The notes under the pieces are model-generated. The model was given only the letters and a program-made list of their open reading frames with translations. It ran no database searches and had not been told where the DNA came from. Shown here piece by piece: positions 1 through 51,056 of a stretch of 51,056 bases of DNA. Location: the NCBI GenBank assembly GCA_005893225.1, contig VBOT01000136.1, positions 1 to 51,056 of the forward strand, in the 5' to 3' direction. A program made the translations under genes and the position numbers. The stretch's first letter is position 1. Each line of letters begins with the position of its first letter. The DNA comes from Candidatus Eiseniibacteriota bacterium (lineage in GTDB: Bacteria; Eisenbacteria; RBG-16-71-46).

Positions 1-107
1 GCGGGAGCGGTGCAAAAAGCCGTCATGCGGGTGCTCCGACCCGCCGATACATGCCTAGAACCCGCGGCAACTTAGGAACTCCTCGAGCACACTGTCAAGC
101 GAGCCCG

Positions 108-2204
108 ATGGCCCTCCCGCCCGAGAACGACCCTCTCAGCATCGCTTCCGGAGCCGGCACCCAGGCCCCGGGACCCGACCCTCATCGAGACTCTCGATCG
201 CGCCGGCTCGATCGCCGCGCTCCGGCGGCGGCCGCCCTCGGCGCCGCCCTGCTCCTCGCGGCGCTGCTCGGCGGCGCGGCCGGGGCCCGCGAGACCGCTC
301 CCGACACCGCGCCCGCGGCCGAGGCCAGGGCCGCGCCTCCGCCGGGAACGGCCAGGGCGGTCCGGGCTTCTTCACGCCCGGGTTCCGTGCGGCGCTCGAG
401 AACCGATTCCCTGAACCCGCCCGCCGACCTGCGGGACCTGTCGGCGTGGCTCGACTACAAGGCTATCAGCCGCCTCGCCGCGCTTCCCCAGGAAGCGCGC
501 CTCTTCTACCGCCGCGGCCTCATGGTCCGCGAGTCCGGCCGTCTCGACGAGGCGGTGCAGCTCGTTCGAGGCGCGGCCGAGCTCGATCCCACCTTCGTGG
601 CCCCGCACCTCACCCTGGCCTCCTGGCTCGTGCTGCACGAGCCCGGCCAAGCGGTGGCGCAGCTCGCGAGCCTGATCGAGCTGGTGCGCCGGAGCTTCAC
701 CTTGCAGCTCGCGCTGGTGGCCAACGCGCTCTACCTGGTGCTCCAGACCTGGTTCCTCGCCATCCTGGCGGCCGGGATCCTGATCGTGGCCCTGCGCCAG
801 GCGGAGCTGCGCCACGGCTGGCACGAGCGGCTGTCCCGGACCCTCACGCCCGGCTACGCGCGACTGCTGTCGTGGGCGTTCCTGGTGGTTCCGTACGCCC
901 TGGGGCTCGGGCTCGCGCTGCCCACGGTGGCGTTCCTCGCGTTCCTCTGGCCCCTGCTCAAGACCGCCGAGCGGGCCCTGCTCGTCGCCCTGGTGGCCAC
1001 GCTGGTGGCGGTGCCCTGGATCACCGTGGAGATGGATCGGCACGCCGCCCCGCTTCAGGACCGCGAGCCCTTTTACGGGGTCATGGCGCTCGAGAACGAG
1101 CCCTATTCGCCGGCGCAGCAGCAGCGCCTCGCGGCCCTCGGCCGGGCCCACCCCGGGAACCCGTTCGTGCAGTTCGGCCTGGCGTGGACGGCGCGTCTGG
1201 GCGGCGATCTGTCGACGGCCGAGGGAGCCTACCGCCGCGCCCTCGAGCTGTGGCCGGGCGACGACCGCGTGACGAACGATCTCGGAAACGTGCTCACCCT
1301 CGAGGGCCGGTACGACGAGGCGCTCGAGTACTACCAGCGCGCGATCGCGGACAACCCCTCCAACGCCGCGGCGTACCTCAACCTGTCGCAGGCCCAGACG
1401 CGTCGCTACGACTTCCGCGGCGCCAGCGAGGCGCTGTCCCACGCCTCGGCCCTCGACTTCGACCTGCTGCGCTCGTTCCAGGGAGAGGCCACGGACAGCG
1501 GCGTGATGACGGTCGCGGACCAGTGGCTTTCCCCGCGACACTTCTGGAGCGCGCTGATGGAGTATCAGCCGCCTCCCGCGGCCCGGCCCGCGCTGCCGCC
1601 CGCGTGGCGCGAGCGCGTCGAGTGCTCGGGCTGGCCCTTCGGCCTCGCGGTGCTGGGCAGCGCCCTGGCCGGCCTGCTGTTCGGGATCCTCATGCACCGG
1701 GGTCTGCCGCTGCGACACTGCGCCCACTGCGGCCGGGTGGTGTGCCGCCGCTGCGCGGAGCGCCGCCGCGCCGAGGCCTTCTGCCGCTCGTGCGCCGGGG
1801 ATACGGGCGGGATCCGGGCTCCGGAGCTCGCCCGCACGCTGCTCGTGGCGCACCGTCCCCGCGTGCGGCGCACGGGGCGATGGATCCGCACCGCCTTCGC
1901 CACCCTGATCCCGGGCTTCGGCCTGCTGGCGTTCCGCAAGGTCTGGGCGGCGGTGTTTCTGCTCGGCGTGGCGGCGGCGTTCGCGAGCGCGGCGCTCAAC
2001 ATCGCCGCCCCGTTCGCCTACGAGCCGCGTCTCTGCCTTCCCGACCAGATGCCTCCGCCACTGGTCATGCTGGCGCCGTGGCTCGCCATCTACGCCGTGT
2101 CGATCCTCGGTTACGTGGTCGAATCGGCGCGCGCAGAGGCGCAGGTGGTGGCTTCCCTCCGCTCGGCGCGGGGCCGCGGCTCTCACTCGCGTCGCGCCGC
2201 CTAG
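108..2204 (+). CDS. TPR-repeat membrane protein with C-terminal B-box/zinc-ribbon-like motif
   Basis: ORF 51..2204; TPR-like repeats (GDDRVTNDLGNVLTLEGRYDEALEYYQRAIADNPSNAAAYLNLSQA), TM segments, CAHCGRVVCRRCAERRRAEAFCRSCA zinc ligands; start at 108 (MALPPEND) or 51 uncertain. Confidence 0.75.
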   Translation: MALPPENDPLSIASGAGTQAPGPDPHRDSRSRRLDRRAPAAAALGAALLLAALLGGAAGARETAPDTAPAAEARAAPPPGTARAVRASSRPGSVRRSRTDSLNPPADLRDLSAWLDYKAISRLAALPQEARLFYRRGLMVRESGRLDEAVQLVRGAAELDPTFVAPHLTLASWLVLHEPGQAVAQLASLIELVRRSFTLQLALVANALYLVLQTWFLAILAAGILIVALRQAELRHGWHERLSRTLTPGYARLLSWAFLVVPYALGLGLALPTVAFLAFLWPLLKTAERALLVALVATLVAVPWITVEMDRHAAPLQDREPFYGVMALENEPYSPAQQQRLAALGRAHPGNPFVQFGLAWTARLGGDLSTAEGAYRRALELWPGDDRVTNDLGNVLTLEGRYDEALEYYQRAIADNPSNAAAYLNLSQAQTRRYDFRGASEALSHASALDFDLLRSFQGEATDSGVMTVADQWLSPRHFWSALMEYQPPPAARPALPPAWRERVECSGWPFGLAVLGSALAGLLFGILMHRGLPLRHCAHCGRVVCRRCAERRRAEAFCRSCAGDTGGIRAPELARTLLVAHRPRVRRTGRWIRTAFATLIPGFGLLAFRKVWAAVFLLGVAAAFASAALNIAAPFAYEPRLCLPDQMPPPLVMLAPWLAIYAVSILGYVVESARAEAQVVASLRSARGRGSHSRRAA

Positions 2205-2213
2205 GAGCCCGCC

Positions 2214-3329
2214 ATGGCCTTGCAGGGAACCTTGCGAGAGTTCTCCGCCACCGACATCCTCCAGCTCCTCGCCACCCAGAAGAAGACTGGCTGCCTGATC
2301 CTCGAGCTCAGCGGCCAGAAGCTCCATGTTTTCGTGCAGGATGGCCGCATCGTCTCGTCGCGCTCGCCCGGGGCCACGAGCGACGACCCGCTGCTCAAGT
2401 TCCTGTTCAAGATCCACCGCCTCTCGAGCGAGCAGTACCGGGGCATCCGGTCGATCCAGAACGAGACCCACCGCGACCTGGAAGACCTGCTGGTCAACGG
2501 CCGCTACCTGGAAGCTGAGGAGCTGGCGGGTTACATCGAGCGCCAGATCCTGGACGATCTGATGAAGGTGGCGCGCTGGACCGGCGGAACCTACACGTTC
2601 GATCCCGAGCTCAAGTGGACCCACGCCGCGGTGGCGCGACTCGGCATCGAAGGCGCGCTCATCGACGTGGCGCGACGTGTCGACGAGCACGCCCGATTCA
2701 TCAAGACCTTCGACGATCCGCAGCGGCTCCTGGGAGTGCGCGACCTGCCCGATCCGAGCGACCCGATCTCCGAGGAGGAGTCGGAGCTCTTCGGCATCGT
2801 CGACGGCCGACACACCCTGGCGGAGATCGTGGAGGCGGCCCCGCTCTCCGATTACGAGGCCCACGAGGCGCTCTACCGCATGTTCGATGCCGGATGGCTG
2901 GAGTTCGTCGGCCGTCGCGACGTGAGTGCCCCGGCTCCGGTGCCGAGTGTCCCCGCGACGGCGTCGGCGATCGACTCCGGACGCCCCCTCGCCCCGCTGG
3001 ACGAGAGGCGGTTCAATTCGCGCGACCTGATGGTCACGGTGCTGGCGGTCGGCGCGGCGTTCGCGCTGTGGGTGGGAGGACGAGCGCTGGTCGCGAAGCC
3101 CGCGGCCCCGGCCGCGAGCGACGTCTTCAGCGCCGCCCAGATGCGGGACATCCGCTTCGCCGTGGAGCTCTACCGTCGCGAGCGGGGACGCTATCCCCGG
3201 AGCCTCGAGGACCTGGTGGCGGATCGCTGGCTCGCTCCCGATCAGGTCCGGATCGACGGCCGGCCGCTTCGCTACCGGCCGAGCCCGGAGAGCGACGCCT
3301 ACCAGCTCGACGCGGATTCCAGCCGATAG
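2214..3329 (+). CDS. DUF4388 (PATAN)-domain protein with TM segment and pseudopilin-like C-terminal segment
   Basis: N-terminus MALQGTLREFSATDILQLLATQKKTGCLILELSGQKLHVFVQDGRIVSS is typical DUF4388; C-terminus IRFAVELYRRERGRYPRSLEDLV...DGRPLRYRPS resembles GspG-type C-terminal segments. Confidence 0.8.
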   Translation: MALQGTLREFSATDILQLLATQKKTGCLILELSGQKLHVFVQDGRIVSSRSPGATSDDPLLKFLFKIHRLSSEQYRGIRSIQNETHRDLEDLLVNGRYLEAEELAGYIERQILDDLMKVARWTGGTYTFDPELKWTHAAVARLGIEGALIDVARRVDEHARFIKTFDDPQRLLGVRDLPDPSDPISEEESELFGIVDGRHTLAEIVEAAPLSDYEAHEALYRMFDAGWLEFVGRRDVSAPAPVPSVPATASAIDSGRPLAPLDERRFNSRDLMVTVLAVGAAFALWVGGRALVAKPAAPAASDVFSAAQMRDIRFAVELYRRERGRYPRSLEDLVADRWLAPDQVRIDGRPLRYRPSPESDAYQLDADSSR

Positions 3330-3342
3330 TGGCCCGCCTGAA

Positions 3343-4428
3343 TCACTCCCAGCGCCCGACCCGCTCCCGGGCGAGGATCCAGCTCACGGCCGCCGCGAGA
3401 TCGTCGAACGCGTGGTCGGGCCGCGCCTCGATCCCGGCGCCCCCGAGACTCCGCTCCTCGTCGCGCCCGTAGCCGGTCCGCACCAGGATCGAGAGCGCGC
3501 GGGCTCGGTGCCCGGTCCGGATGTCGAGCAGCTTGTCGCCGATCATGACCGACTGGCGCAGGGAGAGGCGGAGGTCCCGGGCCGCGCGCTCCAGCAGCTC
3601 GATTCCCGGCTTGCGGCATCCGCAGCCCGAGTCGGGGAGGTGCGGGCAGAAGTGCACTGCGTCGATCTCGACACCGTAGGGCCGCAGCAGGTTCCTCAGG
3701 CGTCCCATCGCGCGGTGGACGCTCGAGAGCGGGAAGAGCCCCCGCCCGACACCCGATTGGTTCGAGATCACCTCGATCGGGTACCCGGCCTGGCGCAGCG
3801 CGTACAGCGCCTCGGGGACCCCGGGGATGAGCTCGATGTCGTCGGGGTCGGCGAGATAGCCCTTCTCGACCACCAGGGTGCCGTCCCGGTCCAGGAACAC
3901 GGCGGGCGAGAGGCCCTCGCCGCGGCGACGGGCCAGCGATCTCTCGCACGCGCGCTCCAGCCGGTCCACGTCGGGATGCGCGATCTCCGGCGCTTCGGGA
4001 GGAGCCTCCGGCGACCAGCTCTCGAGCCGCTCCGGCTCGAGCGCGGACGCCGGCGCGCTCGCCAGGTCCCGGGCTGTCTCCTCGACCATGGCGCGTGAAT
4101 CGAGGGAGCTCCAGCACCAGCGCTCGAGCGGGCTCCAGGCCTTCCTCCGCGCGGGGTCGAGGGCGGCCACCATGCCGTGGGCTCCGGCACGCCAGCCGGA
4201 GAGCGCCGCGGCCCCGAGTGCCCGGTCGGAGCCGATCACGATGTCGGCTCCGCGGCGATCCGGCTCGTGGTGATCCCGGACCAGCCGCGCCTCCGGCGAC
4301 GCCGCCGCGCGCGGCGCGTTTCGTCCCAGCCACCTCACCTCGTGCCCGCGCAGCGCCAGACCCCAGGCCGCGAGAAGCATGCGCTCCATGCCCGGCCCGA
4401 GCGAGTCTCCTTGGACCAGGAGCCTCAC
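3343..4428 (-). CDS. gmhB: D-glycero-beta-D-manno-heptose 1,7-bisphosphate 7-phosphatase-like HAD domain fused to an N-terminal glycosyltransferase-like segment
   Basis: FLDRDGTLVVEKGYLADPDDIELIPGV, SNQSGVGRG, zinc loop HFCPHLPDSGCGCRKPG, MIGDKLLDI; N-terminus LLVQGDSLGPGMERMLLAAWGLALRGHEVRWLG; GTG start at 4428 overlaps upstream stop (GTGA); ORF extends to 4461. Confidence 0.8.
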   Translation of the reverse strand: MRLLVQGDSLGPGMERMLLAAWGLALRGHEVRWLGRNAPRAAASPEARLVRDHHEPDRRGADIVIGSDRALGAAALSGWRAGAHGMVAALDPARRKAWSPLERWCWSSLDSRAMVEETARDLASAPASALEPERLESWSPEAPPEAPEIAHPDVDRLERACERSLARRRGEGLSPAVFLDRDGTLVVEKGYLADPDDIELIPGVPEALYALRQAGYPIEVISNQSGVGRGLFPLSSVHRAMGRLRNLLRPYGVEIDAVHFCPHLPDSGCGCRKPGIELLERAARDLRLSLRQSVMIGDKLLDIRTGHRARALSILVRTGYGRDEERSLGGAGIEARPDHAFDDLAAAVSWILARERVGRWE

Positions 4429-5462
4429 GTCGCGGCCCCCGCCTCCGCGCAGGCGCGCCACACCTCACCGACCTCGACGGCGGTGAGGCAGCGGTAGCCG
4501 ATCCGGCAGGTGCGCCGGAAGCAGGGCGCGCACACCGGAGCGCGCTGGACGATGCGCACCCGGGGACCGAGGGGCGCCGTCCAGGCGCTGCTGGTCGAGC
4601 CGAAGATCACCACCGTCGGAGCCCCGGTCGAGGCGGAGAGGTGGGCGAGCCCGGAGTCGTTGCACACCGCCACGGCGGTTCCCTCGCAGAGGCCGGCCTG
4701 GAGTCCGAGGTCGGTTTCCCCGGCGAGCGCGAGGGCACCCCCACCCACCTCGGCCGCCACATTCAAGCAGAGCTCCCGCTCGGCGCCATTCCCGCACACC
4801 AGCACCCCGAGGCCGCGCCCGGCGAGAGCCCGGCCCAGCGCCGCGAACCGCTCGGCCGCCCAACGCTTGGCCGGACCGTAGGACGCTCCGGGGCCCAGGA
4901 TGGCGTAGGGCGCACCCTTAAGCCCACGGCGCGACAGCAGCTCGGCCGCGCGCTCGCGGGCCTCTGGCGGGGGCTCGAGCGCGGGGAGGGGGCCCGCCGC
5001 CGCTCCGAGGGGGCCGCCGAGCGCCAGGTACTCCCCGCTCAGGTGAAGCTCGCCCCGGGCGGGGCGCAGAAACGGGTGGGTGAGAAGGGCGTCGCGCCAC
5101 TCGCCGCGGAAGCCGATCCGGACCGGAGCCCCGGTTTGCCACGCGAAGAGGGCGCTCGAAAACGAGGGCGGCAGCACGACGGCGGCAGTCGGGCGCCACG
5201 CTCGCAGGCGGCGGGCGAGGTCCTCTCTTCCGCCTCCCGGGGCCGGCCAAGCCTCGGCACGATCGATCGTACGGTCGGCCCGCAGCAACTCCAGCAACGC
5301 CGCCGGGCCGACCGCCGCCACCTCGGCCTCGGGCAGGGCGCGCCGCAGCGCGTGGAGCAAGGGACGCGCGAGCAGCACGTCGCCCAGCCAGTTGGACAGG
5401 CGAACCAGCAGTCGGCCGGTGCCGCCCCGCTCTGGATCCTCGGTGGGTGGGAGCACTGCCAC
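4425..5462 (-). CDS. Glycosyltransferase family 9 (heptosyltransferase II-like)
   Basis: LVRLSNWLGDVLLARPLLHALRRALPEAEVA; PYAILGPGASYGPAKRWAAERFAALGRAL; CNDSGLAHLSASTGAPTVVIFGSTSSAWTAP. Confidence 0.88.
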   Translation of the reverse strand: MAVLPPTEDPERGGTGRLLVRLSNWLGDVLLARPLLHALRRALPEAEVAAVGPAALLELLRADRTIDRAEAWPAPGGGREDLARRLRAWRPTAAVVLPPSFSSALFAWQTGAPVRIGFRGEWRDALLTHPFLRPARGELHLSGEYLALGGPLGAAAGPLPALEPPPEARERAAELLSRRGLKGAPYAILGPGASYGPAKRWAAERFAALGRALAGRGLGVLVCGNGAERELCLNVAAEVGGGALALAGETDLGLQAGLCEGTAVAVCNDSGLAHLSASTGAPTVVIFGSTSSAWTAPLGPRVRIVQRAPVCAPCFRRTCRIGYRCLTAVEVGEVWRACAEAGAAT

Positions 5463-5508
5463 GGTGCTCAGGCTGCCGGCCGGCGTCCCCGGTGGTCTCC
5501 GGGCCGGG

Positions 5509-6954
5509 CTAGTACGCGCGAGCGAACAGGGCCACCGGAGCCCCGTCCTTGGACAACCCGGAGAACGGCTTCTGATCGAGCGGGATGCATCGCAGCGTGG
5601 CGCCGGTCTTTTGCTTGATCGCGGTCTCGGCGTCCGCGTCGTCCTTCCAGGGCAGCGCCACGAAGCCGCGCCGCTCGGCGAAGTGGGCCTCGAGCTCGGC
5701 CACCGAGGTCACGCGGCTCGTGTTCTGGTCGCGGAACTCGAGCGCCGCCTGGAACAGCGCGCGCTGGATGTCCTCCAGCAGCACCGGCAAGCGCTCGGGC
5801 AGATGCTCCAGACGGATGGACTCCTTGGCGCGCGTGTCCCGGCGCACGCTCATGACCGCCCCCTGCGCCACGTCCCTGGGCCCGACCTCGAGCCGCACCG
5901 GCACCCCGCGCAGCTCGTGCTCGTTGTACTTCCAGCCCGGCGTGTACTGGTCGCGATCGTCGACCCACACGCGCACGCGGCCCTCGAGGGAGTGACGCAG
6001 GCGATTCACGAACTCCGTCACCGCCGCGCGCTCCTCCGGCTTGCGCCAGATCGGCACCACCACGGCCTGGATCGGCGCCACGTGCGGCGGCAGCTTGAGG
6101 CCCTGGTCGTCGCCGTGGGTCATGATCAGAGCGCCGATCATGCGTGTCGTCAGCCCCCACGAGGTCTGGTAAACGTACTGTCGGCGCCCCTGCTCGTCCT
6201 GGAAGGTGATGTCGAACACCTTGGCGAAGTGCTGGCCGAGGTTGTGCGACGTGCCGGCCTGGAGGGCCTTCCCGTCCCGCATCAGGGCCTCGATCGCGTA
6301 GGTCATATCGGCGCCCGCGAACTTTTCCATCTCGCTCTTCGGGCCCGCGTACACCGGGATGGCGAGCTCGGTCTCGACGAAGTCCCGGTAGACCTCGAGC
6401 ATCCGCAGCACTTCTTCCTGCGCCTCCTCGCCGGTGGCGTGGGCGGTGTGGCCCTCCTGCCAAAGGAACTCGGCGGTACGGAGGAAGAGGCGCGTGACCT
6501 TCTCCCAGCGCATCACGTTGCACCACTGGTTGATGAGCACCGGCAGATCCCGGTAGGACTCGATCCAGCGCGAGTACATGTGGCCGATGATCGCCTCGCT
6601 GGTGGGGCGCACGCAGTAGCGCTCCTCGAGCTTCTCCTTGCCCCCGTGCGTCACCCACGCAACCTCGGGGGCGAAGCCTTCGACGTGCTCGGCCTCGAGC
6701 GCGAGCAGCGACTCGGGGATGAGGAGGGGGAAATAGGCGTTCTGGTGCCCGGTCGCCTTGATGCGCCGGTCGAGCAGGCTCTGCATGTGCTCCCAGATCG
6801 CGTAGCCGTAGGGACGGATCACCATGCAGCCGCGCACCGGCGCGTAGTCGGCGAGCTGGGACTTCCGGATCACTTCCGTGTACCAGCGCGAGAAATCGTC
6901 CGACTGGTCGGTGAGATCCTCGACGAACTGTTTCTGAGCCTGGGTATCGCTCAC
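5509..6954 (-). CDS. proS: Prolyl-tRNA synthetase (archaeal/eukaryotic-like type 3)
   Basis: VSDTQAQKQFVEDLTDQSDDFSRWYTEVIRKSQLADYAPVRGCMVIRPYGYAIWE; ends FARAY with C-terminal Tyr; GTG start at 6954. Confidence 0.95.
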   Translation of the reverse strand: MSDTQAQKQFVEDLTDQSDDFSRWYTEVIRKSQLADYAPVRGCMVIRPYGYAIWEHMQSLLDRRIKATGHQNAYFPLLIPESLLALEAEHVEGFAPEVAWVTHGGKEKLEERYCVRPTSEAIIGHMYSRWIESYRDLPVLINQWCNVMRWEKVTRLFLRTAEFLWQEGHTAHATGEEAQEEVLRMLEVYRDFVETELAIPVYAGPKSEMEKFAGADMTYAIEALMRDGKALQAGTSHNLGQHFAKVFDITFQDEQGRRQYVYQTSWGLTTRMIGALIMTHGDDQGLKLPPHVAPIQAVVVPIWRKPEERAAVTEFVNRLRHSLEGRVRVWVDDRDQYTPGWKYNEHELRGVPVRLEVGPRDVAQGAVMSVRRDTRAKESIRLEHLPERLPVLLEDIQRALFQAALEFRDQNTSRVTSVAELEAHFAERRGFVALPWKDDADAETAIKQKTGATLRCIPLDQKPFSGLSKDGAPVALFARAY

Positions 6955-7005
6955 GGTGTCTCCACGGATCGGGGCGGTCTTCGTAGCCTGACAGTCGAGC
7001 CTCGC

Positions 7006-7035
7006 AGTATAGGTGGTGGCGCAAAGGCCCAACAA
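7006..7035 (-). promoter_or_regulatory. Putative sigma70-type promoter for proS
   Basis: Minus strand TTGTTG-N18-TATACT in the proS upstream gap. Confidence 0.5.
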
Positions 7036-7081
7036 GCGCCAGCGGCCCCGGGGCGCGGTCCCGCTCGGCCCGCGCTCGCGG

Positions 7082-8104
7082 CTACCCGATCCGGGCTGCC
7101 GCCCCGGCCACTTCCTCCGGCTGGATCTCGAGCATGCAGCGGAAATGCCGCTTCGGGCACGCCCGCCGCCCGTGCAGCGTGCAGGGCTGGCACAGCTCAT
7201 GGCGGCAGAGGACCACGTGGCCGGTCCCGGCGGGGGCGAAGCCCAGTTCGGGAGCCGTGCTGCCGAACAGCGCCACCACCTTGATCCCGCGCGCCGCGGC
7301 CAGGTGCATGAGGCCGCTGTCGCAGCACACCGCCCCGCGGCAGCGGCCGAGGAGCGCCGCCATGCGCGGCAAGGGCTCGGTGCACCAGTGCGCCCGGGCA
7401 TCCCGCGCGACGCGCTCCGCCAGCGAAGGGAGCTCGCGGCGCTCGGCCTCGAGCGAGAAGTAGAGCAGCCACTCCCCCGCCCCGACGAGCCGCTCGTGGA
7501 GCGAGAGCCACCGCTCTTCCGGCCACCGCTTGGTGAAGTGCCGCGCCCAGGGACAGATCGCCAGCGGTGGGCGATCGGGCTTCCACGCCTCCATCCAGCG
7601 CTCGGCCCAGGCCTCCGCCTCCTCTCCGGCGCACTGCCGCGGCGCGGCCGGCACCGGGATGCCGAGCGGGGCGAGGGTGGCGGCGTAGCGCTCGAGGGTA
7701 GGGCCGGGGGCCGGGCGGCTCCAGCGGGCGTGCACCCAGCGCGCGCGGCGCAGCCGGTCGGAGCGCGCCCGCAGCACCGGGGCCCGCTGCCGGAACGTGA
7801 GCACGCGGGTGCGCAGGTTGCCGTGCAGGTCCACGATCAGGTCGCTGTCCTCGAGCTCCGCCCCCATCGCCACCACGTCCTCGAGGCGCCGCGCGTCCCT
7901 CTCGAGGATTCGAACGTGGGACACCGCCGGATCGAACCGCACCAGGTCGGCGTACTCCTGCTTGACCCAGTAGACCAGGCGCGCCGCCGGGAACGCGCGC
8001 CCGAGCGCCTGCACCACCGGCAGCGTCAGCACCACGTCGCCGAGCGACGAGAGCCGCAGCACGTCGATGCGGCGAAACCCTCCGGCCGGGGTCTCGATTC
8101 TCAT
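7082..8104 (-). CDS. Glycosyltransferase family 9 (ADP-heptose:LPS heptosyltransferase-like)
   Basis: IDVLRLSSLGDVVLTLPVVQALGRAFPAARLVYWVKQEYADLV; CDSGLMHLAAARGIKVVALFGSTAPELGF; C-terminal CQPCTLHGRRACPKRHFRCM. Confidence 0.9.
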   Translation of the reverse strand: MRIETPAGGFRRIDVLRLSSLGDVVLTLPVVQALGRAFPAARLVYWVKQEYADLVRFDPAVSHVRILERDARRLEDVVAMGAELEDSDLIVDLHGNLRTRVLTFRQRAPVLRARSDRLRRARWVHARWSRPAPGPTLERYAATLAPLGIPVPAAPRQCAGEEAEAWAERWMEAWKPDRPPLAICPWARHFTKRWPEERWLSLHERLVGAGEWLLYFSLEAERRELPSLAERVARDARAHWCTEPLPRMAALLGRCRGAVCCDSGLMHLAAARGIKVVALFGSTAPELGFAPAGTGHVVLCRHELCQPCTLHGRRACPKRHFRCMLEIQPEEVAGAAARIG

Positions 8105-8151
8105 GGGGCGGCCGGCCTGCGCGACGCGTCTCTATCCACGGCGCTGGGAGC

Positions 8152-10059
8152 CTAGGCCACGAACTGGAGGTCGTAGAGGCGGCGGTACAGACCCTCCTGC
8201 GCGATCAGCTCGGCATGGGTGCCCGAGGCCACCACGCGCCCCCGCTCGAGCACCACGATCCGGTCGGCGTGCTGCACCGTAGACAGGCGGTGCGCGATCA
8301 CCAGCACGGTGCGGTTCCGCATCAGCCGCTCGAGCGCCTCCTGGACCAGCCGCTCGCTCTCGGTGTCCAGCGACGAGGTCGCCTCGTCGAGCAGCAGGAT
8401 GGGAGGGTTCTTGAGCAGCGCGCGCGCGATCGCAAGGCGCTGGCGCTCGCCGCCGGAGAGCTTGGTGCCGCGCTCGCCGATCACGGTGTCGTAGCCCTGC
8501 GGCAGCCGCGCGATCCACGAGTGGGAGTGCGCGGCCTCGGCCGCCTCTCGGACCTCGCGGTCCTCGGCGTCCGGCCGCCCGTAGGCGATGTTGCGGCGCA
8601 CCGTGTCGTGGAACAGCAGGGTCTCCTGGGTGACGATTCCGAGCTGCCCCCGCAGCGAGGCCAGGGTCCCCTCCTGGAGGTCGAGCCCGTCGATCGTGAT
8701 GCGTCCCGAGGTCGGATCGTAGAAGCGCGCCAGCAGGTCCATGGCCGTGCTCTTGCCGGCGCCGCTGCTTCCCACCAGCGCCACCACCTCGCCGCGGCGG
8801 ATGTCGAACGACACCCCGGACAGCACCGGGAACCCGGGCTTGTATTCGAACGAGACGTCCTGATAGCGGATCAGGTCGCGGAACTTAGCGAGCGGGCGCG
8901 CGCCGGGGCGATCGACGATGGTGGAGGGGGTGTCGAGCAGCCCGAACACGCGGGTCGCGGCCGCCATGCCCTGCTGGACGTTGGCGTTCACCTCGGCCAG
9001 GCTCTTGATCGGCGAGAGGGTGCTGAGCAGGGCGGTGACGAACAGCACGAACTGCTGGGGCGCGATGCTCCGGTGCACGAAGATCTCGCGCCCGCCGAGC
9101 CACAGCACCGCCACCGCCACCAGCACGATCGCGTACTCGCTCACCGGCCGCGCGGCCGCGGAGATCCGGCGCAGGTGTACGAACGCCCGGAAGAAGCTGC
9201 CGTTCGCGGCGTCGAAGCGCGCGCTCTCGAAGCGCTCCATCCCGAACGCCTGCACCACGCGGGCTCCGACGATGGTCTCCTGGAGGATGCTGGTCAGGTC
9301 GCCCATGCGCTCCTGGGCGCTGCTCGAGCGCTGGCGCATCTTGCGCCCGATCGCGGCCAGCGTCAGCGCCGCCGGCGGCACGATCACGAGCGAGATCAGC
9401 GCCAGCTTCCAGGACACCACGAACACCCAGACCAGGCATCCGAGCAGCGTCAGGGAGTCCTTGACCAGGTTGCTGATCCCGGCCGCCAGCGAGGCGCGCA
9501 GGTACTCGATGTCGTTGGTGACGCGGGACACCAGCGTGCCGGTGCGGCGGCCGTGGAAGAAGGAGAGCGGCAGGCTCTGGAGGTGAGCGAAGAGCTGGCT
9601 GCGGAGGTCGCGGATCGCCGCCTGCTCGACGAACACCATGAGGAACGCCTGCAGGTAGTCGGCCAGGTTCTTGACCAGGAGGACGACCAGGATCAGGACG
9701 CAGAGGCGCCCGAGCGCCACGAGCGGCCGGGCGTCGAGGAGCGTGCGCCCGGCCCACGCCCGGAGCGGCCGGGGCCAGCCGATCAGCCGCGGCGCCCCCT
9801 CGGCTCCGGGTGCGGCGGCGCTCGCGCGGGCACCCGCCGGAGGCGGGTCCGCCCCACCGGGCCGCTCGGCGGCAGGACCCGCGGGCGCCACGGCGTTCGC
9901 CGGCCCGCTCCCGCCCTCGAACAGCACCCGCATCAGGGGCGAGATCATTCCCAGCGAGACCGCGCTCATCGCGGCGTAAAGCAGCATGCACGCGAGCGCC
10001 GCCGCGAGCCGGCCCGAGTAGGGCCTGAGGTAGGAGAGCAGCCGGAGGTAGGTGCCCAT
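8152..10059 (-). CDS. msbA: ABC transporter ATP-binding/permease, MsbA-type lipid A flippase
   Basis: Six-TM N-terminus, Walker A VGSSGAGKSTAMDLLARFYDPTSG, signature KLSGGERQRLAIARALLKNPPILLLDEATSSLDTESE; lipid A cluster context; ATG at 10059. Confidence 0.88.
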   Translation of the reverse strand: MGTYLRLLSYLRPYSGRLAAALACMLLYAAMSAVSLGMISPLMRVLFEGGSGPANAVAPAGPAAERPGGADPPPAGARASAAAPGAEGAPRLIGWPRPLRAWAGRTLLDARPLVALGRLCVLILVVLLVKNLADYLQAFLMVFVEQAAIRDLRSQLFAHLQSLPLSFFHGRRTGTLVSRVTNDIEYLRASLAAGISNLVKDSLTLLGCLVWVFVVSWKLALISLVIVPPAALTLAAIGRKMRQRSSSAQERMGDLTSILQETIVGARVVQAFGMERFESARFDAANGSFFRAFVHLRRISAAARPVSEYAIVLVAVAVLWLGGREIFVHRSIAPQQFVLFVTALLSTLSPIKSLAEVNANVQQGMAAATRVFGLLDTPSTIVDRPGARPLAKFRDLIRYQDVSFEYKPGFPVLSGVSFDIRRGEVVALVGSSGAGKSTAMDLLARFYDPTSGRITIDGLDLQEGTLASLRGQLGIVTQETLLFHDTVRRNIAYGRPDAEDREVREAAEAAHSHSWIARLPQGYDTVIGERGTKLSGGERQRLAIARALLKNPPILLLDEATSSLDTESERLVQEALERLMRNRTVLVIAHRLSTVQHADRIVVLERGRVVASGTHAELIAQEGLYRRLYDLQFVA

Positions 10060-10157
10060 CGCCAAGGTTGTGCGCTACGCGCGGTCTCGCGTCCGCGCGG
10101 CGAGGATCGGCCCCGCGCGCCGATCCAGGGGTCGCGGGTCGGCCGGAGGCTCGACGA

Positions 10158-10616
10158 TCAAGGCCGGTGCTCGGGTCCCCTGCCGCCCCGCGAGCCGGGG
10201 CCGGCCTTTCCCGTGTCGTTCGAGGGACGACCGGCCCTCTCCCCGAGCTCCGTGAGGAGATCCGGTCCCTCCCTGAAGTCCTCCAGGGTGTCCTCGGGGC
10301 GCGCGCTTAGCTGCCCGGACTCCACCAGCTGGAAGACGATTCTTCCGATGTCCTCGCCGAGGAGGACTCCCCACTCCCGGAACACGGTGGGAGCCAGGGA
10401 ACCAAACTCCCGCCGCGCCAGCGCCACCGCACCCCGCAGCAGCTCGCGCCCCGAGAGGTGACGGCGCTCGGGGTCCCGGAGGCGCTCGGGCGGGAGGGTC
10501 CGGATCGTGGCGCCGAGCGCCGCCATGACGAAGAAATAGGCTTCACGGCCGTAGCGCCCGTCCGCCTCGCGGATGACGTCCACCGTCTCCCACAGCTGGC
10601 TCTGGCTTGAACTCAT
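10158..10616 (-). CDS. Minf_1886 family protein
   Basis: MSSSQSQLWETVDVIREADGRYGREAYFFVMAALGATIRTL...RHLSGRELLRGAVALARREFGSLAPTVFREWGVLLGEDIGRIVFQLVESGQLSARPEDTLEDF matches the family pattern. Confidence 0.75.
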   Translation of the reverse strand: MSSSQSQLWETVDVIREADGRYGREAYFFVMAALGATIRTLPPERLRDPERRHLSGRELLRGAVALARREFGSLAPTVFREWGVLLGEDIGRIVFQLVESGQLSARPEDTLEDFREGPDLLTELGERAGRPSNDTGKAGPGSRGGRGPEHRP

Positions 10617-10724
10617 GGTCGATCGCTTTCGGCCCTGGCCCCTCGCCCCGGCGGGGAGCTTCTCGGGGCCCTCGATCATCTCGCCCCGCCCCTAGGTTCG
10701 GCGAAGCCGGCTCGGGCTGCCGCG

Positions 10725-10754
10725 ACTATAGGGCGGCCGCCGCTCGAGCGGCAA
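10725..10754 (-). promoter_or_regulatory. Putative sigma70-type promoter overlapping the nadB stop codon
   Basis: Minus strand TTGCCG-N18-TATAGT upstream of the Minf_1886 gene. Confidence 0.35.
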
Positions 10755-12399
10755 GGAGAGGCCGGCCCTCGGGGCCGTGCCCCCGCCTCAGAACCGTGGG
10801 ACGCCGGCCGAGGGCCGCGACCGGCCGCGGGTGGTCGAGGTTGAAGTGGAGACCGCGGCTCTCGCGGCGGCGCTGCGCCGACTCGACGATCAGGCTCCCC
10901 ACCAGGGCGATGTTGCGCAACTCGATCAGATCCGGGTTGAGCCGCAGCCGGATGTAGTCGTGCTCGATCTCCTCACGGAGCAGCGCCAGCCGGCGGGCCG
11001 CGAAGGCCAGGCGCTGGTCGGAGCGCACGATGCCCACCAGGTCCCACATCACCCGGCGCACCGCGTCCCAGTTGTGGTCGAACACCACGCTCTCGAGCGG
11101 CGGCCGGGTTCCGCGCGCGGACCACGGCGCGGCCCGCGGGACGCGACGGGCGGTGCCGAGAAGCCGTCGCACCTCGCCCGCCGCGTGATGGGCGCCGACC
11201 AGCGCCTCGAGCAGCGAGTTGCTCGCCAGTCGATTGGCTCCGTGGAGCCCGGTGCAGGCGGTCTCGCCGATCGCCAGGAGCCCCGCGATCGAGGTGCGCC
11301 CGGCGAGGGTGGCGCGCACGCCGCCGCACATGTAGTGGGCCGCCGGCACCACCGGGATCGGCTCGCGGGTGAGATCGAAGCCGTAGGAGGCCAGCGTCCC
11401 GGCGATGTTGGGGAAGCGCCGGCGCACCAGGGCGGCCGGACGGTGAGTGATGTCGAGCCACACGTGGGGCTCGCCGCGGCGCTTGAGCTCGCGGTCGATC
11501 GCGCGCGCCACCACGTCGCGCGGCGCCAGGTCGGCTTGCGGGTGATAACGCGGCATGAAGCGCGAGCCGTCGAGCGTGCGCAGCACCGCCCCCTCGCCGC
11601 GCAGCGCCTCGCTCAGCAGGAACGACTTGATGCGCGGGTGGTAGAGGCAGGTGGGATGGAACTGGACGAACTCCAGGTTGGCGACCGCCGCCCCGGCGCG
11701 ATACGCCATCGCCACCCCGTCGCCGGTCGCGACGTCGGGATTGGTGGTGTAGAGGTAGACCTTGCCCCAGCCCCCGGTGGACAGCACGGTGACGCGCGCG
11801 GTGACCGGCCGGATGCGCCCGGTGGCGCGATCCATGGCGTAGACTCCCCAGCAGGCGTCGATCCCGCGCCGCGCGCGGGCGGAGGCGCGCTCTCCGGCAT
11901 CGGGTCCCCGCTTCATCCTGGACTCGAGGATCAGGTCCACCCCGAGCTGGTTCTCGAGCAGCCGGATGCGCGGGTGGGCGCCCACACGCTCGAGCAGCGC
12001 CGCCTCGATGGCGCGGCCGGTGAAGTCGCTGGCGTGCACGATGCGACGATGAGAGTGCCCGCCCTCGCGGCCGAGAGCGTAGCCGCGCGCCGCACGGTTG
12101 AAGCGCACTCCGAGCCGCTCCAGCTCGCGCACCCGCTCGGGGGCCTCCCGCACCACCTGCCGGACCACGGCCGGGTCGCACAGGCCCGCTCCGCAGCGCC
12201 GCGTGTCGCGCTCGTGGGCCGCGAACGAGTCGCCCCGGCCGAAGACCGCCGCGATCCCGCCCTGGGCGAAGTTGGTGTTGGCATCGTCTGCCCGGCGCTT
12301 GCTGAGCACCAGCACCTCGGCCCGCTCGGCCGCCTCGAGCGCGACCATCAGCCCGGCGATTCCGCTCCCCAGCACCAGCACGTCGGCGTCGGACATCAT
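10726..12399 (-). CDS. nadB: L-aspartate oxidase
   Basis: VLVLGSGIAGLMVALEAAERAEVLVLSKR; NFAQGGIAAVFGRGDSFAAHERDT; HGANRLASNSLLEALVGAHHAA. Confidence 0.95.
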   Translation of the reverse strand: MMSDADVLVLGSGIAGLMVALEAAERAEVLVLSKRRADDANTNFAQGGIAAVFGRGDSFAAHERDTRRCGAGLCDPAVVRQVVREAPERVRELERLGVRFNRAARGYALGREGGHSHRRIVHASDFTGRAIEAALLERVGAHPRIRLLENQLGVDLILESRMKRGPDAGERASARARRGIDACWGVYAMDRATGRIRPVTARVTVLSTGGWGKVYLYTTNPDVATGDGVAMAYRAGAAVANLEFVQFHPTCLYHPRIKSFLLSEALRGEGAVLRTLDGSRFMPRYHPQADLAPRDVVARAIDRELKRRGEPHVWLDITHRPAALVRRRFPNIAGTLASYGFDLTREPIPVVPAAHYMCGGVRATLAGRTSIAGLLAIGETACTGLHGANRLASNSLLEALVGAHHAAGEVRRLLGTARRVPRAAPWSARGTRPPLESVVFDHNWDAVRRVMWDLVGIVRSDQRLAFAARRLALLREEIEHDYIRLRLNPDLIELRNIALVGSLIVESAQRRRESRGLHFNLDHPRPVAALGRRPTVLRRGHGPEGRPLLAARAAAAL

Positions 12400-13382
12400 C
12401 CCTCCTCCTCTCTGAACACCGCCCGCTCGACCGCCTCTCCCTCCGAGACCCACTGCCACGCGATCTCCACGATCACGATCCGCGCGTCGGCGACCTCACC
12501 CGGCCAGCGCACCGCGTCCTTGGCCGAGAGCACCAGCGCGGCGTTCCGCCGCCGCGCCCGCCCGAGCTCCCGCTCCGCCTCGGCGCGCGCGAACCAGTGA
12601 TGGTCCCGGTAGGTCACGAGCTCGGTGGGACCGAAACCGGCCTCGCGCGCGCTGGTCTCGACCGCACGGGGATTCCCGGTCCCGGTCACCACCACGGCCG
12701 GCCCCGCCGCCGCCGGCGCCGGACCGCCGTCGAGGCGCCGCACGCCCTCGACCCGATGGCGCGCCGCGGCGATCAGCGCCGCTGGAGCGTAGCGCCGCGC
12801 CTCCTCCATCAGGGGCCGCGCGTCCTCCTCCGGCCCGAGGCGAGAGACCACCACCACCCCGGCGCGCTGCAGCGCGCGGCGGGGCTCGCGCAGCCTTCCC
12901 GCGGGCAGGAGGCGGCCGCTCCCCCAGAGGTCGCGGGCGTCGAGCAGCACCAGATCCAGGTCCCGCGCCAGCGTCCAGTGCGAGAAGCCGTCGTCCACCA
13001 GCACGAGCGACCGGCCCTCCGCCGCGGCGCGCGCCGCCCCCTCCCGCTTGCTCCGCCCGGCGTACACCGGCTCCGTGCCGAGCGACCGGCGGTAGAGCCG
13101 CTCCTCGTCGCCGCTCCCCTCGGGGCCGGGGTGATAGCGCCGGCACACCACCGCCACGTTCACTCCGCGCTCCCGGGCGCGGCGCGCGAGCTCGAGCGTG
13201 AGCGTGGTCTTCCCGGTCCCGCCCACGGTGAGGTTCCCCACGCTCACCACGCGCGCCGGCACGGCGCGGGGTCTCCTGAGGCCCCGCGCGTAGGCGCGCC
13301 GCCTGATCTCCCAGCCGGCGCCGTAGAGCCTCGCCCCCGCGTCCAGCATCCGGCGCCTCAGTCCGCCGGCCACAGGCCCCAT
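12396..13382 (-). CDS. lpxK: Tetraacyldisaccharide 4'-kinase
   Basis: RVVSVGNLTVGGTGKTTLTLELARRARERGVNVAVVCRRY; LVLVDDGFSHWTLARDLDLVLLDARDLWGSGRLLPAGRLREP. Confidence 0.93.
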   Translation of the reverse strand: MGPVAGGLRRRMLDAGARLYGAGWEIRRRAYARGLRRPRAVPARVVSVGNLTVGGTGKTTLTLELARRARERGVNVAVVCRRYHPGPEGSGDEERLYRRSLGTEPVYAGRSKREGAARAAAEGRSLVLVDDGFSHWTLARDLDLVLLDARDLWGSGRLLPAGRLREPRRALQRAGVVVVSRLGPEEDARPLMEEARRYAPAALIAAARHRVEGVRRLDGGPAPAAAGPAVVVTGTGNPRAVETSAREAGFGPTELVTYRDHHWFARAEAERELGRARRRNAALVLSAKDAVRWPGEVADARIVIVEIAWQWVSEGEAVERAVFREEEG

Positions 13383-14611
13383 GAGGCGAGCCGCTCCACG
13401 GCCCGCCGGGCGGCGCCGCGCCGATCCCGCACGGTTTCCAGGGCGGCGGCGGCGCGCGCGACGCGCAGGCTCTCGTCGGTGAGGAGCCGCGCCAGCGCGG
13501 GCGCGAGCTCGTCCTCGCCCCGGACCACGGTGACGGCGTCGCGCTCGCGCAGCGCCCGGACGCCGTCGGCCTGAGCCTCGTGATGACATCCGAGCACCAC
13601 GGCGGCCCCGCAGGCGGCGGGCTCGAGCGGGTTGTGGCCGCCGTAGGGGCCCAGACTCCCGCCCACGAACGCCACGTCGGCTGCGGCGTAGTAGCCGCTC
13701 AGCACTCCGGTGCCGTCGTCCCAGCGCCAGGCTCCCCGGCGCGGGGCGCCGGAGCGCGCCAGGACCTGCGCCGCCCCGCGCGCCTCGTCCAGGAGCTCGC
13801 CGCTGGCGCGCGCGTGGCGCGGCACCGCCACCACCTGCCAGCGGTCTCTCACCGCCTCCGGCAGGGAGCTCAGGGCCCGCGCCAGCGGCCCTACCTCGCC
13901 CGGTCTCAGGCTGCCGAGCACCAGCAGGGGCCGTTCGCGATCGAGCCCGAGCGCCTGGCGGGCCGCCGCGCGGTCCGGAGGCGAGGGGGGAAGCCCGTCG
14001 TCCTTCAGGTTCCCGACCACCGCGGTGCGCTCGGGGCGCGCTCCGATCTCGAGCCAGCGCCGCTCGTCCGAGGCGCCCTGACACAGCACTCCGGCGAGCC
14101 CCGCCACGAGCCGCCGGAGCTCGCCACCCAGGCGCCGGTAGCGCGCCACCGAACGCTCCGAGAGCCGCGCGCTCACCACCGCGACCGGCACTCCTTGCGA
14201 GCGCGCGCGCAGGAGCCAGTGGGGCCAGAGCTCGGTCTCGACCAGGAACAGGCGATCGGGGCGCACGCCCTCGAAGAAGCGACGTGCGGCCTGAGGGGTG
14301 TCGATCGGGGCGAGCGAGACCGGATGAGGCAGCTCCCCGAGGCGCGCCCGGCCGGTGCGCGTGGTGGCGGTGAGGTAGAGCCGCGCCCCCGGCTGGACGC
14401 TCGAGAGCTCGCGCACGAGCGGGGGGACCGCCACCGCCTCGCCGAGCGAGGCGGCGTGGATCCACGCGTGGCAGCCGCCTTCGAGTCGAGCGCTTCCGAG
14501 TCGCTCGCCCCACAGCCGCCGCTCGGATGGAGAGGCCAGCACCCGCGCTCCCGGGGCGATCGCTCCCGCGCAAGGAGCGAGCATCCGGTAGGCGACCCAC
14601 GCGAGGCTCAC
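13358..14611 (-). CDS. waaA: 3-deoxy-D-manno-octulosonic acid (Kdo) transferase
   Basis: WIHAASLGEAVAVPPLVREL; RLFLVETELWPHWLLRARSQGVPVAVVSARLSERS; AFVGGSLGPYGGHNPLEPAACGAAVVLG; GTG start at 14611. Confidence 0.93.
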   Translation of the reverse strand: MSLAWVAYRMLAPCAGAIAPGARVLASPSERRLWGERLGSARLEGGCHAWIHAASLGEAVAVPPLVRELSSVQPGARLYLTATTRTGRARLGELPHPVSLAPIDTPQAARRFFEGVRPDRLFLVETELWPHWLLRARSQGVPVAVVSARLSERSVARYRRLGGELRRLVAGLAGVLCQGASDERRWLEIGARPERTAVVGNLKDDGLPPSPPDRAAARQALGLDRERPLLVLGSLRPGEVGPLARALSSLPEAVRDRWQVVAVPRHARASGELLDEARGAAQVLARSGAPRRGAWRWDDGTGVLSGYYAAADVAFVGGSLGPYGGHNPLEPAACGAAVVLGCHHEAQADGVRALRERDAVTVVRGEDELAPALARLLTDESLRVARAAAALETVRDRRGAARRAVERLASWGLWPAD

Positions 14612-15291
14612 CCCTGCTCCCCCGCCGCCGCGGCGACCTCGGTCGTGAGGCGCGCGATCGACTCCTCGATCCGCTCGCGCCACGACTCGGCGGCTTGCTC
14701 GGTGAGGGCGCGCGGCACGAGGAGCGGCGGCCCGTAGGCCACCACGACCCGGGCGAAGGGCCGGGGGACCCGGAACCTGTCCCACGAGCCGAGCACCCAG
14801 GCGCGGTCGGCGGCCGAGGCCACCGGCACGACCGGGAATCCGGTGCGGCTCGCCAGGTAGACCAGCCCCGGCTTCAGGCGCTCGGCGGGGCCGCGCGGGC
14901 CGTCCGGGGTGATCGCGAGCAGATGCCCGCGCTCGGCCAGGTTCAGCAGGCTCAGCACTCCCTCTTCTCCCCCGCGCGTGCTCGAGCCGCGGGCGGTGGC
15001 GAACCCCAGGAGCTCGATCAGGCGCGCGATCCACTCTCCGTCGCGGTGCCGGCTCACCAGCACCGCGATGCCGCGTCCTCGGTGGGTGAAGACCAGGGGC
15101 AGCATGCGCGCGTGCCAGAAGGCAAAGATACATCGTTCTCCGCCAGCCAGGATCCGGTCGTACTCCTTCACTCCCCGGTACTCCAGCCGCCACGAGAGAC
15201 CGAGCCCGCGCACCAGCGCCGCCGCGGCCCTGACGCCGAGCGGCATCCACCAGGGGGAGCCGTCCGGGTTGCTCAGCAGACCATCCTCCAC
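14608..15291 (-). CDS. DUF374-type lysophospholipid acyltransferase family protein
   Basis: IFAFWHARMLPLVFTHRGRGIAVLVSRHRDGEWIARLIELLGFATARGSSTRGG; AITPDGPRGPAERLKPGLVYLASRTGFPVVPV; start position uncertain. Confidence 0.82.
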   Translation of the reverse strand: MEDGLLSNPDGSPWWMPLGVRAAAALVRGLGLSWRLEYRGVKEYDRILAGGERCIFAFWHARMLPLVFTHRGRGIAVLVSRHRDGEWIARLIELLGFATARGSSTRGGEEGVLSLLNLAERGHLLAITPDGPRGPAERLKPGLVYLASRTGFPVVPVASAADRAWVLGSWDRFRVPRPFARVVVAYGPPLLVPRALTEQAAESWRERIEESIARLTTEVAAAAGEQG

Positions 15292-16469
15292 AGGAGCGCG
15301 GCGGCGCGGCGGGAGGCTCCGGGGGACCCGAGCCTCTCGCGCACCACTCCCAGGCCTTCGCGCGCGCGCCGGCGGGCGCCCGCGTCGTCGAGCCACGGGG
15401 CGAGGACGCGCTCCAGCCGCTCGGCGGTGAAGCCGTCCTGGATCAGCTCGGGAGCCACTTCGGCCCCGGCGACGATGTTGGGGAGCCCGATGTGCGTGAG
15501 CTTCACGAGCCGCCGGGCGATCGCGTAGTTGATCCGTCCCACGCGATACACCACGGCGAGGGGCGTACTGAAGAGCGCGGTCTCGAGCGTGGCGGTGCCG
15601 GAGGCGACGGCGCAGGCGGTGGCGTGGGCCTCGATGGAGCGGGTGCGCCCGCTGAGGAGCCTCACGCCGTCCTCGAGCCTCGTGATGCGCGCTCCGGTCC
15701 CGGCCGGTGCGCCGCCCGCGCCTCGCATCGCGGCGCCCGCTGCCCCGAGCTCATCGGTCCCGTCGATCCCCGGCGCCAGCCCCACCACCACGGCCAGGTC
15801 CGGGCGCGCGCCTCTCAGGCGCCGCGCGGACTCGAGCATCACGCCGAGATGCTGGCGGACCTCCTGCTTCCGGCTGCCGGGCAGGAGGCCGAAGATGCGA
15901 TCTCCGCTCCCGAGCCCGAGCTCGGCGCGGAAGGTCGCTTCGTTCACCTCCGGCTCCAGGCCCTCGAGCAGCGGATGGCCCACGAACTCGACCGGGACCC
16001 CGGCGGAGCGGAACAGGGACTCCTCGAAGGGGAACACCACCGCCAGGCGGTCCACCCAGCGGCTCATCGCGGCCGCGCGCTCCGGGTGCCAGGCCCATAC
16101 CTGGGGCGCGATGTAGTAGAAGATGGGGATGCCGCGTCGCCTGAGCGCGGGCCCGATGCGGAAGTTGAAGCCGGGAGCGTCGACCAGGACCGCCGCCTCC
16201 GGGCGGAACCTCCCCGCCTCCTGGAGCAGCCGCGCGTAGGCCCGGGCGATGCGGGGAAGCTTGCCCAGGACTCCCGAGAAACCGATCACCGCCAGGTCTG
16301 AGATTGGGGCCACGCGCTCGGCCCCCGCGGCTTCCAGCGCCGGCCCGGTGACTCCGCGAACGCGGCAGGGGCCGAGGCTCCTGAGGGAGGCGATCAGGTG
16401 AGCCGCGTGGAGGTCCCCCGAGGCCTCGCCGGCGACGATCAGGAAACGGTGCTCGCGCGGGTCGCCCAC
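15273..16469 (-). CDS. lpxB: Lipid-A-disaccharide synthase
   Basis: FLIVAGEASGDLHAAHLIASLRSLGP; APISDLAVIGFSGVLGKLPRIARAY; FYYIAPQVWAWHPERA; FGLLPGSRKQEV; GTG start at 16469. Confidence 0.95.
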   Translation of the reverse strand: MGDPREHRFLIVAGEASGDLHAAHLIASLRSLGPCRVRGVTGPALEAAGAERVAPISDLAVIGFSGVLGKLPRIARAYARLLQEAGRFRPEAAVLVDAPGFNFRIGPALRRRGIPIFYYIAPQVWAWHPERAAAMSRWVDRLAVVFPFEESLFRSAGVPVEFVGHPLLEGLEPEVNEATFRAELGLGSGDRIFGLLPGSRKQEVRQHLGVMLESARRLRGARPDLAVVVGLAPGIDGTDELGAAGAAMRGAGGAPAGTGARITRLEDGVRLLSGRTRSIEAHATACAVASGTATLETALFSTPLAVVYRVGRINYAIARRLVKLTHIGLPNIVAGAEVAPELIQDGFTAERLERVLAPWLDDAGARRRAREGLGVVRERLGSPGASRRAAALLWRMVC

Positions 16470-17443
16470 TGCCGGGCTCGCTGGCGCAATGCCCCCTGCA
16501 CTTCGGCCGCGACGCGCAGCGCCTCGCGCCCCGCCGCGCCGGTCGCGGCGCCCCGCGGGGGAGCCGAGACGCCCCGGGCGATCGAGGCCAGGAAGGCGTC
16601 GAGCTCGAGCGTGAGCGGCTCGCCCCCCTCGACCGCCAGGGCCTGCTTCTGGATCGCCTCGAGCGGCCGGCCGCGGCGGCTCGCCGCCGCGAGCCCGGCC
16701 CTGTCCATACGCAGGAGCTCGCAGGTTCTCCCGAAAAGGTCCACCGACAGGTAGGCGTCGTCCTGGAAGAACCGGATCCGCCGCAGGCGATCCTGGGACA
16801 CCCGGCTGGCGGTGAGGTTGGCCACGCACCCGTCAGGGAACTCGAGCCGGGCGTTGGCGATGTCCTCGCTCCCGGAGAGGACCGCGACCCCGACCGCCGA
16901 GATCTTGACCGGCGGGCTCCCGACCAGATCCAGGACGATGTCGAGGTCGTGGACCATGAGGTCGAACACCACGTCGATGTCGAGCGAGCGAGGCTGGAAC
17001 AGGGCCAGGCGGTGCGCCTCGACGAACTTGGGGTTCTTCAGGTGCGGGCGCGCGGCGGTGAGCGCCGGGTTGAAGCGCTCCACATGTCCCACCTGGAGCA
17101 CGATCCCCGCGCCGGACGCGGCGGCCAGCATGGCGTCGGCGTCCTCGAGGGACGCCGCCATCGGCTTCTCGACCAGCGCGTGCCGGCCGGCCGAGGCGGC
17201 CCGCTCGAGGGCCGCGCGATGGCCGGCGGTGGGCACCGCGATGGACACCGCCTCGCAGGCGGCGAGCAGGGCCTCGGGAGTGGGGAACGCCGCGCACCCG
17301 TAGCGGTCCGCCACCTCGCGCGCCCGATCGGGAATCGCGTCATGGATCCCCACTAGGTCGGCTCGATCCAGCGCGTGGTAGACCCGCGCGTGCTTCTCTC
17401 CCCAGGCTCCCACTCCCCACACTCCGACGCGCACCGGCGGCAT
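16439..17443 (-). CDS. Gfo/Idh/MocA family oxidoreductase (GnnA-like position between lpxA and lpxB)
   Basis: VRVGVWGVGAWGEKHARVYHAL; ALVEKPMAASLEDADAML; VGHVERFNPAL. Confidence 0.85.
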   Translation of the reverse strand: MPPVRVGVWGVGAWGEKHARVYHALDRADLVGIHDAIPDRAREVADRYGCAAFPTPEALLAACEAVSIAVPTAGHRAALERAASAGRHALVEKPMAASLEDADAMLAAASGAGIVLQVGHVERFNPALTAARPHLKNPKFVEAHRLALFQPRSLDIDVVFDLMVHDLDIVLDLVGSPPVKISAVGVAVLSGSEDIANARLEFPDGCVANLTASRVSQDRLRRIRFFQDDAYLSVDLFGRTCELLRMDRAGLAAASRRGRPLEAIQKQALAVEGGEPLTLELDAFLASIARGVSAPPRGAATGAAGREALRVAAEVQGALRQRARQWATRASTVS

Positions 17444-17463
17444 CCTCCAGCTCCTCGTGAATA

Positions 17464-18240
17464 CTACCGCGTGAGCCCGCGGACCGAGGTCTCGGCGAAG
17501 CGGGCGAGATATTCGACCTCGGGCACGTGCGCCAGCGTCGCGCGCATCCGGGCCACCGCCTCCGCCACCGTCAGGCTCTCGCGAAACAGGATCCGGTAGG
17601 CGTGCTCCAGGGCCTCCCGGGTCCCGGGTGCGAAGCCGCGCCGCTCGAGCCCGACGACGTTGATCCCGGCGAGTCGCGGAGGGCTGCCCGCGAGCTTGAC
17701 GAAGGGCGCCACGTCCTGCGGGATCCGCGAGCCGCCGCCGATCATCGAGTGGCGCCCGACCCGCACGAACTGGTGGATCACCGTTCCCCCTCCCACGATC
17801 GCCCAGTCCTCGAGCGTGACGTAGCCCGCCATCTGGACCGCGTTGGCGACGATCACGTGATCGCCGATCTGGCAGTTGTGGGCCACGTGCGAGTAGGCCA
17901 TGAGCATGCAGTGCCGGCCCACGCGCGTGCTCGCCCCGGGCTCGGTGGCGAGGTTGAGCGTCGCGTACTCGCGCACCACCGTGTGGTCTCCGACCTCCAG
18001 GTAGGAGGGCTCCCCGGCGTACTTGAGATCCTGGGGCGGGCTGCCGAGCACGGCGCCGTGATGGAGATCGCAGTCGCTCCCGATGCGGGTCCAGCCGGCC
18101 AGCAGGGTGTGGCTCCCGACCCGCGTGCGGTCGCCGATCCGAACGTTGGGCCCGATCACGGCGCCGGGTTCGATCTGCACGCCGACCCCGAGCTCGGCAC
18201 GTTCGTCCACGAACGCCGCCGGGTGAATCGAGGTGCTCAT
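17464..18240 (-). CDS. lpxA: Acyl-ACP--UDP-N-acetylglucosamine O-acyltransferase
   Basis: Left-handed beta-helix hexapeptide repeats; [71 protein letters not shown]. Confidence 0.95.
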
Positions 18241-19547
18241 GAAGGCCGCTTGTCCACCACCGTCGCCAGCAGCTCGGCCTCGGCCACCAGCTGATCGTCG
18301 ACGAAGGCTTCGCCACGCATCTTCGAGGTCCCCCCCTTGAGCTTGAGCAGGGTGAGCTTGAAGCGCACCTGGTCGCCCGGCGTCACCGGGCGGCGGAATC
18401 GCGCCCCGTCGATGCCCATGAAGTACATGAGCTTGTGGTTCGGATCGTCCACCGAGTTGAGCAGCAGGAAGCCCCCCACCTGGGCCATGGCCTCGAGGAT
18501 CAGCACCGCGGGCATGATCGGATGCCCCGGGAAGTGCCCCTGGAAGAAGGGCTCGTTGATGGTGACGTTCTTGATGCCCTCGATGCTGTGGCCCTCCTCG
18601 ATGCGGGTGATCCGGTCCACCAGCAGGAACGGGTAGCGGTGGGGGATGATGTCCATGATGGCGGTGATGTCCCACTCCTCGGGCGTTCCGCCCGGGCGCC
18701 GCCCCGGCAGCGGCAGGGTGTTCTTCAGGTGCCGGACGAAGGCCACGTGCCCCTGGTGGCCCGAGCGGTAGGCGCTCACATGCCCCAGCAGCGGCCCGCC
18801 GAGCAGGAACAGGTCCCCGAGCAGGTCCAGGATCTTGTGGCGCACGAACTCGTCAGGGTATCGCAGGGGTTCCTGGTTCAGGATCCCCTTCTCGCCGATC
18901 ACCACCGCGTTCTCGAGGCAGCCGCCCTTGATCCAGCCGGCCTGCCGCAGGGACTCGAGGTCGCGCTCCAGCACGAAGGTCCGCGCCGGGGCGACCTCGT
19001 TCAGGAACGTGTGGTCGTCGATGTCGAGGGACAGGGTCTGACGCCCCACCAGCGGGTGGTCGTAGTCGATCGTGAAGGTGATCTTGAGACCGTCGTAAGG
19101 CACGGCGGAGAGGTGGGCGCCGTTCTCCTCCCAGTGCACCGGCTTGGTCACCTTGATGTGTCGCCTGGGGAGGTCCTGCTTCTCGAAGCCGGCCTCCACC
19201 AGCATGCGCGCTATCGGCGCGGCGCTCCCGTCGGCGGGCTCGGGGATCTCCATGGTGCTGGTCTCGATGACCAGGTTGTCGATCGAGAGCCCGGCCACGG
19301 CGGCCAGCAGATGCTCCATGGTGTGGACCTGCACGCCGTTCTGCTCGAGGATGGTGCGGCGGGCCGCCTTGGGGTCGAAGACCGCGTTCTCGGGCCGCAC
19401 CTGCACCACCGGCCGGCCCGGCAGGTCGAGCCGCACGAAGTGCACGCCGCTGCCGGCCGGGGCGGGCCGGAAGGTGACGGCGCCGCGCACGCCGGTGTGC
19501 AGGCCCACGCCCTCGAACGAGACTGGCCGGGCCAGGGTGCGCTGCAT
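18237..19547 (-). CDS. lpxC/fabZ: Bifunctional UDP-3-O-acyl-N-acetylglucosamine deacetylase / 3-hydroxyacyl-ACP dehydratase
   Basis: LpxC part [18 protein letters not shown]...[15 protein letters not shown]...[13 protein letters not shown]; FabZ part [15 protein letters not shown]...[26 protein letters not shown]. Confidence 0.95.
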
Positions 19548-19555
19548 CTTGCCTT

Positions 19556-20629
19556 TCAAGGCACCTCTTCGCGAACCGGGTACTCGCGCGAAGCCGGGGT
19601 CGAGCGCTCGAGCGCGCCGATCCGTTGCTCCAGGTCCTTGGTGCGCTGGAACAACTGGGGGAGCCTCTGGATGAAGGCATTGAGGCGCTTGAACACCGCC
19701 TGGGGGAGCGCCGGGTAGCCGATCACGACCCCGTCGGGCGGCACCGACTTGGTGACGCCGCTCTTGCCTCCCACAATCGCGCGAGTGCCGATCCGGATGT
19801 GGCCGATCAGCCCCGCCTGCCCGCCGAGCGTGACGTAGTCCTCGAGCTCCGTGCTGCCCGAGATCCCCACCTGGGCGACGATGATGGAATGGCTGCCCAC
19901 CACCACGTTGTGTCCGATCTGCACCAGGTTGTCGATCTTGGTGCCGTCCCCGATGCGCGTGCTGTCGGTGGTGGCGCGGTCGATGGTGGTGTTGGCGCCG
20001 ACCTCGACGTCGTCGCCGATCACCACGTTGCCCACCTGCGGCACCTTGTGATAGCGGCCGCTGTCGAACGCGAAGCCGAAGCCGTCGCTGCCGATCACCA
20101 CCCCCGGATGCATGATGCAGCGCTTGCCGACCTGGCACTCGTCGCGCAGGATCACATGCGGGAAGAAGAAGGTGTCGTCGCCCACCGAGGCGCGCTCGCC
20201 CACGTAGCACCCCGGCATCAGCACCACGCGGGCTCCGATCTTCGCCCCGCGCTCGATCACGCATTGGGCGCCGATCGACACCTCCGCGCCGACCTCCGCC
20301 TCTGGCGAGACCACCGCGCTCGGGTGCACGCCGGTCTCGGGCCGGTAGGGATCGGGCCGAAACACGCGCACCACGCGCTGAAACGCCAGGTAGGGGTTGT
20401 CGACCTGCAGCAGCGGAACCATCGTGGCGCGGCGCGGCTCGCGCGAGCAGATCACCGCCGAGGCGCTGGTCTCGAGCAGGTAGGGCTCGTAGCGCGAGTT
20501 GGCGAGGAAGGTGATGTCGCCGGGAAGCGCCTCGCGGATTCCCGCCACCCCGCGGATCGACACCGACCCATCCCCCACCACCTCGCCGCCGAGGATGGCG
20601 GCCAGCTCGGCCAGAGTCTTCGTGATCAT
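19556..20629 (-). CDS. lpxD: UDP-3-O-(3-hydroxyacyl)glucosamine N-acyltransferase
   Basis: [45 protein letters not shown]; hexapeptide repeats; [41 protein letters not shown]. Confidence 0.95.
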
Positions 20630-20640
20630 GAAAGGCCTTC

Positions 20641-21204
20641 CTATCGGGCTCCGCCCGTTGTGGAACGCGTTCTGAGCTCTTCCAGGACCAGGGCCGTCAT
20701 GTCCAGGGATTTGTCGGCGTAGATGATGAACCCCCCGGCCGAATCCAGGACCAGGTTGAGATCCTTGTCGTTCGCCACCTTCTCCACCGCGCTGCGGATC
20801 TGGGCCACCACCTCGCCGGTGGCGCGCTCGTTCTCGGTCGCGGCCCGGCCCTGGGGACCCCAGACCTCCTGGACGAAGCGCTCGTACTCGGCGGTCGCCC
20901 GCTGCAGCGCCTCCTCCTTCTCCTGGCGCTTGAGCGCCGAGAGGATCGGTCCCTGGTCGCGCACCTCGGCCCGCAGCTGGTTGGCGACCTTCTCCTTCTC
21001 CGCTGCCTCGTCCCGCCAGCCCTGGACCTGGCGGTCGAAGCGCTGCTGCGCCTCCTGGGCGTCCTTGTACTCCTGGAAGATGCGCGCCGAGTCGATGTAG
21101 CCGACGCGGAGGTCGGCCCGGGCCGGCGCGGCGAGCACGAGCCACGCTCCCGCCAGGCACGCTGCGCCGGCCAGGAATCCCATTCGCCACCGGATCAGGG
21201 ACAT
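20641..21204 (-). CDS. OmpH/Skp family periplasmic chaperone
   Basis: Signal peptide; [32 protein letters not shown], coiled coil, [30 protein letters not shown]. Confidence 0.88.
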
Positions 21205-23703
21205 GGTCAGAAGTTGAGGTTGCCGATCAGGAAATGCGCCTTGGCGTGCGGGCCGTCGTCGCGGTTGAACCCGTATCCATAATCGAGGCCGACGTTGCCG
21301 AGCAACGGGATCTCGAGCCGGAATCCGATTCCCGCTCCGAGCTTGAGGTCGAAGGGCCTGATCTCGCTCCACAGGTCCCAGACGTTGCCAGCGTCGAAGA
21401 AGACCACACCGTGGAGGGGATGAACAATGGGAAACTGCTGCTCCACGGTGTAGAGGGTCATGAAGTGGCCGCCCGGGTAACGCACGCGGGTGTAGGTGGT
21501 GGTGTCCCGGAACACGGTGTCACGCATCCCCGGAACCGTCGTCGAGTCGATGCTGGCGATGAACTTGTGGACCGTGCCGATCAGGCGGTCGAACTTCTCC
21601 GGCACCACCTGGTAATCGTCGTAGCCGCGCAGCGGATCGGGGGTCGTTCCTCCGCCGAGCCGGAAAGTCTCGTAGAGGGGAGCGCCGCTCTTCTGGTCGG
21701 CGTACGCGCCGAGCAGCCCCACCCGGGCCCGCAGCATGGTCGTGATCCCCTTCAGGAACGAAGGCAGGTACACGCGGCCCTCGATCCGGTGCTTGTGGAA
21801 GTTGATCTCGCCGCCGAAGGGTCCGCCCGCGAACTCGTCCTCCGACGACAGGCGCGTGCCCTTGGTGGGATAGAAGGGGTTGTCCGCGCTGTTGCGAAGG
21901 AAACTGGTCTGCAGGCTGTTCGTGAGCACGGTCCTGCCGAAGCGGAGGCCCGAGAGGGCGATGCGGTCGGCGTCCGAAAGCGTGCCGAGCGAGTCCACGG
22001 TCACCGCCTCGATGCTGAACGACAGCGAGCCGCGCGAGTAGTCCGGCCAGGGCAGCGGACGGCCGATGCGTCCCGAGCCGCCCACGCGCTTCTCCTGGTA
22101 GAAGTCGAGCTCGCGCCGGGTGTCGAACAGCGAGAAGCCGAGCAGGGTCGGGGTGTCGTGGAACCAGGGCTCGGTGAAGCTCAGGTAGTAGTCGCTGCGC
22201 TTGCCGCCACGCTCGAGGTGGAGCGACAAGCTCTGACCGTTCCCGAGCACGTTGTTGTGTCCCAGCTCGAGGAAGCCCGTGACGCCGCTCTGGCTGGTGT
22301 AGCCGGCGCCCGCCGAGGCGGTGCCGACCTGCTTCTCCTTGACCTTGAGGTTGATGTCGACGTCGGTGCTGTCGGCCGGGGTGAAGTCGACCTGCACGTC
22401 CTCGAACAGCCCGAGGCGGGAGATGTCCCCCTGGGTGCGCACCAGCGCCGAGCGCTTGAAGCGGTCGCCCTCGTGGATCGCCATCTCGCGCCGGATCACC
22501 TTCTCGCGGGTGTTCCGGTTGCCGAGGATGTTCACCATGCGGATCGTCGAGGGCCGCCCCTCGGTGATGCCGAACGTCACGTCCACCACCGAGTCCCGCA
22601 CCGTCTCGCGCGGCTCGATGCCGAGGTAGAGGTAGCCCCGCTCGGCGTACTCCGCGTAGGCCTGCCCCTGGACCTTCTCGACCCGGGAAGCGTCGTACTT
22701 CTCCCCAGGCCGGGGCTGCCACAGCTTCTGGAGGGGGGCGGCGTCCAGCACCTGGTTGCCGCTCCAGGCAACCTGGCCGATGCGGTAGAGGCGGCCCTCC
22801 TCGACGGTCGCCTTCAGGGTCAGGTGCCGCGGCTCGTCGCCGGGCTCGAGGTCCTGGCTCAGGACCCTCATGTCCCGGTAGCCGTGGCTGTGGTAGTAGG
22901 CCTCCAGCCGTTCCTTGTCCTCGGTGAAGTTCTCCTCCTTGACCTCGCCCCCGCCGAAGAAGCCCTTGGTCTTGGTCTTCATGCGCTTGCGCAGCTTGTG
23001 CTCCGGAAACGCCGTCACGCCCGCGAACACGATGCGCGTGATCTTGACGCGCTCGCCCTCGCGCACCACGAAGCGCAGCGTCAGATGGTTCGCTCCCGCG
23101 CTGGTGTCCGGCACCGCCTCGACCGAGGCCTGGGCGAAGCCTTCCTGGTGGTAGTACCGCAGCAGCGAGTCGACCTGGGAGCGGGTGGTGGTCGGCGAGT
23201 AGACCTCGCCGGAATGGAGGAACAGCTTCTTCTCGAGCTCGGAGGTCGCGCGCTTCTGGTTGCCGCTGAACTCGACCTTCGCGATGCGCGGCCGCTCGCG
23301 GACATGGATCACCACGTCCACCTGGTCGCCGTGCGGGAGCGTCTCCACCCACACGTCGTCGAACAGCCCGAGCGCGAACAGCTTGCGGATCCCGCGCCGC
23401 ACCTCCTCGTCGGAGTAGCGGCGGCCGCGCGGCACCTCGAACGAGCGCAGGATGCGCGTGCTGTCGGTGAGGGTGTTGCCGGCCACCGAGACGCGCCCGA
23501 TCTGGAGCGCTGCCTCGGCTTCCTCGGAGAGCGAGTCGCCGGCGGTCGAATCGGGGGCAGAAGCGGCCGTGTCGGCGGCCGCCTGCTGGCCCGCCGGGGG
23601 GAGCAACGCCTCCCCTGCGGCCTGGCGCCCAGCGGGTCCGGCACCCCCCGCCCCGGCGATCGCCCCGGCCGACGCCGGCCAGGCCACCAGGAGGGCGAGC
23701 GCG

Positions 23704-26172
<2,469 letters not shown>

Positions 26173-26275
26173 GGCCTTGGTTCGGGTGCCGATGGGCGCG
26201 TCGCAGTCGTGATTCCGGACCGCCGCGCGGAGGCGCGGGGACGCCGCCCTCTGGCAGCCGTGGATTCTCCTCTGG

Positions 26276-27376
26276 TTAAGCCTCCGTCTCGCGCTCGGCG
26301 GATGCAAGCCGCTCGCGCACGATCTGGGCGCGGTAGACGTTGCGCTCCCCCGGGGAAAGGTCACCCCCGAAGAGGCGCTGCAGGTGCGCCGGCTGGGTCA
26401 GCACCAGGAGCTCGTTGATCACCCGCAGGTGGCAAAGGCCGGGCATGCTCAGCGCCACGCCCAGCCGGACCGCCGAACACAGGTTGATGACCTCCCGCGA
26501 GTGAATCGAGCGACAATACCGCAGCGTGCCATAGGCGCGCCACACCTTGTCCTCGATCTGGACGCGGGCGTCCCGCATCATGCGCTCGCGGGCGCGCTCC
26601 TCGGTCTCGATGATCTCGCGCGTCACCCGCTCGAGCCGCTCGATCGATTCGCGCTCGCTGCGCCCGAGCGTGGTCTGGTTCGAGATCTGGAACAGATTGC
26701 CCATCACCTCGCTGTGCTCGCCGTAGAGGCCGCGCACGTTGAGGCCGACTTCCATGATGCTCTTGAGCACCTTCTGGATCTCCTCCACCAGCACCAGCGC
26801 CGGCAGGTGGATGAGCACCGAGGCCCTGAGCCCGGTGCCGGCATTGGTCGGGCACGACGTGAGGTAGCCGATCTCCTCGGAGAAGGCGAAGTCGAGCGAC
26901 TGGTCGAGCTCGTCGTCCGCGGCGTCGGCCCGCGACCACGCCTCGGCGAGCTGGAAGCCGGGCGTCATGGCCTGGAGCCGCAGGTGGTCCTCCTCGTTGA
27001 TCATCAGGGACAGCGACTCGTCGGCGGCGATCATGATGCCGCGCGGCTTGACTCCGTCCCCGAGCTCGTGGCTGACGAGATGGCGCTCGACCAGGATCTG
27101 CCGCTCGATCGGGCTCATCTCGGTCATGCGCAGGAGCAGGCCGTTCTCGAACGCGCGGGAGCGCTGCGCCGCCCCCGCCACGCTCAGCAGCACTCCCTGG
27201 AGCTGCTCGTCGCGGGCGCGGTGGGTGAACGGGACGCTGTGGAGATTGCGGGCCAGGCGGATGCGGGTCGAGAGCACCAGGTCGGCGTGCGGACCCTGGC
27301 CCGAGAGCCACGGGCTGGGACGCGCGATCAGGGCGTCGAACGAGGCGGGCGGAGAGGCGCCGTTGGAAGGGTTCAT
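26276..27376 (-). CDS. mcsB: Protein arginine kinase McsB
   Basis: VLSTRIRLARNLHSVPF; HLVSHELGDGVKPRGIMIAADESLSLMINEEDHLRLQ; LTSCPTNAGTGLRASVLIHLPAL; directly downstream of mcsA. Confidence 0.95.
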   Translation of the reverse strand: MNPSNGASPPASFDALIARPSPWLSGQGPHADLVLSTRIRLARNLHSVPFTHRARDEQLQGVLLSVAGAAQRSRAFENGLLLRMTEMSPIERQILVERHLVSHELGDGVKPRGIMIAADESLSLMINEEDHLRLQAMTPGFQLAEAWSRADAADDELDQSLDFAFSEEIGYLTSCPTNAGTGLRASVLIHLPALVLVEEIQKVLKSIMEVGLNVRGLYGEHSEVMGNLFQISNQTTLGRSERESIERLERVTREIIETEERARERMMRDARVQIEDKVWRAYGTLRYCRSIHSREVINLCSAVRLGVALSMPGLCHLRVINELLVLTQPAHLQRLFGGDLSPGERNVYRAQIVRERLASAERETEA

Positions 27377-27906
27377 TGTGGCTTCTCCCCGGCCGGCGGG
27401 GCGGACGGCGTTCCGGACTCGAGGCGCTTGATCTCGTCGCGGATGCCGGCCGCATGCTCGAACTCCTCGCGCTCGACCGCGCGCTGCAGCTCGTCGTGAA
27501 GGCGGTGGATCTGGCGCGAGCGGGTCACTCCCTCGCCGTCCCGGGTCGGCACCTTGCCGCGGTGGCGGGTGTCGCCGTGGATGCGCCGGAGCAGCGGCCG
27601 GAGCTGGAACTGGAACGCCGTGTAGCACTCGGCGCAGCCCAGCCGGCCGGTCTCCTTGAAGCCCGAGTACACCATCCCGCAGCGCGGGCACTGCACGTGG
27701 CCGACCCGCTCCTCGTCGGTAGTGGTCATGCCGTCCACCATGTTGGCGAGCAGATCCGCGATGTCGAACTTGTGCTTCTTGGAGGCCGCGTGCAGCCCCT
27801 TCTCCTCGGCGCAGCGCTCGCACACGTGGATCTCCGACATCTTGTTGTCGTGGATCTCGGTGAAGTGCACCGTCGCTGGATTCTTTCCACACACCTGGCA
27901 GACCAT
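27373..27906 (-). CDS. mcsA: McsA-like zinc-finger/UVR activator protein
   Basis: CQVCGKNPATVHF...CERCAEEKG...CPRCGMVYSGFKETGRLGCAECYTAF plus UVR motif LQRAVEREEFEHAAGIRDEIKRLE. Confidence 0.92.
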   Translation of the reverse strand: MVCQVCGKNPATVHFTEIHDNKMSEIHVCERCAEEKGLHAASKKHKFDIADLLANMVDGMTTTDEERVGHVQCPRCGMVYSGFKETGRLGCAECYTAFQFQLRPLLRRIHGDTRHRGKVPTRDGEGVTRSRQIHRLHDELQRAVEREEFEHAAGIRDEIKRLESGTPSAPPAGEKPQ

Positions 27907-27917
27907 CGCAGGACCTT

Positions 27918-28652
27918 TCACGCCTCGCCGAGCCGGCCGTCCTCGAGGATCATCACGCGGTCCGCTACGGCCGCAAGCCTATCATTATGCGTGACGACCA
28001 CAAATGTCTGATGCCGCTCTCGGGCCAGTGTTGCGATGAGTTCATGAAGCGACGCGGCGGCGCGACGATCGAGGTTTCCCGACGGCTCGTCGGCGAGCAC
28101 CAGCTCCGGTTCGCCGACCAGCGCGCGAGCCACCGCGACGCGTTGCGCCTCGCCGCCCGAGAGCTCCATCGGCCGATGCTCCCAGCGTTCCGGCATCCCG
28201 GCCGCGGCGAGGGTGCTCTGCGCTCGCGACCGGGCGGCGCCCCACTCGACCCCGGCAATGAGCAGCGGCATCATGACGTTCTCCTCCGCGCTGAACTCCG
28301 GCAACAGATGATGAAACTGGAAGATGAAGCCCAGGTGGCAGGCCCGGAACTCGGCCAGCTCGGCCTCGCCGAATCGATCCGTGCGCCGGCCGTCGACGGT
28401 CAGCGTGCCGCGGTCGGGCCGGTCCAATGTCCCGAGGATGTTCAACAGCGTGCTCTTCCCCGCCCCTGAAGCGCCAAGGATTGCCAAAATCGTGCCACGC
28501 CTGACCGTGAGATCCACGCCTTTCAGCACCTCGAGCCTCCTCCAAGGGCCATCGTAAGCCTTGCAGATGCCGCGCGCCGCCAGGACCTCGTCGACTCGAA
28601 TAATTGGCTGTCCGGCAGCCAGTTGTCCGGATTCCTTGAGATTTCGGCTCAT
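27918..28652 (-). CDS. lolD: Lipoprotein-releasing ABC transporter ATP-binding protein
   Basis: LGASGAGKSTLLNILGTLDRPDRG; FIFQFHHLLPEFSAEENVMMPLLIAG; ELSGGEAQRVAVARALVGEPELVLADEPSGNLD. Confidence 0.93.
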   Translation of the reverse strand: MSRNLKESGQLAAGQPIIRVDEVLAARGICKAYDGPWRRLEVLKGVDLTVRRGTILAILGASGAGKSTLLNILGTLDRPDRGTLTVDGRRTDRFGEAELAEFRACHLGFIFQFHHLLPEFSAEENVMMPLLIAGVEWGAARSRAQSTLAAAGMPERWEHRPMELSGGEAQRVAVARALVGEPELVLADEPSGNLDRRAAASLHELIATLARERHQTFVVVTHNDRLAAVADRVMILEDGRLGEA

Positions 28653-29904
28653 GCCTGGCGCCGGATCGCGTCCACCGGGTCCAGCCGCGAAGCCCTCCAG
28701 GCCGGATAGAGGGCGGCGGTCAAACAAAGCGTCAGGGCGGCCAGAATGACGGCGATGAAATCGCCACCCTCCGGCCGCACCGGGAGGCGCTCGATGAAGT
28801 ACACGTCGCCCGGCAGCCGCACGAACGGGTAGCGCTGGAGGATCCCGATCAGCAGCATGCCCAACCCGGCGCCGAGCGCGGTGCCCAGCCCTCCGATCAG
28901 CAGCCCCTCGCACAGGAACACCTGGAGCACCACGCGCGAGCGGGCGCCCAGGGACTTCAGCACCCCGATGTCGCGGCGCTTCTCGAGCACCACCATGAAC
29001 AGCGTGCTCACGATGTTGGCGTGCTCACGATGTTGAACGCCGCCACCAGGACGATCAGCGCCAGGATCACGAACATCACCGCCTTCTCGAGCTTCATCCA
29101 GGTGAACAGGTTGCGGTTGAGCTCGATCCAGTTGTTGGCCCGGAGCCCGGGAGTCCCGAGCGCCCTCATCAGGCGTCCCTCGGCGCGCGGTGCGTCGAAC
29201 ATGTCGCTGAGCCGCACCTCGATGCCGGTCACCGCGTCGCCGAGGTCGAAGAACCTCTGCGCGGCGCCGATCGAAGTGAAGCCGAAGCTCGAGTCGTAGG
29301 TGTAGAGCCCGGAGGTGAAGACGCCGACCAGCCGGAAGGCCTGGAGCTTGGGCGCGAAGCCGAACGCCGAGCCACGGTCGCTCCTCAGGGTGGCGAGCAG
29401 CAACCGGTCTCCCACCCGCGCGCCGAGCCGCGCCGTCAGCTCCGAGCCCAGTACGATCCCCGGCAGGCCTTCGGCGGTCGCGATCGGGATCGAATCGAGC
29501 GGCGGCGCGATGTGCTGCCCGATGCTGGTCACCGAGCGCTCGGCCGCGAGGTCCACCCCTTTGACCACCAGGCCTTCGGTGAGCCCGTCCCGGTACACCA
29601 TGGCCTTGACGTAGGTGAACGGGGCCACTCCCAGCACGCCCCGCTCCCCCTTGAGCCGCGCCACCAGGGCGCCGGGCTCCCGCACTCCGCCGGTGTTCTC
29701 ACCCAGGAACACGACGTGGGCGTCGGTCCCCGCGATGCGGGTCTGGATCTCGTTCTCGAACCCGTTCATCACCGCCAGCACGGTGAGCAGAGCGGTCACC
29801 CCGAGCGCCACCCCCGCGATCGAGATTCCGGTGAGGAGGGTGATGAATCCGCTCTGCCGCCGCGTCCGCAGGTAGCGGGCGGCGATCCACAGCGGGAGAT
29901 TCAC
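28649..29904 (-). pseudogene. lolE: Lipoprotein-releasing ABC transporter permease (LolC/LolE), split in two ORFs by a 17-bp tandem duplication
   Basis: ORF A 29008..29904 (NLPLWIAARYLRTRRQSGFITLLTGISIAGVALGVTALLTVLAVMNGFE...VAAFNIVSTPTS*) and ORF B 28649..29011 (MSTLFMVVLEKRRDIGVLKSLGARSR...AWRASRLDPVDAIRRQA) together make one complete permease. Confidence 0.85.
29002..29035 (-). repeat. Perfect 17-bp tandem direct duplication
   Basis: + strand GCGTGCTCACGATGTTG at 29002-29018 and again at 29019-29035. Confidence 0.98.
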
Positions 29905-31416
29905 CGTGCCGCGTTCCCGGGCTGCGCGTCGCCCGCGCGCGCGCCGACCGCGGGGCCCTCCGGCTCGATCTCGCCCCGTCCCTCCTCGGGTCGGAGCTGG
30001 GGGAACAGGATGACGTCGCGGATCGAGCGCGAATCGGTGAGCAGCATCGCCAGCCGGTCGATGCCGATGCCCACGCCGCCGGTGGGCGGCATGCCGTACT
30101 CCAGCGCGCGGAGGTAATCGTGGTCGATCACCTGCGCCTGCTCGTCGCCGTTCGCGCGGCGCGCCATCTGATCCTCGAACGCCCGGGCCTGCGCCTCCGG
30201 GTCGTTCTGTTCCGAGAACGCGTTCGCGAGCTCCATGCCCGACACTACCAGCTCGAAGCGCTCCACCAGGGTGGGGTCCCGGCGGCTCGCGCGGGCGAGC
30301 GGCGAAATCTCGGCCGGGAAGTCGACCACGAAGGTGGGCCGGACGATGCGGGGCTCGACCAGCTCCCCAAACAGCGCGTCGAGCAAGCCGCCGGCGCCGA
30401 GTCCCGGTCGCGTCGCCACCCCATGGGCGGCCGCGAGCCGCGCCAGCTGCCGGGCGTCGAGCGACTGCACCGGCTCGCCCACCCGCTCGCCGACCGCTTC
30501 CAGCATCGAGAGGCGCGGCCAGGGAGGAGCGAACTCGAGCCGCTGACCCTGGTAGTCGACCTCGAGCTTCCCGGTCACCGCCTGCACGGCGTCGCACACC
30601 AGGGACTCGGTCAGGTCCATCATGTCGTGGACGTCGGCGAAGGCCTGATAGAACTCCAGCATGGTGAACTCGGGATTGTGTGTCCGGTCCATGCCCTCGT
30701 TGCGGAAGTCGCGCGAGAACTCGTAGACGCGCTCGAGCCCGCCAACGATCAGACGCTTGAGATAGAGCTCGTTCGAGATCCTGAGGTAGAGCTCCATGTC
30801 GAGGGCGTGATGGCGGGTCACGAACGAGCGGCTGGAGGACCGGGGTCTCGACCTCGAGGTAGCCGCGCCGGTCGAGGTGGGCCCGCAGCGCGGCGACGAG
30901 ACGCGCGCGGCGCCGGAACGCCTCGCGGACCTCGAGGTTCATGAACAGGTCCGCGTAGCGCTGCCGGAACCGCGTCTCCGGGTCCTTGAGCCCGTGCCAC
31001 TTCTCGGGCAGCGGGCGCAGCGACTTGGCCAGCAGCTCGAAGGAGTCCACCCGCACCGTGATCTCGCCGGTGCGGGTCCGGAACGGCGCCCCTTCGACCC
31101 CGATCCAGTCCCCGACGTCGAGCAGCTCGTAGCGGGCGAAGGCATCGCCCAGGTGGTCGGCGCGAAAATAGAGCTGGATCCTGCCGCTCCCGTCCAGCAG
31201 GTGCGCGAATCCGGCCTTGCCGTGGCCGCGCAGGCTCAGGATCCGCCCCGCGAGGCGCACCGGCTGCCCCGGCTCCTGGGTGACGGCCTCGCCGCGGCCC
31301 AGGACGTCCGCCGCGTGGTCCGACGCCGGGTAGCCGTAGGCGTAGGGCTCCACCCCGAGCGCCCGCCAGCGCTCGAGCTTCTCGCGACGCTGGCGCATGA
31401 GTTCCTGGAGCGACAT
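29901..31416 (-). pseudogene. lysS: Class II lysyl-tRNA synthetase, frameshifted with loss of the GGAxARPF segment
   Basis: N-part MSLQELMRQRREKLERWRALG...[15 protein letters not shown] in one frame; C-part [60 protein letters not shown]...[17 protein letters not shown] in another; junction about 30822-30828. Confidence 0.88.
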
Positions 31417-31496
31417 TGGGACCTTTCGGAAGGACTTGCGCGGTTGGGAAGGGCCGTGGACACCCCGATCCACGAGGCACGCGCGCGATTCCCGCG

Positions 31497-31525
31497 ACTC
31501 TAGGAACGGCTCCGGGAGGTGTCAA
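31497..31525 (-). promoter_or_regulatory. Putative sigma70-type promoter for the lysS/lol/clpC/lpx superoperon
   Basis: Minus strand TTGACA-N17-TAGAGT, about 80 nt upstream of the lysS ATG. Confidence 0.65.
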
Positions 31526-31668
31526 GGAGCCGCGCTCCCCGCGGCGATCTCGATGCCGAATGGCGAAAGGCGCGCCCCCCATCGATGACCACCCATTATC
31601 ACTGGCATAACAAGCGACCCGGGGGGTATGCTTTTTCCCACGGGGCTCCTTTGTGCGACAGGAGGGCT

Positions 31669-34128
31669 ATGGTCATGAGTTGCCATCCAGGCGGTCAGGC
31701 GGCGGGGGCGGCGGCGAGGGACTCCAACCTCCGGTGGCTCCCGAGGATCGTTGGTCCGGCGTTCCTGCTGGTGATCGCGACGGTGACGTGGTGGTCCGGT
31801 GCCTCGGCCCAGACCTTGCGGGACGATTTCTACGTGACCGACGGGGCCGTGAACGCCTCCGCGCTCTCGGGGAACACGCTCTACATCGGCGGCACGTTCA
31901 CCCAGGTGGGTCCGGCGACCGGATCGTTCGTACCGCTGGACGCCGGGACCGGCGCCCCCCTGAGCGGCTTCCCGAAGGTGGCGGGGTCGGTGTTCACCAT
32001 GGCCCCCGACGGCAGCGGGGGCTGGTTCATCGGCGGCGCCTTCACCGCCGTGGGTGGCACGTTGCGAACCAATCTGGCCCATATCCTGTCCGACAACAGC
32101 CTCTCGCCCTGGAACCCCTTCGCCAATGACGCGGTCCTCTCGATCGCGGCAAGCGGCGGCACCGTGTACGTGGGCGGTCAGTTCACCAGCGCCGGCGACA
32201 GCGCACGCAACTACGTCGCGGCCCTCGACGCCACCACCGGGACGGCCACGCCGTGGAACCCGATCGCCGACAGCTTCGTCCGCGCCATGGTCCTCTCCGG
32301 CAGCGTCCTCTACGTCGGCGGAGACTTCACCGACTTCGGTGTGCCACCCGCCGACACGCCGCGCAACAAGATCGCGGCGCTCGACATCGCGACCGGCATT
32401 CCCACCGCCTGGAACCCGGGCGCCAACTTCCCCGTCCGGGCACTGGCGGTGAGCGGGAACACGGTCTACGCGGGCGGCAGCTTCTCGGGTCTCGGCGGAC
32501 AGGTGAGGAGCCGGATCGGCTCGGTGGATGCCACGACCGGTCTCGCCACGTCGTGGAATCCGGGCGCGAGCAGCGACGTGCGCGCCCTGGTCCTGAACGG
32601 GAGCACGCTCTACGCCGGCGGTTTCTTCACCACCATCGGGGGCCAGGCGCGCAACCGGATCGGCGCCCTCGACGCCACCACCGGCGTCGTCTCCGCCTGG
32701 AACCCGAACGTCAGCAGCGCCAGCAGCAGCGTGCTCTCGATCGCGCTGAGCGGAGGCGTGGTGTACGCCGGTGGGACCTTCACCGTCGTCGGCGGCCAGT
32801 CGCGCAACAACTTGGTGGCGCTGAACGCCACGACCGGAGCGGTCAACGCCTGGAACCCCAACTCCAACGCCAGCGTCTCCGCCCTGGGCGTGAGCGGGTC
32901 CACGGTGTACGCGGGCGGAAGCTTCACCAGCATGGGCGGGCAGCCGCGCAACAAGATCGCCGCCGTCGACACCGGCACCGGGGCGGTCACCGCCTGGAAC
33001 CCCACCGCCAACAACACCGTGAACTCGCTGGCGGTGGGCGGGAGCACGGTCTACGCGGGCGGAATCTTCACCAGCATCGGCGGCCAGACGCGCAACCGGA
33101 TCGCCGCCCTGGATGCCGCGACCGGGCTCGCCACGGCGTGGGACCCGAACGCGAACAGCGACGTGCGCGCGCTGATCCCGAGCGGCAGCAGCGTCTACGC
33201 GGGCGGTTTCTTCACCACCATCGGCGGCCAGCCCCGCAGCGACATCGCGGCCCTGGACGCCACCACCGGGCTCGCCACCTCCTGGAACCCGAGCGCCAAC
33301 GGCGGGGTGAACGCCCTCGTGCTGGACGGCAGCACCCTCTACGTCGGGGGAGCGTTCACCATGCTCGGCGGGGACGCGCGCAACCGGATCGCGACGGTGG
33401 ATGCCGGCACCGGCGTCCTGCAGCCGTGGAACCCGAACGCGAACGACGCCGTCAACGCCATCGCGGTCGGCGGGGGCATGGTCTTCATCGGCGGGGCGTT
33501 CACCAGCCCGCGCAACAAGATCGCGTCGCTCGACCCGAGCACCGGGCTGCCCCTGAGCTGGAACGCCGCCGCCAACGGCAACGTCAGCGCCCTGGCCCTG
33601 AGCGGGACCACGCTGTACGTCGGCGGCGCCTTCACCAGCATGGGCGGGCAGTCACGCTCCAACGTCGCCGCCCTGGATCCCTCGACCGCCGCCGCCACCA
33701 ACTGGAACCCCGGTCCGAACGGCGCCGTCTCGACCCTGGCGCTGAGCATCGACACCGTCCACCTGGGCGGGGCCTTCACGGCCGTGGGCTTCCAGCCTCA
33801 GAGCTACGTCGCCGCCGTGAGCGTCCAGGTCAACGCGGCGCCGCCGATCCCGGACGGAGCGGGGCTCACGCTGCTCCAGCAGATCCGTCCCAACCCCTTC
33901 AGGGCGTCGACCGTGATCCGCTTCTCGCTCGCGAGCTGGCAGCAGGTGTCTCTCAAGATCTACGACGTGCAGGGGCGCGAGGTGGCGAGCCTGATCGACA
34001 ACCAGCGCCAGTCGCCCGGGGTTCACACGGTGGGATTCCAGCGCGGTCGCCTCGCGAGCGGTGTCTACGTGGCGTTCCTCAAGGCCGGCAAGGCGGTGGA
34101 CACGCGAAGGATCATCTGCATTCGCTGA
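31669..34128 (+). CDS. Secreted propeller-like repeat protein with C-terminal FlgD-like/T9SS-type sorting domain
   Basis: AGGAGG SD before ATG 31669; signal peptide; about 14 units of ~48 aa (xSGSTVYAGGxFTxxGGQxRNxIAALDATTGxxTxWNPNANxxVxAL); C-term IRPNPFRASTVIRFSLASWQQVSLKIYDVQGREVASLIDNQRQSPGVHTVGF. Confidence 0.88.
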   Translation: MVMSCHPGGQAAGAAARDSNLRWLPRIVGPAFLLVIATVTWWSGASAQTLRDDFYVTDGAVNASALSGNTLYIGGTFTQVGPATGSFVPLDAGTGAPLSGFPKVAGSVFTMAPDGSGGWFIGGAFTAVGGTLRTNLAHILSDNSLSPWNPFANDAVLSIAASGGTVYVGGQFTSAGDSARNYVAALDATTGTATPWNPIADSFVRAMVLSGSVLYVGGDFTDFGVPPADTPRNKIAALDIATGIPTAWNPGANFPVRALAVSGNTVYAGGSFSGLGGQVRSRIGSVDATTGLATSWNPGASSDVRALVLNGSTLYAGGFFTTIGGQARNRIGALDATTGVVSAWNPNVSSASSSVLSIALSGGVVYAGGTFTVVGGQSRNNLVALNATTGAVNAWNPNSNASVSALGVSGSTVYAGGSFTSMGGQPRNKIAAVDTGTGAVTAWNPTANNTVNSLAVGGSTVYAGGIFTSIGGQTRNRIAALDAATGLATAWDPNANSDVRALIPSGSSVYAGGFFTTIGGQPRSDIAALDATTGLATSWNPSANGGVNALVLDGSTLYVGGAFTMLGGDARNRIATVDAGTGVLQPWNPNANDAVNAIAVGGGMVFIGGAFTSPRNKIASLDPSTGLPLSWNAAANGNVSALALSGTTLYVGGAFTSMGGQSRSNVAALDPSTAAATNWNPGPNGAVSTLALSIDTVHLGGAFTAVGFQPQSYVAAVSVQVNAAPPIPDGAGLTLLQQIRPNPFRASTVIRFSLASWQQVSLKIYDVQGREVASLIDNQRQSPGVHTVGFQRGRLASGVYVAFLKAGKAVDTRRIICIR

Positions 34129-34151
34129 CCGCCGCGACGCGGGGCTGAAAA

Positions 34152-34187
34152 GAGCGGCCGCTCGGGTTTCCGTCCGGGCGGCCGCTC
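34152..34187. terminator. GC-rich hairpin between convergent genes (possible bidirectional terminator)
   Basis: GAGCGGCCGC-N16-GCGGCCGCTC perfect 10-bp stem in the gap between the repeat protein and purF; no clear U-tract. Confidence 0.5.
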
Positions 34188-35691
34188 AGCCTTGGGTCCC
34201 TCGCGCGGCTCCGCGGTGCAGGTTTTCGATCTCCAGCTTGCCGGCGGCGGCGTTCACCGGCACCGGGTACTGGCCGCTGAAGCAGGCGTGACAGAACCGG
34301 CGCCCGTCACGCTCGCACGCGAGCAAGCCCTCGAGCGAGAGATATCCCAGCGAGTCGACGCCGAGGAAGTCGCGGATCTCCTCGACGCTCTTCAGCACTC
34401 CGATCAGCTCCTTCCGGCTCGGCGTGTCGATGCCGTAGAAGCAGGGATGGGTGACCGGGGGCGACCCGACGCGGAAGTGCACCTCGGCGGCTCCCGCGCG
34501 GCGGATCAGGCGCACCAGCTTCCGGCTGGTCGTCCCGCGCACGATCGAGTCGTCCACCAGGACCACCCGCTGGCCGCTCACCACCTCGGCCACGGGGTTG
34601 AACTTGATGCGCACGCTCGAGTCGCGACCCGCCTGGTGGGGCTGGATGAAGGTGCGCCCCACGTAATGGTTGCGGATCAGGCCGAGCTCGAACGGCAGCC
34701 CGGACGCCTCGCTGAATCCCAGCGCGATCGAGTTGCTCGAGTCCGGCACCGCCATCACCAGGTCGGCCGCGGCGGGGTGCTCGTCGGCGAGCCGGTGCCC
34801 GATGCGCCGGCGCACGCGATCGACTCCCTCTCCGAACACCCGGCTGTCGGGGCGGGAGAAATAGATGTGCTCGAAGATGCAGTGCTGGGGCGGGACCGCC
34901 GCCGGCAGCGCGCGTCTCACCTGCATGCCGCGCGGGTCGAAGCGCACCAACTCGCCGGGCTCGACGTCACGCAGGTACTCGGCCCCCACCAGGTCCAGCG
35001 CGCAGGTCTCGCTCGCTACCGCGTAGCCGTCGCCCAGCCGCCCGATACAGAGGGGCCGGATGCCGTGGGCGTCGCGCAGGGCCAGCACGGCGTCGGCGGT
35101 GAGCACCAGCAGGGCGTAGGCGCCTCGCACCTGAAGCGCCGCCTGGATCAGGCCGTCGGCCGGGGTCTCGGCATCCGAGACCGCCATCAGGTGGAGGAAG
35201 ATCTCGGTGTCGAGCGTGGTCTGGAAGATCGAGCCGGAGGCCTCGAGCTTCTCGCGCACCTCCCGGGCGTTCACCAGGTTCCCGTTGTGGGCCAGCGCGA
35301 GTGGCCCGCCGCGGTAGACGACCCGGAGCGGCTGGGTGTTCTCGAGCGTCACGCTGCCAGACGTGGAGTAGCGGTTGTGCCCGATGGCCAGGGTTCCAGG
35401 CAGCTCGGCCAGCCGCGCCTCGGTGAAGACCTCGGAGACCAGGCCGAGCCCCTTGTGGCTGTGGAAGGCGCCGTCCTCGCCGCAGGAGACGATGCCCGCC
35501 GATTCCTGGCCGCGGTGCTGGAGCGCATGGAGGCCGAGCCCCACGATCTGGGCGGCCTCCGGCACGCCGATCGCCGCGAACACGCCGCACTCCTCGCTCC
35601 AGCCCTTGACCCGGCTCCATCCGCCGCAGGCGGGAGCAGGCGCACCCGCGAGATCTCCTCCCGGACCGGCCCCGACGCCGCTCTTCACCAT
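34186..35691 (-). CDS. purF: Amidophosphoribosyltransferase
   Basis: ECGVFAAIGVPEAAQIVGLGLHALQHRGQESAGI; VVLVDDSIVRGTTSRKLVRLIRRAGAAEVHFRVGSPP; CHACFSGQYPVP. Confidence 0.96.
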   Translation of the reverse strand: MVKSGVGAGPGGDLAGAPAPACGGWSRVKGWSEECGVFAAIGVPEAAQIVGLGLHALQHRGQESAGIVSCGEDGAFHSHKGLGLVSEVFTEARLAELPGTLAIGHNRYSTSGSVTLENTQPLRVVYRGGPLALAHNGNLVNAREVREKLEASGSIFQTTLDTEIFLHLMAVSDAETPADGLIQAALQVRGAYALLVLTADAVLALRDAHGIRPLCIGRLGDGYAVASETCALDLVGAEYLRDVEPGELVRFDPRGMQVRRALPAAVPPQHCIFEHIYFSRPDSRVFGEGVDRVRRRIGHRLADEHPAAADLVMAVPDSSNSIALGFSEASGLPFELGLIRNHYVGRTFIQPHQAGRDSSVRIKFNPVAEVVSGQRVVLVDDSIVRGTTSRKLVRLIRRAGAAEVHFRVGSPPVTHPCFYGIDTPSRKELIGVLKSVEEIRDFLGVDSLGYLSLEGLLACERDGRRFCHACFSGQYPVPVNAAAGKLEIENLHRGAARGTQG

Positions 35692-37058
35692 TCCTCCTCC
35701 TCGGTGTTCCACGGTTCGCCCGGCTCCCCGCCGGGCGTGATCCAGGGGAGCGGGATGCCGCTCCCCGGAAGACTCGGGATCTGCGAGAACGGATTGCACA
35801 GGAGCCCGTGGCGGCGGTCGCTCAGCGCCACCAGCTCCGCCGCCGCCGCCGGTCCGTCGACCCCGGCGGCGAACCCCAGCGCCCAGGCCACCGCCTCCCG
35901 AACCTGCACCGCTTCGCCGGTCTCGTGGGCCCACCATCGCTCCGCGGCGCGCCGGCGCCCGCCTCCGCGTTCTCGCACCAGCAGGGCGACCTCGCCGGCC
36001 CGCACCGGTGCGGGGTCCCCGGGCGCGTTGCGAACCGTGCAGCGCTCCTTGTTGGGATTATAGAACTGGGTCGAGCGGTGCAGGCACGCCGCGAGGTCGG
36101 CCGCCCCGGGCAGCGACCCGCCGAGCTCGACCAAGCGCCAGCGGCGGAGCGACTCGAGGCCGCGCGCCGCGGGAAGGCGCGCCCGCGCCACGCTGAGGGC
36201 CGACCAGGCTTCCGGGTCGGAGCCGACCAGCTCGATCCAAGCCTGGTGGCGGCGGAGTCCTTCGAAGAGGCGGAGCCCGGGGCCGGCATCGTCGACCGCC
36301 TCGGCGCCGCCCGCGCCGTCGTCGAACGCCCGCGATCGCGCCTCCGGCCAGGGGCCGACCATCTGTCGCGGGACCGCCCCCAGATCCTGGGCGCGCTCGG
36401 GATGCGGCAGGATGGCGAGCACGTTCCCGCGCGGGTTGCACACCGCCGCCACCGACTCCTCGGCCCCGTTTGGGTGCTCGGGAAACGCGGTCGCCAGCGC
36501 GCCGTCGTGGCGCGCGTAGCGCAGCGGAGTCTGTCCCGCCCGCACCAGGGCCGGCACGCGTCCCGGAGAGCCCACGAAGCGTCCCTCGGCATGCGCGACC
36601 GGCAGGGGCAGCACCGTGCCGGGCTCGAGCTCGCGGGTGAAGACGCACGGAGAAGGTTCCACGCGCGCGTAGACCCAGCGCGAGAAGTAGCCGGTGCGCC
36701 CTCGCATCCGGTTACGAGCCAGGGCGAGCTCCACGCCGCCTCCCCCCGGGATCAGGCCTGCCTCCACCAGCACCTGGGCGCCGTTGCAGATGCCGAGCGC
36801 GGGCTTGCCGCGCTCCAGCTCGCCGTGCAGGACCTCCACCAGCGGATCTTTCGCGGCCAGCGCCCCCGCGCGCACGCGGTCCTGGTACGAGAAACCGCCG
36901 GGCAGCACGTAGGCCTGGAAGTCGCGCAACTCGCCCGCCGGGCGCGTCCAGCGGAAGACCTCGGCGACGAGGCCCACGCGCTCGAGCGCGCGCAGCGTCT
37001 CGGCCTCGCAGTTCACCCCCGGGAACTGGATCACCGCCACCCTGGGGAAGGCCGTCAC
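35685..37058 (-). CDS. purQ: Phosphoribosylformylglycinamidine synthase glutaminase subunit PurQ with ~185-aa C-terminal extension
   Basis: VAVIQFPGVNCEAETLRALERVG; LPGGFSYQDRVRAGALAA; GKPALGICNGAQVLVEAGLIPG; ILPHPERA; GTG start 37058 overlapping the purL stop; unassigned C-terminal region. Confidence 0.92.
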   Translation of the reverse strand: MTAFPRVAVIQFPGVNCEAETLRALERVGLVAEVFRWTRPAGELRDFQAYVLPGGFSYQDRVRAGALAAKDPLVEVLHGELERGKPALGICNGAQVLVEAGLIPGGGGVELALARNRMRGRTGYFSRWVYARVEPSPCVFTRELEPGTVLPLPVAHAEGRFVGSPGRVPALVRAGQTPLRYARHDGALATAFPEHPNGAEESVAAVCNPRGNVLAILPHPERAQDLGAVPRQMVGPWPEARSRAFDDGAGGAEAVDDAGPGLRLFEGLRRHQAWIELVGSDPEAWSALSVARARLPAARGLESLRRWRLVELGGSLPGAADLAACLHRSTQFYNPNKERCTVRNAPGDPAPVRAGEVALLVRERGGGRRRAAERWWAHETGEAVQVREAVAWALGFAAGVDGPAAAAELVALSDRRHGLLCNPFSQIPSLPGSGIPLPWITPGGEPGEPWNTEEEEW

Positions 37059-39400
37059 AGCTCCTCGTTCCACAGCCGCTCGAGCGGGGCCGCCGCGGCG
37101 GCCTTGAGCTCGGCGCTCTGCCAGGTGCGCACGCCGCCGTCGGGCAGGAGGGCCCGGAGGAGGGGCGCCTCGATCACCGTGCCGGCCGGCCAGGCCAGCA
37201 GCGAGCGCTCGCGCGCCGCCTGGAACAGGCGCGCGGCGCGCTCGGGGCTCACCTCGAAGACGATCGCGGGGCGCTCGCTGAAGAGCGCCAGCTCGGTGCC
37301 GGCCTCGAAGGCGGACAGGTCGATCTCGGCGCCGAGCCCGCGCTCCGGAGCCGCGCTCATCACCATCTCCGCCACCGCCACCCCGAGGCCTCCGTCGGAG
37401 ATATCGTGGGCGGCGCGGGCCCACCGGCCCTCGGCGGCCAGCACGGCCAGCTCCTGGAGCCGCGCCTCGCGAGGGAGGTCCAGGGACGGCGGAGCCCCGG
37501 GGCGCTCGCCCAGGACTTCCCGGACGTAAGCCGAGCCTCCGAGCTCGTCGCGCGGCTCTCCGACCACCACCAGGAAGTCGCCCGCGCGGGCGAGCCCGTG
37601 GGGCGTGAGGCAGGAGAGGTGACGCACCACGCCGGCGCACAGCACCACCGGCGAGGGCGGCACCGCGGCCGAGCCCGACTGGTTGTAGAGGCTCACGTTG
37701 CCGCTCACGAACGGCAGCGGCTGACCGCGGTTCGCCAGCGCGCCGAGATGCTCCGCCGCGACCGCCAGGCCCTCGAGCGTGGCCTCGAAATCTCCCATCA
37801 CCGCGGGATCGCCGGGGTCGCCGAAGTTGAGGCAGTCGGTGAGCGCCCAGGGCCGACCGCCGACGCAGGCCACGTTGCGGGCCGCCTCGGCCACCGCGTG
37901 GCGAGCGCCCAGCTCCGGGTCGCTCTCGCACCAGTACGGGTTGCCTCCGACGGCGAACGCCAGGCCCAGGGCGCGCCCCGGGTCGGGGCGGATCACGACC
38001 GCATCGGCCTCGCCGGGCCTGAGCCAGGTCCGCCCCTGCACCTCGCTGTCGTAGTGGCGGAACAGGTACTCGCGCGAGCACAGGTTGAAGCTTCCCAGCA
38101 GGGCCAGGAGCGCCGGGCGCGGGTCGGGATGCTCGGAGCGATGCTTGTAGGGCGCGGGCGGAGGGCGCCTTCGCGAGGCTCGCTTGACGTGCCGGGAGGA
38201 GGTGATCGCCTCGACCGGGCAGTCGACCACCACCTCTTCCTGCCAGCGGACGCGATAGCGCGGGTCCCGGGTGGCGCGCCCGATCACGCGCGCTCCCGCG
38301 CCGGGAGAGACCGAGGCCAGCGCGAACTCTCGGTTGTAGAGATCGCACAGCTCCGGCGCGAAGCCCTCCGGCACCACCCAGCAGAAGCGCTCCTGGGTCT
38401 CCGCGCACAGCACCACCTCGGGGGAGAGGGAGCCCGCCTGGTGCACGCGGTCGAGGTCGATTTCGGCGCCACACCCGCCGGCTGCGGCCAACTCGCTGGT
38501 GGCGCACGCCACGCCGCCCGCGCCGAGGTCCTTGAGACCGGCCGGGATTCCCCGCGCGCGCAGGCGCGCAAAGGCCTCGAGGTTCGCCACCGTGAGCACC
38601 CGCTTGAGGAACGGATCGGGGAGCTGCACCGCCGGCCGCCGGTCCTCGCCGCCGAGCCGCTCCGAGGCGAAGGCGGCGCCGCCGAAGCCGCTCTCGTCGG
38701 TCGGCTTGCCGACCAGCACGAAGGACCACGGGCCCTCGCCCTCGGGCACCCGGCTCCGCAGCACGCCGTTCCTCGGGGCGAGGCCCACGGCCATGACGTT
38801 GACGAGGCAGTTCCGGTCGAAGGCGCCGTCGAAGGTGACCTCGCCGCCCAGGTTCGGCACGCCGAGCGGGTTGCCGTAGCCCGCGATCCCCTCCACCACG
38901 CCGCGGGCCACGTCGCGCGCCTGCACGCCGCTCCTTGGATCGCCGAGGCGCAGGACGTCGAGCACTCCCACGACCTCGGCTCCCATGCACGCCACGTCCC
39001 GCACGATCCCGCCGATTCCCGTCGCCGCCCCCTCGACCGGCAGGACCTGGCTCGGGTGGTTGTGGCTCTCGTGCGCCAGGACGAGCAGCAGGTCCTCGCA
39101 CGGCGAGGGCAGGCTCACCACGCCGGCGTCCTCGCCGGGACCGATCACGACCTGGGGCGCGCGCGTGGGAAGGCGGCTCAGCAGATGGCGCGTCGACTTG
39201 TACGAGCAGTGCTCGCTCCACAGGATGCCGAACAGCACCACCTCGGGCCACGAGGGAGGGCGCCCGAGGAGCTCGAGGAGCAGCGTCACCTCGTCGGCTT
39301 CGAGTCCCACGCCGCGCGCGCGCAGCCGGCGGGCCACCTCGGCCGGCTCACGGGCCTCCTCGGCGGTGAACGCGGGATGGAACCGGGCGGTGACGCTCAT
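37055..39400 (-). CDS. purL: Phosphoribosylformylglycinamidine synthase subunit PurL (small type)
   Basis: LFGILWSEHCSYKSTRHLLSRLPT; VLAHESHNHPSQVLPVEGAATGIGGIVRDV; KDLGAGGVACATSELAAAGGCGAEIDLDRV; SGNVSLYNQS. Confidence 0.96.
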   Translation of the reverse strand: MSVTARFHPAFTAEEAREPAEVARRLRARGVGLEADEVTLLLELLGRPPSWPEVVLFGILWSEHCSYKSTRHLLSRLPTRAPQVVIGPGEDAGVVSLPSPCEDLLLVLAHESHNHPSQVLPVEGAATGIGGIVRDVACMGAEVVGVLDVLRLGDPRSGVQARDVARGVVEGIAGYGNPLGVPNLGGEVTFDGAFDRNCLVNVMAVGLAPRNGVLRSRVPEGEGPWSFVLVGKPTDESGFGGAAFASERLGGEDRRPAVQLPDPFLKRVLTVANLEAFARLRARGIPAGLKDLGAGGVACATSELAAAGGCGAEIDLDRVHQAGSLSPEVVLCAETQERFCWVVPEGFAPELCDLYNREFALASVSPGAGARVIGRATRDPRYRVRWQEEVVVDCPVEAITSSRHVKRASRRRPPPAPYKHRSEHPDPRPALLALLGSFNLCSREYLFRHYDSEVQGRTWLRPGEADAVVIRPDPGRALGLAFAVGGNPYWCESDPELGARHAVAEAARNVACVGGRPWALTDCLNFGDPGDPAVMGDFEATLEGLAVAAEHLGALANRGQPLPFVSGNVSLYNQSGSAAVPPSPVVLCAGVVRHLSCLTPHGLARAGDFLVVVGEPRDELGGSAYVREVLGERPGAPPSLDLPREARLQELAVLAAEGRWARAAHDISDGGLGVAVAEMVMSAAPERGLGAEIDLSAFEAGTELALFSERPAIVFEVSPERAARLFQAARERSLLAWPAGTVIEAPLLRALLPDGGVRTWQSAELKAAAAAPLERLWNEEL

Positions 39401-40698
39401 GGATCGGGCGGAAGCGCGCGGGCGTAGAGCGCGCCGACGTTCCTCAGGAAGGGCTCGAGCACGAAGCAGCTCGCGAGCCGCTCGCGACTGAGGCGCTGGC
39501 TCACGCGGGGATCGCGCTCGAGCGCGAGGCGAAACTCGGGCCCGCCGTCCAGGGCCTGGAGGGCGTGCTCCTGGACCACGCGGTAGGCCTCGTCCCTCGA
39601 CAGGCCCGCCTCGGTGAGAGCCAGCAGCACGCGCTGCGAGAACACCAGCCCGCCTCCGGCCTCGAGGTTCCGGGCCATCCGGTCGGGGTGGACCACCAGA
39701 TCCCTGAGGACCGCGGCCACCTCGGAGGCCATGAAGTCGAGCACCAGGAACGAGTCGGGCAGGATCACCCGCTCCGCCGAGGAGTGGCTGATGTCCCGCT
39801 CGTGCCACAGCGCCTGGTTCTCCAGCGCCGCCAAGGCGTAGCCGCGCAGGAGCCGCGCCAGCCCGCACACCCGCTCGGAGCGCACCGGGTTGCGCTTGTG
39901 GGGCATGGCCGAAGAGCCCTTCTGCCCGCGCTCGAACGGCTCCTCGGCCTCGTGCACCTCGCTCCGCTGCAGGTGCCGCACCTCGAGCGCGATCCGCTCC
40001 AGCGTGCCGGCGGAAACCGCCAGCGCGCACTGGAGCGCCGCGTGCCGGTCGCGGTGCACCACCTGGCTCGCCACCGGCTCAGGAGCGAGCCTCAGCCGGG
40101 CCAGGGCGGCCTCCTCGATCTCCGGATCGAGGTGCGCCAGCGTCCCGACCGCCCCCGAGAACTTGCCGACCCGGGCCTGCTCGAGAGCGCGGCGCAGGCG
40201 CTCCTCGTCGCGCCCCAGCTCCTCGCTCCACGACAGGCACTTGAGCCCGAACGTGATCGGCTCCGCGTGGATGCCGTGGGTTCGCCCGACCATGGGAGTC
40301 TCACGGTAACGGCCGGCCAGCGCCCAGGCCTCGCGGCGCGCGGTGGCGAGGCGGCCCAGGAGAACCCCGCCCGCCTCGGCAATCTGGAGGCCGAGTGCCG
40401 TGTCCACCAGGTCGGACGAGGTCAGCCCCACGTGCAGGAAGCGGGAGTCCTCCCCCACCGACTCGCCGATCATGGAGAGGAACGCGATGACATCGTGCCG
40501 GACCTCCCCCTCGATCTCGAGCATCCGCCGCTCGTCGATCCGGGCGCGCCGCCGGATGCGGTCGCTCGTCCCCGCGGGCACGTGGCCGCGCGCCTCGCGC
40601 TCGGCGGTGGCCGCCAGTTCGACCTCGAGCCACAGCTCGAGGCGCCGGGCGTCGCTCCACACCCGACTCATCTCGGGCAGCGAGTAGCGCGCGATCAC
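39397..40698 (-). CDS. purB: Adenylosuccinate lyase
   Basis: FLHVGLTSSDLVDTALGLQI; MVGRTHGIHAEPITFGLK; KGSSAMPHKRNPVRSERVCGLARLLRGYA; GTG start at 40698. Confidence 0.95.
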   Translation of the reverse strand: MIARYSLPEMSRVWSDARRLELWLEVELAATAEREARGHVPAGTSDRIRRRARIDERRMLEIEGEVRHDVIAFLSMIGESVGEDSRFLHVGLTSSDLVDTALGLQIAEAGGVLLGRLATARREAWALAGRYRETPMVGRTHGIHAEPITFGLKCLSWSEELGRDEERLRRALEQARVGKFSGAVGTLAHLDPEIEEAALARLRLAPEPVASQVVHRDRHAALQCALAVSAGTLERIALEVRHLQRSEVHEAEEPFERGQKGSSAMPHKRNPVRSERVCGLARLLRGYALAALENQALWHERDISHSSAERVILPDSFLVLDFMASEVAAVLRDLVVHPDRMARNLEAGGGLVFSQRVLLALTEAGLSRDEAYRVVQEHALQALDGGPEFRLALERDPRVSQRLSRERLASCFVLEPFLRNVGALYARALPPDP

Positions 40699-41855
40699 GG
40701 CTCTTCCCTCGGGGCCTCGGCCAGCGTCAGCCCGAGGTCGAGACGCCGGTCGCCGCGCTCGATCGCGAGCTGGATCCGGTCCCCCACCGCGGCTCCGTAG
40801 ATGCTGCTCTGCGCGTCGTCGACCGAGTTGATCACGCGCCCATTGACGCGCCGGATGCGGTCGCCCACCCGCACCCCGGCGCGGGCGGCCGGGCCGCCGG
40901 GATCGACCCGCGTCACGATCAACCCGCCGAGGTCGGTGAGGCTCAGCCGCCGCGCGAGGTACGGGGTCACGGGCTGCACCAGCATCCCTGGCCAGGCGGC
41001 GCGCACGTGCCCGTAGCGCTGGATCTCGCCGAGCACCCGCCGCGCCAGGTTGATGGGGATGGCGAACCCGATGCCCAGCGACCCTCCGCCCTGGGTGAAG
41101 ATGAAGGTGTTGATCCCGATCACCTCGCCGTCGCCGTTCACCAGCGGTCCGCCGCTGTTGCCGGGATTGATCGCCGCGTCGGTCTGGATCATGTTCTTGT
41201 AGACGCCCGACTCGGTGGCCTCGGCCTTGATGTCGCGCCGGGTGGCGCTGATCACCCCGGCCGTCACGGTCGGCTGCGTGTCGTTCAGCAGGTAGCCGAA
41301 CGGGTTCCCGATCGCGATCGCCCATTCGCCCACCAGCAGGTGATCGCTGTCTCCCAGCGGGGCGGCGGGGAGGTTCTTGCCGTTCACCTTGAGCACCGCC
41401 AGGTCGTAGGTCGGCGTGGCGCCCAGGAGCGTGGCGGGAAACTGGCGGCCGTCGGTCAAGGTCACCGTGATCTGGTCGGCGTTCCGGACCACGTGCTCGT
41501 TGGTAAGGATCAGACCGGCCGGATCCACGATCGCGCCCGAGCCCAGCCCGGGGATACGCTCGCGGTACTCCATGGGCGGGTAGAAGCGCTCGAAGAACTC
41601 GTCGTGGAAGAGCCCTCCGAACGGATCGGCGCGCACCACGCGCGTGGTCACGACGCTCACCGACACCACGGCCGGGCTGGCGCGCTCCGCCGCGACCACG
41701 ATCGCGTTGCGCCGCGACGACGACAGGGTCTCGCCGGCCTCGGCGTGGCCGACCGCCGGCCGCCGCCCCGGGCCCTCGGAGAGCCAGAGCGCCGCGCCCG
41801 CCCCCATCAGCAGCCCGAGCCCCAGCGTCGCCATCCCGCGCGCTCGCGGGCTCAT
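40695..41855 (-). CDS. DegP/HtrA-type trypsin-like serine protease with PDZ domain
   Basis: GAIVDPAGLILTNEHVV; TYDLAVLKVNGKNLPAAPLGDSD; IQTDAAINPGNSGGPLVNGDGEVIGIN; C-terminal PDZ. Confidence 0.93.
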   Translation of the reverse strand: MSPRARGMATLGLGLLMGAGAALWLSEGPGRRPAVGHAEAGETLSSSRRNAIVVAAERASPAVVSVSVVTTRVVRADPFGGLFHDEFFERFYPPMEYRERIPGLGSGAIVDPAGLILTNEHVVRNADQITVTLTDGRQFPATLLGATPTYDLAVLKVNGKNLPAAPLGDSDHLLVGEWAIAIGNPFGYLLNDTQPTVTAGVISATRRDIKAEATESGVYKNMIQTDAAINPGNSGGPLVNGDGEVIGINTFIFTQGGGSLGIGFAIPINLARRVLGEIQRYGHVRAAWPGMLVQPVTPYLARRLSLTDLGGLIVTRVDPGGPAARAGVRVGDRIRRVNGRVINSVDDAQSSIYGAAVGDRIQLAIERGDRRLDLGLTLAEAPREEP

Positions 41856-42601
41856 GGCTCGAGTCCCTCCGGGTAGAACACCTGCTCCAGGCACAGGCCC
41901 TGGGCGGGGGCGGTGACCCCCGCCCGCCGCCGGTCACGCGACGCCACGATCGAGTCCATGGCGGCGGCGGGATCGGGTGCGGCGGCCACCTTCAGGGCGG
42001 TGCCGACGATGTTGCGAACCATGTGATAGAGGAAGTGGTCGGCCACGATGTCGAAGCGCAGGAACGGCCCGTGACCCGTCCAACTCGCCCGCATCACCCG
42101 GCACACCGGGCTTCCCTGCGAGCTCCCGGAGGCGCGGAATGCGGAGAAATCGTCCTCGCGCTCGAGCGCGCGCGTCGCTCGAGCGAGCCCCGAGAGGGGC
42201 AGGGACCTCCTCGGGAACCACGCCATCCTGCGATACAGCAGGTCCTCCTCGGGAAGCAGGTGGTAGCTGTAGCGGCGCGCGCGCGCCGTCAGGCGAGCGT
42301 GAAAGCGCTCGGGCGCCTCCTCGCTGGAGCGCACCCTCACGTCGCCCGGGAGCCGCGCATTGAGCGCCGGCGCGAGTGCCGGGGCCGGGAGCCGGGTCGG
42401 GGCCGAGAACGACGCCACCTGCCCCCGGGCGTGCACCCCGCGGTCGGTGCGTCCCGCCCCCGCGACCCGCACCAGGTCGCCACCCACCAGGTCCTGAAGG
42501 GCCGCCTCGAGCACGCCCTGTACGGTACGCTGCCCCGGTTGCGACTGCCAGCCGTGGAAGTCGGTCCCGTCGTAGGCCACCACCAGCTTGAACCCGCGCA
42601 C
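41852..42601 (-). CDS. truA: tRNA pseudouridine(38-40) synthase
   Basis: LVVAYDGTDFHGWQSQPGQRTVQGVLEAAL; VAGAGRTDRGVHARGQVASF. Confidence 0.95.
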   Translation of the reverse strand: MRGFKLVVAYDGTDFHGWQSQPGQRTVQGVLEAALQDLVGGDLVRVAGAGRTDRGVHARGQVASFSAPTRLPAPALAPALNARLPGDVRVRSSEEAPERFHARLTARARRYSYHLLPEEDLLYRRMAWFPRRSLPLSGLARATRALEREDDFSAFRASGSSQGSPVCRVMRASWTGHGPFLRFDIVADHFLYHMVRNIVGTALKVAAAPDPAAAMDSIVASRDRRRAGVTAPAQGLCLEQVFYPEGLEP

Positions 42602-42604
42602 TCA

Positions 42605-43379
42605 CTAGCCTCGCCACAGGATCGCCACGGCGGCGAGCCCCGCACCCAGGCCGCTGGCCGCGAGCGGCGGGCGCGGGCCCGCCGCGATCGGCCGCATCCG
42701 GTAGTGACGCGCCTCGAGCGCCAGCGCCGTCCACTCGGCGCGCTCCAGCGCCGAGACCAGTGTGGGCACCAGGCTGGCGCGGCGCCGCTCCAGCCGCTCG
42801 CGGAGGCCGCGCGGCGGGCGTCCCGCGCGCAGCTCCTGGATGGCCGCGATCCGGCGCGCCTCGTCGACCAGCAACGGCACGAAGCGCAGCGCCAGGCCGA
42901 CCACCACGCGGCTCTCGCGCACCGGGACGCGCAGCCGCTCGAGCGGCCGGGCCAGGCGCGCCAGTTCGTCGGCCGCGCGCTCGCCGGGCCACGCGGCGCG
43001 GAGACCATGGAGCGCCGCCGAGGCGCCGGCGAGCCGGAGGCCGAGCAGAATGCCGAAGCCAAGCCCCTCGCGGGTGGGCCGGAGTCCGAGGAGGCGGGGC
43101 AGCGGCAGCGGGCGACCCGGAGTGAGATAGAGGTTGAGCCCGAGCGCGATCGACATCCCGATCGCGACTGCGCCGAGCCAGCGTCCCCCCGGCCGCCTCG
43201 CCCCCGCCGCTCCGGCCGCCAGGGCGGCGATCGAAAGGCACGCGAGCGCGGTCTCGAACCGGCCGGCCACCATCGATCCCACCAGGGCGCCGATCAGGAG
43301 CGGCGCCGGCCACTCGCGAACACCCACGCTTCCGGGCTCGGCGGAGCGCGCCGGAAGGCCGCGGGTCACGACGCGCCGG
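42605..43379 (-). CDS. Energy-coupling factor transporter transmembrane component (EcfT)-like
   Basis: Multi-TM; LARPLERLRVPVRESRVVVGLALRFVPLLVDEARRIAAIQELRAG...ALEARHYRMR pattern; GTG start. Confidence 0.7.
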
Positions 43380-44403
43380 CCTCCGCGTGGCTCAGCGCCT
43401 CGGCGATCTGGATGGCGTTCAGCGCCGCCCCCTTGCGCAGGTTGTCCGAGGCGACGAAGAACTCGAGGCCGTTCTCCTGGGAAGGATCGCGCCGCGCGCG
43501 GCCCACGAGGACGGGGTCCCGTCCGGCGGCGGCGAGCGGGACCGGATAGCGCGCCTGGGCCGGGTCGTCCACGACCTCGAGGCCCGGAAACTCGCGCCAC
43601 AGGGCGCGTGCTTCCTCGGGGCCGATTCCCCGGGACAGCCGCACATTCACCGCGGCCGCGTGTCCGACCCGCACCGGCACGCGCACCGCCGTCGCCGTCA
43701 CCGGCAGTTCCGGCAGGCCGAGGATCTTCCGCGTCTCCCAGACGATCTTCATCTCCTCGCGCGTGTAGCCGTTGTCCTCGAACCGGTCGATGTGCGGCAC
43801 CACGTTGAACGCGAAGGGAGGCCCGCCGTCGCGGCGCGCCGGAGGCTGGCCGTCGAGGCCCAGCCGGACGCCGCGCTCCAGCTCCTCGAGCGCCTGGGCA
43901 CCAGCACCCGACACGGACTGGTACGTGGCCACCGCCACGCGCTCGAGGCCCGCGGCGCGCTGGAGCGGGGCGAGCGCCATCACGATCGCGATGGTCGAGC
44001 AGTTGGGGTTGGCGACCAGCCACGGCAGGTCGTCGAGCGTCGCGCCGTTGATCTCCGGGACCACGAGCGGCACGTCCGGCTGGTAGCGGAACGCGCTGCT
44101 GTTGTCGATCACGCGCGCTCCCGCCTCGCGCGCGGCGCCCGCCCACTTCTGGCTGATGTCGTTCTTGGTCGCGAACAACGCGATCTCGACGCCGTCGAAG
44201 GCGTGGCTCGACACCGGCTCGACCGGCAGGGACTCGCCGCGGAACGGGAGCCGGCGATCGGCGAGGCGCTCGCTCGCGAGCAGGCGGAGCGAGTCCAGCG
44301 GGAAGCCGCGCTCCTCGAGGAGCGCGAGGATGGTGCGGCCCACCAGGCCGGTGGCGCCGAGGATCGCCGCGCGCCGTTTACAGGGTGCCTTGACGAACGC
44401 CAT
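43366..44403 (-). CDS. asd: Aspartate-semialdehyde dehydrogenase
   Basis: AAILGATGLVGRTILALLEERGFPLDSLRLLASERLADR; VIDNSSAFRYQPDVPLVVPEIN; LVANPNCSTIAIVMALAPL. Confidence 0.95.
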   Translation of the reverse strand: MAFVKAPCKRRAAILGATGLVGRTILALLEERGFPLDSLRLLASERLADRRLPFRGESLPVEPVSSHAFDGVEIALFATKNDISQKWAGAAREAGARVIDNSSAFRYQPDVPLVVPEINGATLDDLPWLVANPNCSTIAIVMALAPLQRAAGLERVAVATYQSVSGAGAQALEELERGVRLGLDGQPPARRDGGPPFAFNVVPHIDRFEDNGYTREEMKIVWETRKILGLPELPVTATAVRVPVRVGHAAAVNVRLSRGIGPEEARALWREFPGLEVVDDPAQARYPVPLAAAGRDPVLVGRARRDPSQENGLEFFVASDNLRKGAALNAIQIAEALSHAEAGAS

Positions 44404-44449
44404 GGAATGGAAGCTCCCGCTCGCCGCCGAGGCCGAGGAACGAAGCGGC

Positions 44450-44479
44450 ATCGTATTCACGACCGATTCGCGGTGTCAA
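44450..44479 (-). promoter_or_regulatory. Putative sigma70-type promoter for asd overlapping the lnt 3' end
   Basis: Minus strand TTGACA-N18-TACGAT upstream of the asd ATG. Confidence 0.5.
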
Positions 44480-46067
44480 TTCGCGGGCCGCGGCGACGCC
44501 TCGCCCAGGCCGCCGCGGAGAGCCCCGCCACCGCGAGCCCCGCCAGGAGCCCCGGCCAGTCGCCGGTCCGGGTGTAGAGCGTGGGGATCCCGCGCGGGGG
44601 CAGCGGGGCCGAGAGCACCGCGGCGCGGAACACCGGTGCCTGGCGCACCACGCGGCCGTTCGAGTCCACCACGAAGGTGAGCCCGGTGTTCGCGCAGCGC
44701 AGCAGCGGCACGTGACTCTCGACCGCCCGGAACACCGCCATCGCGGCATGCTGGTAGAGCGCCGCGCTGTTCCCGAACCATTCGTCGTTGGTGATGTTGA
44801 CGAGCCACGCGGCGCCGCGGCGCACGTCCTCGCGCGCCAGATCCGGGAAGATCGACTCGAAGCACACCAGCGGCGCGAACGGTCCCGCCTCGCTCGGAAA
44901 CACCACCGGCTCGGTTCCCGCCGTCCACTCCGCCTGCCCCAGGTCGATCTTGCCGAGCCCGGGAAGGAACCACTGGAACGGCATCCGCTCTCCGAAGGGC
45001 ACCAGATGGCGCTTGGCGTAACGTGGCGAGGTCGTGCCGTCGGGCAGGAAGAGCCCCGCGGAGTTGTAATAGCGCGGCCGGCCGTCGGGCCCCAGAGCGT
45101 AATCCGCGTAACCGCTGAACACCGGGACTCCGGTGCGCGAGGTGAACTCGGCGACCTGAAACGCCTGGTCGAGCTGCAGGCGCAGGTAGCTGCCGGTCGC
45201 GGTCTCGGGCCAGACCACGAGGCGCGGCTGGGGCGTGCCCGAGAGCGCGCGCTCGGAGAGCTCGAGGAAGGTGTGCAGGATCTCGCGCTGGTGCCGTCCC
45301 GACCACTTGATCTCGCCTGGGATGTTTCCCTGGATCAGCGCCACCGGCACGCCGCCGCCCTGCGGCGCGGCCCCCAGCACCCGCTCGCCCCAGAGCCAGG
45401 GGAGTGCGAGGGCGAACAGCGCTCCCAGCGCGGCGCGGCCGCGACCCCCTCTCCCGAGCGCCCGCCACAGCAGCGCGTTCAGGACCAGCACCCACAGCGT
45501 CACCAGGGTCACGCTGCCGAGGCTCGCCATCTGGATCAGCGGGGGTATCCCGTGCTGCGTGTAGCCGGGCTGGAACCAGGGAAATCCCATCTCGCCCGAG
45601 GCGCGCAGCTCCTCGACCGCGAGGAAGCAGGGCGGGAACACCCAGGCGAGGCCGACGCCGGAGCTTCGGGCGAGGGTGCCTGCGAGCCAGGTTCCGAGCC
45701 CGGTGAACAGCGACAGGTAGGCGGCTGCCGCGAGCCATGCCGGGTACTTGAGCCAGGGGACGGTGATCGCCACCTCGGAGAGCAGCGCGATCCAGTGCGT
45801 CCCGATCAGGAAGAAGACGAGCCCGAAGACGTAGCCCAGCCCGAAGAGCCCGCGGGCCTTCACGCCGGCGCGCCGGCGCGCCTCGAGCGCCCAGAGCAGC
45901 GGGACGAAGCCGAACCATGCGAGCGGGCCGAATGGTCCCGGGAGGAAGGAGACCCCCAGAAGGATCCCCGATAACGACGCGAGCCCCAGCTCCCGCCCGC
46001 GCGATCGGGACGCGACGGGAAGTGGGGCGGGCCCGCTCTCGGCGGTCGGGACCGAGCCTCGAAGCAC
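44457..46067 (-). CDS. lnt: Apolipoprotein N-acyltransferase
   Basis: Multi-TM N-term; VALIQGNIPGEIKW; RLVVWPETATGSYL; LVPFGERMPFQWFLPGL; LVCFESIFPDLARE; WLVNITNDEWFGNSAALYQH. Confidence 0.93.
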   Translation of the reverse strand: MLRGSVPTAESGPAPLPVASRSRGRELGLASLSGILLGVSFLPGPFGPLAWFGFVPLLWALEARRRAGVKARGLFGLGYVFGLVFFLIGTHWIALLSEVAITVPWLKYPAWLAAAAYLSLFTGLGTWLAGTLARSSGVGLAWVFPPCFLAVEELRASGEMGFPWFQPGYTQHGIPPLIQMASLGSVTLVTLWVLVLNALLWRALGRGGRGRAALGALFALALPWLWGERVLGAAPQGGGVPVALIQGNIPGEIKWSGRHQREILHTFLELSERALSGTPQPRLVVWPETATGSYLRLQLDQAFQVAEFTSRTGVPVFSGYADYALGPDGRPRYYNSAGLFLPDGTTSPRYAKRHLVPFGERMPFQWFLPGLGKIDLGQAEWTAGTEPVVFPSEAGPFAPLVCFESIFPDLAREDVRRGAAWLVNITNDEWFGNSAALYQHAAMAVFRAVESHVPLLRCANTGLTFVVDSNGRVVRQAPVFRAAVLSAPLPPRGIPTLYTRTGDWPGLLAGLAVAGLSAAAWARRRRGPRIDTANRS

Positions 46068-46086
46068 GAGCGAGCTCGAGCCGCGA

Positions 46087-47097
46087 CTACCCGAGCCGGA
46101 CCTCCTTCCCCTGCTCCGCGGAGCGATACATGGCGTCCAGGAGCTCCATCACCGGCACGATCTCCTCGGCGCTTCCCATCGGCTTGGTCCCCTTCCGCAG
46201 CGCCTCGGCGAAGTGTCCGATCTGAGCCTCGATCGAATGCTTGTACTGGTTGCGCGAGTTCTCCATCGTGGGCGTGACGTTGACTAGGTTGCCGTGCATC
46301 CCCTTGTGGATTCGCAGCGGGTTCCAGAGCGCCGCTCCCCCGGAGCCGAACAAGTTGAGGTAGGCGAAGTCCTTCTCCATCAGCAGCCCCCAGGTGAGCT
46401 CCAGGGTCAGCGTGGCGCCCGACTCGAGGCGGAACATGGCGGTCGCGCTGTCCTCCACCTCTCCCTTGCGCGAGCGGTGGACGCTGGCCGTGACCGACTG
46501 CACCTTCGGGCTGCCGAGGGTCCACAGCGAGAGGTCGAGCATCTGGAAGCCGAGGTCGAGCACCACACCGCCGCCCGACTCGCGCTTCTGTCGCCGCCAC
46601 TCGGGGGAATCCCACTCGGTGCGCTGGCGCAGCCAGCCGGCCTTGGCGAAGAAGATGTCGCCGAGGTCTCCCTTGTGGACGAAGGTGCGCAGGAGCTGCG
46701 CGTCGGGGCGGAAGCGGTGCTGGACGGTGCAGAGGAGCAGGCGCTCCGCCTTCTTGGCCGCGCGCGCCATCGCGGCGGCCTCCTCGGCGCTGCGCGCCAG
46801 GGGCCGCTCGCACAGCACGTGCTTTCCCGCCTCCAGGGCCGCCGTGGCCATCGGAGCGTGCAGGAAGTTGGGGGTGCAGATGTCGACGGCGTCGATGTCG
46901 TCGTCGAGCAGATCCTCGATCCGGGTGTGCGAGCGCGCGATCTGGAACTTCTGCGCCACGCGGCCGGCCTTCTCCGCGTCGCGATCGCACAGCGCCACGA
47001 GCTCGAGCCCCTCGGTCCGCTTGAGCGCCGGGATGTGGCTGATCTGGGCCATCGCTCCGACGCCGATGAGACCGACCCGGAGGTTCTTACGCGCCAC
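46087..47097 (-). CDS. Gfo/Idh/MocA family oxidoreductase
   Basis: LRVGLIGVGAMAQISHIPALKRTEGLELVALCDRD; DAVDICTPNFLHAPMATAALEAGKHVLCERPLA. Confidence 0.9.
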   Translation of the reverse strand: MARKNLRVGLIGVGAMAQISHIPALKRTEGLELVALCDRDAEKAGRVAQKFQIARSHTRIEDLLDDDIDAVDICTPNFLHAPMATAALEAGKHVLCERPLARSAEEAAAMARAAKKAERLLLCTVQHRFRPDAQLLRTFVHKGDLGDIFFAKAGWLRQRTEWDSPEWRRQKRESGGGVVLDLGFQMLDLSLWTLGSPKVQSVTASVHRSRKGEVEDSATAMFRLESGATLTLELTWGLLMEKDFAYLNLFGSGGAALWNPLRIHKGMHGNLVNVTPTMENSRNQYKHSIEAQIGHFAEALRKGTKPMGSAEEIVPVMELLDAMYRSAEQGKEVRLG

Positions 47098-47130
47098 GAG
47101 CTCGCTCCATCTCCATATCGCGGCTGCACT

Positions 47131-48144
<1,014 letters not shown>

Positions 48145-48173
48145 GCCCTCCTCCCCTCCTCCCATCCACCCAC

Positions 48174-48203
48174 GACCGCTCCGGCCCAGGCCGGTCGACG
48201 GTC
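48174..48203 (-). other. Stem-loop between purM and the sigma54-activator gene
   Basis: Minus strand GACCG-TCGA-CCGGCC-TG-GGCCGG-AG-CGGTC nested complementarity. Confidence 0.45.
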
Positions 48204-48218
48204 CCCGCGGGGGCAGGG

Positions 48219-49277
48219 TCACCCTTCCTCGATCCACTCCACGCCGCGCTCGCCCGCCACCACCTCGCCGATCCGGTGGACCTGCTCCCCCGCCCGGGCC
48301 AGATCCTCGCTCAGCCCGGGGGCCGCCGCCCCCGAGCACACCACCACCATCCCAATCCCGAGGTTGAAGGTCGCGCGGGCTTCCTCCTCCTGAACCTCGC
48401 CCGCCTCGATCAGCCACCGGAAGACTCCGGGTCGCGGCCAGGAGCCCGCCCGGATCCGCGCGCGCACCCCCTCCGGCAGCACCCGCACCAGGTTCCCGGC
48501 GATGCCTCCGCCGGTGACGTGGGCGAGGCCGTGGAGGCGTCCGGATGGGAGCTCGGGGACCAGGGCCGGGCCATACCAGCGATGCGGGCGGAGCAGGGCC
48601 TCCATCACGGTCTCGTCCTCTCCATGCGGAAGTGGGGAGGCCGCGGTCAGTCCAGACCGGGCGAGGATCCGGCGCGCGAGCGAGTAGCCGTTGGTGTGGA
48701 GTCCGCTGGAGCAAAGGCCGAGGATCTCGTCGCCCGCGCGGATCCTCGATCCATCGATGAGCTCCTCCCGGCTCACGCTCCCGACCATGCATCCGGCCAC
48801 GTCGACCACGCCGGGCCGGTAGGTGTCGGGCATCTCAGCGGTCTCGCCCCCGAGCAGGGCCGCCCCAACCTCCAGGCACGCCCGGCTCAGGCCCTGGACG
48901 ACCGCCATGACGACCTCGGCGTCGAGTCGCTCCTGGGCGATGTAGTCGAGCAGCGCCAGGGGCCGTCCGCCGTGGACCAGGAGATCGTTGGCGCCGTGGT
49001 ACACGAGGTCGGCGGCCACATCCGCCACCCGGCCCGCCTCGAGCCCGAGGTGGAGCTTGGTGCCGGCGCCGTCCATCGAGGCGGCAAGCAGGAGGGGCTC
49101 CGGCTCGAGCCCGGCGCCTCCGGGTCCCGGCACCCGGGCCGGCCAGCTCATCACTCCCGCGAAACCGTCCGGAAGACGGCACACCCCGGCGCCCCAGGTC
49201 GAGCGCACCAGCGGCCCGAGCCGCGCCTTCACCGCATGCGAGCGTCCGAGGTCGACGCCGGCGTCGCCGTAGCGCAT
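48219..49277 (-). CDS. purM: Phosphoribosylformylglycinamidine cyclo-ligase
   Basis: YGDAGVDLGRSHAVKARLGPLVRSTWGAGV; DGAGTKLHLGLEAGRVADVAADLVYHGANDLLVHGGRPLALLDYIA; LGGETAEMPDTYRPGVVDVAGCMVG. Confidence 0.95.
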   Translation of the reverse strand: MRYGDAGVDLGRSHAVKARLGPLVRSTWGAGVCRLPDGFAGVMSWPARVPGPGGAGLEPEPLLLAASMDGAGTKLHLGLEAGRVADVAADLVYHGANDLLVHGGRPLALLDYIAQERLDAEVVMAVVQGLSRACLEVGAALLGGETAEMPDTYRPGVVDVAGCMVGSVSREELIDGSRIRAGDEILGLCSSGLHTNGYSLARRILARSGLTAASPLPHGEDETVMEALLRPHRWYGPALVPELPSGRLHGLAHVTGGGIAGNLVRVLPEGVRARIRAGSWPRPGVFRWLIEAGEVQEEEARATFNLGIGMVVVCSGAAAPGLSEDLARAGEQVHRIGEVVAGERGVEWIEEG

Positions 49278-50605
49278 CAGCCGCGGGCCTGGAGGGGCCT
49301 GAGGCGTAGCAGGTCGAGATCTTCGCTGGTGGGGCTCGGAATGAGCGGGAATCGCCCGCCCCGATGGAGATCGAGCAGGCACTGGACGACCGGGTCGTCG
49401 AACTGGGTGCCCGCCCCGCGCCCCAGCTCCTTGAGCGCGGCGTCGACGGACAGCGCCCGGCGGTAAGGGCGGTCCGAGGTCATGGCGTCGAACGCGTCCG
49501 CGACGTTCAGAATCCTGGCTCCGACCGGCACGTCCCGGGCGCTCAGCCCGACCGGGTAGCCCTTGCCGTCGGGCCGCTCGTGATGGCTGCGGACGATCTC
49601 CGAGGCTCTCCGGAGCGCCCGGACCTTGGAGACGATCTCGGCCCCCGCCGCCGGGTGAGCGCGCAGCGTGCGTTGCTCGTCGCGGGACAACGAGCCGGCC
49701 TTGCGGATGATGTGCTGGTGCTGGGGCCCGATCTTGCCCAGGTCGTGAACCAAGGCGGCGTACTCGATCTCCTCCACCTCGCGCTCCGCGAGCCCCAGGC
49801 CGCGCGCGATCCGCACCGCGTACTGGGACACGCGTACCGAGTGGTGGCGCGTGTAAGGATCCACCTCCTCCAGCACTTCCGAGAGCGCCCTCACGAAGTC
49901 CTTGAGGTCGGAGCGGATCTCGACGTAGAGGCGGAACGAATGGCGTGCCACGAGTGCGGGGATGGCGAACAGGCCGAGGCCCCAGGAGCCGACCCCGAGA
50001 TAGGTGACGGTGACCAGGGCGCCGAGCGCGATGAACGACACGTGATGGAGGATGCCCTGCTGGAAGTTGCGCTGCCACACCCGGTAGGGGTTGGGACCCT
50101 CGGAGAGGCCGATCACGGTGGACACCAGCGCCGCGTTGGTCAGGAAGTAGGCCATCCCGCATGCCGAGAGGGGACCCAGATCGTGCATCAGGCCAAGCTG
50201 CCCGATCCGGCCTCCGGCGGCCGTGAAGGCCAGCCCGGCGGCGAAGTCCGTGATCGCGAAGTTGGCCAGGTTGAAGACCACCCGGATCGTGGGCTTGCGC
50301 AGCACGAAGGCCTGGACCACGAGCGCGCTCAGCACGTCCAGCGCCGCGGTGTAGAAGGGACCGATGAGGATCAGGCAGGGGATGTCGATGACCGCGCCGG
50401 CGTTGGCGAAGCCGCCGCTCGGGAGCGTGATGGGCGCCGCCTCGTCGAAGCACATGAGGAGGACCACCAGCGCCATCACGAGCAGCGGGGGGCGCGCCGC
50501 ATGCGGCGCCGCCAGCGCGAAGAGCGCTCCGGCCAGCGCCACGGCGCTCGCGTAGTAGGCCCGGAACAGCCACGGATGCCGGGGGCTCGGCAGGTCCAGG
50601 TGCAT
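49277..50605 (-). CDS. HD-GYP domain protein with N-terminal multi-TM sensor region
   Basis: N-terminal hydrophobic helices; YTRHHSVRVSQYAVRIARGLGL, ALVHDLGKIG, VRSHHERPDGKGYPVGL, RILNVADAFDAMTSDRPYR. Confidence 0.93.
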   Translation of the reverse strand: MHLDLPSPRHPWLFRAYYASAVALAGALFALAAPHAARPPLLVMALVVLLMCFDEAAPITLPSGGFANAGAVIDIPCLILIGPFYTAALDVLSALVVQAFVLRKPTIRVVFNLANFAITDFAAGLAFTAAGGRIGQLGLMHDLGPLSACGMAYFLTNAALVSTVIGLSEGPNPYRVWQRNFQQGILHHVSFIALGALVTVTYLGVGSWGLGLFAIPALVARHSFRLYVEIRSDLKDFVRALSEVLEEVDPYTRHHSVRVSQYAVRIARGLGLAEREVEEIEYAALVHDLGKIGPQHQHIIRKAGSLSRDEQRTLRAHPAAGAEIVSKVRALRRASEIVRSHHERPDGKGYPVGLSARDVPVGARILNVADAFDAMTSDRPYRRALSVDAALKELGRGAGTQFDDPVVQCLLDLHRGGRFPLIPSPTSEDLDLLRLRPLQARG

Positions 50606-50708
50606 GGGCGGCTTTGCGGGGGCGAGTGGGTCCGGGGGGAAGCTCAGGAGACCGACATCTCCGTCGAAGGTCTAGGCCTCAGATGCTACTGGCAGTACCG
50701 GGTGGACG

Positions 50709-50762
50709 TCACCAGCCGGCCTTGCCGAAGAAAGTCAGGAGAAACAGGATCAGGTCGTCCAC
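50709..50762 (-). CDS. Putative 17-aa hydrophobic micro-ORF MDDLILFLLTFFGKAGW
   Basis: Minus strand AAAGGAGGTGGGTTCCC-GTG GAC GAC CTG ATC CTG TTT CTC CTG ACT TTC TTC GGC AAG GCC GGC TGG TGA; strong SD with 9-nt spacing from AGGAGG; 15 of 17 codons end in G/C. Confidence 0.5.
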   Translation of the reverse strand: MDDLILFLLTFFGKAGW

Positions 50763-50863
50763 GGGAACCCACCTCCTTTGCGAGTGACTCACCAGGAAGC
50801 AACGACTCCAACTCGGTGTGGGTCCGCTTCGCTACCCGAAGGCTCTCCGCTTCGCTCTCCTCC

Positions 50864-51056
50864 TTAGGACGATGTCGGTCTCAGGACGTACTCGGTGGGC
50901 TCCTTGGTGCGGAGCCCGCCGATGACACGGTTCATAGCGGCCAAGGTGGCGAGGACCACGGCCTGCTGCCGGTCCTGATCGATGGTGCAGCAGCCCGCCA
51001 GGCTCTTGCGCTCGCGGTGGGCCAGGAGCTCCACTCCGACCACCGCGACGTCGCGC
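50864..51056 (-). CDS. C-terminal part of a hypothetical protein, truncated by the window edge
   Basis: Frame reads ...RDVAVVGVELLAHRERKSLAGCCTIDQDRQQAVVLATLAAMNRVIGGLRTKEPTEYVLRPTSS* with high GC3. Confidence 0.65.
   Translation of the reverse strand, partial: RDVAVVGVELLAHRERKSLAGCCTIDQDRQQAVVLATLAAMNRVIGGLRTKEPTEYVLRPTSS

Follow-up and report, generated by a model that had tools for sequence, protein, structure and literature searches.

A conserved micro-ORF in a structured RNA upstream of HD-GYP phosphodiesterase genes in Eisenbacteria and other bacteria

The micro-ORF and its neighbouring genes

The window analysed here, a stretch of 51,056 nucleotides from a Candidatus Eiseniibacteriota bacterium, carries close to its end a gene for an HD-GYP phosphodiesterase with a multi-transmembrane, MASE9-like sensor (49277–50605, minus strand; HD_5 8.9e-37, MASE9 1.1e-4). 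The MASE9 score of this protein, 22.7 bits, falls just under the curated Pfam cut-off of 24.3, which is exceeded in the relatives at loci L082 (26.3) and L107 (26.1). No MASE9 match was obtained for the HD-GYP proteins of Gemmatimonadota loci L102 and L104 or Clostridial locus L123.

On the same strand, positions 50864–51056 encode the C-terminus of another protein, which consists of an N-terminal alpha/beta domain and a region resembling the allosteric domain of LeuA. The gene runs past 51056, and a short run of N in the contig interrupts the window copy. An AlphaFold2 model of the protein has a pLDDT of 90.6, and Foldseek matches its second half to the LeuA regulatory domain (1.2e-5); one relative of the protein matches PF08502 at 4.4e-4, below the cut-off. 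Weak Foldseek matches to double-stranded RNA-binding domains rank below those to LeuA, and the idea that this protein might be an RNA-binding regulator is speculation.

Between these genes lies a micro-ORF (50709–50762, minus strand). Read directly, it starts with GTG at 50762 and ends with TGA at 50711–50709, and its 17 codons specify (M/V)DDLILFLLTFFGKAGW (peptides here and below are given up to the stop codon). The Shine-Dalgarno (SD) sequence, AAAGGAGGTGGG in the window, corresponds to the feature AAAGGAGGTG at 50770–50779; AAGGAGGTGG is present in all ten of the first set of Eisenbacterial loci, mostly with an A before it. The micro-ORF is alone in a gap of 258 nucleotides that extends from the TAA of the upstream gene (50866–50864) to the ATG of the HD-GYP gene (50605), and on recounting 15 of its 17 codons end in G or C. 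All of this agrees with a preliminary description of the locus, made from the sequence alone. Neither Pfam nor NCBIfam yields a match for the peptides.

Structured RNA around the micro-ORF

The preliminary description had linked the micro-ORF to the HD-GYP gene, but it overlooked the RNA structure in which the micro-ORF is embedded. A long-range helix (P1) joins the 5' end of the element to a segment beyond the micro-ORF. Its 5' arm (GAGACCGACATC, 50871–50882, minus strand) occupies the end of the upstream coding sequence and pairs with the 3' arm (GATGTCGGTCTC, 50659–50648). Inside P1 are two AGCGAAGCGGA repeats (50846–50856 and 50823–50833, minus strand), each carrying a copy of the motif AGCGRA and the second being near-invariant. 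The motif occurs on average 2.62 times per element, compared with 0.135 times in shuffled sequences. A second helix (P2) is formed by an anti-SD arm, ACCCAC (50818–50823, minus strand), whose first base is shared with the second repeat, and by GTGGGT (50767–50772, minus strand), which overlaps the SD; in the window this helix reads GGACCCAC/GTGGGTTC. The minimum free energy fold of the window element includes both P1 and P2, and its energy is modestly low (z = -1.59).

P1 covaries both inside and across phyla. Of its alignment cells 95.3% are paired, and 5 of its 12 pairs have changed on both sides. In the alignment of 16 Eisenbacterial sequences as a whole, 94.7% of cells are paired, seven pairs have changed on both sides, and covariation reaches 0.223, as against 0.127 (sd 0.015) after shuffling and 0.06–0.09 with slid partners. 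Compensatory base changes thus exceed those in the controls, and the element is a conserved structured RNA. The arms of P1 differ among groups, for example GCGAGCCGGGGCC/GGCCCCGGCTCGC in Armatimonadota and AAGCCAAAACATCGA/TCGATGTTTTGGCTT in Clostridia. Because MAFFT did not align the Clostridial P1 arms correctly, P1 in that group was tested by arm-matching controls. The mean score of P1 with its own arms is 34.9, versus 23.0 for shuffled arms and 22.4 for arms taken from different groups; when arms are mismatched within one group, scores of 32.7–38.7 drop to 19.8–25.4. P2 pairs clearly with the SD region in Eisenbacteria and Clostridia, and weakly in Armatimonadota and Gemmatimonadota. In Eisenbacteria P2 is 95.8% paired, with one-sided changes only.

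The distance from the stop codon to the 3' arm of P1 is mostly 0–19 nucleotides in Gemmatimonadota, 5–35 in Clostridia, 6–23 in Eisenbacteria outside the family of the window, and 36–52 within that family. T content just past P1 is raised in Eisenbacteria (0.35 versus 0.22) and Clostridia (0.47 versus 0.34), and is not raised in Armatimonadota (0.24 versus 0.24). Searches of Rfam, including the GEMM riboswitches, gave no match on the window stretch at E up to 1 and, for eight loci from other lineages, none at the element at E up to 10. No tRNA or tmRNA was found.

Distribution and selection

When 99 relatives were searched with blastn, the gap matched nine genomes of the same family besides that of the window, and several of these alignments span 50900 to 50711, ending exactly at the stop codon of the micro-ORF. 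A 108-position RNA model of the element, derived from ten loci, finds a strong match in 18 of 20 genomes of the family, including all ten of high quality, and only one strong match per genome. After every strong match that was read, all but that at L027, there is a micro-ORF ending in G[KR][AG][GS]W or in something close to it such as TKAGW; products include MDFIYELIEFLGRAGW, VDLILELVTFFGRAGW and MDDVVKVIITFLGKGGW. Start, tail and stop of the micro-ORF are kept in genomes of this family. Other families of Eisenbacteria have weaker model matches with an identical layout, and their peptides end in NGGRAGW (L043), SGGQSNWW (L040) or SRGHW (L042).

Some model matches were set aside. Those at L032, L035, L036 and L038 (genomes G015 and G017) are weak and represent AGCGAAGCGAAG repeats with the reading MSEAK; short ATGAGCGAAGCGAAG repeats, again reading MSEAK, occur there at several places and are unrelated to the element. 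The match at L041 was treated as chance: no such micro-ORF follows it, and its family (f5) is without the upstream protein. L045 (the same genomic site as L049) belongs with the weaker matches of identical layout in other Eisenbacterial families; its micropeptide, SGGHAWWANGGHAWWMSGGHAWW, ends in three tandem copies of GGHAWW that differ synonymously.

Loci outside Eisenbacteria were gathered with the upstream protein as bait, and relatives of this protein were found in groups including Gemmatimonadota, Armatimonadota and Clostridia. Homologous micro-ORFs, 113 of them distinct, occupy the same slot between the gene with the LeuA-like regulatory domain and the HD-GYP gene in Eisenbacteria, Gemmatimonadota, Armatimonadota and Clostridia. 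In most loci of sufficient length, a hydrophobic micro-ORF preceded by an SD lies between the bait gene and the downstream gene, although such frequencies are biased, since loci were gathered via the upstream gene and micro-ORFs chosen by a rule combining SD and hydrophobicity. Under this rule a minority of Gemmatimonadota loci have no micro-ORF (for example L121, L135, L153 and L155). Wherever the catalytic motif falls inside the available stretch, the downstream gene encodes an HD-GYP protein. Some Armatimonadota loci had seemed to lack the micro-ORF or the HD-GYP gene; this was wrong, as a recheck in which the flanks were extended and the SD rule relaxed revealed the micro-ORF in 16 of 16. 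In five of these 16 the available stretch contains no HD-GYP catalytic motif, and a long ORF follows the micro-ORF. Typical peptides are MAKVISVLLSLMALVLAGGAGWTWK and MKKIWASVLTLLMSLISLLLAGGALFSFR in Clostridia, VGKWTSVLLALLSLILAGGARLAWP and MKTLVKVLLALASLVLTSGAFGRFWPPP in Armatimonadota, and MLQISWLAAAMNFVANLFLAEGQNWD in Gemmatimonadota. The preliminary description had missed both this pan-phylum conservation and the identity of the upstream gene.

Across 31 disjoint pairs of micro-ORFs, differences number 122, 49 and 217 at the first, second and third codon positions, and pN/pS is 0.31 in frame as opposed to 0.96 and 3.10 when the frame is shifted. This pattern clearly points to purifying selection on the micro-ORF frame, as in a translated protein-coding gene; within Eisenbacteria pN/pS is 0.46. 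Conservation and selection together strongly support the earlier proposal of a real, translated ORF below annotation cut-offs that is tied to the HD-GYP gene. By these measures the micro-ORF is a genuine gene missed by annotation, with conservation far beyond chance.

In the typical peptide a hydrophobic stretch leads through a Gly-Ala or Gly-Gly turn into a short tail, and in 86 of 101 peptides Trp is the last or second-last residue. Peptides of Clostridia and Armatimonadota follow the order charged, hydrophobic, GA, tail, with exactly five residues after GA in 30 of 53. In these two groups pN/pS is 0.21 up to the GA turn and 0.28 in the tail, so diversifying selection on the tail was not found. 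The family of the window differs. There pN/pS is 0.87 in the head, which evolves almost freely, and 0.22 in the last five codons; the conserved part is therefore the GKAGW tail rather than the hydrophobic head, a point missed earlier. Judged by inspection, a hydrophobic segment of transmembrane length is present in most peptides of Clostridia, Armatimonadota and Gemmatimonadota and in none from the family of the window, whose 16–18 residues are too few to span a membrane.

Possible functions of the micropeptide

HD-GYP enzymes set the level of c-di-GMP and thereby influence the choice between motile and sessile life. To our knowledge, the inputs of their membrane sensors are mostly undescribed. 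The recurrence of a micro-ORF and folded RNA before a membrane-bound, c-di-GMP-degrading enzyme in at least four phyla points to a widespread and apparently undescribed control unit. The proposals made in the preliminary description (a membrane-acting peptide, a partner of the multi-transmembrane HD-GYP protein, or a leader peptide) are still the foremost candidates for its function. We found no description of HD-GYP proteins with small or leader peptides in the open-access literature, nor any in Rfam, Pfam or NCBIfam. The element resembles GEMM c-di-GMP riboswitches in being a structured RNA near a gene for a c-di-GMP enzyme, but it differs from them in having no Rfam match.

Our preferred reading, to which we give an even chance, is that the element is a self-contained gene for a membrane-acting micropeptide that is gated at translation and works with the adjoining HD-GYP sensor. 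With the RNA ends paired in P1 and the SD covered by P2, the micro-ORF would be weakly translated. Either recognition of the AGCGRA repeats by some factor or disruption of P1 or P2 would free the SD. The peptide would be a short helix, hydrophobic or amphipathic, that carries a small turn of GA, GG or GK and a tail that is usually aromatic. It would then enter the membrane and act on the HD-GYP sensor as a subunit, modulator or ligand, tuning the breakdown of c-di-GMP. We prefer a membrane peptide acting in trans because a hydrophobic helix, turn and short tail are the commonest constant among the peptides and because no arrest motif is universal. The fixed slot between the upstream gene and the HD-GYP gene in four groups across phyla, the frame-specific selection, and the constrained leader of the Clostridial and Armatimonadota peptides are consistent with such a role, as are the multi-transmembrane N-terminus of the adjoining enzyme (MASE9-like in several cases), the pairing of the SD in P2, the scores of P1 above shuffled and mismatched arms, and the single strong match per genome in the family, which is unlike a mobile toxin. 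Against it stand the peptides of the window's own family, with their short length and nearly unconstrained heads, the weakness of P2 in Armatimonadota and Gemmatimonadota, and the modest fold energy in the window.

Small membrane-protein regulators encoded beside their targets, such as CydX and MgrB, are well known. The micropeptides are like these in having about 25 residues, one hydrophobic stretch, and conserved synteny with a multi-transmembrane enzyme. They are unlike them in that translation seems to be gated by a dedicated RNA and in that the candidate partner is a c-di-GMP phosphodiesterase; in the window's family they are moreover too short to span the membrane.

P1, which surrounds the ORF, fits a cis-acting attenuator at least as well as the preferred reading, and a ribosome-arrest leader peptide acting through P1 is a possible, if clearly less probable, explanation. 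A ribosome pausing at the C-terminus or stop codon would mask the 3' arm of P1 and prevent a terminator or closing helix from forming, turning the HD-GYP gene on; without translation P1 would form and the gene would be off. Arrest leader peptides such as TnaC and SpeFL are likewise encoded by short ORFs with a strong SD upstream of the gene they regulate. The micro-ORF shares with them this arrangement and conserved residues near the stop, and some micropeptides also have a Pro-rich or Trp-containing end. The explanation remains strong because the 3' arm of P1 often lies only 0–35 nucleotides past the stop codon in several groups, because T content rises past P1 in Eisenbacteria and Clostridia, and because some Armatimonadota tails end in WPPP. 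These tails, IWPPP, FWPPP and YWPPP, found in part of the Armatimonadota only, are similar to FXXYXIWPPP/WPPP, an established arrest sequence (PMC11669330). The prevalence of Trp at the last two positions and the conserved tail in the window's family fit arrest as well. However, there is no single arrest motif, and Clostridial tails such as NYTLI, LFSIR and GFKLV contain neither Trp nor Pro. Unlike TnaC and SpeFL, the element has an RNA closed at its ends and, in most phyla, a peptide with a membrane-type hydrophobic body; an arrest peptide of 25 residues needs no charged, hydrophobic N-terminus, yet this part is conserved. T content past P1 is flat in Armatimonadota, and in the window's family the 3' arm of P1 would lie beyond the reach of a stalled ribosome. 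With P1 so distant there and the peptide too short to span the membrane, the window locus itself favours neither a trans-acting peptide nor an arrest leader.

A bolder extension of the membrane-micropeptide reading, which we regard as doubtful, is a pan-phylum module from peptide to c-di-GMP in which the RNA would meter the micropeptide, its C-terminal tail (perhaps cleaved at GA) would be the ligand of the HD-GYP sensor, and the protein with the LeuA-like domain would be the input sensor. It is improbable that the micropeptide is a secreted signal, that is, a mini signal peptide cut after the GA turn whose tail (such as GWTWK or RLAWP) is sensed by the membrane domain of the HD-GYP protein. 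The five-residue tails and the GGHAWW copies at L045 would suit such a signal, but no exporter, protease or receptor was identified, the tail is not diversifying, and the peptides of the window's family are devoid of any signal peptide. Hok- and AapA-type toxin mRNAs and RNAIII are structured RNAs that encode peptides, and the element is similar to them in its paired ends, sequestered SD and short hydrophobic product; a type I toxin-like membrane peptide is nevertheless very unlikely, as the element is neither mobile nor multicopy, has fixed synteny over several phyla, and is tied to HD-GYP genes.

A conserved gene for a micropeptide, set in a putative regulatory RNA of its own beside the enzyme, offers a direct and testable candidate for the input of HD-GYP membrane sensors. 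The module is present in both Gram-positive and Gram-negative-type phyla and was apparently overlooked for its small size. It represents an RNA family that Rfam does not contain, and it illustrates that genes of fewer than 30 codons can stay conserved across phyla.

The genes behind the micro-ORF vary in some lineages. Two loci of the Armatimonadota/Hebobacteria type have tandem HD-GYP genes after the micro-ORF (L107, 5026–6393 and 6396–7748; L105, 5009–6337 and 6340–7533). Clostridial loci have, after the HD-GYP gene, a gene whose product is a small membrane protein that contains an RGGK..NL motif (L123, 6024–6599; L128, 6025–6597; also L233 and L234) and looks like DUF5317.
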